DNA of 64,000 bases from Oscillospiraceae bacterium (GTDB lineage Bacteria; Bacillota; Clostridia; Oscillospirales; SIG627), in contig SVTV01000015.1 in assembly GCA_015063605.1 (NCBI GenBank), positions 1 to 64,000 of the forward strand. The letters run 5' to 3'. The position numbers and the translations under genes were made by a program. The notes beneath the pieces were generated by a model that saw only the letters and a list, made by a program, of their open reading frames with translations, had not been told where the DNA came from and made no database searches. Positions 1 through 64,000 of the stretch are shown here, in pieces (within the stretch, counting starts at the first letter, position 1; the number at the start of each line of letters is the position of its first letter).

Positions 1-34
1 TCGTTCCGAGCGAGAAAGATTTCCTCTATACATA

Positions 35-310
35 TTAATCCTCCGTATCTGCTAATCCACAGGACACCAAATCCGCACGTTCTCTTAATTCATCATCGAT
101 AACAGAGTATACATTATCGAACCACTTCGAATGCTCAATTGTTTTTCCAGTGGCAATAGCGTTGTCAATGTTAAGATGCCCGTAAAACCTAATAGTGGTA
201 TCGATTGTCGCGTGACCGAGCCACTGTTGTACCAGTGCTAATGAGACCTTACCAAGACCAATCATATGAGTGGCAAAAGTGTGGCGCATATCGTGATATC
301 TTACATTGGA
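35..310 (-). pseudogene. Tyrosine recombinase (integrase) C-terminal fragment
   Basis: The reading frame carries the C-terminal catalytic part of a phage/ICE-type tyrosine recombinase: HDMRHTFATH supplies the H-x-x-R catalytic pair, LGHA the next histidine, and the Tyr of RFYGHL is the expected nucleophile. The N-terminal arm- and core-binding domains and the first catalytic Arg are missing. Homology begins abruptly near position 307, where it meets the start of a FliB-like frame running in the same direction. Stop at 35. I read it as the remnant of an integrated element left by a deletion or recombination event; it cannot be an active recombinase. Confidence 0.8.
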
Positions 311-311
311 C

Positions 312-446
312 ACCGAGAAGATCAAAGTAATTTTTCATTGAGATCGATACAGGCCAACCAACACAGCAAGCAGACCTGCAATCTCCCATCTTGCAGGAGA
401 ATTTCAAATAATAATCCGGAAAAAGAAATTGATGTGTTTCTTTCAT
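312..446 (-). pseudogene. FliB-like (flagellin lysine N-methylase family) N-terminal fragment
   Basis: About 45 codons starting with MKETHQFLFPDYYLKF contain the cysteine signature of the FliB/CxxCxxCC family: C18, C23, C27 and C28 followed by G-W (CRSACCVGW). Members of this family are normally several hundred residues long; here similarity ends at the LLG near position 312, and the next base pairs belong to an integrase frame. The two fragments lie in different frames, so no fused protein is made. No strong ribosome-binding site precedes the ATG at 446. Recognition rests on the cysteine pattern only. Confidence 0.6.
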
Positions 447-495
447 AAACCGATTTTAGTTTTTCACTTCCTTAATAAAAGCATGAATCAAAAGT

Positions 496-535
496 GTACC
501 GCTTTTCAAATTTTGAAAGCGGTACAAGCTTTTTT
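496..535. terminator. Perfect 10-bp hairpin, terminator-like
   Basis: GTACCGCTTT (496-505) pairs perfectly with AAAGCGGTAC (516-525). On the plus strand a T6 run follows closely; on the minus strand, downstream of tatD, the tail is only ACTTTTG. It could end leftward transcription from tatD or rightward transcription from the integrase scar. The rest of 447-608 shows nothing else I recognise. Confidence 0.6.
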
Positions 536-608
536 GATGGCGAGTATTATAAATCAAAATACTATAATTTTTTGAGTGAAAAGGTGAAAAAAAGATGATA
601 TTTTTTGC

Positions 609-1517
609 TTATGAAAGTGAAAGATTTGTTGTTTTTTGCACGTTTTGAAAATGCATGGGTAATAGTGAAAAGGTTTCTACAGTATTTTTGAATATAAGCT
701 CCTCTACAGTTGCGCAAGACACGCCGTGAAGCTCTGCGATCTTGCGTATTACCGATGGAAGGATCAATGAAGAATTGCATAATCTTCTTCTCTGATTTCT
801 GCTGCATGAAATGTCTTTTATATCAGGTAAAACAAAAGGAGCATCGGTTTCAACCATAAGAGAGCCTATCGGAATATTTGAGACTATTTCGCACAATTCC
901 TTTCCCTTTTCATCATTGAGTAGAAGCTTTCCGCCGATTCCCAAAGAAAAGCCAAGGGCGATATATTCTTTTGCAGAGCTCATATCGCCCGAAAAGCAAT
1001 GGACTACACCGCCGTGAAGCATTTTCTTATACTTTGTCAAGATCTTCAAGGCATCGTGATCTGCATCACGAATATGGAGTATAAGCGGCAAATTCAGACG
1101 GTAAGCCAATTTTATATGGTAAACGAACCAAAGCTTTTGAAGGAATCTGTGTTGTTCGCATCGCGGATAATGATAATCAAGTCCCGTTTCGCCTATTGCG
1201 ACGGGGCTGCTTTCTTTTGCAAGCCTTGATACTTCCCTTCTGTTTCTCCATTTTGTGCGGATACATCTTGTCGGATGTACACCTATGGAATGCCACATAT
1301 AATCACGGTGTTCTTCCGTAAGCTTGAGCTGTTTACCCAGGTCATCAAAGCCGATAGATGCCTCAATAGTACCTACTATTCCATTTTCTTTCATTTGGAG
1401 GAACAAGCTTTCAAGGTCAGTATTTATTATATCATATCCTTCATCGCTTTCGCAAATAGATGGAAATTCATTATTAAATCTGTTATGTGCGTAATGTGCA
1501 TGGGAATCTATTATCAA
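609..1517 (-). CDS. tatD: TatD family metal-dependent hydrolase
   Basis: A 302-residue TatD-type amidohydrolase-fold nuclease, cytoplasmic. Visible family motifs in order: DSHAHY (H-x-H metal pair near residue 5), GETGLDYH with the metal-bridging Glu, LHIRDAD, VHCFSG and ETDAPF with the final Asp. Length is slightly above the usual ~255-265 because of a C-terminal extension after the helix PSVIRKIAELHG. The start appears to be TTG at 1517, with AAAGGA about nine bases upstream. Family members are 3'-5' DNases/RNases used in nucleic-acid turnover and repair. It stands alone between the integrase scar and a nitroreductase. All metal ligands seem present, so it is probably active. Confidence 0.9.
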   Translation of the reverse strand: MIIDSHAHYAHNRFNNEFPSICESDEGYDIINTDLESLFLQMKENGIVGTIEASIGFDDLGKQLKLTEEHRDYMWHSIGVHPTRCIRTKWRNRREVSRLAKESSPVAIGETGLDYHYPRCEQHRFLQKLWFVYHIKLAYRLNLPLILHIRDADHDALKILTKYKKMLHGGVVHCFSGDMSSAKEYIALGFSLGIGGKLLLNDEKGKELCEIVSNIPIGSLMVETDAPFVLPDIKDISCSRNQRRRLCNSSLILPSVIRKIAELHGVSCATVEELIFKNTVETFSLLPMHFQNVQKTTNLSLS

Positions 1518-1566
1518 ATCCTCTTTTCCTTTCCGAGTTTTCTTTTATATTCTCATATTAACTACT

Positions 1567-2097
1567 CTATACCATGTATGTGATGAGTTCATCGGTGGTT
1601 TTACGCTTTTTGACTCGCAAGGTATCGTCGGATGCGGCATAACCAAGGGTGATCACAAGGCGTACCGATCCTTCAAGAGAGCAAGCCTCACGGATCTGAG
1701 CATCATCGAGCCAACCGAGTATGCAGGTACCCAAGCCTTGAGCTGTAGCTTCGGCTGTAATATATGCCGCAAGAATACCGATATCGATGGAGCGGTAATC
1801 TATTCCTTTTGCTTTCGAGCCCAGAGCCGCGGTAGCAACATACGGCTTTTCGGAGATAACTATCAACACCGGTGCATCGGAAGCAAATTTATTCATACCC
1901 ATGCCCTGAACGGCCTTTACTACCTTTTTCGCCGTTTCGCCGCGGCATACGGTTATATGGTACGGCTGTCCGTTGCAAGCCGAGGGTGCGAGGCGCGCCG
2001 ATTCAAGTATTCGTTCAAGCTTCTCGTTTTCCACCTGTTGTGAGGGATCGTACTTTCTGCATGATTGCCTGTTTTCAGCTATTTCTGTGAAATTCAT
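1567..2097 (-). CDS. Nitroreductase family protein (FMN-dependent)
   Basis: A 176-residue nitroreductase-fold oxidoreductase. The N-terminal NRQSCRKYDP is the FMN-phosphate-binding Arg-rich signature, RLAPSACNGQPYHI is the family loop, and the C-terminal half contains the dinucleotide-side helix (IDIGILAAYITAEATAQGLG) broken by GTCILGW and a closing RVKKRKTTDELI. Such small Clostridia members reduce nitroaromatics, quinones or unknown substrates with NAD(P)H. The ATG is preceded by AAAAGGAG at a good distance, and a possible promoter (TTGTTT, 17 bases, TATTAT) lies just upstream. Substrate cannot be inferred from the sequence. Confidence 0.88.
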   Translation of the reverse strand: MNFTEIAENRQSCRKYDPSQQVENEKLERILESARLAPSACNGQPYHITVCRGETAKKVVKAVQGMGMNKFASDAPVLIVISEKPYVATAALGSKAKGIDYRSIDIGILAAYITAEATAQGLGTCILGWLDDAQIREACSLEGSVRLVITLGYAASDDTLRVKKRKTTDELITYMV

Positions 2098-2521
2098 ATG
2101 GGGCTCCTTTTATAAAATAATATTCGATGTATTTTGATCAAACAATGGTTGCAACGATGGAGTGCGAAGAAGCGGCGGTAAAATACAAATGAAATCACAG
2201 TTCTCCGTCACGCTCTTCCCATTTCTTGGGCTCGTCGGTCATTTTATGTAATTTCTGATGCTATCTTGCACGGTGATGCACCGCACTTTCAAAGGATCGT
2301 GCACCCTGCCGTGGCAACACCGCTATTATAATTATAATTTTTTTGCATTTTCTGCACCACCCAAATGGGATAAAATGGGTAGGAAAAGGAAGATTATTTC
2401 GGAAAGTGTGGGGTTTTGGGGTGGTATTACGTTGAAAAAATCCGCCTTGAATTTTTAATTCATGTGCGGCTTTGAGAATCAGTATAAGGTTGTATCATAG
2501 AAAAAAGTAATCGTGTTTATG
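2098..2521. other. Gene-free stretch between nitroreductase and CRISPR array
   Basis: About 420 bases with no convincing gene. The only long plus-strand frame (2258-2458) has no ribosome-binding site and a composition unlike the neighbours. The right end is the distal flank of the CRISPR array, which would receive array transcription; no clear terminator hairpin is visible before the nitroreductase promoter. Confidence 0.6.
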
Positions 2522-2745
2522 ATCTACAATAGTAGAAATTTAAAGGGTATATTAGACGGAGATCAAGTCCTCCTACGCAACAGATCTACAATAGTAGAAA
2601 TTTAAAGGGTATATTAGACTACCTTCGCCAAACGTGCTTCCGCATTCATCTACAATAGTAGAAATTTAAAGGGTATATTAGACTGCACACATTTTCACTT
2701 TTTGTGATAATCTACAATAGTAGAAATTTAAAGGGTATATTAGAC
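2522..2745 (-). CRISPR. Type V-A (Cas12a) CRISPR array, 4 repeats, 3 spacers
   Basis: Four identical 36-nt repeats at 2522-2557, 2584-2619, 2648-2683 and 2710-2745 enclose spacers of 26, 28 and 26 nt. Read on the minus strand each repeat starts GTCTAATATACCC and ends with the Cas12a handle AATTTCTACTATTGTAGAT, in which TCTAC and GTAGA form the 5-bp stem around the loop TATT. The array therefore points the same way as cas12a, and its leader is at higher coordinates. No repeat degeneracy is seen even at the distal end. No match to a spacer was noticed elsewhere in this window. The array is short, in keeping with the loss of the adaptation genes. Confidence 0.97.
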
Positions 2746-2819
2746 CCCTAATGCTTTTTTGTTTGTCGGATATAACCAAAATAATGACGCATTAATATAA
2801 AAAAACGACCATCTTTTCA

Positions 2820-2833
2820 TCTAACATACCCTT
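2820..2833 (-). repeat. Anti-repeat complementary to the 5' part of the CRISPR repeat
   Basis: On the minus strand AAGGGTATGTTAGA is complementary to the repeat segment TCTAATATACCCTT over 14 bases, with one G-U wobble. It sits immediately downstream of the predicted array promoter, so it would lie at or next to the 5' end of the pre-crRNA. It may equally be a decayed, inverted repeat copy. Confidence 0.6.
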
Positions 2834-2842
2834 CTTTCCAAT

Positions 2843-2872
2843 ATTATAACATATTAAGACCCGGGTTTGCAA
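2843..2872 (-). promoter_or_regulatory. Predicted promoter of the CRISPR array
   Basis: Minus-strand -35 TTGCAA (2867-2872), an 18-base spacer and a perfect -10 TATAAT (2843-2848). Transcription would start near 2836, about 90 bases before the first repeat, inside the gap between the cas4 stub and the array. The leader contains the anti-repeat. Confidence 0.65.
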
Positions 2873-2878
2873 CTGTTT

Positions 2879-2957
2879 TTATGAAATAATTATCAAATCA
2901 CTGTCCTCATTCTTAGCAAACCCATATTTATATGTTTTGCCCATAGTAAATTGTTGA
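2879..2957 (-). pseudogene. Short reading-frame relic after the cas4 stub, possible cas2 tail
   Basis: Shifting frame just before the cas4 stop opens about 25 codons ending GFAKNEDSDLIIIS and a stop at 2879. The acidic patch followed by consecutive isoleucines resembles the C-terminal strand of Cas2 proteins, which would fit a deletion that removed the rest of cas4, all of cas1 and most of cas2. This is inference from a very short segment and may be chance. Confidence 0.3.
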
Positions 2958-3239
2958 GATATGTTTTTTTCTTTCTGTCAAAACACCTTTTTCGGAATCA
3001 AAAGTGTCAATTCTTCCGCACAGGTTGTATTTTTCGCAAAAAACAGATATGCCTTGCAACATACTCCTTTTTGAAGAATATGTTGCAAGATCCGAATTTT
3101 TATGTGATTCCGTTCCGTCAAGCTGATATGCGCTTTGAATAAGCAGGTTGTCATCGGAATCCAAAGAATGAAAATAAATCGAAACCGGGCAGAAAATAAA
3201 ATCGTTCAATGTGGTTATTGCAATTGGGTTTTCACTCAT
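2928..3239 (-). pseudogene. cas4: Truncated Cas4 (N-terminal part)
   Basis: A 103-residue frame whose ATG overlaps the cas12a stop codon in an ATGA arrangement, the usual translational coupling in V-A operons. ITTLNDFIFCPVSIYFHSL is the Cas4 start, with the first iron-sulfur cysteine; CGRIDTFD and VLTERKKH give the D and E-x-K of the RecB-type nuclease core. Normal Cas4 runs on with a QxxxY-type helix and a cluster of three cysteines; here the frame stops after ISTIYYGQNI, so the iron-sulfur cluster cannot form. Cas4 trims prespacers and selects PAMs with Cas1-Cas2, none of which is intact here. Probably non-functional. Confidence 0.8.
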
Positions 3240-6200
3240 TTCTGAACCCATTCAAGCCATTCGGCATTTGTAATAGCCAAATTAACATTCTTCAATTTGT
3301 CATCATCTGTTTCTTTGATCTTTTCAATTGCCCAAAGCGCTTTTCTTGCAATATTGTAAGCACCGTTTGCATCTGCGTTTCCGGGCAATCGAGAACAATA
3401 TTCCGGATAGTTTCTGCTATCATAAAAAACACCGTCTTTATCTTTAACGGGAGATATCAAATAGTCTAAATCGGTATTACCCGTCTCACTGTTTCTCAAC
3501 TGTAATGTATTTGCAAAGAGTGCGATAAAAGATTTGAAGAATTCTTCCGATGACTGATTCAATATCGATTCTTTCAAGTCATTTTTCATGTAATCAATAT
3601 TGTATCGGTCAAATAAATTTTTAAACTCGGTTGTCAAAACTATTGTTTTGCTATCCCAAGCGCTGTTTTTATCTTTGTTGCGATAATTGATGATCCTTTC
3701 ACCGAAGGTGCATATCGTCCATTCCTTTTTATAAGATGCATTTGTTCCGGGAAATTTTGAAAGATCAATATCAAATTCAAAGTATTCATTTTCGGGGTTA
3801 CAATTGTATCTTATGGCATCTATTTTATTTATGAATTCCAAGGAATCCTTTTTGCTCGAATATTTAGGCTTGATAAGATCGGCAAATCCGGTAACAGGAT
3901 CGATCTTACTAGTTAACCAAGCGGGGACGTAGAAGATAAAACCGTTTTGTTTACCTTTATTTACGCCTTCAACCTTATTTGTGAGCTGATATGCTTTCAA
4001 TAAACCGCCGTTTTCGTTGATATCCGCATCCTTGCTTACAAGATAGTTCAACTTTTCAATTAACATATTCTCGAATTTTTGGTAGACCTGCTTTTCTACA
4101 TTAAATCTGCCTTTTTTGAAGCCGAAATTCAGATCTTCCATAGCTATTATGGCATCATATTTCAAAACGAGCTTATAGATCTCGTGAACGACCTGACTCA
4201 GATAACCTTCCTTGAGTTCTTTTATGTTTTGAATTGCACCCCAATTCTTTCTTGCATCTTGTCTGTCTTCTTCTATTTTAGAGAGTAAGTGGTGATAATC
4301 AACCGTTGTATCATTTGACGAGGTGATCATATTCAATGACTTCTGCAATACGATATCACCGTTATTATCTATAACGCAAACATACAAAAGATTTCTTTCG
4401 CCTCTGTCTATACCGATCACATAGTTCTTGCCGCAGTCTTTAACCGCTTTTCTGACTTCATCGTTTATCGACTTCTTACCGTCAGCTTTGAAATTCAAGG
4501 TAATCGGAATATGCAATGAGAACTGTCTCTTTGTGTACCTTCTGTCTTTAATGATATCGTACGGGAAAACACTCATTTCTTTTTTTCTGAGTTTATTCTT
4601 ATTCGCCAACTTCTCATTGGCATTATGTATGGTCAGTTCATCTTCATTTATGCTGGGTTCACGATAAAACATTTCTGCCTCACCGTCCAACTTATAAACA
4701 ACATCCTTTAAATTTTCTTCATCGAACAACATTTTGAAATACATTGTATGAAGATTGGGCTTGCCATGACTATGATCGGAAAAATCCTTATTGTAAATGC
4801 GGAAAAGATATAACTGTCCGGATTCAACCATTTCGGAAATATAACTTTCCGGAATGTTCTTAATTTTAATTGAGTACCCTTGTTCCTTTACCTCGTTATA
4901 AAATTCACTTATGTCGTTATAAGTTTCGGTAGGAGAAAACTCAAAGCCGAATTGTGACCAGTCTTCGTGCTTTTCGATAGACTCTTTAAAGAAATCGATG
5001 AATTCGTGACAATCTTTTAAGTTGAAATTCTTACCTTTTTTGAAGGACTCTTTTTCTCTTATAGACATAATTTTGCTGTTGGGCTTGAATCTGTCTAAAT
5101 TCGATTCAGCAAAAAACACTTTTGGCAGCATTTTATTAGGTCCCGGCAAAAGCTTGTATTCAATTTTTTGATAAAATGATTCAGAGTTACATTCGGGTGG
5201 GTCTAAGAATATTTTATTATTGCTTTTATCCATGATAGCAAGATAATAATTGTTATCTTTTCTTAACAGCACAGTTCTGTAATCACGTTCTTTGTTTTTA
5301 TCCCAACCTGCCAAGAGCTGCGGATTATCAAAATTAAGCTTGATCTTTTCTGTGGAATACGGCTTTTTGGTAACATAATTTCTGACCTTGTCATAAAGCG
5401 CATCTATAGTTGAAAATGCGTTGATACAGGGTAAAAACTCACCGTAGAACAGTTCATCCTTTATTTCCTCTTTGCCGGATCCCATTAACGGCTTTATGAT
5501 TCGTTCCAGCTCTTTTACACCGTCGAGCAATTCCTTTATTACCTTAATTGCATCATAATTAAAGCACAGCTTTTTTGATGAAGTATCCTCTGTAACGGAA
5601 ATGAATTCAACATACGCATTGTACTTCTTTTGAACGTCATTTACGAAAGTAACAACTTTGTCCTTATAGAAATCGGAAATAAGATTTTTGCAATTATCGC
5701 TCTCCCCGAATTCCTGCAGATCGGATATTGAAAAGGACAGAGATTTCTTATATTCTTTATCACGTTGTTCAAAATATTTATCGGATCTCTTTATATCCTT
5801 CAGCGGGTGAGTCTTCTCATATTTGGCGTTCCAGCCTTGACGCACGGCACTCCAATCGTTAAATACCGCATTTGAAATATCGGTTACGGCAGTTCCCGAA
5901 CCAACATAAATATGATCCAAATCATAATCACCAAATCGATCAAACAGCTCGGAAAGTTCTTTCAAAGTTTCATTTAATGAACCGAAGCATTCCTTTATAG
6001 AATCGAACACATCTTCATCATTTTCAAAGCTCTGCGGAATGAACGATATAGATTCTTTGTCGGACAAGATCTGCTTATACAACATTTTTAATAACGGCAG
6101 CTTTTTATTCTTATCGATCTTTATTACTATTTGATTATATAAGTTAATACACTCATTCAAGCCCTTAACCTTTACTCCGCTCTCTTTTGTATAACCGCCA

Positions 6201-6952
6201 ATGATCCCGTTATACCGATCGATACCGCCCTGAGATAAAACTGATACGAAATAATCAACAGTAAAAATAATATCGATATCAACACCAAAAAGTTCTGCAG
6301 ACAAATCATTGATCGCTTTGATATCATTCGGATCAAGAGCTCCGATGACTTTTCTGTATGTAGATGTGTTATCTAAAAACTTAGGCAGATTCTCATTAAT
6401 GCATCTGTTCGCAACACCGGTAGTATGCGCTTCCGATGTATATATATTCTTCCTGTTTTCGTTGAATCCGCGGAAGTATGTGAAAAAGTTTTGGAATTCC
6501 TCTATTGTTGAAAGATCCTCCTTATTATTCAAGCACTCCGGCAGAATATCTTTTACAATTTCCTTAGCAAATAATAGCTTGAACTCTTTATCAGACGAGA
6601 AAACGTCACCAATATACTTTCTCATATTATTTTCAGATTCTTCCATAGCTTTAATTTCGGAATCGGTTTTATTATTCTTAAAATAAAGATCGGCATAATT
6701 ACGCAATTGTTCGATAAACAATTTATTGAGCTTTGTGTCGTAGGAAAATTCATTCAATTTTCTTTCGATAAAAGCTTTATGATATTCATCAATTATTTTT
6801 TTGGCTTTCTTATATTCCACAGATCTCTTTTTATCATTTTCGAGTATGCAAGCATTATTGAAATTTTCTTCCGTCTTACCTACCGGGATCAATGAAAACC
6901 TTAATGTTTTAGAAATCGGATACTTGTTAATAAAACCATCAATTTTTTTCAT
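3236..6952 (-). CDS. cas12a: CRISPR-associated endonuclease Cas12a (Cpf1)
   Basis: A complete 1238-residue Cas12a, an RNA-guided DNA endonuclease that processes its own crRNAs. It starts with the WED-I signature (INKYPISKTLRFSLIP). The PAM-side motif GPNKMLPK has its Lys at 607. Candidate crRNA-processing residues are H776, K785 and K802, matching H843, K852 and K869 of the Francisella enzyme. RuvC-I is GIDRGERNLLY with D849, the bridge helix has W904, RuvC-II is AMEDLNFGFKKGRF with E939, the Nuc arginine is R1153 in LQLRNS, and RuvC-III is GNADANGAYNIARK with D1194. All catalytic residues are present and there is no frameshift. AAGGAG precedes the ATG. The gene is visibly more AT-rich than flanking metabolic genes, suggesting transfer. 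It is followed by the cas4 stub and the array. Confidence 0.97.
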   Translation of the reverse strand: MKKIDGFINKYPISKTLRFSLIPVGKTEENFNNACILENDKKRSVEYKKAKKIIDEYHKAFIERKLNEFSYDTKLNKLFIEQLRNYADLYFKNNKTDSEIKAMEESENNMRKYIGDVFSSDKEFKLLFAKEIVKDILPECLNNKEDLSTIEEFQNFFTYFRGFNENRKNIYTSEAHTTGVANRCINENLPKFLDNTSTYRKVIGALDPNDIKAINDLSAELFGVDIDIIFTVDYFVSVLSQGGIDRYNGIIGGYTKESGVKVKGLNECINLYNQIVIKIDKNKKLPLLKMLYKQILSDKESISFIPQSFENDEDVFDSIKECFGSLNETLKELSELFDRFGDYDLDHIYVGSGTAVTDISNAVFNDWSAVRQGWNAKYEKTHPLKDIKRSDKYFEQRDKEYKKSLSFSISDLQEFGESDNCKNLISDFYKDKVVTFVNDVQKKYNAYVEFISVTEDTSSKKLCFNYDAIKVIKELLDGVKELERIIKPLMGSGKEEIKDELFYGEFLPCINAFSTIDALYDKVRNYVTKKPYSTEKIKLNFDNPQLLAGWDKNKERDYRTVLLRKDNNYYLAIMDKSNNKIFLDPPECNSESFYQKIEYKLLPGPNKMLPKVFFAESNLDRFKPNSKIMSIREKESFKKGKNFNLKDCHEFIDFFKESIEKHEDWSQFGFEFSPTETYNDISEFYNEVKEQGYSIKIKNIPESYISEMVESGQLYLFRIYNKDFSDHSHGKPNLHTMYFKMLFDEENLKDVVYKLDGEAEMFYREPSINEDELTIHNANEKLANKNKLRKKEMSVFPYDIIKDRRYTKRQFSLHIPITLNFKADGKKSINDEVRKAVKDCGKNYVIGIDRGERNLLYVCVIDNNGDIVLQKSLNMITSSNDTTVDYHHLLSKIEEDRQDARKNWGAIQNIKELKEGYLSQVVHEIYKLVLKYDAIIAMEDLNFGFKKGRFNVEKQVYQKFENMLIEKLNYLVSKDADINENGGLLKAYQLTNKVEGVNKGKQNGFIFYVPAWLTSKIDPVTGFADLIKPKYSSKKDSLEFINKIDAIRYNCNPENEYFEFDIDLSKFPGTNASYKKEWTICTFGERIINYRNKDKNSAWDSKTIVLTTEFKNLFDRYNIDYMKNDLKESILNQSSEEFFKSFIALFANTLQLRNSETGNTDLDYLISPVKDKDGVFYDSRNYPEYCSRLPGNADANGAYNIARKALWAIEKIKETDDDKLKNVNLAITNAEWLEWVQK

Positions 6953-7084
6953 GTTATACTCCTTATTATTTTGATATTACTTATGAATGACTTGGAATGG
7001 AATATTTTGAAATATGAGAAAAGCAAAAGAGACTAATGTTCCATTTTTCTTATTAATCATTTGATTTAAAGCTTTGCTGAATGT

Positions 7085-7112
7085 ATTATAACATAATTTT
7101 TACATAAAACAA
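7085..7112 (-). promoter_or_regulatory. Predicted cas12a promoter
   Basis: Minus-strand -10 TATAAT (7085-7090) with a weaker -35 TTGTTT (7107-7112), 16-base spacing. It would give a 5' untranslated region of about 125 bases that is AT-rich and shows no stable structure to the eye. Confidence 0.5.
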
Positions 7113-7173
7113 TATAGAACATCATTTTTTTAAAAATTTTTAAGTCGCTGAATTTCAAATAATTGTTTCCCCT

Positions 7174-7203
7174 CAAAAAAAGACCGCACATCGCGGTCTT
7201 CTT
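7174..7203 (-). terminator. Rho-independent terminator after the flavin-binding split-barrel gene
   Basis: AGACCGC (7181-7187) pairs with GCGGTCT (7193-7199) around a 5-base loop; on the minus strand a T7 run follows. It separates the upstream gene from the cas12a promoter. Confidence 0.85.
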
Positions 7204-7221
7204 CACATTAAAATATATAAT

Positions 7222-7692
7222 TCATGCCTCGTTGATAATTTTTCCCGTCATATATTCTACAGACATTTCAAGAACGATGGTATTGGCGGCATAGGTTTCG
7301 ATCTCCTTATCGATATAATCCATATCATCTGTAAATTTCTTACAGAAGGTGACTATCATATCACGGGACCATGATTCGGATATGGTTATCCTGCCGAAAA
7401 CGATCACGCTTTTGATATTGAGCGACCAATGACCGTCCTTATGAAAACCTTTATCGTAAACGCAGAAGGATGCTTTATCATTCATTTTAACGGCATCAAT
7501 TTTGTGACCGGACTTACCACTGTGGAAATAGATTTTATTTTCCGAAGGGCTGTAATAATAATTAATCGGAACGCCGTAAGGGTAGCCGTTGTCTCCGGTA
7601 AGAGACAAAACGCCTCTGACTTCATCAGTTAAAATTGCTTTGCATTCCTCGTCCGACAGCTTTTGTTTTATTCTTGTCAAGTCTCTGAACAT
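7222..7692 (-). CDS. Pyridoxamine 5'-phosphate oxidase-fold flavin-binding protein
   Basis: A ~156-residue split-barrel protein of the PNPOx-like/NimA-like group. The opening (MFRDLTRIKQKLSDEECKAIL) followed by RGVLSLTGDNGYPYGVPINYYY is the family's first beta-hairpin, and IYFHSGKSGHKIDAVK is the phosphate/flavin-binding stretch. Members bind FMN, F420 or haem and often serve as small reductases or resistance proteins. I chose the ATG at 7692 because GAGGAAG lies at correct distance; a GTG 15 bases upstream overlaps that site. Monocistronic with its own terminator. Substrate unknown. Confidence 0.82.
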   Translation of the reverse strand: MFRDLTRIKQKLSDEECKAILTDEVRGVLSLTGDNGYPYGVPINYYYSPSENKIYFHSGKSGHKIDAVKMNDKASFCVYDKGFHKDGHWSLNIKSVIVFGRITISESWSRDMIVTFCKKFTDDMDYIDKEIETYAANTIVLEMSVEYMTGKIINEA

Positions 7693-7944
7693 AATTCTCT
7701 TCCTCACTTTATTTTTGTCATCTGCGAATTCATGCGCTTATCAAAAATGTACACAAAATATACACTATTAAAAGCTTTGATTATGATATAATAAGCGTAT
7801 ACGAGCAGTATTCGTAATTATTGATCTATAACAGATACCGAATATCCGCAATAATAATTATAGCAGATATGTCAGGGAGAATCAAGATATTTTTTAAGAT
7901 CTGCGATTACGGAAACGAAGCGAGATCTCATAAGGGGGATAATT
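7693..7944. other. Intergenic region with extended -10 promoter for the FTR/thioredoxin pair
   Basis: A plus-strand TATAAT at 7787-7792 is preceded by TG at the extended -10 position (TGATATAAT); no good -35 is visible. It would start a ~150-base leader before the GTG at 7945. No other feature recognised. Confidence 0.45.
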
Positions 7945-8145
7945 GTGGCTGTAAGATTGAATGAAAACAAAGAAATAGTTGAGCAGGTAAAAAAGGGTCT
8001 TGAAGCAAAGGGCGGATACTGTCCTTGCAGACTTCCTAAATTACCGGAATATAAATGTATTTGCAAGGAATTCAAGGAACAGATAGCAGACCCCGATTTT
8101 GAGGGCTACTGCCACTGCATGTTATATTATAAATCAAAGGATTAA
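7945..8145 (+). CDS. Ferredoxin-thioredoxin reductase catalytic-subunit-like protein
   Basis: A 66-residue protein with three C-x-C pairs: C26-P-C28, C38-I-C40 and C56-H-C58. The CPC and CHC pairs are the hallmark of the ferredoxin:thioredoxin reductase catalytic (beta) subunit, in which four cysteines hold a 4Fe-4S cluster next to a redox-active disulfide. Spacings here (nine and fifteen residues between pairs) differ from the plant/cyanobacterial order (sixteen and eight), and the protein is much shorter. Start is GTG with AGGGGG upstream. It lies just before thioredoxin on the same strand, so it likely passes ferredoxin electrons to thioredoxin. No variable (alpha) subunit or thioredoxin reductase gene is nearby. 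Confidence 0.75.
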   Translation: MAVRLNENKEIVEQVKKGLEAKGGYCPCRLPKLPEYKCICKEFKEQIADPDFEGYCHCMLYYKSKD

Positions 8146-8222
8146 ACTGTGCGTATTGTTTAAAGCATTGCACATAATAACATTGAAACATTTTCGGTAT
8201 TTACCGTAACAAGGAGAAAAAT

Positions 8223-8531
8223 ATGGCAATCGTAAAATTGAATGATAATAATTTCGAAAACGAAGTAATAGCAAAAAAAGGCACGGCGCTTGTGGATTTT
8301 TATGCGGATTGGTGCGGCCCCTGCAAGATGATCGCTCCCATAATTGAAAAAATCGCCGAAGAACGCAGTGATATCATTGTTGGCAAAGCTAATGTTGATG
8401 ATGCATCCGAGCTTGCTGCACGCTTCGGTGTTATGAGTATTCCTACCCTTATAGTTTTCAAGGATGGAAAGGAAGCAAAACGCATAATAGGCTACAGAGC
8501 AAAGGAAGCTATACTTGCAGAGCTTGACTGA
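8223..8531 (+). CDS. trxA: Thioredoxin
   Basis: A 102-residue classical thioredoxin: the active site WCGPCK has cysteines at 31 and 34, and the cis-proline loop is MSIPTLIVF. Full length, no signal peptide, cytoplasmic disulfide reductase. AAGGAG precedes the ATG at a normal distance. It follows the FTR-like gene by about 75 bases and ends at a strong terminator, so the two form a likely bicistron, with the FTR-like protein as probable reductant. Confidence 0.95.
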   Translation: MAIVKLNDNNFENEVIAKKGTALVDFYADWCGPCKMIAPIIEKIAEERSDIIVGKANVDDASELAARFGVMSIPTLIVFKDGKEAKRIIGYRAKEAILAELD

Positions 8532-8556
8532 AAAACAGTATTATAATAATATAATG

Positions 8557-8588
8557 GCACTTGCTTTATGATCGGCAAGTGCTTTTAT
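8557..8588 (+). terminator. Terminator after trxA
   Basis: GCACTTGC (8557-8564) pairs with GCAAGTGC (8575-8582), followed by TTTTATTA on the plus strand. Confidence 0.8.
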
Positions 8589-8618
8589 TAAAAGATTTTT
8601 TATCCTTTAAAAAATGTA

Positions 8619-8647
8619 TTGACAAATTTTAAAACTTGTGCTATAAT
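8619..8647 (+). promoter_or_regulatory. Consensus promoter of the LeuA-like T-box operon
   Basis: Perfect TTGACA (8619-8624), 17 bases, perfect TATAAT (8642-8647). A transcript would start near 8654, directly before the T-box leader. Confidence 0.9.
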
Positions 8648-8654
8648 ACCGACA

Positions 8655-8935
8655 TCAAAAACGCAATGAAGCGGAATAGTAAGTTATCTGTTCACCTTTG
8701 AGAGAGGTGCCGGTCGGTGTGAGGCATTGGGAACGGTTAGTTGAACTCACCGCAGAGCGGCTGTTGTGAAATCCAAGTAGTGGCAGACGGGTACTCCCGT
8801 AACAGAGTTAAGATGTGTTTGCATCCAAAGTGCACCTGATGGGTGAAGAAGAGTGGTACCGCGGAAACATAAGTGTTATTTTACGTTTTCGTCTCTTTGA
8901 GTCAACAAGGAGATGAAAGCGTTTTTTTGTTGAGC
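8655..8935 (+). promoter_or_regulatory. T-box leader upstream of the LeuA-like operon
   Basis: The leader has the expected order of T-box elements: an AGTA box (AATAGTAAG), the AG box GAGAGAGG, the GGTCGGTG box, the AAGTAG box and the T-box proper GAGTGGTACCGCGG (8851-8864). It ends in a terminator, ACGTTTTCGTCTC (8883-8895) pairing with GAGATGAAAGCGT (8910-8922) followed by T7. The bulge reads TGGT, so the cognate tRNA should have discriminator A. The specifier cannot be fixed by eye; the triplet before the conserved TGAA reads TTG, which would mean leucine. Uncharged tRNA should switch the operon on. Confidence 0.9.
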
Positions 8936-8974
8936 AAATTCCCAAATATATATAAATTGAAAGAGGTATTCAAA

Positions 8975-10369
8975 ATGAAAAAGATCAATGTAACAGACAT
9001 TACGCTTAAAAAGCTTTCCACTGAACGTGATGTAGCTCTGCTCTTCCGTGAGAAGACAGCTATCGCCGCATGTGCCGATTCCATCGGTGTCGATGCCGTC
9101 GAGCTCGCTCCCATCAAAAATCTCAGAGAAGACACTATCATATATAAAACTATAGCAAAGAATATTCAGAACGCCGCTGTGGTTATATCAGTAGGCTCTA
9201 CTGTCGAAGACGTTGAAAACGCATGGAATTGCGTAAAAGATGCAAAGCATCCCCGTCTCCAGATAGAACTTCCCATATCCACCGTTCAGATGGAATACAC
9301 TTATCACATCAAAGCTGATAAGATGATCGCAAAGATAGGTGAGCTTGTAAAGGCGGCAAAGGCTCTTTGTGATGATGTTGAATTTTCCGCTCTCGATGCT
9401 ACACGTGCAGATGACGATTTTATAGTTACGGCTGTAAAGGAAGCCGAGGCAAACGGTGCGACTCTTATCAATATTTGCGATGATGCGGGAATATCTCTCC
9501 CGGAGGAGATCGGTATGATTGTAAAGACTATAAAGGATTCTGTCTCCGTTCCCGTATACGTTCAGGTTTCCGATAAGATCAATATGTCCGTAGCTTCCGC
9601 AATTGCGGCTGTAAAGAATGGCGCCGACGGTTTGAAGGCTTCTATGGCAGGCAAGGATACACTTATGACAGGCGAGTTTTGCGATACGATCCGTGTATGC
9701 TCCGCTCAGATTGGAGTTGAAGCTTCTCTCGATAACACAAAGATACATGCAAGTATAGACGATATGCTGAAGAGCATAAATCATGCTGCTTACGAACCCG
9801 AAGCTATTGTAAATGAAAAGAAAAATGTACTTCTCGACTCCGACAGCACTATAGCGCAGGTAGCCGAAGCTGCGCGTATTCTCGGATATGATCTTTCCGA
9901 TTCGGATTGCGGAAATGTTCATAAGGCGCTTATGCAGATCTGCATAAAGAAGGAAGCTGTCGGTGCAAAAGAATTCGAAGCTCTTATCGCAAGCTCCGCA
10001 ATGCAGGCTCCTTCCACATATCATCTTGAAAGCTATACAACTAACTGCTCCAATGTTACAAGCTCAATGTCTCAGGTAACATTGAAATACAAGGACGAGA
10101 TCATTTGCGGCGTAAGTACCGGTGACGGTCCCGTTGATTCCGCTTTCAGAGCTATAGAGCAGTGCATCGGATATCACTATGAATTGGATGATTTCCAGGT
10201 TCAGGCGGTTACCGAAGGAAAAGAAGCTTTGGGCTCTGCGGTCGTTCGTTTGAGAAACAACGGAAGGCTTTACTCAGGCAACGGTATATCAACCGATATT
10301 GTTGCTGCAAGCATCAGAGCATATATCAACGCTTTGAATAAGATAGTATTTGAGGAGGCGGCAAAGTAA
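8975..10369 (+). CDS. LeuA-like protein lacking 2-isopropylmalate synthase catalytic motifs
   Basis: 464 residues with the full alpha-isopropylmalate-synthase layout: TIM barrel (~1-270), subdomain linker (~275-350) and a clear C-terminal LeuA regulatory domain (~355-464; GVSTGDGPVDSAFRAIEQ, GISTDIVAASIRAYINALNK). The barrel still shows IHMEY- and DVEFS-type features (VQMEYTYHIK, DDVEFSALDA, GATLINICDDAG). However, the signature LRDGEQ after DTT is replaced by LKKLSTERD, and the metal-binding HxHND strand by YVQVSDK, so aldol-type catalysis is unlikely. I chose ATG 8975, after the terminator of the leader. It abuts the next gene by TAA-ATG. No leuB, leuC or leuD is nearby. It may be a leucine or acyl-CoA sensor or scaffold, or an enzyme with a new chemistry. 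Confidence 0.75.
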   Translation: MKKINVTDITLKKLSTERDVALLFREKTAIAACADSIGVDAVELAPIKNLREDTIIYKTIAKNIQNAAVVISVGSTVEDVENAWNCVKDAKHPRLQIELPISTVQMEYTYHIKADKMIAKIGELVKAAKALCDDVEFSALDATRADDDFIVTAVKEAEANGATLINICDDAGISLPEEIGMIVKTIKDSVSVPVYVQVSDKINMSVASAIAAVKNGADGLKASMAGKDTLMTGEFCDTIRVCSAQIGVEASLDNTKIHASIDDMLKSINHAAYEPEAIVNEKKNVLLDSDSTIAQVAEAARILGYDLSDSDCGNVHKALMQICIKKEAVGAKEFEALIASSAMQAPSTYHLESYTTNCSNVTSSMSQVTLKYKDEIICGVSTGDGPVDSAFRAIEQCIGYHYELDDFQVQAVTEGKEALGSAVVRLRNNGRLYSGNGISTDIVAASIRAYINALNKIVFEEAAK

Positions 10370-12832
10370 ATGAAAATAGTATTTTCAACAAAGAATGTTA
10401 ATCGACCTTCTTTTCTCGATATGTGCCGTTATGCTTATGATTACGGCTTTACGGGCTTTGAGATCTACGACGCCATAAAGGAACGTAAAGAACACAGCGA
10501 CAGCATACTGCGCCGTGACAACACCTCGGATGCAAAAAGAAAGCTTGTAAACAGAGGGCTTGCTATTTCCGCTCTCAACTACCCTATCGCTTTGGACCGT
10601 GATGAAGCCGACGCCGAAACGATCGTAAAATACGTTGATATGGCGGCAAATGCCGGTGTAGAGAATATTATCATACGTATCGATAAAGAGATGTCCTTTG
10701 ATGAATTGTCGAAGAAGCTTGACAAAGCAGTTAAGCTTGCAGAAGCTTCAGATATCGGTATTCTTCTTGAAACAGTAGGTCATCTTTCAAATACAGAAAA
10801 TATAATTAAGATCATAAATCATTTCTCATCCGCTGTTATCGGAGCTTCCTGGAACGTCAGATCTACATATTTCGATGCAGGTGAAAATGCGGAGACTACA
10901 ATAAAGATTCTCGGTGCTTACATAAAGTATGTTCGTCTCGGTGATATGAAGGACGGCAAGACCGTTCTTATAGGTGAAGGAGAGCTTCCGGTTGAGAAGC
11001 TTATCAATGCCCTTTCATCCCTCAATTACGACGGATATATTTGTGCGGCATGGAATGAAGAGATCAATGATGCGGATATAGTACTTACTCATTTTGCCAA
11101 TTACATTTCATCCCTCCAAAGAGAAAAGAAAACCTTTGACAAGGTATATTACAACAGAGCCAAGACCGGAACATTCGTATGGAAGAAGTATGATGTTATC
11201 GAGGCAACCTTCTCCGACGTTCTTGATACAATGGCTGAAAAGTATCCCGATCAGTACGCTTTCAAATATCCAACGCTTGACTATACAAGAACATATGCTC
11301 AGTTCAGACGTGACGTCGATGAATGTGCCGCAGCTCTCATTTCCCTCGGCGTAAAAGCCGGTGACCATGTAGCGGTATGGGCAACAAATGTTCCGGAATG
11401 GTATATAACATTCTGGGCTACAACAAAGATCGGTGCTGTTCTCGTTACTGTTAATACAGCATATAAGATCCATGAGATCGAGTATCTTTTAAAGCAGTCC
11501 GACACACATACTCTTGTTATGATAGAGTATTGCAAGGATATAAACTACAAAGAGATCATTGAGGAACTTTGTCCCGAGCTTGAAACTCTTACACCCGGAA
11601 AGCCTCTCTATTCCAAGAAGCTTCCCTTCTTACGCAATGTTGTTACGGCAGGCTTCTCCATGAACGGATGTCTCACATGGGAGCAGATGCTTTCAAGATC
11701 CTCCATGGTTCCCCGTGAAGAGGTCAGAAGACGTGCTTCTCTTGTTAAGCCCGATGACGTTTGTAATATGCAGTACACATCCGGTACTACGGGATTCCCC
11801 AAGGGAGTTATGCTTACTCACAGAAATATTGTAAACAACGGAAAAACTATCGGAGACAGAATGGATCTTTCCACAGCAGACCGTATGATGATCCAGGTCC
11901 CCATGTTCCATTGCTTCGGAATGGTCCTTTCCATGACATCCACGATGACTCACGGCGGAACGCTCTGTCCTATTCCCTATTTCTCCCCCAAATCGTCTTT
12001 GGCTTGCGTAAATGATGAGCATATCACATGCTTCAACGGAGTTCCTACGATGTTTATAGCGATGTTCAATCATCCTAATTTCTCCAAGACAGATTTCTCT
12101 TATATGAGAACAGGTATCATGGCGGGAGCCAACTGTCCCGCAGATCTTATGAGACGTGCAGCTGATGAAATGAACATGAAGGAGATTATCTCAGTTTACG
12201 GTCAGACTGAGGCTTCTCCCGGATGTACCATGGGCGAAGTAAACGAGGATATAGATCACCGTGTTGAAACTGTCGGAAGTGCATTTCCCGGTGTTGAATG
12301 TAAGATCATTGATCCCGAAACGGGTCTTGAGCTTCCCGACGGAGAGAGTGGCGAATTTGTTGCACGAGGCTTCAATATAATGAAGGGATATTACAAGATG
12401 CCGGAAGCTACCGCACAAGCTATTGATGCTGATGGATGGCTTCATTCAGGTGACATATGTTGCCGTACTCCTGACGGCTATTATAAGGTTACAGGTCGTC
12501 TTAAGGACATGATTATCAGAGGCGGCGAAAACCTCTATCCACGCGAGATCGAGGAGTTTTATCTTACAAACCCCAAGGTGCGTGACGTTCAGGTAGTCGG
12601 TGTTCCCGATGAACAGTACGGTGAGGAGTGCTGTGCATGGGTCATTCTCCACAAGGGAGAAACAGCCGATGAAAAGGAAATGAAGGAGTTTGGTAACGCT
12701 TCTATAGCACGCCATAAAGTTCCCCGTTACTTCTTATTCGTCAATGAATTCCCAATGAATGCAGCAGGAAAGATATTAAAATATAAGATGCGTGATGAAT
12801 CCGCAGAGATCTTAGGTTTGAAAAAGAATTAA
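10370..12832 (+). CDS. Sugar-isomerase-like TIM barrel fused to acyl-CoA synthetase
   Basis: An 820-residue fusion. Residues ~1-255 resemble the xylose-isomerase/AP-endonuclease-2 TIM-barrel family (YDYGFTGFEIYDA, ILLETVGH, GEGELPVEKLINAL). Two usual metal-ligand sites are changed: the WD-x-x-H strand reads WNVRS and the H-x-K-D strand reads RLGDMKD. Residues ~265-820 are an intact AMP-forming acyl-CoA synthetase: P-loop YTSGTTGFPKG near 469, YGQTEASPG near 610, HSGDICCRTPDGYYKVTGR, GGENLYPREIEE, and the catalytic Lys in AAGKILKYK near 801. So ATP-dependent acid activation is expected while isomerase activity is doubtful. It is translationally adjacent to the LeuA-like gene and shares its T-box. 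The substrate is not deducible; the ACS half is closest in style to medium-chain or branched acid ligases. Confidence 0.82.
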   Translation: MKIVFSTKNVNRPSFLDMCRYAYDYGFTGFEIYDAIKERKEHSDSILRRDNTSDAKRKLVNRGLAISALNYPIALDRDEADAETIVKYVDMAANAGVENIIIRIDKEMSFDELSKKLDKAVKLAEASDIGILLETVGHLSNTENIIKIINHFSSAVIGASWNVRSTYFDAGENAETTIKILGAYIKYVRLGDMKDGKTVLIGEGELPVEKLINALSSLNYDGYICAAWNEEINDADIVLTHFANYISSLQREKKTFDKVYYNRAKTGTFVWKKYDVIEATFSDVLDTMAEKYPDQYAFKYPTLDYTRTYAQFRRDVDECAAALISLGVKAGDHVAVWATNVPEWYITFWATTKIGAVLVTVNTAYKIHEIEYLLKQSDTHTLVMIEYCKDINYKEIIEELCPELETLTPGKPLYSKKLPFLRNVVTAGFSMNGCLTWEQMLSRSSMVPREEVRRRASLVKPDDVCNMQYTSGTTGFPKGVMLTHRNIVNNGKTIGDRMDLSTADRMMIQVPMFHCFGMVLSMTSTMTHGGTLCPIPYFSPKSSLACVNDEHITCFNGVPTMFIAMFNHPNFSKTDFSYMRTGIMAGANCPADLMRRAADEMNMKEIISVYGQTEASPGCTMGEVNEDIDHRVETVGSAFPGVECKIIDPETGLELPDGESGEFVARGFNIMKGYYKMPEATAQAIDADGWLHSGDICCRTPDGYYKVTGRLKDMIIRGGENLYPREIEEFYLTNPKVRDVQVVGVPDEQYGEECCAWVILHKGETADEKEMKEFGNASIARHKVPRYFLFVNEFPMNAAGKILKYKMRDESAEILGLKKN

Positions 12833-12841
12833 AGAATATCA

Positions 12842-12880
12842 GGGAGCGGTATCGCATTTGCATAACCGCTCCCCTATTTG
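12842..12880 (+). terminator. Terminator of the LeuA-like operon
   Basis: GGGAGCGGT pairs with ACCGCTCCC around a loop of about 14 bases, followed by CTATTTGTTG. A moderate terminator with a poor T run. Confidence 0.6.
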
Positions 12881-12995
12881 TTGTATCTTAAAGTTGATTT
12901 TCTCGGTATAAGCAATTGTAAATGCAGACTGCAATAAAGCAATTCCATACCAAACATATAATAAACAAAAATATAACGAAAGGACGTTGCAACAG

Positions 12996-14435
12996 ATGAA
13001 AAAAACATACGTTACTTCAATGCCCGATCATATCGGTTCATTCCTGAAAGCAAGCAAATGCTTCTCTGCTCTCGGTATAAATATTACAAGGGTAAGCTAT
13101 AACAAGGCTGTTGACTCCCATACCTTGTTTATAGATGCTGAAGGAACCGAGGATCAACTGAGGAAAGCGGATATCGAGCTTGAAAAAATCGGATACTTAC
13201 ACAGCAGCAACAACAATAAGACAAGCATCGTTCTTATTGAGTTTCGTCTTGAGGATGTACCGGGCAGTGTTACAAATGTATTGACTCTCATCAATGATTT
13301 TAATTTTAATATATCATATATAAGCTCACAAGAAAACGGTACGGACTATCAATATTTCAAAATGGGCTTATATGTTGAGGATATCGATAAGATCTCCGAA
13401 TTTCTCAAGGCAGCAGAAAAGCTTTGTAAGGTCAGGATCATAGACTATAACAGCTCGGAAAAGGTTTACGACAACAGTATTTTTTACAGTACCTACGTTA
13501 TGGGTCTTACGAAAACAATGGGTCTGTCCGATGATGTAGGCCGTGAGCTGCTTGTTAATGTGAATCTTGCCATGCAGACTCTGGATGAACAAGGTCTTTC
13601 ACCTTACAGAACATTTGACAGTATAAGTAAATTTGCGGAGCTTCTCGGAGCTTCAAAAGGACAAGGATTTGTGCCGAGGATAACCGAGCATAAAATATCA
13701 GACAGATCTGATATCACACTTATTGAACCTCCCTGCGGAAGTAATACCATGATATTGAAAAGCGACTGTGAATATCTGTTTATAGACAGCGGATATGCTT
13801 GCTATAAGGATGAGATGCTTGATATTTTCAGAAGCCTTGTTCCCGGATTTGATTCAATGAGAAAGACGATACTTATTACCCACGCAGATGTGGATCATTG
13901 CGGTCTTCTACCTATATTTGACGAAATCATAACAAGTCACAAATCGGCACTTTGCTTAAAGAATGAGTATCTTCATAAAGACGGATACCGAGAGAAAAAC
14001 CCGCTTCATAAGCCTTATATCAATATTTGTAAGGCTCTGACTTCTTATGCACCTGCAGATCCCGATAAGATATCACCCTTATGGAACGATATCTCCGATC
14101 TGAAAGAACCTTTAACTCAAACAGGATTTTTTGATTTCGGTGAGTTCCATTTTGAAGTCTATGAAGGAAAAGGCGGTCACTTACCCGGTGAGATAGTATT
14201 AATAGATTATGCCAAACACATAGCAATAACCGGTGATATCTATATTAATATCAAAGGGTTAACATCGGAACAAGCAAGATATAATCAATATGCACCGATA
14301 CTCATGACATCAGTAGATACTGATCCTGCACTGTGCCTTGAGGAAAGAAAAGCTATTATGCAACGCCTGGGCGTGGGTCAATGGCAGATCTTCGGAGCTC
14401 ATGGTTATAAGAAAGATTACTCAGTTAATGCATAA
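12996..14435 (+). CDS. Tandem ACT domains fused to a metallo-beta-lactamase-fold hydrolase
   Basis: About 479 residues. Two ACT-type ligand-binding units lie in ~1-155: the first opens TSMPDHIGSFLKASKCFSAL, the second IEFRLEDVPGSVTNVLTLIN. A linker (~160-240) leads to a metallo-beta-lactamase-fold domain with THADVDHCG near residue 295 (the HxDxDH variant known from ComEC-type members), GKGGHLPGEIV, an Asp in AITGDIY, and a late FGAHGY. This suggests a metal hydrolase gated by an amino acid or acyl ligand. ATG 12996 is preferred over the TTG three codons earlier, which is too close to the AAAGGA. It runs on the same strand after the acyl-CoA synthetase and converges with an ACT gene. Substrate unknown. 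Confidence 0.78.
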   Translation: MKKTYVTSMPDHIGSFLKASKCFSALGINITRVSYNKAVDSHTLFIDAEGTEDQLRKADIELEKIGYLHSSNNNKTSIVLIEFRLEDVPGSVTNVLTLINDFNFNISYISSQENGTDYQYFKMGLYVEDIDKISEFLKAAEKLCKVRIIDYNSSEKVYDNSIFYSTYVMGLTKTMGLSDDVGRELLVNVNLAMQTLDEQGLSPYRTFDSISKFAELLGASKGQGFVPRITEHKISDRSDITLIEPPCGSNTMILKSDCEYLFIDSGYACYKDEMLDIFRSLVPGFDSMRKTILITHADVDHCGLLPIFDEIITSHKSALCLKNEYLHKDGYREKNPLHKPYINICKALTSYAPADPDKISPLWNDISDLKEPLTQTGFFDFGEFHFEVYEGKGGHLPGEIVLIDYAKHIAITGDIYINIKGLTSEQARYNQYAPILMTSVDTDPALCLEERKAIMQRLGVGQWQIFGAHGYKKDYSVNA

Positions 14436-14445
14436 AGACAATTTC

Positions 14446-14473
14446 AGGGGCTGCCGCACAAGCGACAGCCCCT
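14446..14473. terminator. Bidirectional terminator hairpin
   Basis: AGGGGCTGCCGC pairs with GCGACAGCCCCT around ACAA, with one mismatch, between two convergent genes. The core GGGGCTGtCGC recurs in a hairpin at 24419-24456. Confidence 0.7.
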
Positions 14474-14506
14474 TACTTCGTTTATAATATATAGTTTTAA
14501 ATAAGA

Positions 14507-14938
14507 TCAAAGCTTATCTACATCAGCATCCGATATAAGGTGAAAACCTGCATCTTCAAGAGCTTTTTCAGCAGCAGCGTTGTCTTCTACACGTAATACA
14601 ACATATGCATGCTTTTCGGTACGTGTCATGAAGGCATAGAGATATTCCATGTTGATACCTGCTTTATCGAGAACTCCGAGAGCGGCTGAAAGCTTACCGG
14701 GTGCATCACCGATCTTAACACCGACAACATCGATAACCTTTATAAGATATCCTTCATCCAAAAGTGTTTTTTCCGCTGCGGATTCATCGTTAACAATGAG
14801 GCGAAGAATACCGAATTCCTCGGTTTCAGCAATAGAAAGAGCTCTTATATTAACATTTTTTGAAGCGAGAGCATCTGTAATAGCAACAAGAGCTCCTTGC
14901 TTATTTTCAACAAATACAGTTATCTGTTTAATAGCCAT
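14507..14938 (-). CDS. ACT domain-containing protein (two ACT repeats)
   Basis: A 143-residue small regulatory protein made of two ACT modules: IKQITVFVENKQGALVAITDAL at the start and IGDAPGKLSAALGVLDKAGI from about residue 76. There is no enzymatic domain. In Clostridia such proteins are regularly found beside phenylacetate-CoA ligases and indolepyruvate:ferredoxin oxidoreductases, and are presumed to bind aromatic or branched amino acids. Here it follows the ligase gene by 40 bases on the minus strand, so both are under the second T-box. Good AGGGAG-type ribosome-binding site upstream. Confidence 0.88.
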   Translation of the reverse strand: MAIKQITVFVENKQGALVAITDALASKNVNIRALSIAETEEFGILRLIVNDESAAEKTLLDEGYLIKVIDVVGVKIGDAPGKLSAALGVLDKAGINMEYLYAFMTRTEKHAYVVLRVEDNAAAEKALEDAGFHLISDADVDKL

Positions 14939-14978
14939 GTTTTATTTACTCCCTTCGGATTATAATAATTTTTAAAAA

Positions 14979-16286
14979 TTATATGAGCTTACGCTTATCA
15001 ATAACTCTTACAGCCTTTCCTTCACTACGTACAATAGCTTTGGGTGCTACAAGGTGTACAGAAGGGTTGATACCGAGCATAGTCTTCAAGGAATTTGCAA
15101 GAGCTTTTTCCTTTGCAATTACCTCGCTTACCTTATCTGTAAACTGCTCGGGGCTCATTTCAACATTAACTTCAAATGTATCGTTATTGTTTACTCTGTC
15201 GACAACTATCTGATAATTGGGCTGATAGCCTTCATTCAAAAGAACGGTTTCAATTTGGCTTGGGAATACATTCACGCCGCGGATAATAAGCATATCGTCG
15301 GTTCTACCCATAGGCTTAGCCATCTTGATAAGTGTACGACCGCAGGAACACTTCTTACGGGAGAGAACGCAAATATCTCTGGTACGGTATCTGAGAAGCG
15401 GGAACGCTTCCTTGTCAAGGGATGTAAATACCAATTCACCCTTTGAACCTTCGGGAAGAACCTCGCCTGTATCGGGATCTATAATTTCTGCAAGGAAGTG
15501 GTCTTCATTGATGTGCATACCTGTCTGCTCTGAACATTCGAAGGATACACCGGGACCGGAAGTTTCTGTAAGACCGTAAATATCATAAGCCTTGATACCC
15601 AATGTTTCTTCAATATTATGACGCATTTCTTCTGTCCACGGTTCAGCTCCGAATATACCCGCCTTCAAAGGAATATCGTCGGGACCGTAGCCCATTTCTT
15701 TCAAGGATTCACCTATGTATGCAGCGTAAGAAGGTGTGCAGCAAAGAATCGTTGCGCTGAGATCCATCATAAACTGTATCTGACGCTCTGTATTGCCCGA
15801 AGACATGGGGAGAGTAAGACAACCTACCTTATGCGAACCACCGTTAAGACCGGGACCTCCCGTGAAAAGACCGTAGCCGTAAGCTACCTGGCATACGTCC
15901 TCTTTGGTTCCGCCCGCTGCTACAATAGCTCTTGCACAGCAATCTTCCCAAAGGTCAACGTCCTTCTGAGTATAAAAAGCAACGACTCGTCTGCCTGTAG
16001 TACCGGAAGTGGACTGAATACGTACACAATCTTCAAGAGGTTTAGCCAAAAGTCCATAAGGATAAGCATCTCTAAGGTCAGCCTTGGTAAGGAAAGGAAG
16101 AAGATGGAGATCTTCAATTCCGTGGATATCTTCGGGCTTTACGCCTTTCTTGTCCATAAGATCACGGTAGTAAGCCACATTCTCATAAACATGCTTAACC
16201 TGCTTTACAAGCTTTTCCGATTGAAGCTTTTTAATTTCTTCAACAGGCATTGTTTCGATTTCTTTTTGATAATACTTTTGTTCCAT
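14979..16286 (-). CDS. paaK: Phenylacetate-CoA ligase family protein
   Basis: About 435 residues, AMP-forming ligase of the PaaK type. EIETMPVEEIKKLQSEKL is the typical opening, STSGTTGRRVVAFYT the ATP P-loop, IFGAEPWTEEMR and YGLTETSGPGVSFEC the adenylation motifs, and LRYRTRDIC plus a cysteine pair (SRKKCSCGR) the zinc-like C-terminal hinge. It makes aryl- or acyl-acetyl-CoA from the free acid, ATP and CoA. I place the start at ATG 16286 because it gives the family N terminus, though in-frame ATGs lie upstream. It is preceded by a T-box leader and followed by an ACT gene. No ior or por genes are in the window, so the true acid is uncertain. Confidence 0.9.
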   Translation of the reverse strand: MEQKYYQKEIETMPVEEIKKLQSEKLVKQVKHVYENVAYYRDLMDKKGVKPEDIHGIEDLHLLPFLTKADLRDAYPYGLLAKPLEDCVRIQSTSGTTGRRVVAFYTQKDVDLWEDCCARAIVAAGGTKEDVCQVAYGYGLFTGGPGLNGGSHKVGCLTLPMSSGNTERQIQFMMDLSATILCCTPSYAAYIGESLKEMGYGPDDIPLKAGIFGAEPWTEEMRHNIEETLGIKAYDIYGLTETSGPGVSFECSEQTGMHINEDHFLAEIIDPDTGEVLPEGSKGELVFTSLDKEAFPLLRYRTRDICVLSRKKCSCGRTLIKMAKPMGRTDDMLIIRGVNVFPSQIETVLLNEGYQPNYQIVVDRVNNNDTFEVNVEMSPEQFTDKVSEVIAKEKALANSLKTMLGINPSVHLVAPKAIVRSEGKAVRVIDKRKLI

Positions 16287-16375
16287 TTTTAAAACCATTC
16301 CTTTCATCCTAATCGGAAAATGAAATACGCGTTCGAAAAAAGCGTCCTGCTTTTCTTTATAATCAATATCGGGGT

Positions 16376-16659
16376 AAAACAAAATCCCCTGTATTCCAAA
16401 AGGAACACAGAGGACGAAAATCGCGGTACCACCTCAATTTACTGTCATTTCGCAACAACAGTCTCATAAGTGTCAAACAACACTTCTGTCCTATAACGGG
16501 AACCCCCGTTGCAGCCTACTTAAAGGAAAGACCTTTGTTCGGTGCACAGCTCGCAGGATGAATTCGACTCCGTATCCCCTATTGTCTTGCACCGACCGAC
16601 AACTCTCTGCAAGGTTTCCCGAAGCTTACTTATTCCTGTTCAAACGCATCTTTTATACA
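16376..16659 (-). promoter_or_regulatory. T-box leader upstream of the paaK-like gene
   Basis: On the minus strand: AGTA box (AATAAGTAAGC), AG box CAGAGAGT, GGTCGGTGC box, TTAAGTAGGC box, and T-box TTGAGGTGGTACCGCG (16422-16437). The terminator stem pairs 16402-16413 with 16386-16397 over 12 bp and is followed by ATTTTGTTTT. TGGT in the bulge implies a tRNA with discriminator A. The specifier could not be assigned with confidence. Aromatic amino-acid control would fit the gene, but I do not see an unambiguous UUC, UAC or UGG. Confidence 0.9.
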
Positions 16660-16664
16660 GGTTT

Positions 16665-16693
16665 ATTTTATCACTTTAGAATAATAAAGTCAA
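16665..16693 (-). promoter_or_regulatory. Promoter of the paaK T-box operon
   Basis: Minus-strand TTGACT (16688-16693), 17-base spacer, TAAAAT (16665-16670), just before the leader. Confidence 0.75.
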
Positions 16694-16756
16694 TAGTGAT
16701 TTAACAAATTAATGTTAACTTTAATGATTTTTTTCTCTTTTTTTGAAGGTGTGAAA

Positions 16757-16789
16757 AAAATCGTTCGGATACCTAAGTATCCGAACGAA
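16757..16789 (-). terminator. Terminator of the cell-surface protein gene
   Basis: GTTCGGATAC pairs with GTATCCGAAC around a 4-base loop, followed on the minus strand by a T7 run. Confidence 0.85.
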
Positions 16790-16814
16790 CAAACAATATT
16801 ACGTTTACAGTAAA

Positions 16815-17984
16815 TTATTTAGCGCTTACCTTTCTGAATGCAGCGATTCCTGCAAGAGAAGCAACAGAGATAAGAGCGAACAATGCGATGGGATCGCCTG
16901 TTTCAACAGATGTGCCGGGCTTTTCGTCTTCCTTGGGTTCTTCCTTAGGTTCTTCCTTGGGCTTTTCAGCGGGCTTATCTAAGTTGGAGTATACGGGAGT
17001 AGGTTCTGTACCTGCCTTTTCGGGAACTGCTTCGAATGTAGCCTTACCCTTAGCACCGTATATTGTAAGGTTAACCTTTTCGGGTGTGATGCAAACGGGA
17101 GAACCGTCAGCATAGTTGTTCTTTCTGGATCCTTCGTAGGACAAGATCTTGATTATTTCACCGCCGCAGATGTTGAGGTTAACTTCCTTGATAGTACCGT
17201 TCTTAACAGCATCGCCTGCAACACCGCCGGATGTCTGGGGATGTGCACCTGCATAAAGCTCACCAACAGTACCGTTGATCAAAGTAACGTCGATCGTTCC
17301 GCGCTGGGCTTCATCACTGATACCGCCGCCGTAAACGTTTTCGATAGTACCTGTTGTATCGATAACGATAGCGTTGCCATCATATTCATTAGGACCGTAG
17401 TTGTAGATCGGTATAGCTATCTTGGCACTTGCATCGCCGCCTACTGTAAGCTTACCTGTGCAGTAGAGGTAATCCCATGCGCCTGTCATAAGAGTGATGT
17501 CAGCAGATTCGTAGTTGAGTACCCAGTTGTAGCTTCCAACCTTAACGAGATCGTTGCCTGCGCCAAATACGAACTTAGCACCTTCTTTGGGGTTGAAAAT
17601 ATAAGTGTGATTGGATTCGATGGTAAGATCATCGAGTGTAAGTTCGCCGTAGATGGAAACGTGAGCGGAGAACTTCAATGTAGCCATATTGTTCTTGTCA
17701 GCACTCTTTATTGTAGTGGGGCAAGCAAACTGAGGCATACCTTCAGCATCAGCGATCTCGTAGTTTGTTCCTGCGAGAACGAGGATGGTGAGAGAATCAG
17801 CCTTTTCTGCCAAAGCAGCGGCCTTTGCCAATGTCTTAACGGGCTTATCCTTGGAACCGTTGTTAGCATCATCACCGGAAGCACCGAGATAGATGGTCAT
17901 GTCATTAGCAGCAGAAGCAAATATTGCGGGAATAAAGCATGCTACTAAAGCAACAGCAAGGATCATAGATAAAACTTTTTTCAT
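16815..17984 (-). CDS. Secreted beta-helix-like surface protein with C-terminal membrane anchor
   Basis: 389 residues. A Sec signal peptide (MKKVLSMILAVALVACFIPA) is followed by a repetitive glycine- and threonine-rich region resembling a right-handed parallel beta-helix: YLGASGDDANNGSKDKPVKT is the common DUF1565-like opening, with repeated turns such as IVIDTTGTIENVYGGG. A Pro/Glu/Lys stalk (KPKEEPKEEPKED) leads to VETGDP, a hydrophobic segment and a short basic tail, an anchor like those of other Clostridia surface proteins, possibly a sortase substrate with a non-LPXTG motif. It has its own consensus promoter and terminator. Function not recognised; binding of a polymer or host surface is possible. 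Confidence 0.72.
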   Translation of the reverse strand: MKKVLSMILAVALVACFIPAIFASAANDMTIYLGASGDDANNGSKDKPVKTLAKAAALAEKADSLTILVLAGTNYEIADAEGMPQFACPTTIKSADKNNMATLKFSAHVSIYGELTLDDLTIESNHTYIFNPKEGAKFVFGAGNDLVKVGSYNWVLNYESADITLMTGAWDYLYCTGKLTVGGDASAKIAIPIYNYGPNEYDGNAIVIDTTGTIENVYGGGISDEAQRGTIDVTLINGTVGELYAGAHPQTSGGVAGDAVKNGTIKEVNLNICGGEIIKILSYEGSRKNNYADGSPVCITPEKVNLTIYGAKGKATFEAVPEKAGTEPTPVYSNLDKPAEKPKEEPKEEPKEDEKPGTSVETGDPIALFALISVASLAGIAAFRKVSAK

Positions 17985-18031
17985 TTTTTTACCTTCCTTG
18001 AAAAAAATATTCGTCAGTTTGACTATAGTAT

Positions 18032-18060
18032 ATTATACACCTTACTTATCTGAATGTCAA
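18032..18060 (-). promoter_or_regulatory. Promoter of the surface-protein gene
   Basis: Minus-strand perfect TTGACA (18055-18060), 17 bases, perfect TATAAT (18032-18037), about 50 bases before the start codon. Confidence 0.88.
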
Positions 18061-18092
18061 CAATTTTATTAATAATTTTTTAATTTTTTAAA

Positions 18093-19865
18093 TTATATTT
18101 CAATTATTGTAGTAAGTATCATAGGCTTTCTCATGGTACGTGAATAAAGGAACTTTGTAAGGTCATCCTTTATGCGCGATTTCATCGTATTAATGTCCAC
18201 TATTCCGCCGTTCAGGCATTCCTCAATTGAAAGCTCGGCATAGTACTTTATCTCATCCATAAGCTCCTCGGATTCCTTCACATAAACAAAGCCTCTTGTA
18301 ACGATATCCGGCTCGGAAACGAGAAGTCCTCCTATGGTATCGACCGCAGCAACAACTACAATAAGGCCGTCTTGAGAAAGATGCTTTCTGTCTCTTAAAA
18401 CAACGCTTCCCACGTCCCCTACTCCGAGACCGTCAACAAGGACCTTACCCGAGGGAACATTTTCTGCGAAGCCTGCATATCCGTCATCGGTTATCTCCAA
18501 TACTCTGCCTATATCGGAAATAAATATGTTGTCTTTCTCTATTCCCAGATACTCTGCGATCTCCGCGCATTTTACAAGATGCTTATACTCGCCGTGAATG
18601 GGTATAAAGTATTTCGGCTTGACAAGAGCAGTCAGAAGCTTTATTTCTTCTCTGCATGCGTGTCCGGAAACATGGACCTCTGCAACTTGGTCGTAAACAA
18701 CACCAACGCCTTTTTTGAGCAATTCATTTATGATCTTATTGACAGTAACTTCATTTCCCGGTATTGCGTGGGCTGAAATGACCACAAGGTCATCAAGTCC
18801 AAGCTCGACCTTATCATGATTGGAGTAAGCCATTCTGTAGAGAGCACTCATGGGCTCACCCTGGCTTCCCGTTGTAATAATAGTCAGCTCTTCTGGACGG
18901 TAGCTCTTTATTCTGGAGATATCGATCAGCATATCATCGGGAAGGCGCATATATCCGAGCTTTCTTGCGGCTGTAACAACATTAATCATGCTTCTTCCCG
19001 TAATCGCCACTTTTCTTCCGTAGCGGATAGAAGCATCTATAATCTGCTGTACGCGGTGAACATTGGAAGAGAATGTTGCGATAATTATTCTCTTCTTGCA
19101 ATCTCTGAAAATGTTATCAAAGGACTGACCGACCTTTCTTTCACTCGGCGTAAAACCTTCTCTTTCGGCGTTTGTTGATTCGCACAGCATGGCGATTACT
19201 CCCTGCTTTCCGTATTCACCGAAGCGGGTCAGATCCATCATTTCACCTTCTATAGGTGTAAGATCTATTTTGAAATCTCCTGTGTAAATGACAACACCAA
19301 CCGGAGTCTTTATTGCATATGCAACGCTGTCTGCAATTGAGTGGTTTACCCTTATAGGTTCAACTGTAAAGCATCCGCTTTGGATGGTGTCCCCTGCCGA
19401 GACGCATATAAGCTCAACGGTTCTTTCCATTTTATGTTCTATCAGCTTATTCTCCAATATACCCAATGTAAGCAGAGTTCCGTATACGGGAACATTTAGC
19501 TCCTTGAGAACGTACGGAAGAGCGCCTATGTGATCTTCATGACCATGGGTAAGATATATACCTCTCACCTTATCGGCGTTTTCCTGCAGATAGGTAGTAT
19601 CGGGTATGACGTAATCTACACCCAACATATTTTCATCGGGAAAACCGAAGCCGCAATCTATAATTATAATATCATTCTCATACTCGAGAACGGTCATATT
19701 TTTGCCGACCTCTCCTAACCCTCCGAGGGAAATGACCCTCAAGGTGCCAGACTTCCTCGAAGTATCATCGTTCTCTTCGCTTTCATCGGAAAGATATTCT
19801 CTGTCGACTGATTCAAAATCTTCAAAAATATCTGCTGTAATATCCAATTTCTTTTTTCTTGCCAT
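18093..19865 (-). CDS. rnj: Ribonuclease J
   Basis: 590 residues, beta-CASP metallo-beta-lactamase ribonuclease that acts as 5'-3' exonuclease and endonuclease in mRNA decay and rRNA processing. LRVISLGGLGEVGKNMTVLEY opens the catalytic domain, THGHEDHIG near residue 105 supplies the zinc ligands, and IPIHGEYKHL and the later C-terminal domain are as in RNase J1/J2. An N-terminal extension of about 40 acidic/basic residues (DESEENDDTSRK) precedes the core. I chose ATG 19865 because GAAAGGAATAAT lies before it; an in-frame upstream ATG lacks a site. Single-gene unit in this window. Confidence 0.95.
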   Translation of the reverse strand: MARKKKLDITADIFEDFESVDREYLSDESEENDDTSRKSGTLRVISLGGLGEVGKNMTVLEYENDIIIIDCGFGFPDENMLGVDYVIPDTTYLQENADKVRGIYLTHGHEDHIGALPYVLKELNVPVYGTLLTLGILENKLIEHKMERTVELICVSAGDTIQSGCFTVEPIRVNHSIADSVAYAIKTPVGVVIYTGDFKIDLTPIEGEMMDLTRFGEYGKQGVIAMLCESTNAEREGFTPSERKVGQSFDNIFRDCKKRIIIATFSSNVHRVQQIIDASIRYGRKVAITGRSMINVVTAARKLGYMRLPDDMLIDISRIKSYRPEELTIITTGSQGEPMSALYRMAYSNHDKVELGLDDLVVISAHAIPGNEVTVNKIINELLKKGVGVVYDQVAEVHVSGHACREEIKLLTALVKPKYFIPIHGEYKHLVKCAEIAEYLGIEKDNIFISDIGRVLEITDDGYAGFAENVPSGKVLVDGLGVGDVGSVVLRDRKHLSQDGLIVVVAAVDTIGGLLVSEPDIVTRGFVYVKESEELMDEIKYYAELSIEECLNGGIVDINTMKSRIKDDLTKFLYSRTMRKPMILTTIIEI

Positions 19866-19937
19866 ATTATTCCTTTCTTTGTATATATTCTGTTTTGTAC
19901 ATGTCATAACTGAACGTACTGTATTTTATGTAATCGG

Positions 19938-19964
19938 GTGTGGATAATATCTCTGTCACACCCA
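19938..19964. terminator. GGGTGTG hairpin between the nucleotidyltransferase and rnj genes
   Basis: GGGTGTG pairs with CACACCC around 13 bases. It lies just downstream of the nucleotidyltransferase stop on the minus strand but lacks a strong T run, so its role as terminator is tentative. Confidence 0.4.
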
Positions 19965-19975
19965 TGAATGTCTTA

Positions 19976-22357
19976 TTAAAGTATTTTCTTTTCAACTGCC
20001 TTGCAAAGCTCTTCAGCAATTTCGGCATTATAGCTTTCAGCAAATATCCTTATGCCATTTTCCCGCATAGCTCTTATCTTCACTCTGCCGGAGTATCTGT
20101 ACGAAGGATCTCCGTCTGATCTGAACAGTATTTCTATTCCTTCACCGTCACTATCATTTACTGTTATCTCACCGCATTTTTTTATATCTTTTATAATATC
20201 TTTATTCATCGCAGAATTATAGAGTCTTGCCATGGTTTTAGCTCTGTCCACATCCATGATCTCTTTACTGACTGCCAGCGACTCGGGAATATGCGCTTTG
20301 ACTTCTTTCAGCCATTCCTTGTCAAATCTATGATGTGAAAAAAGAGCGATAAAATTGGCTGCGCATAAAACCCCATCACGCATCCAAAGGTTTTCTTTTG
20401 CACATTTTCCCGCAGACCTTACCGAGTTTTCGGATGAACGAGAATAAACTAACGGGAAAAAACCTGCTTTTTCTGTAAAATCCGTGAAAACGGCTTTTTC
20501 ATCGCATGAAAGGACAAACATACCGTCCTTCACGCTCTTTGGATCGAGTCTTTCGGTCAATACAAGACGGAGCGTATCAAAATCTAAATTAATTCCGAAA
20601 GCATTGACGGTACATCTATCCGAATTTAAGGAGAAATCAAAGTTTAAGTCTCCGTCATCTTTCTCTTTGCATAAAAAGCCTTTATCCGATAGAGATGCCT
20701 CAAGGATCCTTGCCGTTATTCCTCCGCCTCTTATCGAGAATGTGATATTGCTTTTATCGGCATCAGTAACACTAGATAAGACCTTATCAATGTTTTCACG
20801 GTATTCACGCACTGTCACCGCATCTCTTTCGCACAATCCGAAGCTTCTGTCAGAGACAGGAATATTCCTATGGAGCATTGATACAAATTTCTCTTCCGTT
20901 TTAAAACTGCATTCCAGAGACGATCTGTCATAGATATGCATTACGATCTCATCTCCGGCTGTTTCAAAAAACACAGCAATTTCATTTTTCGCAAGCGCGG
21001 TATAAGATGCAAGATTTTTATCGCCGGGAAACACAAGAGATGCATTGCATCCTTTCCACACACATCCGCAGGCGATCGCATGAGCTATTCCGTAGATATC
21101 CGTTGAAAACAGCAGAGTGATCCTCTTTTCTTCATCTTCGGAAAGAATTCCTGCAAGAGCTGCACCGATACGTCCGCAAAGCTCGTGTGTCATTGCGCCT
21201 CGTAAGCCAATAATCAAGCCGTTTTCCGCTCTTCGAACAATGTCGGGAGATTCAAAGGGCTTTAGATCTTTGAATCTGACGGAAGAATACGGTTCCGTAA
21301 AAGAATCTCTGAGAAGAATCACATTACTCCCGATCTCCGTATTGCTACCAAGAACGCAGCCCGATGTTATAAGCGCTCCTTCGCCTATAACCGATCCGTC
21401 GCAAATGACAGAACCGTTGATCCTCGAATTGTTTTCAACTATAATACTTTCGCCTAAGACTGAATCTTTAACAACTGCGCCGGAGGATATTACAGTATTT
21501 CTTCCGACTATAATATTCCTTCCGCCGCCGTTTTTGAAAAGATCGTCATCTATAACGGCACCACCGGCGAAAAATGAACGTGAACCGTCACGGAATGTGA
21601 CAACATCCCTTTTATATATATCAGGCAGATATGAAACCACTCTGCCGTAAAGTACATCGAAATTGCTTTGATAATAGGAACGCATCGTTCCAACATCAGA
21701 CCAATACCCGTTGGAAACAAACGCGAAAAGTCTTTTCTTTTCATCTTTTAAAGCGGGAAATACATCCTTGGAAAAATCATAAAATGTGTTATCATTAAGG
21801 TCAGAAAGAATACTGCGTTTTATTACATAGATACCCGTATTGACCGTATCCGATACTACACCGCACCAATCGGGTTTTTCAGTAAATTTCTCTATCTTAC
21901 CGGTCTTTTCATCACAAACTACTACACCGTACCCGATAGGATCGGATGTCCTTTTCAGGACGATAGTAACGTCGGCGGCGTTTTTCTCATGAAATGATAC
22001 AGCTTCTGTAAGATCTATGTCCGTCAAAGCGTCTCCACTCATAATCAAAATAGAATCGTCATTGTCATCGAGTAAAATATCACACGCCGCTTTCACTCCG
22101 CCTGCCGTACCCAGGGGCTTCTTTTCTTCACTGTAAATTATTTTTATACCGCAAAACTCGTCCCCGAAATGAGCCTTTATCATATCGCCGAGATATCTGG
22201 TGGTGACAGCACATTCAGATATTCCGTGTTTCTTTAACAGAGCAAGTGAGTATGCCATTACAGGAGTACCTAATATGGGAACAAGCGGCTTGGGTTTTGT
22301 TTTTGTGATGGGATACAGACGGCTGCCTATTCCGCCTGCCATTATTATTGCCTTCAA
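19976..22357 (-). CDS. Mannose-1-phosphate guanylyltransferase-like fusion with degenerate phosphomannomutase domain
   Basis: About 793 residues. Residues ~1-235 are a sugar-nucleotidyltransferase (IIMAGGIGSRLYPIT, KPLVPILG, MSGDALTDID), ~245-360 a left-handed hexapeptide repeat, and ~370-793 a phosphohexomutase-like region. In the mutase part the phosphoserine loop TASHNP is not present and the metal loop is unclear, so it is probably structural or regulatory. The same three-part order is known in Firmicutes and cyanobacterial MPG1-type proteins. It likely makes GDP-mannose or another NDP-hexose for surface glycans. Start is TTG 22357, with GAAGGGA nine bases upstream; this gives the correct family N terminus. 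Confidence 0.82.
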   Translation of the reverse strand: MKAIIMAGGIGSRLYPITKTKPKPLVPILGTPVMAYSLALLKKHGISECAVTTRYLGDMIKAHFGDEFCGIKIIYSEEKKPLGTAGGVKAACDILLDDNDDSILIMSGDALTDIDLTEAVSFHEKNAADVTIVLKRTSDPIGYGVVVCDEKTGKIEKFTEKPDWCGVVSDTVNTGIYVIKRSILSDLNDNTFYDFSKDVFPALKDEKKRLFAFVSNGYWSDVGTMRSYYQSNFDVLYGRVVSYLPDIYKRDVVTFRDGSRSFFAGGAVIDDDLFKNGGGRNIIVGRNTVISSGAVVKDSVLGESIIVENNSRINGSVICDGSVIGEGALITSGCVLGSNTEIGSNVILLRDSFTEPYSSVRFKDLKPFESPDIVRRAENGLIIGLRGAMTHELCGRIGAALAGILSEDEEKRITLLFSTDIYGIAHAIACGCVWKGCNASLVFPGDKNLASYTALAKNEIAVFFETAGDEIVMHIYDRSSLECSFKTEEKFVSMLHRNIPVSDRSFGLCERDAVTVREYRENIDKVLSSVTDADKSNITFSIRGGGITARILEASLSDKGFLCKEKDDGDLNFDFSLNSDRCTVNAFGINLDFDTLRLVLTERLDPKSVKDGMFVLSCDEKAVFTDFTEKAGFFPLVYSRSSENSVRSAGKCAKENLWMRDGVLCAANFIALFSHHRFDKEWLKEVKAHIPESLAVSKEIMDVDRAKTMARLYNSAMNKDIIKDIKKCGEITVNDSDGEGIEILFRSDGDPSYRYSGRVKIRAMRENGIRIFAESYNAEIAEELCKAVEKKIL

Positions 22358-22465
22358 CGATATCAGTCCCTTCGGAATTATTGTAAACGGCAAAAACAAA
22401 CCGTTTTTCAATATTATTCCGTAAAAGCGGGAGAATTATACCGAAATGATCATGTTCGATAAAAT

Positions 22466-23368
22466 TTATAAAAACATTTTTATAGGCTTGACGGCATCCG
22501 AACCATCAAAATCCCTTACCTCACCCAAAGCAAAGAAGATCTTGAAATTATCATACATAAGTATTTTTGCTCTTTTGTCATTGATATTCAATCTTGCTTT
22601 ATCAAGATATATCTCAGCTCCGTTTTTTGCAAGGCGGGAATAAAACTCACTGAGGTAGACCTTTTCAGCATCCGGAAAAATATTCTCAACGGGATACAGA
22701 AGATCGGAAAGTTTTTCGCTGACAGTATTCTTCAGGTCATCTACCGAGATGCTGTTATCTTTTGTAAAGCCGTGAGTCTCTACTCTTTCAAGAAACGACA
22801 TTGCAGCCTTCGCCGAGCATGCTTCGGCAATATCTCGTACAAGGGAGCGAATATATGTGCCCTTGGAGCATTTCACATCGATCAATGCCTCTTCTCCGTT
22901 ATAAGACAAAAGATCGATAGAATAAATTTCAATTGGTCGTGATTCGATCTCTATCTCCACACCGGCTCTTGCAAGCTCATATAGCTTTTTTCCGTCTTTT
23001 TTGATTGCAGAATACATGGGAGGCTTCTGCATGGATGAACCCTTAAAAGAAGCAAGAGCTGTTCTGAGATCATCGTCGGACGGACGCACAACGCTTTCTT
23101 CCGTTACCGTACCTGTTATATCATCGGTATCTGTTGAAATACCGAATCTCATTCCCGCAATGTAATGCTTATCTCCCATCATTACATATTCGGACGCTTT
23201 TACCGCATTTCCCACAAGTATTGGAAGAACGCCGCAAGCCATCGGATCTAGAGTGCCAGTATGTCCGACTTTTTTTGTATTATATACCTTACGTACGATA
23301 TTTACAGCGTCATGGCTCGTTATCCCCGAAGGCTTGTATAGATTCAGTATTCCGTTTCTTTCGGACAT
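22466..23368 (-). CDS. truB: tRNA pseudouridine-55 synthase TruB
   Basis: 300 residues. GILNLYKPSGITSHDAV is the family opening; catalytic D41 lies in GHTGTLDPMACGVLP; YSAIKKDGKKLYELAR and KGTYIRSLVRDIA are further motifs. It converts U55 of the tRNA T-loop to pseudouridine. The start ATG 23368 has GGAG eight bases before it. It is the last gene of the nusA-infB block, after nrnA, in the usual Firmicutes order. No ribF follows; a sugar nucleotidyltransferase gene does. Confidence 0.95.
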   Translation of the reverse strand: MSERNGILNLYKPSGITSHDAVNIVRKVYNTKKVGHTGTLDPMACGVLPILVGNAVKASEYVMMGDKHYIAGMRFGISTDTDDITGTVTEESVVRPSDDDLRTALASFKGSSMQKPPMYSAIKKDGKKLYELARAGVEIEIESRPIEIYSIDLLSYNGEEALIDVKCSKGTYIRSLVRDIAEACSAKAAMSFLERVETHGFTKDNSISVDDLKNTVSEKLSDLLYPVENIFPDAEKVYLSEFYSRLAKNGAEIYLDKARLNINDKRAKILMYDNFKIFFALGEVRDFDGSDAVKPIKMFL

Positions 23369-23388
23369 ATCCTTCACTCCGATTTATA

Positions 23389-24393
23389 TTATTCTTTTAA
23401 ATATTTTTTACACTCTTTGATGATTCGTTCTATTATCTCATCGGGAGTTCCGCTCGCAGTACAACCCGAAGCTGCCTTATGACCGCCGCCCCCAAATACT
23501 TCGCAAATCGCACTGACGTCGATTCCCGTAACTCCGTCATAATTGCTTCTTGCTGAGACCTTATATCTGCCGTCCGGCTCATATCTTAACATAAATGAAG
23601 CCTTGACTCCTTCGATCTGACGAAGGACAGAAGAAACGCCGTCCAATGTGTCATCGGTTGCATTGAGTCTTTCTCTGCGGTTCTTATCAAATACCGCAAA
23701 TGCCAATGTATCGTTTTCGGCAAATACCGCTTCAGTCACAGCCTCGCTTTCAACGATCATCTTTTTCTTTGGCTTTGTCTCGAAATTTACGCTGATTATC
23801 TTACTTCTGAGAGATGGGTTTATATATGGCATAAGCTCAGCGGCGCAAAGATGCGCAGATGGCGTTGTATTTGAGTATCTGAAAGCACCCGTATCTGTCA
23901 TCACAGCGGTATATATAGCCGCAGCAGATCTTTCATCAAACGGTACTTTAAGAAATTTATATAGGTCATATATAATTTCGGCACAAGCGCCTTTATCAGG
24001 GAAAACAAGCTTATTCCCGCACTTTATCGTATTCACCTCATGATGATCGAAAACAAAGTCTATCATTTTTTCAAGATCCGCCTCATCAAGGAAGCATTCG
24101 GGAATCCCGGAAGCTCTGTTAAGATCAGTAAGATCCGTAGTAACGATATGCTCGGGCTTAAAAGTATATGACATATTTTCAAAGTCATCTATGTAAGAAA
24201 ATTTCTTATTTGGTTTATTCTTTTCGGAAAAATATACACATGTATTCTTTCCGAATGATCTGAACAAATGTGCTAAAGCAAAAGAGCTTCCCACGGCATC
24301 ACCGTCGGGGTTGCCATGCGTGAGAATGTAAATATTATCATAAGTCACATCATCAAGACATGATCTGACCTTTTCAAAAAAATGTTTTATCAT
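23389..24393 (-). CDS. nrnA: DHH-family oligoribonuclease / pAp phosphatase NrnA
   Basis: 334 residues. THGNPDGDAVGSSFALAHL is motif I of DHH phosphoesterases, VTTDLTDL the second Asp motif, FVFDHHEVN the DHH motif, and the DHHA1 domain ends with FGGGGHKAASGCT. NrnA degrades nano-RNAs and 3'-phosphoadenosine 5'-phosphate. It sits between rbfA and truB as in many Clostridia. Complete. Confidence 0.93.
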   Translation of the reverse strand: MIKHFFEKVRSCLDDVTYDNIYILTHGNPDGDAVGSSFALAHLFRSFGKNTCVYFSEKNKPNKKFSYIDDFENMSYTFKPEHIVTTDLTDLNRASGIPECFLDEADLEKMIDFVFDHHEVNTIKCGNKLVFPDKGACAEIIYDLYKFLKVPFDERSAAAIYTAVMTDTGAFRYSNTTPSAHLCAAELMPYINPSLRSKIISVNFETKPKKKMIVESEAVTEAVFAENDTLAFAVFDKNRRERLNATDDTLDGVSSVLRQIEGVKASFMLRYEPDGRYKVSARSNYDGVTGIDVSAICEVFGGGGHKAASGCTASGTPDEIIERIIKECKKYLKE

Positions 24394-24418
24394 CGTTTCA
24401 ATTCAAATTATCGGACAA

Positions 24419-24456
24419 CGGGGCTGTCGCAAATAAGATCATTTGCATCAGCCCCA
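24419..24456. repeat. Stable GGGGCTG hairpin between nrnA and rbfA
   Basis: GGGGCTGTCGCAAAT pairs with ATTTGCATCAGCCCC around six bases, with one bulge region. No T run on either side, so it may be a processing or stability element within the operon transcript. Its left arm resembles the hairpin at 14446-14473. Confidence 0.6.
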
Positions 24457-24487
24457 GGTAAACTTACGCTAAAAGGATAAACGTATA

Positions 24488-24838
24488 TTACTCCTTATTA
24501 TCCTCTTCTATTTCATTCAAAATGCGTGCTATGCGCGCACCTCTCTCCGCACCGTCGTCATAGTAGAACGAAAGCTCGGGAGTCTGCCGCATGTTAAGTC
24601 TTACAGCAAGCTCGCGGCGTAAGAAGCCCTTGGCACTCTGTAAGCCCTTCTTTACCTCCGCAGGATCACCCGTTATGCATCCGAAGAATATCTTCGCAAG
24701 CTTAAGATCGTTGGTAACCTCAGCGGAATTGATCGTAACATAGCTCGAAGATACTCTCGGATCCTTGACGTTTCTGATAATATCGTTCAATTCCTGTGCT
24801 ACGCTTTTATTAATTCTTTCCGATCTGATTGATGACAT
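24488..24838 (-). CDS. rbfA: Ribosome-binding factor A
   Basis: 116 residues, KH-like small-subunit maturation factor. RSERINKSVAQELNDII opens it; KDPRVSSSYVTINSAEVTND and AKGFLRRELAVRLNMRQTPEL are the family motifs. Its ATG overlaps the infB stop (TGATG), indicating translational coupling. Normal length. Confidence 0.95.
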   Translation of the reverse strand: MSSIRSERINKSVAQELNDIIRNVKDPRVSSSYVTINSAEVTNDLKLAKIFFGCITGDPAEVKKGLQSAKGFLRRELAVRLNMRQTPELSFYYDDGAERGARIARILNEIEEDNKE

Positions 24839-27714
24839 CAGTCTTTAATCTCCTCCATGATAAATGCTTCAAGGACGTCTCCGATCTTGATATCGTTGAA
24901 TCGTTCGAGACCTATACCGCACTCATAACCCTGCATAACTTCCTTAACGTCATCCTTGAAGCGGCGTAAGCTTTGCATCTTATCTTCAAAGATAACGATA
25001 TTATCACGCAGAACACGGATCTGAGCATTTCTTGTAACCTTTCCGTCTGTGATATAGCTTCCTGCTATCATGCCGACATTGGGAACGTGGATGGTCTGAC
25101 GTACTTCTGCTCTGCCGAGAACAACTTCCTTGAACTTGGGAGCAAGCATACCCTTCATAGCAGCCTCTATTTCCTCAAGGCAATCGTATATTACTCTGTA
25201 GCTTCTGATATCAACCTTATCTCTTTCGGCAGTTTCTATAGCGCCCTTATCGGGACGTACGTTAAAGCCTACTATGATGGCATTTGAAGCAGATGCAAGC
25301 ATTACGTCGGATTCGTTAATGCCGCCGACACCCTTATGGATAACATTTACACGCACTTCTTCATTGGATATCTTTACAAGAGATGCGCTTACAGCTTCAA
25401 CAGATCCTTGCACATCGGCTTTTACTATGATATTGAGATCCTTTATACCATCCTGGATCTGTGCAAAGAGAGCATCGAGAGAAACCTTGGCGTTTGCCTT
25501 GAATTCATCTTCTTTCTGCTCCGCTCTTCTCTGATCTGCCAATTCTCTTGCCATTCTTTCGTCTTCAACAGCATTGACAACGTCACCTGCGGAAGGAACC
25601 TCGGAAAGACCGAGGATCTCAACGGGAACGGAAGGACCGGCTTCCTTGATAGCTCTGCCCTTATCGTCGTTCATCGCTCTTACTCTACCTACAGATGTAC
25701 CCGCAAGGATAACATCACCTGTTCTGAGCGTACCGTTCTGTACAAGCACGGTAGCAACGGGGCCTCTGCCTCTGTCGAGTTTAGCTTCGATAACAACACC
25801 CTTGGCAAGACGGTTGGGGTTAGCCTTGAGATCAGCCATTTCAGCAACGAGAAGTACATTTTCGAGAAGGTCGTTTATACCCATACCTGTAAGTGCGGAT
25901 ACGGGAACACAAATAACATCACCGCCCCATTCTTCGGGAACGAGATCGTATTTTGTCAACTCCTGCTTGATATTCTCTGCAGTTACGCCGTGTTTATCCA
26001 TCTTATTTATCGCAACTATGATATCAACGCCTGCAGCCTTGGCATGATTGATAGCTTCAATCGTCTGTGGCATTATTCCGTCATCAGCGGCAACGACAAG
26101 GATAGCAATATCGGTTACCTGAGCACCTCTTGCTCTCATTGATGTAAAAGCTGCGTGGCCCGGAGTGTCGAGGAATGTTATATCCTTTCCGTCGATATTT
26201 ACTCTGTAAGCACCGATATGCTGAGTAATACCGCCGGCTTCACTTCTTGTAACGTTAGTATGACGGATCGCATCGAGCAAGCTTGTCTTACCGTGGTCAA
26301 CATGACCCATAACAACAACAACGGGACTTCTGGGAAGAAGCTCGTCTTCTTCATCTGCGTGAGAATCGATAAGCTTTTCCTCTATAGATACAACTACTTC
26401 GCGTTCGGCTCTGACTCCGAATTCATCTGCAATGATTGCGGCTGTATCAAAATCAAGCGTGGAATTCAATGTAGCCATAAAGCCCGAAGACATAAGCTTT
26501 TTAACAACTTCGCCTGTAGTTATTCTCAGTTCTCTTGCAAGCTCGGAAACAATGAGCTCTTCGGGAAGATAGATAACATCGGGTCTTGAAGCTCTGACCT
26601 TCTCTGTCTTCTTGTTTTTGGAAGACTTCATGTGATTCATCTTGTTCTGACGAGCGCGCTTTCTTGCAGCATTGATCTCATCATGTCTGGGATCACTGCT
26701 GTAATCAAGAAGCTTTTCATCGTACTTGGAAAGGTCTATATCGGATACTCTCGTATCTATTATACGCAGATCCTTTGTAGCTGTTACGGTGATCGTTTTC
26801 TCGGTAGATGTATTGACAGGTGTAGCATTAATTTGCTTCTGCTGATTTTTACGTTCCTTTTCGGCATTCTTTTCGTTCTTCTTCTCGGCAAGCTTTTTCT
26901 GCTCAACCGGTCTTATGAATCTGTCGGGATTCTGGCTTGCTCTGATATTCTGCCTGTCACCTGTTTTCTTTGATGATTCATTATTGTTGGTCTGTTCAGA
27001 TGTTTTCTGCATATCAACGCTCTTCGCTCTGTCAATATTCTTTGAAGACTCCTGCTTCTTGTCTTCGGTAGGTTTTACTGCAACAACATTTTCAGATCTG
27101 CCCTTGCTGTCATCGGAGGGTTTTACAGCACTCGGACGATCATCCGCGTTATTGTTTTTTTCCTTTACAGGCTGTGCGGACGCACTCTTATGTTCATTGA
27201 CTCCGGATGAAGTCTTGTTATTATTGGATGCTTTCTCAACGGGATTCTTTTCCTTCTGAGTTCTTTGATCCTTTGCTTGATTCCTATCGCCGTTCACGGG
27301 TTTCTGAGTCTGCTTCTCGGCAGACTTATCTTCTGACTTTTCAATTCTTTTTTCAACAGATTTTTTCTGATCTTTCTTGTCTCCCTTATCAGCAGGCTGC
27401 TTTGCATCGTCATTTACCTTAGGCTCCTTCTTAACGGAATTTGATCCGTTCTGAGTTGCTTTTTTTGCGTTATCTGACTGAACAGCCTTTTCGACAGGCT
27501 TTAACAATAATTCCCCTTTAATGTAAGCATCAACATCAAGCGATTGATCATCTTTTGCCAAATCGACTATTACAATATCTGCTTCTTCATTAGTGAGACT
27601 AGAGGAAACTGTCTTTACAGCACCTGTTGTATTCTTAAGTATTTCAACTATGTCCTTGGATTTTAATTTAAGCTCCTTGGCAAGCTCACCAATTTTTACT
27701 ATTTCTTCTGACAT
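24838..27714 (-). CDS. infB: Translation initiation factor IF-2
   Basis: 958 residues. Order: an N-terminal IF2N unit ([20 protein letters not shown]), a long low-complexity Lys/Asn/Asp/Gln-rich linker (~75-310), a second IF2N unit ([19 protein letters not shown]), the GTPase with [10 protein letters not shown] near residue 470, DTPGHAAF and NKMDKH, and the C-terminal beta-barrels ending [14 protein letters not shown] and [14 protein letters not shown]. It positions fMet-tRNA on the 30S subunit. The polar linker is unusually long but typical of the factor in Clostridia. Located between ylxQ and rbfA. Confidence 0.97.
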
Positions 27715-27756
27715 ATAATCCCCTCCGTATATTTGTATTCATACTATTGGACCGGT

Positions 27757-28134
27757 TCAAACAAGCTTTTCGAAAAGCTTATATAAACCCCCGTCCGTCA
27801 CTGCGACGGCACCGCATAATCGCAAGATCCCAACGGCACCCGATATCTCATCCATCGTTAAGGGAGAAGATATCAGCGGAGTCTTATAGAACTCGCATGA
27901 AGTACGTAATTTCTTCAATGTTTTTTCCGAAACATCCGCCGCGTGTATCACAGCAACAGCCTTATGCTTACGCAAGCTTTCAAGCACCATTGGAACTCCC
28001 GCCGCCAAAGCTCCTGCTTTTTTGGCAAGACCCAATGATGACTTGAATTTTTTAATTATGATATCTTCGGTCATTGTATTCGCCGAAGCTTCAATTTTCA
28101 TTTCCATATTATTTTCAGTATGCAATCCTATCAA
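27757..28134 (-). CDS. ylxQ: YlxQ-type L7Ae-family ribosomal protein
   Basis: Up to 125 residues. SSLGLAKKAGALAAGVPMVLESL and AVAVIHAADVSEKTLKKL are the L7Ae/L30e/S12e-like RNA-binding core, followed by VGILRLCGAVAVTDGGL. Such proteins bind kink-turn RNA. Start is uncertain: MTEDIIIKKFKSSLGL (about 28074) would match the family better, but no start here has a clear ribosome-binding site. Part of the nusA-rnpM-ylxQ-infB order. Confidence 0.85.
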   Translation of the reverse strand: MIGLHTENNMEMKIEASANTMTEDIIIKKFKSSLGLAKKAGALAAGVPMVLESLRKHKAVAVIHAADVSEKTLKKLRTSCEFYKTPLISSPLTMDEISGAVGILRLCGAVAVTDGGLYKLFEKLV

Positions 28135-28177
28135 TGGTCCTTAGTTAAAGCTGTTCTGTTGTTCTGATATAATACCG

Positions 28178-28459
28178 TTATTCTTCCGAGGAAAGCTTTA
28201 TTCTTTTAACAGCCTCCGTAAGAACGGCATAAACATCATCGGGTATCTCGCACATAAGAGACTTATCCATACGCTTAGATTTTATTGCCTTCGTAAGACA
28301 AGTTTCATTGGGGCAGACATATACTCCTCTACCGGACTTTTTTCCGGTCTCGTCAAGGATTATTCCGCCATCAGGAGTACGTACTACACGAATCAGCTCT
28401 TTTTTTGGTTTTGATTCATTGCAACCGACGCATCTGCGTTCGGGAATCTTTTTCTGCAT
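28178..28459 (-). CDS. rnpM: RnpM (YlxR), RNase P modulator
   Basis: 93 residues. PERRCVGCNESKPKKELIRVV and GRGVYVCPNETCLTKAIKS are the YlxR signature, with cysteine pairs (C-x-x-C and C-x4-C). The family binds RNA and has been described as modulating RNase P. It begins two bases after nusA ends, so it is coupled to it. Confidence 0.92.
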   Translation of the reverse strand: MQKKIPERRCVGCNESKPKKELIRVVRTPDGGIILDETGKKSGRGVYVCPNETCLTKAIKSKRMDKSLMCEIPDDVYAVLTEAVKRIKLSSEE

Positions 28460-28461
28460 TT

Positions 28462-29700
28462 TTATTCTTCCTCTGACTCAGCCTCGGGAAGCCCTTCTTC
28501 ATTCTCTTCGGAAACATTGTTTTCTTCGGGAGCCTCTTCGATATCAGACTCACCCTCGGATGCAGCTTCTTCGGTTATTGCTTCGCTTTCGAGAATCTCT
28601 TCGATTGCCGATACATCTTCTTCATTTATATCATCATCGCTTATCTCGGGTTCAACATATGTTTCGGTCTCAACAAAACCCTCGGGCTTGATATCGATCT
28701 TCATACCTGTAAGTCTTGCGGCAAGACGGGCATTCTGACCTTCCTTACCAATAGCAAGAGAAAGGTTTTCGGGACTAACGATAACTCTGAAGGATCTTTC
28801 ACCTATCTTATAAACGGAAAGGCATGTCGCAGGTGCAAGGGCTGCCTCCACGTATTCCTCGGGTTTTTCGCTGTACTTGATTATATCGATCTTTTCGCCG
28901 TGAAGTTCCTTGGATATCTTGGATTTTCTCATGCTCTTGATACCGATGCATGCACCAATTGGATCGATATTAGGGTCTCTTGTATAAACAGCCATCTTAG
29001 TTCTGCTTCCGGGCTCACGGGCTATTGACTGGATTATAACCGTTCCATCAGCTATTTCGGGAACCTCAAGCTCGAACATTCTCTTTATAAGTCCGGAGTG
29101 GAGCCTTGTCATAATAACTATGGGACCCTTGCTCTCCTTCTTTATCTCGCTTATATATACCTTTACATTGTCACCGACCTTAAATCTGTCGTTGCGGAGC
29201 TGCTCCGCTTTAACGAGAGTTGCCTGATTCTTGCCGATCTCGAGAATAGCATTACCTGTTATGGGATCGATTATCTGAACAATACCTGTAACTATATCAC
29301 CCTTCTTGCTCTCGTATTCCTTTATCATAAGCTCACGCTCGCTCTCTCTTATAGCCTGGATAATAACCATCTTGGCTGTCTGAGCGGGTATTCTTCCGAA
29401 ATCCTTGGGCTTGATCTCAATCTCTACCACATCACCCAACTGAGCTCTCTTGGAATACTTCTTCGCTTCTTCAAGGATTATCTCGTTTTTCTCATCCGTA
29501 ACTTCCTCAACTACCGTTTTCTGGCAGAACATTTTAGCAGTTCTCTTTACGGGGTCAAGAGCTATTCTTACATTGGATCTTTCCGTATCCTTTTTGTAAG
29601 CGGTCATCAAAGCGACCTCGATCTTTTCCAGCATATACTCCTTGGGTATACCTTTTTCCTTCTCTAACGCATCAAGCGCATCAAAGCAATCATTGTTCAT
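28462..29700 (-). CDS. nusA: Transcription termination/antitermination factor NusA
   Basis: 412 residues: N-terminal RNA-polymerase-binding domain, S1 domain (~135-200; GDIVTGIVQIID, KVGDNVKVYI), KH1 and KH2 (GACIGIKSMRKSKISKEL, SLAIGKEGQNARLAARLTG) and a highly acidic tail from about 345. The tail replaces the repeats seen in Proteobacteria. It controls pausing and intrinsic termination. Lies between rimP and rnpM. A terminator-like hairpin in the operon leader may respond to NusA itself. Confidence 0.96.
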   Translation of the reverse strand: MNNDCFDALDALEKEKGIPKEYMLEKIEVALMTAYKKDTERSNVRIALDPVKRTAKMFCQKTVVEEVTDEKNEIILEEAKKYSKRAQLGDVVEIEIKPKDFGRIPAQTAKMVIIQAIRESERELMIKEYESKKGDIVTGIVQIIDPITGNAILEIGKNQATLVKAEQLRNDRFKVGDNVKVYISEIKKESKGPIVIMTRLHSGLIKRMFELEVPEIADGTVIIQSIAREPGSRTKMAVYTRDPNIDPIGACIGIKSMRKSKISKELHGEKIDIIKYSEKPEEYVEAALAPATCLSVYKIGERSFRVIVSPENLSLAIGKEGQNARLAARLTGMKIDIKPEGFVETETYVEPEISDDDINEEDVSAIEEILESEAITEEAASEGESDIEEAPEENNVSEENEEGLPEAESEEE

Positions 29701-29786
29701 GGCAAAGCTTTTCCTTTCAATAATACATAGCTTTTATAAGCTTCAAATTTTATATCGGATATTTTTTACTGTTTAATACTCACCGT

Positions 29787-30350
29787 TCATTCATCTTCGT
29801 CGTCAGTGGATGTTTCCTTCACATCCCCGATAACGAAATCCTCGGCATCGTCCGCTCTGATGTAAGAGCACTTTTTCATTTCAATACTGATCTTCGATCC
29901 GTCCGTAATAACGGAGATCGCGGATTCGTTATATCCGTCAAGAACACCGCAAAAAGCTTTCGTTCCGACAAGAGCAGCAGCTCCTTCGCATTCCTCGGCG
30001 GTAAGAGCCTTGAAAAGACCGACCTTGATATTTTTTCCCATATATACTTCAAAGTGCTCGGCGCGTTTCAGATCACGCTCCGATCCTGCGGATGAAACCT
30101 CAAGATAATAGCTGTCGGGAATAGGATCCGCTTCATCGAGGATCGGATCTATAAGTCTCGTAACCTTTTCGCAATCGCTGATAGTAACAAGGGGCTTTTT
30201 ATCTATAGTTATAACGAGGTTGTAATCAGTTCCCTCTTTTACATAATCCACATCCCAAAGCTCATATCCGGCATCAATTATCGGCTTTTCGATAAGCGCC
30301 TTTACCACGCCGGCTATACCGCTTCTTTTGACGGATGATTTACCTGCCAT
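29787..30350 (-). CDS. rimP: Ribosome maturation factor RimP
   Basis: 187 residues. IEKPIIDAGYELWDVDYVKEG is the opening of the alpha/beta domain, LVITIDKKPLVTISDCEKVT and YYLEVSSAGSERDLKRAEHF the core; a SH3-like C-terminal domain and an acidic tail follow. It supports 30S assembly. First gene of the nusA operon. Confidence 0.94.
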   Translation of the reverse strand: MAGKSSVKRSGIAGVVKALIEKPIIDAGYELWDVDYVKEGTDYNLVITIDKKPLVTISDCEKVTRLIDPILDEADPIPDSYYLEVSSAGSERDLKRAEHFEVYMGKNIKVGLFKALTAEECEGAAALVGTKAFCGVLDGYNESAISVITDGSKISIEMKKCSYIRADDAEDFVIGDVKETSTDDEDE

Positions 30351-30405
30351 ATCGTATGACCATACCTTTCCGCATAAAAATGCAGTTTATTTCTCATAAA
30401 ATTTC

Positions 30406-30438
30406 AAAAAGAAGAGTGGCGTTCACTCTTCTTTTAAA
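30406..30438 (-). promoter_or_regulatory. Terminator-like hairpin in the rimP-nusA leader (possible attenuator)
   Basis: GAAGAGTG (30411-30418) pairs with CACTCTTC (30424-30431) around five bases, with T5 on the minus strand. It lies between the predicted promoter and the rimP start, so it must be read through. In Bacillus subtilis the nusA leader holds a NusA-dependent terminator used for autoregulation; the same is plausible here. Confidence 0.6.
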
Positions 30439-30462
30439 ACATCAACATATTCTACTATACAT

Positions 30463-30491
30463 ATTATAACACCGATCTCTTCAAAAAGCAA
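30463..30491 (-). promoter_or_regulatory. Promoter of the rimP-nusA-infB operon
   Basis: Minus-strand TATAAT (30463-30468) with TTGCTT (30486-30491) 17 bases upstream. A transcript would reach the attenuator hairpin after ~20 bases. Confidence 0.65.
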
Positions 30492-30701
30492 CTGTTTTTT
30501 TGATTTTTTTGATATAATTTGTTATTTTTTTCGCAAAATTCTTTAAAAACGATTCCGCCGGGTAAAAAAATACCGATCATTCGCAAAAAAAACGGGCTTT
30601 TTCATATCACTTCTATGACATTTTAAATTCTGTTGCATAGAATATTCTCAGAAGTACAAGCCTTAAATCAATATTCAAAGACAGAAAGGATAGAAACGAA
30701 C
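30492..30701. other. Region upstream of the SpoIID-domain gene
   Basis: AT-rich, no gene. A CATAGAAT box near 30640 resembles a sporulation sigma-E -10 element, in keeping with the SpoIID domain downstream, but the -35 partner is not convincing. GAAAGGA before ATG 30702 is the ribosome-binding site. Confidence 0.3.
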
Positions 30702-32807
30702 ATGGCTCAAGGTTATCTTAAAATAGAATTAAAAACGGCTCAGAATGCACTTCCCGTAGGACAGACGGAATTGACGGTCCTCGATTCGGACGGTAATATC
30801 GTCTTCGATGAATTTATTGATGAAAACTACAGCGGATCGAGTTCATTAATATCGCTTGAAGCACCGGAAAAGGAATTATCTTTATCTCCCGATTATACGG
30901 GAGTACCGTATTCGGTATACAATCTCATAATTGCAAACGAGCTTTATTTTGATGTAAATATTATGGGAATACAAATATTTGCAGACGAAACCGCCATTCA
31001 ACCTGTAGTGCTTGCTCCCATTCCTGCAGGCAGTACATTTACATCATTGGAATTTTCTATTCCTCCACATCAGCTTTTAAGCTCCCGAGATATTCCAGGA
31101 GGTGTATATACAAGGCCTCCTCAGAAAAGCGGTACTGCTCCAAATATACTCGGAGAGGTGTTTATTCCTTCCACGATAACAGTACATCTCGGCAGACCGG
31201 ACCGTGATGCGGATAATGTAACGGTATCATTCAAGGATTACATAAAGAACGTTGCAAGCAGCGAAATATATCCCACTTGGCCCGAAAATTCTTTAAGAGC
31301 CAATATTCTTGCACAGATCTCTCTTGTATTAAACAGAGTCTATACCGAATGGTACAGAGGAAGAGGTTATCCTTTTGACATTACCAATTCCACGGCATTC
31401 GATCAATACTTTGTATTCGGCAGAAACATTTTCGAATCGGTAAGCAAGATAACAGATGAGATCTTCAATGTATATCTCAGAAAACCCGGAAGACTTGAGC
31501 CATATTACGCAGAATACTGCAACGGCACTACCGTATCTTGTCCCGGTATGTCCCAATGGGGCACGGTTTCACTTGCACAGCAGGGCTTTTCTCCTCTTTC
31601 AATACTTGAATACTATTACGGAGAATTGGATCTTATCACTACAAATGATATAAGAGGTGTAACAGGCTCTTATCCCGGATATCCCATAGCGAGAGGCTCT
31701 TCGGGCGAAAACGTCAGAACTATTCAGAATCAATTAAACAGAATCGCGATAAATTATCCGAGCATTCCTTATGTATTTCCCGACGGAGTATTCGGCAGCG
31801 GAACTGAGCAGGCAGTAAGAAGGTTCCAGGAAATTTTCGATCTTGATCCCGACGGAATAGTCGGTAAATCCACATGGTATCAGATTTCTTACATATTTGT
31901 TGCGGTCACAAAGCTTGCGGAGCTTACAAGCGAAGGACAGAGACCCTTATACAATGATTTTGAATATCCCGGCAGAGTTCTGAAGAGAGGTACAGTCGGC
32001 ACGGATGTTCAGGAACTTCAATTTTATCTGACAAATCTTGCACTGTTTTATCCGACAATACCCGAGGTATCCATAGACGGAAGATTCGGTCAAGGCACGG
32101 AAAACGCCGTAAGAGGCTTTCAGAAAACATTTGATCTCAATCCCGACGGCGAGGTCGGTGAGATAACATGGGAAGCTGTAACAACTGCATACAAGGCCAT
32201 ATTGGACAACGTGGATGTGCCCAAAGAAACACCGGCTTTAAGGGAATACCCCGGAAATCTCATACGCAGAGGCTCACAAGGAAGCGATGTCTTGTATATT
32301 CAGAATCTTCTTAATGAGGTAGGAGAGGTATTCGGGGCTATACCTGCATTGACAGAGGATGGAATATTCGGCGGCGGCACCTTCAATGCGGTAACTGCTT
32401 TTCAGAGAATTTTCGGACTTACTGCCGATGGTATCGTAGGTAGGGATACATGGAATAAATTGAATTATATTTATTCTGTTGTGGCAAGCGGCTGTATATA
32501 CAATAACAACGCTTCCGTAAATCTCATGCCTTATCCGGGTTACATTATATCTCAAGGAGCTCAAGGAGCAAATGTATCATATATACAAAGAACTCTTAAC
32601 GGAATAAGAAATGTCATCGCTCCGATACCGTTCCTTAGTGTTGACGGTATATTCGGAAGCGGTACAGCAAATGCCGTGAGGGCCTTCCAATCTGTATTCG
32701 GTCTCTCGGCTGACGGTGCAGTAGGCAGAGATACGTGGTCACAGCTCAACTATATGTATTCCGCAGTTGCATCGGGATGTCTGTCACAATATAACAACGT
32801 TATTTAA
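30702..32807 (+). CDS. SpoIID-domain protein with four peptidoglycan-binding repeats
   Basis: About 701 residues. The N-terminal ~180 residues form a beta-rich domain with no signal peptide. A SpoIID-like domain follows (VSFKDYIKNVASSEIYPTW, with the conserved Glu of SSE, to CPGMSQWGTVSLAQQGFSPL). Four PG_binding_1 repeats then start at YPIARGSSGENV, RVLKRGTVGTDV, NLIRRGSQGSDV and YIISQGAQGANV, each ending with an FDLxPDG/VGxxTW-type turn. Family proteins bind or cleave spore or cell-wall peptidoglycan; SpoIID itself is a lytic transglycosylase. Absence of a signal suggests it acts on cortex inside the mother cell or is exported otherwise. Single gene, ended by a strong terminator. Confidence 0.82.
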   Translation: MAQGYLKIELKTAQNALPVGQTELTVLDSDGNIVFDEFIDENYSGSSSLISLEAPEKELSLSPDYTGVPYSVYNLIIANELYFDVNIMGIQIFADETAIQPVVLAPIPAGSTFTSLEFSIPPHQLLSSRDIPGGVYTRPPQKSGTAPNILGEVFIPSTITVHLGRPDRDADNVTVSFKDYIKNVASSEIYPTWPENSLRANILAQISLVLNRVYTEWYRGRGYPFDITNSTAFDQYFVFGRNIFESVSKITDEIFNVYLRKPGRLEPYYAEYCNGTTVSCPGMSQWGTVSLAQQGFSPLSILEYYYGELDLITTNDIRGVTGSYPGYPIARGSSGENVRTIQNQLNRIAINYPSIPYVFPDGVFGSGTEQAVRRFQEIFDLDPDGIVGKSTWYQISYIFVAVTKLAELTSEGQRPLYNDFEYPGRVLKRGTVGTDVQELQFYLTNLALFYPTIPEVSIDGRFGQGTENAVRGFQKTFDLNPDGEVGEITWEAVTTAYKAILDNVDVPKETPALREYPGNLIRRGSQGSDVLYIQNLLNEVGEVFGAIPALTEDGIFGGGTFNAVTAFQRIFGLTADGIVGRDTWNKLNYIYSVVASGCIYNNNASVNLMPYPGYIISQGAQGANVSYIQRTLNGIRNVIAPIPFLSVDGIFGSGTANAVRAFQSVFGLSADGAVGRDTWSQLNYMYSAVASGCLSQYNNVI

Positions 32808-32892
32808 TACATATAGAGGCATTATATGGCTTGTTTACAAAATGATGTGATGCTTTATATAGTTTGATGCGAAAATAAATTATTACAGTATT

Positions 32893-32932
32893 AAAGCGCA
32901 AGGTACATGAAAATGCAGCCTTGCGCTTTGTG
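32893..32932. terminator. Bidirectional terminator
   Basis: AAAGCGCAAGG (32893-32903) pairs perfectly with CCTTGCGCTTT (32919-32929) between two convergent genes; T-rich on both sides. Confidence 0.8.
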
Positions 32933-32955
32933 TGTTAAAGCAAATCTTTATTCCG

Positions 32956-34020
32956 TTATGACTTTTTCTTTTTGATTACGGCAACTACGCCGAGAATAAG
33001 CATTATTCCAACCGCTGACGGAATGAGTATCCAAGTAAGATTTGAAGATTTATCTGATTCCGGCAAATCAACCGTTGTATCGGGAGAAATAACAGAGTTG
33101 TTTTCCGAGGAAGAAGTTACGGAAACTTCCGGGTTGTTCTTTTTGAACTCCAATTTAGCATCCAATTCTGCAATCATCCTATCCAATTCTTCATCGCTTA
33201 CAGAACCGCCGATTATTGGTGGTTCACCGTGAAGCTCAAAGAATTTTCTTGCATATTCGCTCATTCTTTCGGATTCTTTCAAAGCAGTTTCTTTTAAATC
33301 ATCCCATGAAGAAAAATCTTCAATTTCTCCGGTATCGCCATGGTATCTTCTTATGAACACTTCATCTTTGTCTGTAAAGAAAAACAGATAATCGTGATCG
33401 AAAAATACATCATAAGCATTGCTGATGGGAATTACATTTACAATGCTTCTTTCCTCGCCTGCTATAATGATTTTCCCGTCTTGAGCTTCAAACAAGTCAA
33501 CAAACATTTTCTGCTTTAACGATATAGAAGGATTTTGCCATGGGTCTAATACGAATGTCTTTCCGCGCAAGTCATCGTTTAAATATGGTTCATCCGGAAA
33601 AATGGTAATTCTTGCCACCTTGACACTTTCCGAATCACATTTTGTTGTGTCTTTATCTATCATTAAAAGTTCATAACCTACTGACTTAAAGCGCTCATCA
33701 AGCAGCTCCTCTAAAGTTAAATCTCTATTATCTTCAATCATGAGATGTAACTGTACTTCAAAAATAGATATCAATGTTTTTTCGTCCCAAATTATATCCT
33801 CCCATTTGTATAGTTTCGGAACGGTGGTTGGCGAATATGATTTTTCATTCGTCAAAATCGGCATAATTCTATCGTACTCAAAAATACTGTGAAAAAAAGC
33901 GTGACCTTCTTCTGTAAGCTCATATACACCGTCATTGGGTTTTGTATCGGCATTTACACAAACGATAAATAAATTAAATAACATAGTTACTGCAATAAGC
34001 GACAATAATACTTTCTTCAT
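32956..34020 (-). CDS. Uncharacterised exported protein with C-terminal membrane segment
   Basis: 354 residues, no family recognised. A signal peptide (MKKVLLSLIAVTMLFNLFIV) is followed by an acidic extracellular region with several short conserved-looking stretches (YKWEDIIWDEKTLISIFEVQ, FFDHDYLFFFTDKDEVFIRR), a Ser/Asn-rich linker (~300-325), one membrane helix (WILIPSAVGIMLILGVVAV) and a basic KKKKS end. This is the topology of a surface-displayed protein. The region is AT-richer than the nusA block. It lies beside a lipoprotein gene on the same strand. Confidence 0.65.
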   Translation of the reverse strand: MKKVLLSLIAVTMLFNLFIVCVNADTKPNDGVYELTEEGHAFFHSIFEYDRIMPILTNEKSYSPTTVPKLYKWEDIIWDEKTLISIFEVQLHLMIEDNRDLTLEELLDERFKSVGYELLMIDKDTTKCDSESVKVARITIFPDEPYLNDDLRGKTFVLDPWQNPSISLKQKMFVDLFEAQDGKIIIAGEERSIVNVIPISNAYDVFFDHDYLFFFTDKDEVFIRRYHGDTGEIEDFSSWDDLKETALKESERMSEYARKFFELHGEPPIIGGSVSDEELDRMIAELDAKLEFKKNNPEVSVTSSSENNSVISPDTTVDLPESDKSSNLTWILIPSAVGIMLILGVVAVIKKKKS

Positions 34021-34165
34021 GAAATCAACCTCCCTTAGTAAGAATGTGTATAATCCAAAACATGGTTATATAGTTCATCGTCTGTTCTCATTACAACGGA
34101 AGATACCCACTTCAAATCTATTTCTTTGATTTACGGTTCCGGTTGTACCCAACACAACGAGTCGG

Positions 34166-34957
34166 TTATCTGCGTTTTTCCACTTCCGCATTGTATATTT
34201 CCTCAAAGCTTTTGCTTTCGTCGTACTTTATTTCTTCTTTTGAACTGTCATTCTTGTATTTGTCACTGATGTACTTTGTCAAAGAGTCAATATAACGATC
34301 CGGTTCGGATACGAATGTATATTCTTCTCTTTTCAAATGCGCATTCTTTTCCAAATGGAAAATTTCATACTTGAAATCTCCGTATATAAGATATAATCTA
34401 TGTTCAATATCGTATTCGGAGCGATCTTTTTTCTCGCTTGTATCCGTGAAGATGTATTTTCTGAAATACGGTACGGAATTTGAAATACCTTCAATGTGAA
34501 TCTCTCCATGTTTTTTTAGCGTGTCAAGGTCTAATTTTTCTACCTTATTTGAATCAATAAGTGTGCTTGTTCCCGCAGGATAATTTGTTTTTTCTATATG
34601 AGTCTGCGTGTATACGAAAGAATCAATTTTTGCGGATTCTTCAGTCAGTTCTCGGAAGCTGAGTGTATAGCCATACCTATTGTATTCCGGAAAAATTTGA
34701 ACTTTACAATTATCCGGATTTTCATTGGGAAATATTGCTTCAAATGGAATAAAAGTATCTCCGAATATCTCTTTTGGTTTAGCGGTAAAATTCTCGTTAT
34801 AGAAAGAGCTTAATGTAAGATCATTTTCGATAGCGTTACTGAATTCATCATACGTTACCCAAAAATCATAATTGTATTTAGGGGAACTCTCTGTAACAGA
34901 ACAACCGCAAAGAGATAGTACGATTATTATTGTGATGAAGATTATAACTTTTTTCAT
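34166..34957 (-). CDS. Uncharacterised lipoprotein
   Basis: 263 residues. The N terminus KKVIIFITIIIVLSLCGCSV carries a lipobox (LCGC), so the mature protein is lipid-anchored on the outer face of the membrane. The rest is polar, rich in Glu, Tyr and Lys, with a charged C-terminal helix (KYNDSSKEEIKYDESKSFEE). No domain recognised. Upstream runs the repeat-rich segment 35010-35341. Confidence 0.65.
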   Translation of the reverse strand: MKKVIIFITIIIVLSLCGCSVTESSPKYNYDFWVTYDEFSNAIENDLTLSSFYNENFTAKPKEIFGDTFIPFEAIFPNENPDNCKVQIFPEYNRYGYTLSFRELTEESAKIDSFVYTQTHIEKTNYPAGTSTLIDSNKVEKLDLDTLKKHGEIHIEGISNSVPYFRKYIFTDTSEKKDRSEYDIEHRLYLIYGDFKYEIFHLEKNAHLKREEYTFVSEPDRYIDSLTKYISDKYKNDSSKEEIKYDESKSFEEIYNAEVEKRR

Positions 34958-35009
34958 GATTTTTCTCCTTTCTATTCTCCATATTTTTATTAAAGATAAA
35001 AAAGCAGCA

Positions 35010-35242
35010 AAGACAGCGCGCCAACTGCGCAGCAGTCTCGACTGTATTCAGCGCTGTCATGAAATATCCCTCACGGGATATTTCGATAAGGAAAGAAAAA
35101 AAGACAACAGCGCACCGGCTGTGTGCAAATTCGACTACATACAGCGGTGTAACAACAAAGCAGCAAGAAGACAGCGCACCGGCTGTGTGCAAATTCGACT
35201 GCATTTTGCGCTGTCGCGAAATATTCCTTGCGGAATATTTCA
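35010..35242. repeat. Tandem degenerate hairpin repeats (GACAGCGC ... GCGCTGTC family)
   Basis: Three imperfect copies of a unit start near 35011, 35103 and 35170. Copies one and three are closed by GACAGCGC at the left and GCGCTGTC at the right; copies two and three share CAGCGCACCGGCTGTGTGC and AAATTCGACT. Two palindromes, GAAATATCCC/GGGATATTTC (35061-35084) and GAAATATTCC/GGAATATTTC (35218-35241), follow copies one and three. This looks like a dispersed palindromic (REP-like) element; it creates long spurious reading frames on the minus strand. Confidence 0.75.
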
Positions 35243-35341
35243 TCAAAAAAAGCGCAGGGGGAGGGTACACGCAAAAGTGTCGTGTGCCTCCTCTCTTGCG
35301 CTTTATAAATCCGTTTGAATTTAAGGTGGGTAGTTTGGGGA
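35231..35341. repeat. ~111-bp direct repeat, copy 1
   Basis: Nearly identical to 38964-39075: one extra A in the A-run of the other copy and one substitution (CCGTTTG against CCGATTG). It holds a long hairpin (35246-35304 region) that on the minus strand ends in T7. Together the copies bracket the ABC-transporter segment. Confidence 0.9.
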
Positions 35342-35488
35342 ATCTTTATGAAAATATACTTAGCTTTTTCTTGCGGTAAAGCTGAGAACTTACCTGACTT
35401 ATACAGTATTATCACAGCACTTGGAAAATTGGGCGCGCAGGCGCACAATTTTGTTAAGCGCATGTATTTGTTCGCACTGTACTTATTT
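35245..35488 (-). ncRNA. Candidate non-coding RNA between a consensus promoter and a terminator
   Basis: A perfect promoter on the minus strand fires into about 240 bases with no credible gene and ends in the strong hairpin of direct repeat copy 1 followed by T7. Internal structure includes AAAATTG pairing with CAATTTT around a GC-rich core (near 35426-35455) and GGTAA pairing with TTACC. It does not match 6S, SRP, tmRNA or a riboswitch I know. It might also be the leader of a lost gene. Confidence 0.45.
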
Positions 35489-35494
35489 GCGCTT

Positions 35495-35523
35495 ATTATA
35501 TCATATTTGCATTGAATTGTCAA
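35495..35523 (-). promoter_or_regulatory. Orphan consensus promoter
   Basis: Minus-strand TTGACA (35518-35523), 17 bases, TATAAT (35495-35500). It lies downstream of the ABC ATPase gene and points to the non-coding stretch. Confidence 0.8.
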
Positions 35524-35602
35524 CAGTTTTCGCAAATAAAATTATGAACAAATTGTAAATTTTACAGCAATATAAAACGCATTGGCCGCATTGTAAAACT
35601 TT

Positions 35603-36283
35603 TTACCTTTTATCATCCTTAATAATTCTTCCGTCTTCTATTGTTATTATTCTTTTACACACAGAAGCTATTTCAACATCATGGGTTATAATAATTACCG
35701 TCTTACCTTTTGCATTCAATTCGGAAAACAAACTCATTATTTGTCCGGATGTCTCCTTATCCAAAGCACCTGTAGGTTCATCGGCAAGAATGTACGCCGG
35801 GTCATTTACTATGGCTCTCGCAATAGCAACCCGCTGTTTTTGTCCCCCTGACAAAGCAGCAATTTTTTTACGTCTGAGCTCATACATACCAACCTCTTTC
35901 AGTGCATTCTCAACGGCTTCTTTTCTTTTAATTTTTCCTTTTACGGATTTTGAAAACAATAAAGGTATTGATACATTTTCATATATAGTATATTCGGGAA
36001 TCAAAGCAAAATCCTGCAATACAATACCGATGGTTTTATTTCTGAAAACAGCCATTTTCTTATCGTTCAGCTTCGATAGTTCCAACCCGTCAACAATCAC
36101 AGAACCGCTGTCAAATTTATCTATACAGCCTATAATGTGAAGCAAAGTTGATTTGCCCGCACCCGACTTTCCCATTACAGCCAAAAATTCTCCGTTATTT
36201 ATCTCAAGATCAACCCCTTTAAGTGCTTTGCATTCTCCGATAGTTGAATTATATGTTTTTTTCAAGTTTTCAATTTTTATCAT
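35603..36283 (-). CDS. ABC transporter ATP-binding protein (MacB/LolD type)
   Basis: 226 residues. Walker A is GKSGAGKST, the Q-loop lies in VLQDFALIPEY, the ABC signature is LSGGQKQRVAIARAI, Walker B is ADEPTGALD, and the H-loop is ITHD. It powers the two FtsX-type permeases encoded just upstream on the same strand. This class moves peptides, lipoproteins or antibiotics out of the membrane, and the same layout is found in exporters of lactococcin-972-type bacteriocins. Third gene of the set. Confidence 0.93.
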   Translation of the reverse strand: MIKIENLKKTYNSTIGECKALKGVDLEINNGEFLAVMGKSGAGKSTLLHIIGCIDKFDSGSVIVDGLELSKLNDKKMAVFRNKTIGIVLQDFALIPEYTIYENVSIPLLFSKSVKGKIKRKEAVENALKEVGMYELRRKKIAALSGGQKQRVAIARAIVNDPAYILADEPTGALDKETSGQIMSLFSELNAKGKTVIIITHDVEIASVCKRIITIEDGRIIKDDKR

Positions 36284-36332
36284 GTTTACAGTATCCTTTC
36301 TTCATTAAAGCTACAGTATATACTTTTGAGAA

Positions 36333-37541
36333 TCAATTTCCAAATTTACGAATATATTCTGCAATAGAATATTTTTTAACCATATAGAAAGGTACTAACA
36401 TAGAAATTAAGAAAACGAATAAAATCATAAGACCTGATATCATCAAATTATTGAATTGGAATAATATGTTCATTCGTTGTTGAATCTCTAAAATCCAAGA
36501 ACATATATACAATCCGAAAGTACCTATTAAAGAAAAAATCACTATAACACCTGTATATGACACACATATCACAGCACAATCTTTCCATCTGCACCCCGAC
36601 AAAAACAATATAGAAAACAAATACGAATTTTCCAACATATTAAGAGCGGTAGAACTCATTATGCCCATAATCGAAACAAAGAAAACGACCAAACACAGAG
36701 GTGTGAAGTATTTAGAAATTGTAGAATAATTATACATACTGTTTTTCCTGAGTTCATCAAAAGTTGTTGTCATTGCGTATTTTTCAATATCTTCCGCTAT
36801 TTTTTCCACTCCTTCAACTCCTATGTCGGAATCGAAAAACAGTATTTTTGCACTTTCTTTTTTTGCTGCATCAAACAGCTCCGAAGGAACCAATGATTGA
36901 ATACCGAAAAACGAACAGTACGTTCCTATATTAAATTCATGATTTTCCCCTGTTTTAAACAGCATATCAGCTCTCAAAACATTCGATGTCGTTGACATAC
37001 TGAAATATTTTCGCTGCACATTCAAAACACCGCACACATAAAGATTTATTTCTTTTTCTTTATTATTGTATGTACCACTTATCCGCTCACCCAATTTGTA
37101 TATCTTTTCATCGTACACAACTATAGGATAGTATAGTATGCCATTCTCATTTTTTATCTCTCCGTTCCATACACCTTTTGAGAGCGGTATATGAATATTC
37201 TTCGCCAATGCATCCGAATAAATATTTATACGAACACTGGAATCTCCCCTGCCTATCGAGTTTATTCCTATTTCACCGACAGAAAACGGTTCTTTCACCG
37301 CCGACTTTACATCTTCAAAATATTTATCACCATCAAGAGGGCTGGAGGTTATATTTCTGGATACATGAATCATGTTTTTATTTTCTATTTTTTCAATCAC
37401 TTCCAATTCCATTCTGTAAGAATTCAACATAGAAATAACAATATTTGCCGCCACAATAGAAAAAACAAGCTGTAATATAAGCAAAAAGCTTGAAAAAAGC
37501 TTATTTGAAAACATTTCTGTACCAAATTTCAGAAACTTCAT
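36333..37541 (-). CDS. FtsX-like ABC transporter permease (second)
   Basis: 402 residues. One membrane helix near the N terminus (FLLILQLVFSIVAANIVI), a large extracytoplasmic domain (~40-270) and three C-terminal helices (YFTPLCLVVFFVSIMGIMSS, VICVSYTGVIVIFSLIGTF, NLMISGLMILFVFLISML): the MacB/FtsX topology. Mechanotransmission rather than channel transport is the known mode of the family. It shares an operon with another permease and the ATPase. AT-rich composition like the rest of the bracketed segment. Confidence 0.85.
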   Translation of the reverse strand: MKFLKFGTEMFSNKLFSSFLLILQLVFSIVAANIVISMLNSYRMELEVIEKIENKNMIHVSRNITSSPLDGDKYFEDVKSAVKEPFSVGEIGINSIGRGDSSVRINIYSDALAKNIHIPLSKGVWNGEIKNENGILYYPIVVYDEKIYKLGERISGTYNNKEKEINLYVCGVLNVQRKYFSMSTTSNVLRADMLFKTGENHEFNIGTYCSFFGIQSLVPSELFDAAKKESAKILFFDSDIGVEGVEKIAEDIEKYAMTTTFDELRKNSMYNYSTISKYFTPLCLVVFFVSIMGIMSSTALNMLENSYLFSILFLSGCRWKDCAVICVSYTGVIVIFSLIGTFGLYICSWILEIQQRMNILFQFNNLMISGLMILFVFLISMLVPFYMVKKYSIAEYIRKFGN

Positions 37542-37577
37542 ATACCCTCCTAATTATGCGATGGCAAATGCCATTCT

Positions 37578-38693
37578 TCAAAATCTATATATATCCAAAG
37601 GAACACCGTTGCTGTATTTTTTCAATGACGGTACAAGTACGACGAGTATATTCAAAACATACAATCCGAACAATACTGCATAATCCTCGAAAGTAAGAGC
37701 ATTCACAGCACCGTCTTGCATATATGAATAAACCCATGATAAACCAAATTGAAATAATATTGCAGTAAATATATAAATACCAACACATATCAAAAGCATT
37801 TCCAAGAAATAAAGCATAAAACCTTTTGTTTTCCTACAACCGCATATTCTGTATATGGCATATTCTCTTTTTCTGCTCGACAAAACATATTTATATAAAG
37901 CAGAAAGATTTATGGTAGCAACAAAAGCTATTACAAATGCCAAAATGCTTTGAGCCAATTTCTCATTAGTTTCATTTGTTTTTACAGTAGGTGGAGTTAT
38001 CCTATCAGCATTAAAAGCATCTCTTATAATTTTCCCGTTTGTAAGAATATCGTTTTTAGATTGGTTTTCTTTCATTATTATTTTAACGTAATATTTTTGG
38101 GTTAAACTTTCAATGGAAGTGTATGGTATTTCATGCTGCAAATCAAATGTCAGTCCCTTTATTATATAATTTGTTCCAAATAAATTAAACTCACCGCCGA
38201 CATTGAATTTAACCGGAACAAATTCATTTTCATCGCCGTTTTCAGCTTCGTGTAATAATTTTAAACGCTGATTTTCAAGTTGAGGATTGAGGATTATTAA
38301 ATTCTCGCCGCTGTTATACTCTTTTTTCGAAAAATACTCCCCGACATTAATAAAAAGCGGCGGCTTTTCAATATATTTTGAGTTTGCAATAACAGGAACA
38401 CCGCCGTGATCCAAGCAAATAGATATATAGTCAATTTTCCCGATAAAGTTCACATCTTTCTGTATATCCTGAATACTTTTTTCAACCCCGCTTATTGTAT
38501 CCATTCCTTTAGGTGTCACAGCATATGTTTTGTATAGCAACCCATTATCACCATATGCAACCTTTGCCGCAATTAAACCATATACGAATATTACACCGGT
38601 AATCATGATTACCTGACAAACAATAAACAATATCGTTACCAAAAGGTTCTTTTTAAAAAACATTTTCAGAGAACATTTTAATAAATCTTTCAT
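37578..38693 (-). CDS. FtsX-like ABC transporter permease (first)
   Basis: 371 residues with the same layout as its neighbour: an N-terminal helix (VTILFIVCQVIMITGVIFVY), an extracytoplasmic domain (~40-255) and three helices in the last 120 residues (ILAFVIAFVATINLSALYK, MLLICVGIYIFTAILFQFGL, VLFGLYVLNILVVLVPSL). A pair of such half-permeases could correspond to the single large membrane protein of lactococcin-972 clusters. The start follows a short gap after the small bacteriocin-like frame. Confidence 0.83.
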   Translation of the reverse strand: MKDLLKCSLKMFFKKNLLVTILFIVCQVIMITGVIFVYGLIAAKVAYGDNGLLYKTYAVTPKGMDTISGVEKSIQDIQKDVNFIGKIDYISICLDHGGVPVIANSKYIEKPPLFINVGEYFSKKEYNSGENLIILNPQLENQRLKLLHEAENGDENEFVPVKFNVGGEFNLFGTNYIIKGLTFDLQHEIPYTSIESLTQKYYVKIIMKENQSKNDILTNGKIIRDAFNADRITPPTVKTNETNEKLAQSILAFVIAFVATINLSALYKYVLSSRKREYAIYRICGCRKTKGFMLYFLEMLLICVGIYIFTAILFQFGLSWVYSYMQDGAVNALTFEDYAVLFGLYVLNILVVLVPSLKKYSNGVPLDIYRF

Positions 38694-38759
38694 TGTCCTA
38701 CCTCTTATGGTTGCTCTAATATTCGCATGAATACCAGAGCAACTATCATCGTCAATTAA

Positions 38760-38954
38760 CTATCCCGCTATAAAAAATAAATCTTCTTGAACGCCATTAT
38801 TACCTACATATGCCATATTTACACTACGAATAGTTGACACCCACAAGTTTCCGGCTGCCTGAGCACTGATTACTCCATTTGAAGATTCACCTGTTTTTTC
38901 TGATGCATGCTGACTGCCATTACTACCATACCAACATTCACCCAAAATGACCAC
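38760..38954 (-). pseudogene. Small bacteriocin-like (possible lactococcin 972 family) frame lacking its leader
   Basis: 64 codons from a GTG, with no signal peptide and no ribosome-binding site. The frame is blocked by a stop within direct repeat copy 2 directly upstream. The sequence is Gly/Asn/Ser-rich with a WYGSNGSQHASEK start and AAGNLWVSTIRSVNMAYVG, loosely like the spaced Trp, His-Ser and late Trp-Ala pattern of lactococcin-972 peptides. Position directly before an FtsX/ATPase exporter supports this. The boundary with the repeat suggests the leader-coding part was lost or replaced. Family assignment is weak. Confidence 0.35.
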
Positions 38955-38963
38955 TAAGCAAAA

Positions 38964-39075
38964 CGGAATATTTCATCAAAAAAAAGCGCAGGGGGAGGGT
39001 ACACGCAAAAGTGTCGTGTGCCTCCTCTCTTGCGCTTTATAAATCCGATTGAATTTAAGGTGGGTAGTTTGGGGA
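38964..39075. repeat. ~112-bp direct repeat, copy 2
   Basis: Second copy of 35231-35341, same orientation, 3.7 kb away. It contains the same hairpin plus T8 on the minus strand, so it also acts as a terminator in front of the bacteriocin/ABC group. Left of it only the right arm of the GAAATATTCC palindrome is kept. Confidence 0.9.
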
Positions 39076-39124
39076 TTTTTCTTAGAGATATGACAAGAAG
39101 TTATATTGTTCTGCTTTCACTTAT

Positions 39125-39153
39125 ATAGTATCATAAAACATATATTAAGTCAA
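39125..39153 (-). promoter_or_regulatory. Promoter upstream of direct repeat copy 2
   Basis: Minus-strand TTGACT (39148-39153), 17 bases, TACTAT (39125-39130). Its transcript would run into the repeat hairpin and, if that is read through, into the bacteriocin/ABC genes. Confidence 0.55.
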
Positions 39154-39189
39154 TACTTTTAGCAAAATTTAATTCTTTTAAATTAAGTT

Positions 39190-40554
39190 TTATTTATCCA
39201 CGCCGTCTATAACCTTCTTATACGGTGCTATCATGCCCTCTGTCATCTTATTGCCCATTTTCTCTTTTATCTTGGGTGAAGACAAAAGTGCACCGACGAG
39301 ATACATCTTTATCAATGTACCCTTCTGTTTCTGGGGGAAATCATATTCTCCGTTTTTCTTATAGAACTTGTGATCGGCTTTCATCATACCCTGCATAAGG
39401 TAAATCAGATCACGGAAGATCTTCATGCCTCCGACTCCGTAGAAATTTGCAGGTTCGGTATGCTTATGATTTACGGCGTAGCAAACTGTCTTTGCGAGGT
39501 CGTCGATAGCCATATCGGGATCTTTTTCATTTGTTGCTATTCCGCAGAGGAAATTACCACCTACCTGACTTCTTGCTTTCATAACGGTTCGGAGATTCTC
39601 TTCCTCGGAAAGATGACCGCTTACTATATAACCTACGGGAGTACCTTTTGTAACCGTTCTGTGTCCGTTGCAGAATTGACGGTCATCAAACATTTTGAAA
39701 AGAGAACCCATGGAATGATCTTTTATCTCAAACGCATAAACAAACGCCTGGGACTTCTGTATATTGGTACGAAGAAACTCATCAAAGCCATCCTTGTATA
39801 TGCATTTGCCCGATACGGCACAATTGAAGCATCCGAGACATCCTCCCGAAAACGGGTACTCACGTATATTGATCACCCGGCTTCGAAGAGGAAGAGATGA
39901 TCTGAAACGGTCGATCATTGTACGAAGTTCTGAATCTCCTTCGGGTAGATCGGCAACTATAACAACATCTCCGTCCTTGAATTTTAAAGCTTCTTCGGGA
40001 ACTGTTGCTTTAAAAAGGGATGCTGCACCTGATTTGACAGCAGTTTTATTCTTATTTTCGTACATATCGTTTTTCATGCAGAAACGGACATATCTGAAAA
40101 ACTTTTCAGCATCCTCTCTGCCCTTTTCATTGAGTAGGTCGTCCATATCTGCGGAAAGACCTCTTATATACTTCATACCCATATCAACGCAATTCTCCTC
40201 GATGTAGCTATGGGCGGTAATATCATAAAAATGCTTTGAAGTCGTTATCTGAGTAACGAATTTTCCGCTGAGATCTTCACCTGTGGATTTGAGCACTTCA
40301 ATAAATTTATGGAGCTGGCTCGGTGCAAGAAATGTATATACAGGATAGGAGAATACAATAAGATCTGCTTTTCTTATAAATTCAAGTGTTTTGGAATTTT
40401 CGGAAAGCATATCCTTTTCAACGGAACGGATCTTCTGTCCCGCGTCAAGAACATTGAACGTATGGTGGGGATACTTTTTGCTTAAGTACAAAGATGTCTG
40501 CAGAGTAATGCTGTTCTTCCCCTTGGGGCTTCCGTTTATAACAAGTATATTCAT
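39190..40554 (-). CDS. Tandem flavodoxin-fold NAD(P)H/FMN reductase-like protein
   Basis: About 454 residues with two flavodoxin-type halves. The first opens MNILVINGSPKGKNSITLQTS with SYPVYTFLAPSQLHKFIE. The second (~190 on) has DVVIVADLPEGDSELRTMID and a cysteine-rich SGGCLGCFNCAVSGKCIYKDGF, typical of iron-sulfur flavoproteins and NADPH-dependent FMN reductases. A helical C-terminal tail follows. Probably a cytoplasmic electron-transfer flavoprotein. ATG 40554 is chosen because AAAGGA lies eight bases before it. The promoter (TTGACA-17-TATAAT) overlaps the end of the next gene. Confidence 0.8.
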   Translation of the reverse strand: MNILVINGSPKGKNSITLQTSLYLSKKYPHHTFNVLDAGQKIRSVEKDMLSENSKTLEFIRKADLIVFSYPVYTFLAPSQLHKFIEVLKSTGEDLSGKFVTQITTSKHFYDITAHSYIEENCVDMGMKYIRGLSADMDDLLNEKGREDAEKFFRYVRFCMKNDMYENKNKTAVKSGAASLFKATVPEEALKFKDGDVVIVADLPEGDSELRTMIDRFRSSLPLRSRVINIREYPFSGGCLGCFNCAVSGKCIYKDGFDEFLRTNIQKSQAFVYAFEIKDHSMGSLFKMFDDRQFCNGHRTVTKGTPVGYIVSGHLSEEENLRTVMKARSQVGGNFLCGIATNEKDPDMAIDDLAKTVCYAVNHKHTEPANFYGVGGMKIFRDLIYLMQGMMKADHKFYKKNGEYDFPQKQKGTLIKMYLVGALLSSPKIKEKMGNKMTEGMIAPYKKVIDGVDK

Positions 40555-40592
40555 GGTCATATTCCTTTACTTTAACTTATGTTGACATTTTA

Positions 40593-40621
40593 ATTATACA
40601 ACAAAGTTATTAAAATGTCAA
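40593..40621 (-). promoter_or_regulatory. Promoter of the tandem flavodoxin gene
   Basis: Minus-strand TTGACA (40616-40621), 17 bases, TATAAT (40593-40598). The -35 lies within the stop region of the upstream gene. Confidence 0.82.
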
Positions 40622-42057
40622 ATCTCCACAGACGTTCTTGCTGAAACCTTTGACAATATGCTTTCATATTCATCGAACGGGTTTCTGAACATTTCTCCGC
40701 AAAGTGCAAAAGGAAGATAAATACCGCCGTCAAAGGTCCCCGCTATACACATATTGACCTCTCCGAGCTTATTGTTCAAAATATGTGCAAGAGTCTTTTT
40801 GACATATCCGCCGTTATTCATCCAATCACGGCTGTAAAGACGCCATGCTTTACGGCGTATCTCTCTGTCATGATCGGCAGTATCAATACAGTTTTCTCCG
40901 AGAATATATACTCCTCTCTGATCGACGAATTTTGTCCAATCAAGCATCATTACGCCTTTGAAAACCAAGCCGACCCCCTCGCCGTTACGCAGAGCAAGAA
41001 GCTTGTCGGTAAATGCAAGCGTGTTTTCAAAATAATCTTCGCTTTCGACAAATGAGTTGTAATGATAAGGAAACGAACCGCAATCCTCCCAAAGTATTTC
41101 GACTCTTTTATCTACCTTTGCTATTTCATCGAGATGCTTTGATACGGATGAGGCGTGGAGACCGAATTGAAGCTTCAGATCGGGATATTTTGACAAAAGC
41201 TCTGCGGAGGTATTATTGACAAGAGAAGTTACCGCCTCTGCGATAAGTCTTGTGCCTATATATGAATCAAATCTTTCCGTAAAGGATTGGAAGTATATTC
41301 CGTCACACTTGTGGGGAGCATATTCCTTCTCGTATTTATCGACTATTTCATTTTTAAGCTTATATAATGTCTCATCGCTGATATCGGTGATCTTTCCGCA
41401 TCCGTCTATCCATCCCCAGCTGTATCCGAGATTAACGGAAATACCGTAGGAATGGGCGTATTCAATAACTTCGTCGATATTAAGCGGCACATGATCGTTC
41501 CATATAATAAGCTCATTATATTTATTGCGTGCCATGTTATCAATATATTCTCTGTAGTTGTTGATTGAATGTCCCCAGGTAAAAATACTTCTTCTCTTGA
41601 AAGCGGGGGCTTCCGTATATGTATATTCGGGAAGGAGCGAATCGAATATCAGGTCGGGCATTCTGTTTGATCCGTGCTTTGGAGCGAATTTTGAAATATA
41701 ATCATCAAAAAAGCTTACGACCGCATAATAAAGCTCGGATTCATTGAAAGATGTAAGTATAACGAATCTTCCTTCATCATCACACGGATTTTTTACTACC
41801 CTTACGGCAAAGCCGTCTTTCTTTATCTCATCTTCTTTTATGAACTTGCGTATGAGTGCGCTTTCATTATACAAACCGATGATGAAAGCATTTTTTGAAA
41901 GATTGCTTCCCTCTTTTTCGCATGGTAATACGTGTATACGGTATACGCCTTTTTCTCTGATGAGATACTTTCCGGCTTCCGCGGATAAAAGCTTTATGGC
42001 ATTTTTTGTTATTCCATTATAATTTGTGTATATTATTTTCCATTCGGTTTGCTTCAT
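40618..42057 (-). CDS. Putative glycoside hydrolase (GH20/GH67-like architecture)
   Basis: About 479 residues. An N-terminal alpha/beta domain (~1-145), as found before hexosaminidase and alpha-glucuronidase barrels, leads to a TIM-barrel region (RRSIFTWGHSINNYREYIDN, YNELIIWNDHVPLNIDEVIE, GIYFQSFTERFD with acidic residues, VEILWEDCGSFPYHY). No signal peptide, so intracellular. Exact family and catalytic residues cannot be fixed. The start at 42057 has AAAGGAG at correct distance. It is divergent from an AraC regulator that probably controls it and the larA cluster. Confidence 0.6.
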   Translation of the reverse strand: MKQTEWKIIYTNYNGITKNAIKLLSAEAGKYLIREKGVYRIHVLPCEKEGSNLSKNAFIIGLYNESALIRKFIKEDEIKKDGFAVRVVKNPCDDEGRFVILTSFNESELYYAVVSFFDDYISKFAPKHGSNRMPDLIFDSLLPEYTYTEAPAFKRRSIFTWGHSINNYREYIDNMARNKYNELIIWNDHVPLNIDEVIEYAHSYGISVNLGYSWGWIDGCGKITDISDETLYKLKNEIVDKYEKEYAPHKCDGIYFQSFTERFDSYIGTRLIAEAVTSLVNNTSAELLSKYPDLKLQFGLHASSVSKHLDEIAKVDKRVEILWEDCGSFPYHYNSFVESEDYFENTLAFTDKLLALRNGEGVGLVFKGVMMLDWTKFVDQRGVYILGENCIDTADHDREIRRKAWRLYSRDWMNNGGYVKKTLAHILNNKLGEVNMCIAGTFDGGIYLPFALCGEMFRNPFDEYESILSKVSARTSVEI

Positions 42058-42157
42058 ATACATTTCTCCTTTGATCGAATCTGTATTTTCAGTATACCAA
42101 AAAACAACTCTTTAAAATATAAATATTTCAAAACAAAAATATCGTTTTCCGAAAGTA

Positions 42158-42186
42158 TTGACACAGGAAGACGGGTGTGGTATGAT
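42158..42186 (+). promoter_or_regulatory. Promoter of the araC-larA cluster
   Basis: TTGACA (42158-42163), 17 bases, TATGAT (42181-42186), in the divergent region between the glycosidase-like gene and the AraC regulator. Confidence 0.8.
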
Positions 42187-42222
42187 ATACTCAAGTTGAT
42201 TTAATGATTCAACAAAAAGGAG

Positions 42223-43035
42223 ATGGCGGAATTGAAGGTAGTACCGTTACAAAGCTTGACCGAAACAAATTTTAACGCTGTTTATTTAAACAGCCTCCGG
42301 CAATTCTGGAAGACGTCAAAAAATTTCACTTGTATCGGGAAGCCGAAAAAACAGAACCTCTTTCTGTTACTAAACGGATGCGGTATAACTTACACGTTAA
42401 AAAACGGAAATACTGTCAAAGCAAAAAGCGGTGACCTCGTATACACGCCTGAGGGAAGCGAATATCAAGCCGTTTTGTCGGATTTTCAAAATGAAAATTC
42501 ACATACGATAGGTATAAACTTTCTTATCACGGATGAATCGGGAGAGAGCATCGTACTTTCAAATGATATTCTTATATTCGATATATCGGATAAAAACGAT
42601 ATACCCATGCATTTCACCTCATCTGTTGATAACAAGCGGGAAAAGACGTATATAGGCAGCAGGATACTGTTATTCAATGTGCTTCAATGTCTCTCGGAAG
42701 GAACAAAGATAAATACAGGAATAATTGCGCCCGCTCTCAGATACTTATCGGAGCATATCGAAGAAAATCCTACAATAAAATGTCTTGCAGAAAAATGCAA
42801 TATAAGTGAAGTTTACTTCAGGAAGCAGTTTAAAATCCATACAGGGACTACTCCCTCAAAATACAGAAACAAACTACGTCTTGATAAAGCGGTCGTCTAC
42901 TTAAAATACGGTGATATTTCTGTTCAGGAGATATCGGATGCTCTCGGGTATTCCACGGTATCACACTTTATAAAGGAATTCAAAGGATACAGCGGAGTTT
43001 CACCTTTGAAATACAGACAGATGAATAAAGCGTAA
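42223..43035 (+). CDS. AraC family transcriptional regulator
   Basis: 270 residues: an N-terminal cupin-like sensor (NGCGITYTLKNGNTVKAKSGDLVYTPEG) and a C-terminal double helix-turn-helix (IKCLAEKCNISEVYFRKQFK, ISVQEISDALGYSTVSHFIKEFK, YSGVSPLKYRQ). It likely binds a sugar or hydroxyacid. The ATG at 42223 abuts AAGGAG; a TTG nine bases later (42232) has the better spacing and may be the true start. First gene of the plus-strand cluster. Confidence 0.92.
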   Translation: MAELKVVPLQSLTETNFNAVYLNSLRQFWKTSKNFTCIGKPKKQNLFLLLNGCGITYTLKNGNTVKAKSGDLVYTPEGSEYQAVLSDFQNENSHTIGINFLITDESGESIVLSNDILIFDISDKNDIPMHFTSSVDNKREKTYIGSRILLFNVLQCLSEGTKINTGIIAPALRYLSEHIEENPTIKCLAEKCNISEVYFRKQFKIHTGTTPSKYRNKLRLDKAVVYLKYGDISVQEISDALGYSTVSHFIKEFKGYSGVSPLKYRQMNKA

Positions 43036-43076
43036 GCACACAAATCTATACTCGCATCGAAAGGAATAAGGATCAA

Positions 43077-44354
43077 ATGAAAACAATATCATTCCCATAC
43101 GGACATGAAATAATAACTCATGATTTTGAAGAAAAAGAGCTTTTGGCGGTTCTTGAATCGTCAATTAACCAATATGACCCTAAAGCCTCCCGGGAGGAGC
43201 TTATATATAATGCCATGAACTCGCCCATCGGTTCGGAAAGATTATCTGTATTGGCGCAAAACAAAAAGAATATCGTTATAATCGCAAGCGACCACACCCG
43301 TCCCGTACCGAGCAAATATATCATTCCTCCGATGCTTAAGGAAATAAGAAGCACTTCTCCCGATGCCAACGTTACTATCCTTATTGCAACGGGATGCCAC
43401 CGCGGGACAACAAAGGAAGAGCTTGTCGGCAAGTTCGGAAAAGAAATAGTCGAAAATGAGAAAATCGTTGTACATAATTGCGACGACAGAGATATGCTCG
43501 TCAATATCGGAAAGCTTCCTTCGGGCGGTGATTGTGAGATCAATAAGTTGGCTTTTGAAGCCGATCTTCTTATATCCGAAGGTTTTATAGAGCCTCACTT
43601 TTTCGCCGGATTTTCGGGCGGAAGAAAGAGCGTGCTTCCCGGTATATGCGGAAGGGCCACGGTTCTTGCTAACCATTGCTCGGAATTTATAGCAAACGAA
43701 AAAGCACGCACGGGAAATCTCGACGGCAATCCCATTCATGAGGATATGCTTTGGGCAGCCAAAAAAGCGGGACTTCGCTATGTTGTCAACGTTGTGCTTA
43801 ATGATAAGAAAGAGATCATTTATGCTGCCGCAGGAGACAGCATCGAAGCACACAAGGCAGGAACCGAATTCTTATCCTCCCTTTGCGCCGTTAAGGCACA
43901 TCCCGCCGATGTCGTCATTACAACAAACGGAGGTTATCCTCTCGATCAGAATGTATATCAGTCTGTCAAGGGAATGACGGCAGGAGAAGCAACCGTTAAA
44001 AAAGGCGGAGTAATAATAATGCTTTCAAATTCAAGAGACGGAATAGGCGGAGAGCATTTTTATGACCAGCTTGCTTCTGAAAACGATATCGGAAAGACCA
44101 TGGATCTTTTCTTATCGAGGGAAAGAAACGAAACCGTTCCCGATCAATGGCAGACGCAGATACTGTTAAGAGTATTGATGCACTCACACGTGATTTACAT
44201 ATCTTCCGTTGAAGATGAAAAAGTGAGAAAAATGCACATGATACCCGCTCACTCTATCAATGAAGCAATAGATAAAGCTAAAGCTATCTTAGGAAAGAAT
44301 GATATAACCGTTACAGCAATTCCCGATGGCGTATCCGTGATCGTTGAACAGTAA
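43077..44354 (+). CDS. larA: LarA-type nickel-pincer hydroxyacid racemase/epimerase
   Basis: 425 residues, full length for the lactate racemase LarA family. ASDHTRPVPSKYI holds the Asp/Arg substrate residues, ATGCHRGTTKEEL the first His region, and EPHFFAGFSGGRKSVLPG (near 173-190) the pincer-cofactor His and Lys. Late GGYPLDQNVYQSVKGM matches the C-terminal domain. The enzyme needs the nickel-pincer cofactor made by LarB/LarC/LarE, none of which is in this window. Family members act on lactate, malate, gluconate or other hydroxyacids; the AraC and sugar-type neighbours suggest a sugar acid. AAAGGAATAAGG precedes the ATG. Confidence 0.88.
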   Translation: MKTISFPYGHEIITHDFEEKELLAVLESSINQYDPKASREELIYNAMNSPIGSERLSVLAQNKKNIVIIASDHTRPVPSKYIIPPMLKEIRSTSPDANVTILIATGCHRGTTKEELVGKFGKEIVENEKIVVHNCDDRDMLVNIGKLPSGGDCEINKLAFEADLLISEGFIEPHFFAGFSGGRKSVLPGICGRATVLANHCSEFIANEKARTGNLDGNPIHEDMLWAAKKAGLRYVVNVVLNDKKEIIYAAAGDSIEAHKAGTEFLSSLCAVKAHPADVVITTNGGYPLDQNVYQSVKGMTAGEATVKKGGVIIMLSNSRDGIGGEHFYDQLASENDIGKTMDLFLSRERNETVPDQWQTQILLRVLMHSHVIYISSVEDEKVRKMHMIPAHSINEAIDKAKAILGKNDITVTAIPDGVSVIVEQ

Positions 44355-44412
44355 CAACGCTATTCATATAAGCAATTAATCTGAAACAAAATAACAGACA
44401 AAGGATAAAAAT

Positions 44413-45231
44413 ATGCTCCCCACAATGAAAATTGGTGACATTGACGTCACAAGACTTATAGTAGGAACAAATCCCTTTACGGGCAAATCACATCTTGATA
44501 AAAAGACAGATGATGATATGAAATCATATTTCAGCGAAGAAAAAATCTTTGAGATGCTCAAAAAATGCGAGGATGCGGGAATAAACTCCGTTCAATCGAG
44601 AGGAAGTATGCCCGTTATGGGTATTCTTTCAAAATACAGAGCTTCGGGCGGAAAGCTTCTTTGGCTTGCTCAGACGGGAAAGAGCTATTCGACCTTCGAT
44701 GAAGAGCTTGACGAATTAATGAAGCACTCTCCTGCCGCAGTATGCATTCACGGTGAGCTTGCTGACGATCTGTATATGGCAGGCGAAATAGATAAGCTCG
44801 GAGGTCTTCTTGAAAAGATACGCAGAAAGAATATCCCTTGCGGAATATGTGCCCATTTTCCCGAGGTATTGGCTTATTCCGAGGAAAAGGGGCTTTCTCC
44901 GGATTATTATATGGCTTCACTTTATAATCTTTCTCAGCCCGACCGTTCTCATGATGTTGATCCGGTAGGTGAAAGATTCGAGGTCAGCGATATACCCAAG
45001 ATGTATAAGGTCATAAGGGAATTGTCAGCTCCCACAGTAGCATTGAAGATCCTGGGTGCAGGAAGAAGATGCACAGATCAGAATGAAGTCAGAAATGCAT
45101 TTATCGAGGCTTTTTCATCCATGAAGCCGGGTGACGGAGTACTCGTCGGAATGTTTGATAAATACGATGACCAGCCTATGCTGAATGCAAGATATACCAA
45201 AGAAGCGATACGGATAGCAGAAGGAAAATAA
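44413..45231 (+). CDS. TIM-barrel protein of uncertain function (aldo/keto-reductase-like)
   Basis: 272 residues. MKIGDIDVTRLIVGTNPFTG resembles the first strand and GTNPF loop of aldo/keto-reductase-related proteins. VCIHGELADDLYMAGEIDKL and TVALKILGAGRRCTDQNEVR fit barrel strands, but the D-Y-K-H tetrad is not evident, so redox function is doubtful. It is in a tight plus-strand series after larA and before a HAD hydrolase and may be an aldolase or isomerase of the same pathway. Confidence 0.6.
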   Translation: MLPTMKIGDIDVTRLIVGTNPFTGKSHLDKKTDDDMKSYFSEEKIFEMLKKCEDAGINSVQSRGSMPVMGILSKYRASGGKLLWLAQTGKSYSTFDEELDELMKHSPAAVCIHGELADDLYMAGEIDKLGGLLEKIRRKNIPCGICAHFPEVLAYSEEKGLSPDYYMASLYNLSQPDRSHDVDPVGERFEVSDIPKMYKVIRELSAPTVALKILGAGRRCTDQNEVRNAFIEAFSSMKPGDGVLVGMFDKYDDQPMLNARYTKEAIRIAEGK

Positions 45232-45243
45232 AACGAAATAACA

Positions 45244-46071
45244 ATGAAAAGATTTGAAGGAATACTTTTTATATCGGATCTTGACGGCACTCTTATGAAC
45301 AGCGAGCATAAGCTTTCCGCCGAGAACTCCATGGCAATAGAATATTTTAAAGAAAACGGCGGATTGTTTACATTTGTAACGGGAAGAATGCCATGCACAT
45401 CAGCTTCGATCTGCGAAGCGGTTCGTCCCAATGCTCCATTCGGATGCATTAACGGAGGCGGTATTTTCGATCATATTAAAAACGAATATTTATGGACGCT
45501 TCCTCTTTCACACGATGTTATCGAGCTTGTTGAATTTGCCGATAATTCAATTAATGATCTCGGAATACAGGTCAACACATTTGAAAATATATATTTCTGC
45601 AAAGAAAATACTCAAATGGAAATATTCAGAAGGATCACGGGATTACCGAATCTTACAGCGGATTACAAAAAGATAAACGAGCCTATCGCAAAGATCCTTT
45701 TCGGTGACTCCGATCCGGAAGTGATAACACATCTTGCGAAAATTCTGACAGAACATCCGAAGGCTTATATGTATGATTTTATACGCTCTGAGCCGAACTT
45801 ATACGAAATACTTCCCAAAGGAAGCGGAAAAGGCAATCTTATTCCCAAGCTTGCCGAGATCGTCGGTGTAAGCATGGACAATACTATCGCTGTCGGGGAT
45901 TATTATAATGATATATCGATGCTTAAGGCTGCGAGGATAGGTATAGCTGTGGCTAACGCATGCGACGAAGCAAAGGAAGCTGCGGACTTTGTAACGGTAA
46001 GCAACGATGAGCACGCAATAGCGCAAATCATCTCTGATATCGACTCCGGAAGGATATATTTTGACAAATAA
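45244..46071 (+). CDS. HAD-superfamily hydrolase, Cof/YidA type
   Basis: 275 residues. DLDGTLMNSEHKLS is HAD motif I, TGRMPCTSASICEAV the Cof-type motif II region, FIRSEPNLYEILPKGSGKGN contains the Lys of motif III, and VAVGDYYNDISMLKAAR is motif IV. A class IIB cap lies between. Likely removes phosphate from a sugar phosphate. It follows the TIM-barrel gene by 12 bases. Confidence 0.93.
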   Translation: MKRFEGILFISDLDGTLMNSEHKLSAENSMAIEYFKENGGLFTFVTGRMPCTSASICEAVRPNAPFGCINGGGIFDHIKNEYLWTLPLSHDVIELVEFADNSINDLGIQVNTFENIYFCKENTQMEIFRRITGLPNLTADYKKINEPIAKILFGDSDPEVITHLAKILTEHPKAYMYDFIRSEPNLYEILPKGSGKGNLIPKLAEIVGVSMDNTIAVGDYYNDISMLKAARIGIAVANACDEAKEAADFVTVSNDEHAIAQIISDIDSGRIYFDK

Positions 46072-46080
46072 GGTAAAACA

Positions 46081-46644
46081 ATGAAGCTATATATGATAAG
46101 ACACGGAGAAAGCGAAACGAACAAAAGCGGTTGTTACACGGGATGGGCGCAGGTATCATTAACTGAAAAAGGATTTTCTGATGCAAAAAAGGTAAAGTCA
46201 ATCCTTGAAGGGATCGCATTTGACAAGATATATTCAAGCGATCTTATACGAGCTATACAGACACTTGAAACGGCACTTCCCGGTGCAGTATACGAAACCA
46301 CACCTCTCATTCGCGAGATCAATGTCGGAGAGCTTGAAAGACAGCCCGGTTACCTTCTCACAGATGAAATGAGGGAGCTTGTCGCACACCGCGGATTTGT
46401 TGATTACAAAGGCGAGAACCGTGAGGAATTCAACGGAAGAGTAAAAGAATTCATGAAAATGCTTGAAAACTCGGGATATGATAATGTAGCGGCTTTTTCT
46501 CATGCGGGTGTTCTCAGAAGAACACTTGACGAGGTAGTCGGTATGATACTTCCGAGATCCAAAATAAAATGCTCCAATTGCACGGTTGCGGTATTTGAGT
46601 TCGCAAAGGACAACTGGAGACTTGAAAGCTGGATAAATATATAA
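46081..46644 (+). CDS. Histidine phosphatase / phosphoglycerate mutase-like
   Basis: 187 residues. IRHGESETN is the catalytic RHG motif, YTGWAQVSLTEKG and SSDLIRAIQTLE are typical, and SHAGVLRR carries the second His. Small members of this family are broad phosphatases (for example of alpha-ribazole phosphate or sugar phosphates) rather than glycolytic mutases. Last gene of the plus-strand cluster, eight bases after the HAD gene. Confidence 0.9.
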   Translation: MKLYMIRHGESETNKSGCYTGWAQVSLTEKGFSDAKKVKSILEGIAFDKIYSSDLIRAIQTLETALPGAVYETTPLIREINVGELERQPGYLLTDEMRELVAHRGFVDYKGENREEFNGRVKEFMKMLENSGYDNVAAFSHAGVLRRTLDEVVGMILPRSKIKCSNCTVAVFEFAKDNWRLESWINI

Positions 46645-46652
46645 TTATAAGA

Positions 46653-47270
46653 TCATTGATGTTCATCGAAAGCCAAAACGGATATCTTAACCGTTTTGGT
46701 TTTCTCTTCTTTTAAGTTCACTCCCCATACGATACGCGTATCCGGGTGACAGATCGATGAAACGGTAGATGAGATCGTATCCACCTCCATGAATGTGACA
46801 TCATTTGATGCCTCGATCAAAAGTATCACGGAATCTGCATTGATACTGCTTCGGGCAATCATTTGTGCGGCAACTGCACAGCAGTCATCACCTGTAGCAA
46901 AGGCTTTATAGATCTTTACTACTCCTCCGTTTGCATTGCTTAAATGCACATCGGAAAAGTCAATATTAACGAATCCTTCACAATTAAGCATTGACGCAAT
47001 AGCCTCGTAAATATCGGCAAGATCATTTGGTTCGCAGGATATGACAGTTACTACACCTTCGGATCCTATATGAAGCTTACTGTTATTCACATCGCAAAGT
47101 ATCGGTATACAGCTTTCCTGAGCTTTCGTTGGATTAAGCTCCGACTCTTTCTGTTCATCCGAAAGCCCTTCATCGATATCATCATAATAAAGATCATCAT
47201 CCAAGCCTTCGGTGGTTTCTATCATTTTTCTGATCTTATCCATAAGACCTGTCTTTTTTTCGTCGTTCAT
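46653..47270 (-). CDS. Stand-alone FtsZ C-terminal-domain protein
   Basis: 205 residues. From ~90 to the end it follows the C-terminal domain of FtsZ: GFVNIDFSDVH (100-109) is the T7 synergy loop with both Asp residues kept (D104, D107); AFATGDDCCAVAAQMIARSS corresponds to the GEDRAxxAAExAISSPLL segment; and SVILLIEASNDVTFMEVDTI, RIVWGVNLKEEKTKTVKISV match the remaining strands. No GTP-binding Rossmann domain (no GGGTGTG) precedes it; instead ~55 acidic residues and a short region. It may cap or regulate FtsZ filaments. It overlaps the upstream PHP gene by ATGA, so they are coupled. Confidence 0.78.
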   Translation of the reverse strand: MNDEKKTGLMDKIRKMIETTEGLDDDLYYDDIDEGLSDEQKESELNPTKAQESCIPILCDVNNSKLHIGSEGVVTVISCEPNDLADIYEAIASMLNCEGFVNIDFSDVHLSNANGGVVKIYKAFATGDDCCAVAAQMIARSSINADSVILLIEASNDVTFMEVDTISSTVSSICHPDTRIVWGVNLKEEKTKTVKISVLAFDEHQ

Positions 47271-48049
47271 ATTATGAATTTATCCTCTTCTTTAAGATCG
47301 AGAAGCGTAATTATATTCTCGAAATTTTCCTTTGCCCTGTCAAAACCTGCCGGGCTGTGGGCGTCGCTACCGAAATAGAACTTACATCCCTCTTCCTTGG
47401 CAATTTTATACGGAAGAAGCTCAATCTCGGCTTCTGCCTCGGAAAGCCTGAGTGAATTGAAATTCAATTCTATGCCTATCCCTTTATCCGCCGCCTTACA
47501 GAAAAGGCGGTGATATTCATTTTCGGGGATACATTTCAAAACATCAAGATAATGCTCACGATAGATCAAGGGACAAGTAAGGTGAGCAACTCCTACCTTA
47601 TGGAAAGGCAGATCCATATCAAGCACCGCATCAAAGCGGTCGCTCCAAAGCTTCGCTCTTTCCTCTGCATTTTCGTCTCCCTTGACCGTGAATCCTCCCA
47701 TATGCATATGAGTGGTGGGAATAATAATAAAGTCCACCTTTTCCATCACTTCACGTGATATGCCCAAGGTAAGATCACGGGAAAGATCGGTCTCGCATCC
47801 AAATAAGAAGCGTATGCCGTCCTTTTTCGGCAGAGGAAGTGAAGCGGAAATGTGCTCAAAGGTCTGAGGCGAGTACCATTTCGAAGCGCCTTCGACACGG
47901 CTGTCCCACATATGGTCGGTGAGACAAACAGTTTTTAATCCGTTGTTTTCGGCATATTTTAAAATATTCTCCGGTGTCTGCTCTTCGCATCTCGAACAGC
48001 TTGAAAGAAATGAGTGTATGTGAAGATCGTTGTCGGCTATGTAACGCAT
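47267..48049 (-). CDS. PHP-domain phosphoesterase (histidinol-phosphatase-like)
   Basis: 260 residues. DNDLHIHSFLSSC holds the HxH metal pair, CLTDHMWD the next His, CETDLSRD a metal Glu, PTTHMHMGGF and FGSDAHSPAGFD the last ligands, so the trinuclear site looks complete. Such proteins hydrolyse small phosphomonoesters; a histidine-biosynthetic role is not supported by neighbours. Its stop overlaps the FtsZ-domain gene. Confidence 0.87.
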   Translation of the reverse strand: MRYIADNDLHIHSFLSSCSRCEEQTPENILKYAENNGLKTVCLTDHMWDSRVEGASKWYSPQTFEHISASLPLPKKDGIRFLFGCETDLSRDLTLGISREVMEKVDFIIIPTTHMHMGGFTVKGDENAEERAKLWSDRFDAVLDMDLPFHKVGVAHLTCPLIYREHYLDVLKCIPENEYHRLFCKAADKGIGIELNFNSLRLSEAEAEIELLPYKIAKEEGCKFYFGSDAHSPAGFDRAKENFENIITLLDLKEEDKFII

Positions 48050-48089
48050 TTTTAATATTCCTTTTTATTTTCTTTCCTTATAAAAGTTT

Positions 48090-48704
48090 TTATTTATTCT
48101 GAAACCATACATTAATGTATGAAACTATCGGATCTATAAGATCTTTAATCTCCTTGCCGGTAGTGTTGATACAGAGGTTGAAAGCTTCGCTTTCTCCCCA
48201 TCTTATATCCGTGAACTGCGAGCGGTAAGCCGATCTTTCACGGTCTATCTTCTTTATCATTTTAAGCATTTCGCCCTCGGATAGATTTTCACCTTCCTTG
48301 GAATGTGCCATGCATCTCTGTACTCTTGCATCCATATCGGCATAAACGTATATTCTGAAGGGGTTCATATCCTTGAGGATAACATCCGCACCTCTGCCGA
48401 CGATCATGCAGTCCTCCTTTTCCGCAAGCTTCTTCAATATATCATTTTGCGCCGCAGCGACCTTCATGGGTTGTTCCATAACGGGATTCCATGTAAAATG
48501 TCTGCCGATAGTAGCGGGATAAAAAGCCTGTATAGCCTTTTCGGATATTCTTGCAACGTAATCCTTATCAAGGCCCTGCTCCTCGGCTATCATATCTATG
48601 ATCTGATGATCGTAGCAAGGTATACCCAAAGCTTCGGAAAGTCTCTTTCCGAGCTCACGTCCGCCGCTGCCGAATTGACGGCTCAATGTAATTATCTTTT
48701 TCAT
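48090..48704 (-). CDS. Cytidylate-kinase-like family protein
   Basis: 204 residues. TLSRQFGSGGRELGKRLSEAL is the family's P-loop start; IVGRGADVILKDMNPFRIYVYAD and RVQRCMAHSKEGENLS fit the lid/NMP region. Related to but distinct from true cytidylate kinase. Substrate not known. Good GAAAGGAATAAG upstream of the ATG. Lies between the WbsX-like and PHP genes on the same strand. Confidence 0.85.
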   Translation of the reverse strand: MKKIITLSRQFGSGGRELGKRLSEALGIPCYDHQIIDMIAEEQGLDKDYVARISEKAIQAFYPATIGRHFTWNPVMEQPMKVAAAQNDILKKLAEKEDCMIVGRGADVILKDMNPFRIYVYADMDARVQRCMAHSKEGENLSEGEMLKMIKKIDRERSAYRSQFTDIRWGESEAFNLCINTTGKEIKDLIDPIVSYINVWFQNK

Positions 48705-48740
48705 AGTCTTATTCCTTTCTTGATTCTGTATCGATATCTG

Positions 48741-49859
48741 TCATTTTCCCTTAAATACTCTTTTTACCGCTTCCAGATAACCGTATCCGTATTTCGTGTC
48801 GGGCTGAAGGTAGCTTGTTTCGGTCCATTCATTCCAGCTGTTCAAGGTTACAAGTCTGTGAAGCTCAGGGTGCTGATCGAGATAGTCTGATGCAAGCCTC
48901 AAACCATTTTCGAAATTCTCGGGAGTGTTGTTTTTGCAAACATGATCTATGAAGGATCTGAATCTTGGATTATTGTCCCATCCAACGGAAACATGGGGGT
49001 AATACGGTATATTATAGTTTTCATTAATAAGCTTATACTGAGCCTTCACATCCTCAAGGACTTCAAGATAGTCCCTGTTCATCGAAGTAAAGTGGACAAA
49101 TTGATAATGTGTCATACTGTCAAAGCAAAGTGCATTGAATTCATCTCTTGAAAGACCTATACCCTTATCAACTCCGCTGAGGTTATTTCCGTTGCTGTTC
49201 CAAGCGGCAACCTGAAGATGAAGTCCCGGGAAGCCTGCCTTTACTACCTCATTTCTAAAATAATCAAGAGCACGCTTTGTTTCTTCGATACCGCCCAAGC
49301 CCTCCGTCAGATTGACAAGCTCATATATCATAAATACGGGACAGCCGTTTATTTTATAATAGCAAGGATGAGAAAAGTACTTCTCAATTACCCTTTTAAC
49401 GATAATTTCAAACTGCTTTCTGTCCTGTGCACCCTTCCAGATAACAACATCGCCGCAAGTGTCGGAAAGCTCCTTATTCCAGAGATGATTTGCATCGTGA
49501 TTCGCCCACATAAGATAAAATTTCATCTTATGATTGTTCTGTGCCTTCAAAAAGCCGTTATCAAGGCAATGCTCAAGAAAAGGTCTTGTGTCATACCAAT
49601 ACCAATCATATATGAAGACATTTATTCCGTGATCTGTTGCCGCATCTATCTGCATCTGCATTACATAAGGATCAGCTTCATTGACAAATCCCCACAAGGG
49701 CTTGGCAGGTTCGGGATATATTCCGTAGGGGGATATCTTGGGTACACTGTTTTTCACAGACTGCCATTCTCCCATTCCCTCTTTCCAGAACATCCTCGAA
49801 CGTTTTTCGTCTCCTGTATAAGCGGGCCATACGTATGCCGCTACATCGGTTTTCAGCAT
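48741..49859 (-). CDS. WbsX-like (GH99-related) protein
   Basis: 372 residues. YVWPAYTGDEKRSRMFWKEG, MQIDAATDHGINVFIYDWYW, GCPVFMIYELVNL and LNSWNEWTETSYLQPD are signatures of the WbsX/GH99-like family, often annotated glycosyltransferase WbsX in O-antigen clusters and related to endo-mannosidases. The final NEWTE holds probable catalytic acidic residues. No signal peptide. First gene of the minus-strand series down to the FtsZ-domain gene, although linkage by function is not evident. Confidence 0.85.
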   Translation of the reverse strand: MLKTDVAAYVWPAYTGDEKRSRMFWKEGMGEWQSVKNSVPKISPYGIYPEPAKPLWGFVNEADPYVMQMQIDAATDHGINVFIYDWYWYDTRPFLEHCLDNGFLKAQNNHKMKFYLMWANHDANHLWNKELSDTCGDVVIWKGAQDRKQFEIIVKRVIEKYFSHPCYYKINGCPVFMIYELVNLTEGLGGIEETKRALDYFRNEVVKAGFPGLHLQVAAWNSNGNNLSGVDKGIGLSRDEFNALCFDSMTHYQFVHFTSMNRDYLEVLEDVKAQYKLINENYNIPYYPHVSVGWDNNPRFRSFIDHVCKNNTPENFENGLRLASDYLDQHPELHRLVTLNSWNEWTETSYLQPDTKYGYGYLEAVKRVFKGK

Positions 49860-50044
49860 TTTAACATTTCACCTTCTTATTCTCTCGCATGCTTTATATA
49901 ATAATACCATATTTTTAACGATTTGACAATAGTGGATTTTGTCGAAGAGGCAAAAACATTGTTTTTTTGTATTATTTCTGCCTGTTTGTAAATACTAAAT
50001 GTAAATCACGGCACGGTTCGAAAGCATTTTTTATAGGAGGATAT

Positions 50045-50764
50045 ATGGGAAGATACAGAGAAAAAGAGGTTCAATCAGGTGAAGAATTTGAAGAGTCAGC
50101 GGATGACCTTAGAAAAACGGAAGATGACAACAGCTCCGGATCTGTTATCACAGGAGGTGATGGTGATCTTACAATTTGTACGCTCATGATCGCAGGACAT
50201 GTTGAAGGTCATTCTGCGGTATCACAACCATTGAAATCGGTAAAGTATGAGCATATACTCCCTCAGCTTGTTTCGGTTGAACAGGATAATAATATCAAAG
50301 GTCTTCTCGTCTTATTGAATACAGTTGGCGGAGATGTGGAGGCAGGGCTTGCCATTGCGGAATTGATATCCTCCATGAGAAAGCCCGTAGTGTCTATGAT
50401 ATTCGGTGGATGTCATTCTATCGGAATTCCCATGGCGGTAGCAGCTGATACCTCATTCATTGCCGAATCCGCTACAATGACACTCCATCCTGTAAGGATA
50501 AACGGTCTTGTGATAGGTGCGTCACAGACATTTCTTCATTTTAAACGGATGCAGGACAGGATATCGGATTTTATTGTAAAGAACTCGAAGATAGAAAAAG
50601 ATATTCTTGAAAAAATGATCTACGCAAGCGATCTGATGGCGGGAGATGTGGGAACGATTATAAGCGGAAAGAAAGCCGTTGAAGCAGGGCTCATTGACAA
50701 ATTGGGCGGTCTTGCCGATGCTCTCGACGAGCTGAGGGCTTTAAGCAGTATTCAAAAGACTTAA
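50045..50764 (+). CDS. tepA: TepA-type ClpP-like protease (translocation-enhancing)
   Basis: About 239 residues. A polar acidic N terminus (~1-40) is followed by a ClpP/crotonase fold: TVGGDVEAGLAIAELISSM, GGCHSIGIPMAVAAD with the probable nucleophile Ser near 124, and TLHPVRINGL with the His near 147. This is the Clostridia/Bacillus YmfB/TepA family, a cytoplasmic ClpP paralogue linked to export and sporulation. GGAGGATAT precedes ATG 50045, which I prefer to an upstream in-frame ATG. Single gene with its own terminator. Confidence 0.9.
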   Translation: MGRYREKEVQSGEEFEESADDLRKTEDDNSSGSVITGGDGDLTICTLMIAGHVEGHSAVSQPLKSVKYEHILPQLVSVEQDNNIKGLLVLLNTVGGDVEAGLAIAELISSMRKPVVSMIFGGCHSIGIPMAVAADTSFIAESATMTLHPVRINGLVIGASQTFLHFKRMQDRISDFIVKNSKIEKDILEKMIYASDLMAGDVGTIISGKKAVEAGLIDKLGGLADALDELRALSSIQKT

Positions 50765-50766
50765 AA

Positions 50767-50800
50767 AGGCACCTCGGTAATGCGAGATGCCTGAATTTTC
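50767..50800. terminator. Terminator after tepA
   Basis: AGGCACCTCG pairs with CGAGATGCCT around six bases (one mismatch), then GAATTTTC. It separates two convergent genes. Confidence 0.7.
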
Positions 50801-51535
50801 TCAGTCGTCATATGAAGCATAGAACTTATTTATCTTCATTGCCTCTTCCTCGAAGCCTTCGGGAACGAATATGGGAATATATAATCTTCTTCCGGGGCTG
50901 AGAAGCTTATTTTTATAAGATATTATCAAAAGCCTGTTCTTTTCATTGTACTTTGAAGAAATGCTTGAAATACCCACATCACAGAATGAGTGATACAAGC
51001 CGTTGGCAAATACTCCGTATTCACCGAATATGCATATTCCTCTGCTTGATGCAATGCGTGAGCGCCTTACGGCGTGAAGAGATACGCAAAGAATAACTAT
51101 CAATGCACCGCATGCAAACATTGTTATAAACATTGCAAGGCTTTTTGAAATTATACCGAAAACACCCCCGAAAAGCACCATAAAGAAGAAAAATACGAGA
51201 GATGCAAAAACATCGTCATTTGTCATTTTCTTAAGCTCCAATCCGGAAGATGCGACCGCAGCTTTTCTTGAAAGATACCATACAGACAATCTTTCCTCCG
51301 GTAAAGACAGTATATCGTTAAGATCCTTGGCGCGTCTCACCGTAAGGAAGGCAACAAGTCCGCAGACGAGCGCGGCGATCAACGAGAGAAAGGCATAACC
51401 GATTATCCCATTGTTAAACAAAAGGACAGAAGCTGCTATAAATGCGATAACAGACGCGCATCCTATTACAGACATGGGTATAAGATAATTCTTGACAGCC
51501 TTAATTTTATTGGTTTTCACCGTATCCTTTTCCAT
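50801..51535 (-). CDS. Uncharacterised multi-pass membrane protein
   Basis: About 244 residues. Four hydrophobic segments, two near the N terminus (LIPMSVIGCASVIAFIAASV, IIGYAFLSLIAALVCGLVAF) and two near the middle (VFFFFMVLFGGVFGIIS, AMFITMFACGALIVILCVSL), precede a cytosolic domain with strand-like IFGEYGVFANGLYHSF and IPIFVPEGFEEEA, like the PH-like folds of YcxB-type proteins. Starts just after the flippase stop; a TTG at 51547 overlapping that gene is the alternative. Function unknown. Confidence 0.65.
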   Translation of the reverse strand: MEKDTVKTNKIKAVKNYLIPMSVIGCASVIAFIAASVLLFNNGIIGYAFLSLIAALVCGLVAFLTVRRAKDLNDILSLPEERLSVWYLSRKAAVASSGLELKKMTNDDVFASLVFFFFMVLFGGVFGIISKSLAMFITMFACGALIVILCVSLHAVRRSRIASSRGICIFGEYGVFANGLYHSFCDVGISSISSKYNEKNRLLIISYKNKLLSPGRRLYIPIFVPEGFEEEAMKINKFYASYDD

Positions 51536-51536
51536 C

Positions 51537-53102
51537 TTATAAATCAATCTTTCCTTTCACTGTTTCTTTTTCATTCATATTATTTGCAAAGCGTTCCCTT
51601 CGTTTCGGAGCAAGCTCCATAAACCATCCCATTTCCTCTTTTGTGAAGCATTTAAAAATCAGGAGTAAGGATATGTATATAACAATGCTCAATGCTATCT
51701 CACAGAACGCGAGAGAAACATAATCAAGAGATGCTTGTGAAAACACAAGCCTTGAAGATGTAACCGCGGCAAGAACAGCAATAAGCGGTTTGATTATTTT
51801 CGATCTTATATCGGTCTGCGGAGGACATTTTCTGAATAGACAAATATAGCTTAAAATAAAATTTACTATCTCCGCAATATATATTGTCAAAACGTAACCG
51901 TCAACGGACCACATCGGAACAAGCAAGATCACGAGAATAACGCAAAGAAATGAATCTATGATATTTATACCCATAACGGACATTTGCATATCAAGACCCT
52001 TTAACATTCCGTCTACGGTTATATCAAGATACATAATGGGAATCAAAGGGGCAATAATGCGTATAAAGCCTGCGGCTTCAGCACTGCCGTAAACAGCATA
52101 AGAAAGATGATCGGAAAAAACGTACATTATCCCGAACACTCCTATAGAAAAAATCAATGCATTCGATATAACTCTGTTAATTATGTATCTTATATGCTTG
52201 TTTTTATTTTCTGCGGAGCTTTCCGCAATTTCGGGAACAAGCAGACCCGACAATGAAGCAAGAAGCGAGGAGGGATACAGCAATACGGGAAGTGCCATTC
52301 CCTGCAAAGCTCCGTATGAAGCAAGTGCCTTTTCCTGAGAAACTCCGGATTTTTTCAAGCCGATCGGAATAAGAAGATGCTCTGCCGTCCGAAGTGCACT
52401 TCTTACCCATGCTCCTACAGCCTCCGGAACAGCGATTCTTCCGAAAGAAGAAAGAAACCTAAATCTTTTGTTAAGACCCTTGCGCTCTTTTCCCAAAAGA
52501 AGATAAATAACAGAGGCGATCGTAAAGCTGAACATCTCGGATAATAAAATCGCAAATGAGATGCCTTCGACAGCTTCCGTGTTGTTCTTCGAATTGGATA
52601 CAAGAAAAACAGTCAAGATCACCTTAAAGATCTGTTCGGTAAATGTTATCGCGGCAAAATATCCCATCCTTCTGACAGCTGTATAGTATCCGCCGAGACA
52701 GGCAGACATCGCAACAAAAGGAAGCGAAAAAGAAAGAATACGCAAAGCACCTGCGGTATCGGGTTCCGAAAGCCAAAGAGAGGCAAAAAGATCGGCACCG
52801 AAATAAAGTAATACTCCTACAGAGGTACCGAGAGCAGCACCCAAAAGGACAAGGGATCGCATGTGATGCTTTGTACCATCTCTCTCGTCTATCGAAAGTC
52901 TTGTTCCCGCCAGAGAAAGACCGGAAGATCCCAATGTCTTTATAAATGCGTATACGGTCATTACAAGGGTGAATAAGCCTATTCCCGCTGTACCTATCTT
53001 ATCTGTCAAAAAGACATTATACAACACAGCAACCGTCTTCATAGCGAGTGAGGTTGCCGTTAATGCCGCAGTATTAAGTATAAGCTTTTTTACGTTTTTC
53101 AT
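51537..53102 (-). CDS. MATE/MOP-superfamily flippase (SpoVB/MurJ-like)
   Basis: About 521 residues with 12-14 predicted helices. KNVKKLILNTAALTATSLAM and AGIGLFTLVMTVYAFIKTLG match the polysaccharide-flippase opening; ALASYGALQGMALPVLLYPS is the typical mid-protein motif of the SpoVB/stage V sporulation B group. It may flip lipid-linked peptidoglycan or spore-cortex precursors. ATG 53102 has AAGGAGG 11 bases upstream; a possible earlier in-frame ATG contains that site and so is less likely. It is coupled with the next membrane protein gene. Confidence 0.88.
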   Translation of the reverse strand: MKNVKKLILNTAALTATSLAMKTVAVLYNVFLTDKIGTAGIGLFTLVMTVYAFIKTLGSSGLSLAGTRLSIDERDGTKHHMRSLVLLGAALGTSVGVLLYFGADLFASLWLSEPDTAGALRILSFSLPFVAMSACLGGYYTAVRRMGYFAAITFTEQIFKVILTVFLVSNSKNNTEAVEGISFAILLSEMFSFTIASVIYLLLGKERKGLNKRFRFLSSFGRIAVPEAVGAWVRSALRTAEHLLIPIGLKKSGVSQEKALASYGALQGMALPVLLYPSSLLASLSGLLVPEIAESSAENKNKHIRYIINRVISNALIFSIGVFGIMYVFSDHLSYAVYGSAEAAGFIRIIAPLIPIMYLDITVDGMLKGLDMQMSVMGINIIDSFLCVILVILLVPMWSVDGYVLTIYIAEIVNFILSYICLFRKCPPQTDIRSKIIKPLIAVLAAVTSSRLVFSQASLDYVSLAFCEIALSIVIYISLLLIFKCFTKEEMGWFMELAPKRRERFANNMNEKETVKGKIDL

Positions 53103-53207
53103 ATGCGGACGCGCCTCCTTAGGATCCAAACGATATACATTCAGATTCTATGAGGCGGCGCCGCAATTTATGAAAATAATTTAATTATGGTTTAAGCTTC
53201 GCTCGAA

Positions 53208-53990
53208 TCAAAGACCAAGTACTCTTTGCATATTCTTGTAGAGTATCTTTTCCTTGCCTTCGTCTGTAGCAGCCTTTGTGGAGAAAAGCTTAACAAACTG
53301 AGGCTCTATATACTTGAAGGGATGCATTGTACCGAATACGAGTCTGTCATATCCCGCATAAGCGATAGCATCATCAAAGTTTCTTCCTACAAAGGAGTCT
53401 GTACGCATAACATCCATGAAAATATTGTCACGTGCAGAGAAAACTTCCTTGAAGTTGGGGCCGAGAGCTGTGGGGAAATGAGCGTTTACGATGGTAACAG
53501 TCTTGTCGGAAGCCTTTGCCATAGCAGCTATTTCAGCACCTGAGGGCTCTTCGGTCTTGTCGATGATATGACGCTGTCTTACGTTTTCGAAGCCTGCGGA
53601 TACCTTTACGAAAAGTCCCAATTCACCGCAGAGCTTATAAGCTGCACGGGCTTCATCGGAATCGAGAGAGTAATTATGATACTGAGGTGTAAGCTCAATT
53701 CCCTTGAATCCGAGCTCTGCGCACTTCTTGATATCTTCGAGAGCGCATACGTAAACGGGATTTATAACAGCAAAGGGATATACGACTACATCGCCCTTGT
53801 AAGATTTGAGCTCTTCGAGAAGCTCGTAGTTTCCTTCCATTGTATCCTTATAGAATACAGCGTTGAGGTTTGTACAAAAGATATGTGTGACCATTCTCTT
53901 CTTTGCGCTTTCGCACAATTCGTTAAGAGTATTAAAGGGGAGTTTTCTGAAGGGCCAATGTCCTACATAAGTACAAGTATCTATTAACAT
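53208..53990 (-). CDS. Amidohydrolase-fold protein with degenerate metal site
   Basis: 260 residues, TIM-barrel amidohydrolase-like (Amidohydro_2). The usual D-x-H-x-H after the first strand is replaced by IDTCTYVGHWPF, and the last F-G-T-D strand reads FGTMHPF, so two metal sites are lost; VNAHFPTALGP keeps one His. It may be a pseudoenzyme or use a different residue set. It starts one base before the stop of a related intact gene, and all four run in the same direction. Confidence 0.72.
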   Translation of the reverse strand: MLIDTCTYVGHWPFRKLPFNTLNELCESAKKRMVTHIFCTNLNAVFYKDTMEGNYELLEELKSYKGDVVVYPFAVINPVYVCALEDIKKCAELGFKGIELTPQYHNYSLDSDEARAAYKLCGELGLFVKVSAGFENVRQRHIIDKTEEPSGAEIAAMAKASDKTVTIVNAHFPTALGPNFKEVFSARDNIFMDVMRTDSFVGRNFDDAIAYAGYDRLVFGTMHPFKYIEPQFVKLFSTKAATDEGKEKILYKNMQRVLGL

Positions 53991-53991
53991 T

Positions 53992-54813
53992 TTATTTATT
54001 CACCTTTCTTATAAATCTTTCATATGAAGTTCCCGCAAGGATAGACTTTTTATCCTCATCGGGTATATTTGCGGCAAGTATCTTACCAACGCCTGCAAAA
54101 AGTGTACCGTCTGTTCCGAAAAGCACTCTGTCAGCACCAAGTGTTTTTACTGTTTCCTCCACAACGGGATAATCAACAACACTTCCCGAAAGGTCGGTGT
54201 AAATATTTTTGACATCGGCAATGCCCTTAAGCTGCCACTGCCAATCTCCGCCGCCCGCGATATGCGCCATAATAATATTGGCTTCGGGGTATCTTCTTCC
54301 CATATCCGCAAAATGTTCTCCGCCCGAAAGACGGGGCTGACGCTCGGTAAAGCGCATAAGCTTACCCGCGTGAACGAGTATCGGTATATCCATATCGATA
54401 CAAGCTTCCACAAGGCAATTCATATTCTCATCATTGATAAAATACTGATGATAGAGCTTAACGCCGACAAAACCCATGTCAACACAGCGTTTTACTTCCT
54501 CGACGGCTTTTTCTTTATGACCGCCGTTGACAAAGCACATACCCATTATCATATCCGGGTATCTTTGCATCGCTTTATAGACCGTATCATTTGCCTGAGC
54601 ACATCGTTCGATGGTCACGTGCTCATCAAGAATGGGGACTGAGACAAGCACCTTATCCTGGAAGGTCACCTTGCAACCGTTATAAAGTCTGTCGCAATGA
54701 GCTTCGTCCAGTTCTCCCGGAGAAGCTTCTCTTACATGTTCATGCCAATTAACAACAAAATTATCGGAAAACAGTTTAAGCTTGTCCTCATAATATGTTT
54801 TTATATTTTTCAC
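53992..54813 (-). CDS. Amidohydrolase family protein (paralogue A)
   Basis: 273 residues. NWHEHVRE has the HxH pair at 24 and 26; ILVHAGKLMR, IIMAHIAGGGDWQWQ and LFGTDGTLFAG give the remaining His and Asp ligands, so a metal-dependent hydrolase or decarboxylase is expected. GVKLYHQYFIND is the usual carbamoyl/Lys-strand area. It is strongly similar to the next two genes. Substrate not known. Confidence 0.85.
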   Translation of the reverse strand: MKNIKTYYEDKLKLFSDNFVVNWHEHVREASPGELDEAHCDRLYNGCKVTFQDKVLVSVPILDEHVTIERCAQANDTVYKAMQRYPDMIMGMCFVNGGHKEKAVEEVKRCVDMGFVGVKLYHQYFINDENMNCLVEACIDMDIPILVHAGKLMRFTERQPRLSGGEHFADMGRRYPEANIIMAHIAGGGDWQWQLKGIADVKNIYTDLSGSVVDYPVVEETVKTLGADRVLFGTDGTLFAGVGKILAANIPDEDKKSILAGTSYERFIRKVNK

Positions 54814-54849
54814 GAAATGTTACCTAATTAAGAAAGAGTTTACGAAGAA

Positions 54850-55671
54850 TTACTTTTTAGCCTTCTGAATGAAGCGGTCATAAGCGCCGCCGGCAAGTAT
54901 CTTCTTCTTATCTTCGAGTGAGATGTTACCCTCAAGCATCTTGCCGATACCTGCAAAGAGTGTGCCGTCTGTTCCGAAGAGTATTCTGTCCGCACCGAGG
55001 ATCCTTACTGTCTCTTCGATAACAGGAGCATCTATAACGCTTCCGGAAAAATCGGTGTAAATGTTCTTCACATCGGCAATGCCCTTAAGCTGCCACTGCC
55101 AATCTCCGCCGCCCGTGATATGAGCCATGATAATATTTGCTTCGGGATATCTTCTTCCGATATCGGCAAAATGTTCGCCTCCGGAAAGTCTGGGCTGAGA
55201 ATTGGGATGACGTGTAAGTCTGCCTGCATGGACAAGTATCGGTATATCAAGATCTATGCATGCTTCAATGAGGGGGAACATTGTCTCATCGTTAATAAAG
55301 TACTGATGATAGAGCTTAATACCAACAAATCCCATATCAACACAACGCTTTACTTCTTCTATAGCTTCTTCCTTGTTTCCGCCGTTAACGAAGCACATGC
55401 CCAAGAACATATCGGGATGTCTCTTAATAGCTTCAACTACAACATTGTTTACCTGACGGCATCTTTCCGAAGTAGCGTCACCTGCGGTGATGGGATCGGA
55501 AATAAGCACCTTATCCATATATGTAGCGCAGGAGCCTTCATAAAGTCTTTCGCAAAGAACCTCGTTAAGAACTCCGGGAGCGCTTTCCCATACATGCTCA
55601 TGCCAGTTTACAACATAATTGTCCGAAAAGAGCTTCATCTCATTTTCGTAATAAGCTTTTATGTTATTCAT
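54850..55671 (-). CDS. Amidohydrolase family protein (paralogue B)
   Basis: 273 residues, same motifs as its neighbours: HxH at 24/26 (NWHEHVWE), ILVHAGRLTRH, MAHITGGGDWQWQ, FGTDGTLFAG. It differs from paralogue C mainly between 60-105 and 150-170. All metal ligands present. Repeated copies with close sequence suggest recent duplication and divergent substrates or a heteromeric complex. Confidence 0.86.
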   Translation of the reverse strand: MNNIKAYYENEMKLFSDNYVVNWHEHVWESAPGVLNEVLCERLYEGSCATYMDKVLISDPITAGDATSERCRQVNNVVVEAIKRHPDMFLGMCFVNGGNKEEAIEEVKRCVDMGFVGIKLYHQYFINDETMFPLIEACIDLDIPILVHAGRLTRHPNSQPRLSGGEHFADIGRRYPEANIIMAHITGGGDWQWQLKGIADVKNIYTDFSGSVIDAPVIEETVRILGADRILFGTDGTLFAGIGKMLEGNISLEDKKKILAGGAYDRFIQKAKK

Positions 55672-55718
55672 AATAAGCCTCCGTTTGTTTTGTTTTTTAT
55701 AGAAAGTATTATTACTTT

Positions 55719-56531
55719 TTACTTTTTAAGAAAGCGGTCGTATATACCGCCCGACAGAATAGTTTTTTTATCCTCTTCGGAAATATTTGCAGCAAGCATC
55801 TTACCGATACCCGCGAACAATGTTCCGTCAGTTCCGAAAAGAATTCTGTCCGCACCAAGCATCTTGACGGCGTTTTCTATCATAGGTGCATCAACAACGC
55901 TGCCGCTCATGTCAGTGAATATGTTCTTGACATCGGCTATAGCCTTTATCTGCCATTGCCAATCTCCGCCGCCACCAATGTGAGCCATGATTATATTTGC
56001 CTCGGGATATCTTCTGCCCATATCCGCAAAATGAGCGCCGTCGGAACAGAAGGGTTGACTGTTCGGGAATCTTACAGCTCTGCCGGCGTGCACAAGGATA
56101 GGCACATCAAGCTTTATGCATTCCTCGACAAGATGATCGAGAATGTGATCATTTATAAAATACTGATGATAAAGCTTGACACCGACAAACCCCATATCGA
56201 TACATCTTTTCACCTCTTCGACAGCTTCTTCTTTATATCCGCCGTTTACAAAGCACATGCCGATGAACTTGTCGGGATGTCTCTTTATACCCTCGACAAC
56301 TACGTTATTGACCTGACGGAATCTTTCAGGAGTTGCTTCACCGCTCGTTATGGGATCGGAAATAAGCACCTTGTCCATGTAGGTATCGCAAGCACCCTCG
56401 TAAAGTCTTTCGCAAAGGACCTCATTTAATACACCCGGTGCACTTTCCCAAACGTGCTCATGCCAGTTTACGACGTAATTATCGGAAAACAGCTTTATTG
56501 CATTATCATAAAAATTCTTTATATCCTTCAT
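55719..56531 (-). CDS. Amidohydrolase family protein (paralogue C)
   Basis: 270 residues. NWHEHVWE (H24, H26), ILVHAGRAVRF, MAHIGGGGDWQWQ and FGTDGTLFAG complete the metal site. First of three paralogues in transcription order and 36 bases after the phosphoglycerate mutase gene. The family includes decarboxylases and lactonases; none can be assigned. Confidence 0.86.
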   Translation of the reverse strand: MKDIKNFYDNAIKLFSDNYVVNWHEHVWESAPGVLNEVLCERLYEGACDTYMDKVLISDPITSGEATPERFRQVNNVVVEGIKRHPDKFIGMCFVNGGYKEEAVEEVKRCIDMGFVGVKLYHQYFINDHILDHLVEECIKLDVPILVHAGRAVRFPNSQPFCSDGAHFADMGRRYPEANIIMAHIGGGGDWQWQIKAIADVKNIFTDMSGSVVDAPMIENAVKMLGADRILFGTDGTLFAGIGKMLAANISEEDKKTILSGGIYDRFLKK

Positions 56532-56567
56532 GATGACCTCCGCAAAGGTAATATCTTGAACAAATAA

Positions 56568-57800
56568 TTATTTTTCGATAAACGTCTCTATAAGCTTATA
56601 GCCTTCGCCGATGTACATATCACTCTTTTCCGCAATCGTTTCATCGTAACAAGAGATACCCGAATCAGCTTCGCTTCTGCTGTCATACATTACGAATGGT
56701 ACAGGATCGGAGACGTGTGTTCTCAATGCAAGAGGTGTGGGATGATCGGGCATAAGAAGTATCTTAAATGGTTCATTCTTGCTCTTAAGATACTCGAATA
56801 CAGGCTTGAGAATGAGAGAATCAATCTTTTCAATAGACTTGATCTTATTATCCATTTCAGCTCTGTGTCCGCATTCATCGGGACCTTCAACGTGAACGTA
56901 TACGAAGCTGTCGCCGTTTTCAAAGGCGTCGATCGCCGCTTTGGCTTTACCCTCGTAATTGGTATGAACGGTACCTGTAGCACCGGGAACATCGGGAGCC
57001 TTGAGTCCCGCACAAATGCCGATACCCTTGATAAGGTCCACTGCAGACACAATCGTTCCGTCAAGACCGAATCTTTCGGGGAATGAGGAAAGGAAAGGCT
57101 TCTTTCCCGGACTCCAAAGCCAAATGGAATTTGCGGGAGCTTTGCCTTCGCTCTTTCTCTTGATATTGAGAGGATGAGACGAAAGGAGTTTATAGCTTTC
57201 TCCGTACATCTTACCGTATTCTCCGCCGATGGGACCTGAGGGAATATATTCCCCTATTCTTCTGCCGAGAATATCATGAGGACGTGTGAAATCGTATATT
57301 CTTTCGCTTACTTCACTTCCGGGAGGATTCTTCCAGATGAAGCAATGACGATAGCTTATACCGGTATAAAGAGTTCTGAATTCATTTCCGAAATGAGACT
57401 GAAGAGCTTCGATAAGAACACGCGCTTCTTCGGTGGTTATTTCCCCTGCACTGTGATCTATCATTATCTTGTCTTCATAATTTTCCTCATCCTCGGATAC
57501 CGTAACGATATTGCATCTGAATGCAAAGTCGTCTTCATCCATGGAAAGACCTATGCTCATTGCTTCAAGGGGAGATCTTCCCTTTGAATAAATAAGCGGA
57601 TCGTAACCCAATACAGCGAGATTTGCAGTATCACTTTCCGGAACCATTCCATCGGGAACGGTCTTACACATACCGCAAGAGCCCTTTGAGGCAAGCATAT
57701 CCATCATCGGCTTACAAGCCGACTGTAAGGGTGTTTTATTACCGAGCTCGCTGACGGGACGATCCGCCATACCGTCGCCGAGCATAACAAAATATTTCAT
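56568..57800 (-). CDS. apgM: Archaeal-type cofactor-independent phosphoglycerate mutase (ApgM)
   Basis: 410 residues, alkaline-phosphatase superfamily. VMLGDGMADRPV holds the metal Asp at 9, VPESDTANLAVLGYDP the phosphorylated Ser56, YVHVEGPDECGHRAEM and MPDHPTPL the other ligands. Normal length. It interconverts 2- and 3-phosphoglycerate, or a similar phosphorylated acid. An ApgM gene among amidohydrolases and a sugar isomerase may point to phosphonate or sugar-acid catabolism rather than glycolysis. Confidence 0.92.
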   Translation of the reverse strand: MKYFVMLGDGMADRPVSELGNKTPLQSACKPMMDMLASKGSCGMCKTVPDGMVPESDTANLAVLGYDPLIYSKGRSPLEAMSIGLSMDEDDFAFRCNIVTVSEDEENYEDKIMIDHSAGEITTEEARVLIEALQSHFGNEFRTLYTGISYRHCFIWKNPPGSEVSERIYDFTRPHDILGRRIGEYIPSGPIGGEYGKMYGESYKLLSSHPLNIKRKSEGKAPANSIWLWSPGKKPFLSSFPERFGLDGTIVSAVDLIKGIGICAGLKAPDVPGATGTVHTNYEGKAKAAIDAFENGDSFVYVHVEGPDECGHRAEMDNKIKSIEKIDSLILKPVFEYLKSKNEPFKILLMPDHPTPLALRTHVSDPVPFVMYDSRSEADSGISCYDETIAEKSDMYIGEGYKLIETFIEK

Positions 57801-57816
57801 AAAATATTACCTAATG

Positions 57817-58503
57817 TTATTCGTAAATTGTAACTATATCGAGAATGCTGTGTATCTTATATTCTCCGTCCTGCTCTACTATTCGGTAAAGCTCGGGCTT
57901 ATATGAATCGCTGGGAAGTCCGAGTCTGAAGGATCCGTTATTTTGCTTTATCATATACTGCACAACATAAGTTTGCGCCGTATATGTAACGCCCTTCATT
58001 TCAACCTGCTCGGTACCCTTTTTCATAACGTGAATATTATACACCTTCTGCATTGTAAACTCACTTTTGGGAAGGATCTTTGAGGTAAAATAGCCGTCCA
58101 TGAAAAATGAATTGTAGGTTTCATGGTCGCCCTTGATAATGGCATCGAAATAATCACGGAAAAACACGGCATCATTGCCTGTATTCACGTAATCATCACC
58201 GCTCAAAAGATAGTACGCCTCGTTTTCACCGAAATAAATATCTCTGACAAGCTCCATATAGCGGGGATTTTCAAAAATATTCTCTTCATAGTCAGCGGGA
58301 TAATAATCTATACCGCCGTTGTGGTTTTCGTATTGAAGAAAATCCGTTTCCCAGAACCAGAATCCCGTTTGCACGCGGAAATATATCATCGCTGTCAATG
58401 CAACAACGAGGATCAAAGCCGAAACACCTATAGTCGTCAAAAGCTTTACCGCCTTTTTAAAAGGCATTTTTGATAACAGACCAAGCTTCTTCTTTTCTGC
58501 CAT
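57817..58503 (-). CDS. Single-pass membrane protein of unknown function
   Basis: 228 residues. A basic N terminus and one helix (LLTTIGVSALILVVALTAMI) anchor an exterior domain that may be NTF2-like (AVFFRDYFDAIIKGDHETYN, YTAQTYVVQYMIKQNNGSFR, PELYRIVEQDGEYKIHSI). No family recognised. It lies between the mutase and isomerase genes in the same direction. Confidence 0.65.
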   Translation of the reverse strand: MAEKKKLGLLSKMPFKKAVKLLTTIGVSALILVVALTAMIYFRVQTGFWFWETDFLQYENHNGGIDYYPADYEENIFENPRYMELVRDIYFGENEAYYLLSGDDYVNTGNDAVFFRDYFDAIIKGDHETYNSFFMDGYFTSKILPKSEFTMQKVYNIHVMKKGTEQVEMKGVTYTAQTYVVQYMIKQNNGSFRLGLPSDSYKPELYRIVEQDGEYKIHSILDIVTIYE

Positions 58504-58545
58504 TAATACTTTTCCTCTCTATCGCTCCCTTGAATCTTTGGGTAT

Positions 58546-59409
58546 TTACGCCATAAATCTCTTGAGGTTATCTATGCCGTTTTTAATGCCGGTAAGAGTA
58601 TCCTCATGGCCTTCATATTCAACAGTAACAAAGCCGTCATATCCGTTCTTCTTAAGAAGTCTGATGCACTGTCTTATGGGAACTATACCGTGACCGATTA
58701 TTGCGCCTTTAAGGTAGTTTCCGTTTCTTGTCTGGAACCACATAGCACCGGGATCATCCATATATCCGGGCTTATAGTAGAAATCCTTCGCATGTGCATG
58801 ACGTGCATACTGTGCAAGAAGACCTACGGACTTTGCAGGATCACCGTCAGCGCAAAGGAAGTTACCGAAGTCTACGAGAGCACCGAAATTATCTTCGCCG
58901 ACACCGTTGATTATTTTCTCTACTCTTTCCGCATCCTGTGCAAAATAGCCGTGGTTTTCCGTGCAAGTAACGATACCTTTCTGCTCAGCGTACTTTGTCA
59001 CCTCGCGGCAACCTTCAATAATTCTGGGAAGTGCATCATCAAAGCCTCTCTTGGACTTTACGGAAGGAGCAAAGCCGTAAGCTGTGTCATGGCGCATCAC
59101 CTTTACACCGAAGGCCTCGGCTACATCAACGAGTCCCTGAACTCTCTTTATCTCAGCCTTGAGATCTCCGCCGCTGCCGTTGATAAAATCGGCTCCTACC
59201 GCAAATGCTGCACTTTCTATACCAACCTCTTCGGTAATAGACTTTGCATTCTTTGCATATTCGATAAACTCATCATGAGGTCTGTCTGCAACGGAATATT
59301 CGATAGCGTCTGCTCCGAATTCCTTAATCTTTTCAATAACGCCCCTCATGCCGAGCTTATCCTCTTTTATCAATTCATGAAAGCTGTATGTTGTTACGGA
59401 TATTTTCAT
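58546..59409 (-). CDS. Sugar-phosphate isomerase/epimerase (xylose-isomerase-like TIM barrel)
   Basis: 287 residues. Metal ligands appear intact: Glu in CTENHGYF, Asp in LVDFGNFL, His in RHAHAKDF and Glu in VTVEYEGHED. Opening MKISVTTYSFHELIKEDKLG and GYDGFVTVEYEG are typical of the IolE/HyI-like family. Likely acts on an inositol, sugar or hydroxypyruvate derivative with the neighbouring amidohydrolases. Confidence 0.86.
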   Translation of the reverse strand: MKISVTTYSFHELIKEDKLGMRGVIEKIKEFGADAIEYSVADRPHDEFIEYAKNAKSITEEVGIESAAFAVGADFINGSGGDLKAEIKRVQGLVDVAEAFGVKVMRHDTAYGFAPSVKSKRGFDDALPRIIEGCREVTKYAEQKGIVTCTENHGYFAQDAERVEKIINGVGEDNFGALVDFGNFLCADGDPAKSVGLLAQYARHAHAKDFYYKPGYMDDPGAMWFQTRNGNYLKGAIIGHGIVPIRQCIRLLKKNGYDGFVTVEYEGHEDTLTGIKNGIDNLKRFMA

Positions 59410-59466
59410 AATTTAGTTCTCCTGTAATTGTTTCTTTATTTTATCTTCCTTTGAAGGAAGAAGCAT

Positions 59467-60975
59467 TCAATTTGAATATAAAGTAGATCTCGTATAAATA
59501 ACGGTCTCATCCGGTGTACGGTTAAGAAGATCGCAAAGCTCACTTACGGTAACAAGTCTGTATCCCTCGGAATGGAGATAATCAATAGCTTCAGCAGCAG
59601 CATCTATTGATATGGCATGAATATCATGCATAAGAATTATACGTCCGGAAACGGCATTTTTCTTAATGACATCAACGGTTTTGCTAATTGCCTCTTCTCG
59701 CGATATCTGACCCTTCCGGCTTTGATTCGAATAATCCCAATCAAGAGTATCAACACTCCAATAAACAATATTATAGCCCAAGGAAGCAGCAAGAGCTTTT
59801 TCCTTAAGATTTCCGTAAGGAGCTCTCAAAACTATGGGAGAAGATCCTATTCCCTGATATACGAGATTGCCTGTCTTAGTTATCTGCTCTTTTATCTTAT
59901 CCTTTGATAGAGTATTGAAATTTGGGTGATTATATGAATGGTTTCCTATCTCACATCCGAGGGAAACGGCTCTTTCAAGATAAGACTTCGCCCATGGCTC
60001 AATCTTTCCGTCGCCATTCGTATCAAGACATTCACCGAGAACGAAAAAAGTTGCCTTCGCTTGCTTTTCTTCAAGTATATCGAGAAGCTTTTTCGTAAGA
60101 GTGTAATTGGGTCCGTCATCAAAAGTGAGAGCAATGACCTTTTCGTCTGCAGAGATGACAGGCTGATAACCGGGGAAATAAGCTCCGCCTTGAATCGGAG
60201 GTTTTTCTTCCGGTTTTCCGAATTCGGCAAATCTTTCTGTAGGAACGTGAACGCTTATGTAAGCTGCACCTACAGTAAAATCTTCTTCATCAAAATAGAA
60301 GCGGACTCCGTCCTCCTCCATTGTAAACACATCGATATCACCCTTGTTTTCAAAAAAGCCTGCAAGCTTTTCGCTGTCGTATTGGCTTTTTTGGATCGAG
60401 GATGAGACCTCTATTGCTTGTTTGATATAGGAATAAAAGCTATCTCTGTACTCATCGTATTTAAAAAATGACGAATACTCGGCAAGATCGTTTTTTACCG
60501 TATCGACACAAACTATTATTATCTTCTCGCTTATTATTTTTCCCGTGCCGTCCGATGATATATTGTCGGCATAGAAGGTAATATTGCAGTAATTGCCTAC
60601 CATTTCAGCCGTGTAATCCAGCTTCAGAAGCTTGGGAGAAGATATCTTCAAGGAGGAGACGATGGATACAACGTGATTTTTGACCTTTTCGGTCAGCTTA
60701 GTATCCGAAAAAGAAGGAAAAGCACAATACCAATCGTGATCGCCTATCTTTGCTTTGGAGGTTACCGCTTTGGGCGCTCCGTTTCCCGCAAGATTTAATG
60801 TCTGCGCGGCAAATATCATTTTGTTATCGGATACTTCATCCTTTAACAACGCAGTCAAAAGCTCAGCTTCATACGGATCTCTCGACAATTCTTCCGAAAA
60901 ACATGAAGCAAGCATCAGAATGCACGCAAGCAAAAGTGCGACAAATGATGTGTATCTGATGTATTTAGTCATCAT
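59467..60975 (-). CDS. Lipoprotein polysaccharide deacetylase with inserted EF-hand-like loop
   Basis: 502 residues. The signal peptide ends in a lipobox (MLASC). Residues ~30-250 form an RsiV/PdaC-like domain, and a NodB domain follows: ALTFDDGPNYT, the second motif GNHSYNHPNF, RAPYGNLKEKA and LMHDIHAIS. Catalytic Asp pair and His pair are present. Between the second strand and motif 2 is DTNGDGKIEPW, an EF-hand/dockerin-type calcium loop. It removes acetyl groups from peptidoglycan or another glycan outside the cell. Confidence 0.9.
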   Translation of the reverse strand: MMTKYIRYTSFVALLLACILMLASCFSEELSRDPYEAELLTALLKDEVSDNKMIFAAQTLNLAGNGAPKAVTSKAKIGDHDWYCAFPSFSDTKLTEKVKNHVVSIVSSLKISSPKLLKLDYTAEMVGNYCNITFYADNISSDGTGKIISEKIIIVCVDTVKNDLAEYSSFFKYDEYRDSFYSYIKQAIEVSSSIQKSQYDSEKLAGFFENKGDIDVFTMEEDGVRFYFDEEDFTVGAAYISVHVPTERFAEFGKPEEKPPIQGGAYFPGYQPVISADEKVIALTFDDGPNYTLTKKLLDILEEKQAKATFFVLGECLDTNGDGKIEPWAKSYLERAVSLGCEIGNHSYNHPNFNTLSKDKIKEQITKTGNLVYQGIGSSPIVLRAPYGNLKEKALAASLGYNIVYWSVDTLDWDYSNQSRKGQISREEAISKTVDVIKKNAVSGRIILMHDIHAISIDAAAEAIDYLHSEGYRLVTVSELCDLLNRTPDETVIYTRSTLYSN

Positions 60976-61018
60976 TCTTTTCCTCTCTTAATTTTGGAAC
61001 GCTTAAAAAAATGTAAAG

Positions 61019-62422
61019 TCACTGTTCTTCAAAGGCTTCAACGAGCTTTATTGCTATAGCACACTCAACGCGCTTTCTTTCAAGTTCACAGCCTATATGA
61101 TACGGCACATTTATATCCTTATTGAAGGAATAATTATTTGCCGCACATCCGCCGCCGCAATAGAACTTAGCCCAGCAGTTTTTGCACTGCTCGGAGGTGG
61201 TTATGGGGCATCTGCCGAAGCAGCTCTTTACTTCTTTGTTTGTGATGCCGTCCTTCAATGTACCGATCTTGAATTCCGGCTTATCAGCAAACTGATGGCA
61301 GGGATAGATATCGCCTTCGGGTGTTACAGAGATATACTCGCTTCCGGATCCGCAACCCTTCATTCTCTTGTAAACGCAGGGGCCTGCATCAAGATCTATC
61401 ATGAAATGGAAAAAATTGAAGGGCTTTGCCTCGGGAAGATGGCTCTTCTCATGGTTTCTCTTTATCATTTCCCTTGTAAGGCGTTCATATTCTCTGAATA
61501 ATGTATGCAGATGCTCTTCCTTTATTGCATAAGGACTGTCATCGGGAAGAACAACGGGTTCAACTGAGATCTGATCAAAGCCTTCTGCAGCAAGAGCAAG
61601 AACGTCTCTTGAAAAGTCGAGATTCTTCGCTGTATATGTACCGCGGATATAGTAATCCTTATCGCCTCTCTGAGCTGCAAGCTTTTTGAAGCCCGGCATT
61701 ATAAGATCGTATGATCCGCTTCCGTCCTCCATGGGACGCATCGTATCATTGACGCATTTTCTGCCATCGCAGGAAAGGACGATATTCGACATTTCCTTAT
61801 TAAGGAAATCAATGGTGTCGTCATCAAGAAGAACTCCGTTTGTAGTCATGGTGAAACGGATGATCTTGTTATGCTTCTTTTCTTCCTGTCTTCCGTATTC
61901 AACGAGTCTTTTAACCGTGTCGAAATTAAGAAGAGGTTCTCCTCCGAAGAAGTCTAACTCAAGATGCTTTATCCCCTTTGATTCGCGGATAAGAAAATCG
62001 ATGGCTTCCTTACCTACCTCATAAGACATGAGCTTTCTGGCTCTGTTGAAGCTTCCAGTTTCAGCAAAGCAATATTTACATCTCATATTGCAATCGTGGG
62101 CAATATGGAGGCACATAGACTTGATGGGCATATTTTCATAATCCACCTTCGCATATTCAAGCTCCGGAAGAGTTGAAAAAAGCATACCTTCATCAAAAAG
62201 CTGATATATATCGTCATATGCCTCTTCGATAAGCTCTCTGTCGTATCCGCTGAGCTCATCAAGTTTTGCAAGCTCGGAAGGCATCTGCTTGGATACGGGA
62301 GGGGTGATATGATCCAGAAGCTTATATACAAGCTCGGTAACCGCATGTACTGTTCCGGAATTTGTATCTATAAGAATAAAGTAACCGTTTTGTGTATATT
62401 TATGTATCAATCCGTAATTCAT
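61019..62422 (-). CDS. Radical SAM/SPASM thioether maturase of the SCIFF peptide
   Basis: About 467 residues. CNMRCKYCF is the CxxxCxxC iron-sulfur motif of radical SAM enzymes; a SPASM region at the end has CGSGSEYISVTPEG, CHQFADKPEFKIG, CFGRCPITTSEQCKNCWAKF and CGGGCAANNYSFN, binding auxiliary 4Fe-4S clusters. The N-terminal ~90 residues fit the peptide-recognition domain. It matches the family that forms thioether bonds in six-cysteine SCIFF peptides. The start is ATG 62422 (MNYGLIHKY) or an upstream GTG. The precursor lies just upstream. Confidence 0.93.
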   Translation of the reverse strand: MNYGLIHKYTQNGYFILIDTNSGTVHAVTELVYKLLDHITPPVSKQMPSELAKLDELSGYDRELIEEAYDDIYQLFDEGMLFSTLPELEYAKVDYENMPIKSMCLHIAHDCNMRCKYCFAETGSFNRARKLMSYEVGKEAIDFLIRESKGIKHLELDFFGGEPLLNFDTVKRLVEYGRQEEKKHNKIIRFTMTTNGVLLDDDTIDFLNKEMSNIVLSCDGRKCVNDTMRPMEDGSGSYDLIMPGFKKLAAQRGDKDYYIRGTYTAKNLDFSRDVLALAAEGFDQISVEPVVLPDDSPYAIKEEHLHTLFREYERLTREMIKRNHEKSHLPEAKPFNFFHFMIDLDAGPCVYKRMKGCGSGSEYISVTPEGDIYPCHQFADKPEFKIGTLKDGITNKEVKSCFGRCPITTSEQCKNCWAKFYCGGGCAANNYSFNKDINVPYHIGCELERKRVECAIAIKLVEAFEEQ

Positions 62423-62489
62423 GGCGTATATCTTTAGTCTCACTTTTTATTTGTAGCATTAGTAATTCTTTGGTATTCTATGCAATAAA

Positions 62490-62522
62490 GGGTAATAAGC
62501 GCTGTCTGCCGGCCTATTACCC
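62490..62522 (-). terminator. Hairpin between SCIFF peptide and maturase genes
   Basis: GGGTAATA pairs with TATTACCC around 17 bases; on the minus strand TTTATTG follows. It may allow partial termination so that peptide exceeds enzyme. Confidence 0.5.
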
Positions 62523-62638
62523 TCCCCGTTATTCATTTCAATAAGGCAAGTCCGCAGAAGACAAATTCCGATTCTCGGAAAAGCTATCACGTACGATCAT
62601 GCGGTATAAAAACAAATATTCCTTGATCTTAAATAAGA

Positions 62639-62791
62639 TTATTTAGTTTTATTGGGCTTCTCGCATTTCTGGTTAGCAACTGTGCAGGAGGTTTTGCAAG
62701 CGGACTGGCAGGAAGCCTGGCACTCGCCGCATCCGGAAGAGCGGATTTCGCTGTTTGTTTTCTTAGAATTTATTGTTCTTATGTTTTTCAT
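62639..62791 (-). CDS. scfA: SCIFF ribosomal peptide precursor (six cysteines in forty-five)
   Basis: 50 residues, a well-conserved Clostridia RiPP. The leader MKNIRTINSKKTNSEIRSS is followed by a core GCGECQASCQSACKTSC, TVANQKCE with six cysteines at 21, 24, 28, 32, 36 and 43. The adjacent maturase would link cysteines to threonine or serine alpha-carbons as thioethers. AAAGG lies upstream of the ATG. Function of mature SCIFF is not known; it is nearly universal in the class. Confidence 0.95.
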   Translation of the reverse strand: MKNIRTINSKKTNSEIRSSGCGECQASCQSACKTSCTVANQKCEKPNKTK

Positions 62792-62827
62792 GATTCAAAA
62801 TACCTTTCAACAATTTTTTCACTTAGA

Positions 62828-62856
62828 ATTATATCATGCATTTCAAAAAAAATCAA
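62828..62856 (-). promoter_or_regulatory. Promoter of the SCIFF peptide gene
   Basis: Minus-strand TTGATT (62851-62856), 17 bases, TATAAT (62828-62833), about 40 bases before the start. Confidence 0.75.
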
Positions 62857-62907
62857 CCGCATTTATAAAAATATTTGCAATAAAGCAAAAATTTTTCCAA
62901 ATATTTT

Positions 62908-63372
62908 TCATCTCACCCCTCTATTGGGTCTGTAAACAGGATTTTTACCTCTTTTCAAGCTTTTAGAGATACCGGGTTTCATTCCGGATGAAACTGCAAT
63001 ACCGCCAAAAAAACAAGATAATATGCACAATAAGACCTTCAAGGGCTCAAAGCTTTCGTCGCCGAAACCTCCGAAAGATGCAGAAACCACAAGCATCAGA
63101 AGTGCTGCAAAGATACCTGTGAAAATACCGCTGTATTTGTTCCTGCCTTTTTCGAGAACACCGTTCAGCAATCCGCCCGCAACACCGCCTGTTGCTATCG
63201 ATGACCAAGATACAGCTTCAAAATACAGCTCAGGTGCATCTGTACCGTTCAGCATTGCCGATGATATAAAGGATACAAGGACTGCGCCTACCGCAGCAAC
63301 TGTTCCCGATAATGCCGAGTATTTCAAAATATCGGCAGCTGAATATTTTACAAGCATTTTTCTTTTATCCAT
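62908..63372 (-). CDS. TIGR04086-type membrane protein
   Basis: 154 residues. Four membrane helices (LSGTVAAVGAVLVSFISSAM, WSSIATGGVAGGLLNGVL, IFTGIFAALLMLVVSASFGG, VLLCILSCFFGGIAVSS) and a basic tail. Proteins of this TIGR04086 kind accompany SCIFF genes in many Clostridia. Role unknown; it may be for export, docking or immunity. Located just upstream of the peptide gene. Confidence 0.82.
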   Translation of the reverse strand: MDKRKMLVKYSAADILKYSALSGTVAAVGAVLVSFISSAMLNGTDAPELYFEAVSWSSIATGGVAGGLLNGVLEKGRNKYSGIFTGIFAALLMLVVSASFGGFGDESFEPLKVLLCILSCFFGGIAVSSGMKPGISKSLKRGKNPVYRPNRGVR

Positions 63373-63496
63373 AGTTTAGTCCCCTTTTTACCTTTATCTT
63401 TTTCATTTTTTATCGGCGATTAAATGTAGTATATCTACCAATACCGATATTATTCTGATTTGTTAAAAGTATATTTGAAATTGACCAAAAATATGC

Positions 63497-63525
63497 TTGA
63501 CAAATTCGCTAAAAAGGTATATAAT
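63497..63525 (+). promoter_or_regulatory. Promoter of thrS
   Basis: TTGACA (63497-63502), 17 bases, TATAAT (63520-63525): consensus, at the start of the T-box leader. Confidence 0.9.
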
Positions 63526-63534
63526 AATTGTGAA

Positions 63535-63775
63535 TTTATAATTAAAGGCGTTTATACGGAACTTATCCCTTTACTTTTATTCATACAGAGAGACGGCGGT
63601 CGGTGTGAGCCGTTTGAAGGAGTATACGGGACACCATCCGTTCAGCTTCCGCAGGAAATGGCGGACGTCAGCCGCGTTAAGGTTTCGGAGATATTTCTCC
63701 GCTGAGTGAAACAATTGGGTGGAACCGTAATGACCTTACCCCGATATTATATCGGTGTAGGGTCTTTTCTTTTTA
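63535..63775 (+). promoter_or_regulatory. T-box leader of thrS
   Basis: AG box CAGAGAGACG, GGTCGGTGTGAG box, a specifier region GGACACCATCC with a probable ACC (Thr) codon, and T-box AATTGGGTGGAACCG (63713-63727). Terminator: GACCTTACCCCGAT (63732 on) pairs with ATCGGTGTAGGGTC and is followed by TTTTCTTTTT. TGGA in the bulge predicts a tRNA with discriminator U, as in many tRNA-Thr. Gene downstream is ThrRS, consistent. Confidence 0.9.
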
Positions 63776-63827
63776 TGAAAATAAACGTTTTAGAAAGGAG
63801 CCTTATTAAAGGCACAAGGAGTAAAAT

Positions 63828-64000
63828 ATGGTTATAAAATTAAACGGCAGTGAGTATGCCATTGAAAACGGAGAGCTTTCCGAAGCTCCCAAGGCGTACG
63901 AAATATTGAAAAAGATCGACTCCGCACTTCTCAAAGCTTCATTGGCAATTCGTGTCAACGGACAGTTAAAGGAGCTCAATGCAGTAATAGAAGACGGAAG
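63828..64000 (+). CDS. thrS: Threonine-tRNA ligase, N-terminal part (cut by window end)
   Basis: The first 57 codons form a TGS domain (VIKLNGSEYAIENG, ALLKASLAIRVNGQLKELN), usual at the start of ThrRS. Start ATG 63828 has AAGGAG seven bases upstream. The aminoacylation and editing domains would lie beyond the window. The T-box with ACC specifier supports the identification. Confidence 0.85.
   Translation, partial: MVIKLNGSEYAIENGELSEAPKAYEILKKIDSALLKASLAIRVNGQLKELNAVIEDG

Follow-up and report, generated by a model that had tools for sequence, protein, structure and literature searches.

What is a gene that encodes only the C-terminal half of FtsZ doing beside a PHP-domain gene and other metabolic neighbours, and where did it come from? 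The question is raised by a reading frame of 205 amino acids in an Oscillospiraceae genome (assembly GCA_015063605.1), which lies in a stretch of 64,000 nucleotides of contig SVTV01000015.1 that was analysed as a whole and is referred to here as the window. In FtsZ, the T7 loop triggers GTP breakdown in the neighbouring FtsZ. The gene, hereafter the orphan, and its parts are as follows.

46653..47270 (-), stand-alone gene for the FtsZ C-terminal domain, 205 aa, from Pfam, TIGR, PDB and local profile matches
47267..47270 (-), ATGA stop/start overlap of the orphan and the PHP gene, from the sequence
47211..47264 (-), residues 3-20, predicted amphipathic N-terminal helix (GLMDKIRKMIET), a helix in both AlphaFold2 models
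47109..47210 (-), residues 21-54, acidic, low-confidence linker, from the sequence and low pLDDT
46980..47108 (-), residues 55-97, connector between the linker and T7, from profile scores and the AlphaFold2 model
46947..46979 (-), residues 98-108, FtsZ T7 (synergy) loop EGFVNIDFSDV with N102, D104 and D107, from FtsZ profile and alignment
46665..46925 (-), residues 116-202, FtsZ C-terminal (GTPase-activating) domain, S7 to S10, from Pfam and AlphaFold2

Sequence comparison confirmed that homology of the orphan to FtsZ starts at the T7 loop, runs through the whole C-terminal domain and is limited to this part, as an earlier, sequence-only reading of the locus had proposed. Pfam FtsZ_C matched residues 133-200 (7.8e-9, above the gathering cut-off), FtsZ chains of the PDB were matched at 1e-8, and a local HMM of FtsZ from related Clostridia scored 67.9 bits. 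The TIGR00065 model matched residues 89-199 (1.1e-8) with 34.8 bits, far under its full-length ftsZ cut-off of 295.2, as expected of half a protein. With the local profile, residues 98-205 scored 60.6 bits by themselves and residues 60-98, the span expected for H6/H7, -1.8 bits, which is the level of shuffled sequences; the recognisable FtsZ part therefore starts at the T7 loop (approximately residues 98-205). The motif NIDFSD (N102-I-D104-F-S-D107) lies in register with NxDFxD of FtsZ, in agreement with the earlier reading, and F105 is likewise kept. N102 and D104 correspond to N208 and D210 of Staphylococcus aureus FtsZ, of which the former coordinates K+ and the latter is catalytic for hydrolysis (PMC8936486). 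The GTP-binding half is absent, as had been claimed: no GTP-binding domain with GGGTGxG was found in the orphan frame or nearby, and the only match to PF00091 (the GTPase domain) in the genome is in the full-length ftsZ, a single copy on another contig sharing 31% identity with the orphan. The frame opens with ATG and has the ATGA coupling to the PHP gene that was noted before; from stop to stop it spans only 208 aa, so no longer in-frame N-terminus is hidden upstream.

The AlphaFold2 model was computed from an alignment of FtsZ rows, an input that favours and partly imposes the FtsZ fold, and under this condition pLDDT was about 86-95 across most of residues 116-202, with matches to FtsZ structures at E 8.8e-10 (Foldseek) and Z 14.7 (VIA-align; rmsd 2.5 A over 127 residues). 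Confidence was lower around T7 (mean pLDDT 54 for residues 101-110, under 50 for residues 105-114). A helix at residues 83-95, with pLDDT about 70, was placed at the site of FtsZ H7; its sequence similarity is not significant. A single-sequence model was set aside (mean pLDDT 48, structural matches with Z <5).

Which parts have been kept? Measured relative to conservation within FtsZ (BLOSUM ratio), the best kept elements are T7 (0.84), S10 (0.78) and S9 (0.67), H10 is moderately kept (0.37), and in S7 (0.05) and the contact region H8 (-0.04) essentially all similarity is gone. The longitudinal contacts on the C-terminal half of FtsZ are made by H10, S9, H8 and T7 (PMC8936486). Of the positions with a conservation of 95% or more among FtsZ sequences, the orphan retains five of seven within T7 and 11 of 36 outside it, a difference short of significance (p=0.08); a window permutation test gave p=0.56, with residues 175-183 as the top window. 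Special protection of the T7 loop is suggestive only.

Compared with the host ftsZ, the orphan shows identities of 0.45, 0.55 and 0.28 at codon positions 1, 2 and 3, which means that synonymous sites are saturated and the protein is constrained; GC by codon position is normal, equalling that of the neighbouring genes. The protein looks as if it has been kept by long-term purifying selection. With third positions saturated and first and second positions constrained, a recently truncated or freshly broken ftsZ was rejected. The earlier claim that the gene is not a fragment of a broken ftsZ stands in so far as codon positions contradict mere truncation; it is weakened by the presence of the gene in this genome only, among the matches listed. 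The same restriction, and the loss of 25 of the 36 otherwise invariant FtsZ positions outside T7, would suit an old, formerly useful ftsZ duplicate that is now decaying and has an open frame by luck. Such a relic is, however, hard to square with the intact frame, the new N-terminal region joined on, the translational coupling and the codon-position pattern of long-term selection (which a recent loss of function would escape), and we consider it quite improbable. The orphan is probably a functional, highly diverged paralogue derived from ftsZ.

Protein searches went through overlapping sets of genomes: 98 relatives, all 22 in the family, 394 from the order, 391 from the class and 26 that carry the closest FtsZ; the host genus consists of one genome. 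The sequence-only reading had pointed to related Clostridia as a place to look for the same gene, and among the matches listed from these sets, some 800 genomes in all, there is no second stand-alone copy. An orthologue should outrank full-length ftsZ in such a list. Scans of genome contigs and viral contigs also found no close relative of the orphan, and where relatives have a PHP orthologue, neither an orphan nor a degenerate copy lies beside it. Known as a single copy from one draft assembly, the orphan does not amount to an established family. Searches of open-licence papers brought up no description of FtsZ proteins made up of the C-terminal domain only, in line with the earlier reading.

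An origin from a phage or plasmid was considered and rejected, as phages, plasmids and IMG/VR gave only ftsZ-like matches. Those in phages and plasmids were annotated ftsZ genes or unannotated stretches of unmeasured gene length; of 16 IMG/VR viral-contig matches that the FtsZ alignment had brought up and that were then checked, 13 were full-length ftsZ, and on contigs L182, L192 and L195 the frames reach the edge of the fetched stretch. On contigs L181, L183-L191 and L193, the FtsZ frame (about 310-317 aa) stops just past the C-terminal domain; these short FtsZ proteins have neither linker nor C-terminal peptide, and their genes could belong to phages or to host DNA. Separately, two tandem ftsZ-like genes approximately 1.1-1.3 kb apart were seen in several families of the same order (G028:C31, G094:C11, G128:C18, G320:C13, G385:C28). 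On the FtsZ tree the orphan branch measures 2.15 and the second longest 0.47, and with this long branch and supports of 0.3-0.8 the tree does not place the orphan. The rare residues in common with the host FtsZ (F160, N185 and L186) weigh no more than those in common with other FtsZs.

The region in front of the FtsZ part includes a predicted helix (residues 3-20) that is a possible membrane anchor, its hydrophobic moment being 0.68 compared with 0.53 for the N-terminus of the host SepF, and an acidic linker (residues 21-54) that is probably disordered, to judge by the model. Helix and linker resemble the SepF N-termini of the family, and one might think of a hybrid anchor in which the N-terminal half (membrane helix, acidic linker and first beta-alpha-beta) came from SepF and was joined to the FtsZ C-terminal domain. 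Residues 1-110 do score 11.4 bits against the SepF profile, above all 2000 shuffles, but it is the acidic N-terminus that contributes most of this, while the segments 60-98 and 50-112 are at shuffle level, and against the SepF N-terminal profile the orphan N-terminus reaches 2.1 bits, rank 4 among approximately 880 N-termini of other, non-SepF frames. A Pfam scan found no SepF core domain (PF04472) in the orphan, and the host SepF is a single copy elsewhere in the genome. The profile, shuffle and background tests support the architecture only; a SepF fusion was rejected, and we hold a hybrid of this kind to be very improbable indeed. Across the family, the SepF domain was detected in 11 of 22 genomes (8 of 11 of good quality), which may reflect real loss or missing assembly.

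The genes on the upstream side of the orphan, and the site in front of them, are the following.

47267..48049 (-), PHP-domain (phosphoesterase-like) gene immediately upstream of the orphan, Pfam PHP 5.7e-8
48090..48704 (-), cytidylate kinase-like gene (Cytidylate_kin2), family match
48741..49859 (-), WbsX-like / GH99-like gene, family match
49901..49929 (-), promoter-like site (TTGTCA-17-TATTAT, extended TG), seen only as a match to the consensus, such sites being at chance level in number in the region

The Cytidylate_kin2 gene is probably in the same operon as the orphan, and the WbsX-like gene is the probable first gene of that operon. A promoter of the orphan's own (TTGACA-17-GAGAAT at 47343-47315) was rejected as a chance-level match. 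Elsewhere in the window, at 53992-56531 (-), there are three tandem paralogous genes of approximately 270 aa, amidohydrolase-like by eye. The neighbours of the orphan are metabolic, with no division genes nearby, and an operon of WbsX-like, Cytidylate_kin2, PHP and orphan genes would be in keeping with a repurposed domain that has a role apart from FtsZ filaments, for example as a binding partner or regulator of the products of the PHP, kinase or WbsX-like genes. The very long branch on the FtsZ tree and the loss of H8 and S7 also speak for this, whereas the catalytic T7 residues N102, D104 and D107, unneeded for a role of the fold only, have been kept. We regard repurposing as tenable, if somewhat unlikely.

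The reading that we tentatively prefer, with a probability of roughly one in three (0.35), is that the orphan is an FtsZ-derived paralogue which docks on the nucleotide face of FtsZ and caps or anchors minus ends. An isolated C-terminal domain shows the face by which a normal subunit contacts the nucleotide face of its neighbour, hence the expected binding to free FtsZ or to the minus end. The orphan domain would dock in the manner of the FtsZ C-terminal half on the exposed nucleotide face of the host FtsZ, either on a free monomer or at the minus end of a filament, and would possibly be tethered to the membrane by its N-terminal helix. As the orphan has no nucleotide face, nothing could be added beyond it, and minus ends would be capped or anchored; with N102, D104 and D107 intact, the orphan might also complete the active site at that end. 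What we infer here is binding to FtsZ, a preference for one end, tethering to the membrane and GTPase activation. The profile and fold matches, the codon-position pattern, the intact N102 and D104, the well-kept T7, S9 and S10 and the N-terminal helix speak for this reading; the loss of H8 and S7, the low model confidence at T7, the T7 excess short of significance, the metabolic neighbours and the weak SepF score of the N-terminus speak against it. The full version, in which a membrane-tethered, GTPase-less FtsZ half both caps or anchors the minus end and completes the terminal active site, seems doubtful. The sequence-only reading had envisaged that the protein could cap or dock on a filament end and trigger hydrolysis there, or be a division regulator; by published reasoning, a protein bound to the nucleotide face should promote stability or nucleation of filaments, not their disassembly, unless it also alters the subunit (PMC11938149), and capping with hydrolysis is therefore possible but its outcome not obvious.

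The well-kept S9, T7 and S10 could also serve a decoy, which would show the FtsZ face of H10, S8, S9 and T7, a common target of MinC, SulA and MciZ (PMC11938149), titrate MinC-, MciZ- or SulA-like or phage-encoded inhibitors, and so shield the Z ring. H10, the main inhibitor-binding helix, is however kept only moderately and no inhibitor gene is adjacent, which makes a decoy unlikely in our view.

If the capping or anchoring reading is true, the orphan would be a natural protein of the C-terminal face and, as such, a probe of the nucleotide-exposing end of FtsZ; it would allow a direct test of how minus-end blocking affects treadmilling, and would show a non-polymerising accessory protein arising from a polymerising GTPase. 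In the literature surveyed, it is the C-terminal, plus-end face of FtsZ that the negative regulators described target.

Among known systems, what the orphan has in common with FtsZ (PF00091 with PF12327, TIGR00065) is the NxDFxD of T7 and, in the C-terminal domain, the S7-S10 fold; it differs in having no GTP-binding domain, recognisable H7, C-terminal linker or conserved C-terminal peptide, and in its new N-terminal helix and acidic linker. The predicted amphipathic helix at the N-terminus of the orphan, with the acidic linker behind it, recalls the layout of SepF, but the orphan is devoid of the SepF core domain and its N-terminal similarity is not clearly above background. Members of the FtsZl1 family are also partial proteins of the FtsZ superfamily in which one of the two halves is kept; FtsZl1, however, keeps the GTP-binding half and its C-terminal domain is without similarity (PMC2875224), the reverse of the arrangement in the orphan. 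Finally, MciZ, SulA and MinC resemble the orphan in that action is proposed at an FtsZ polymerisation face. For these proteins it is the C-terminal (plus-end) face of FtsZ (PMC11938149), whereas the orphan is itself similar to this face and its expected target would be the opposite, nucleotide (minus-end) one.
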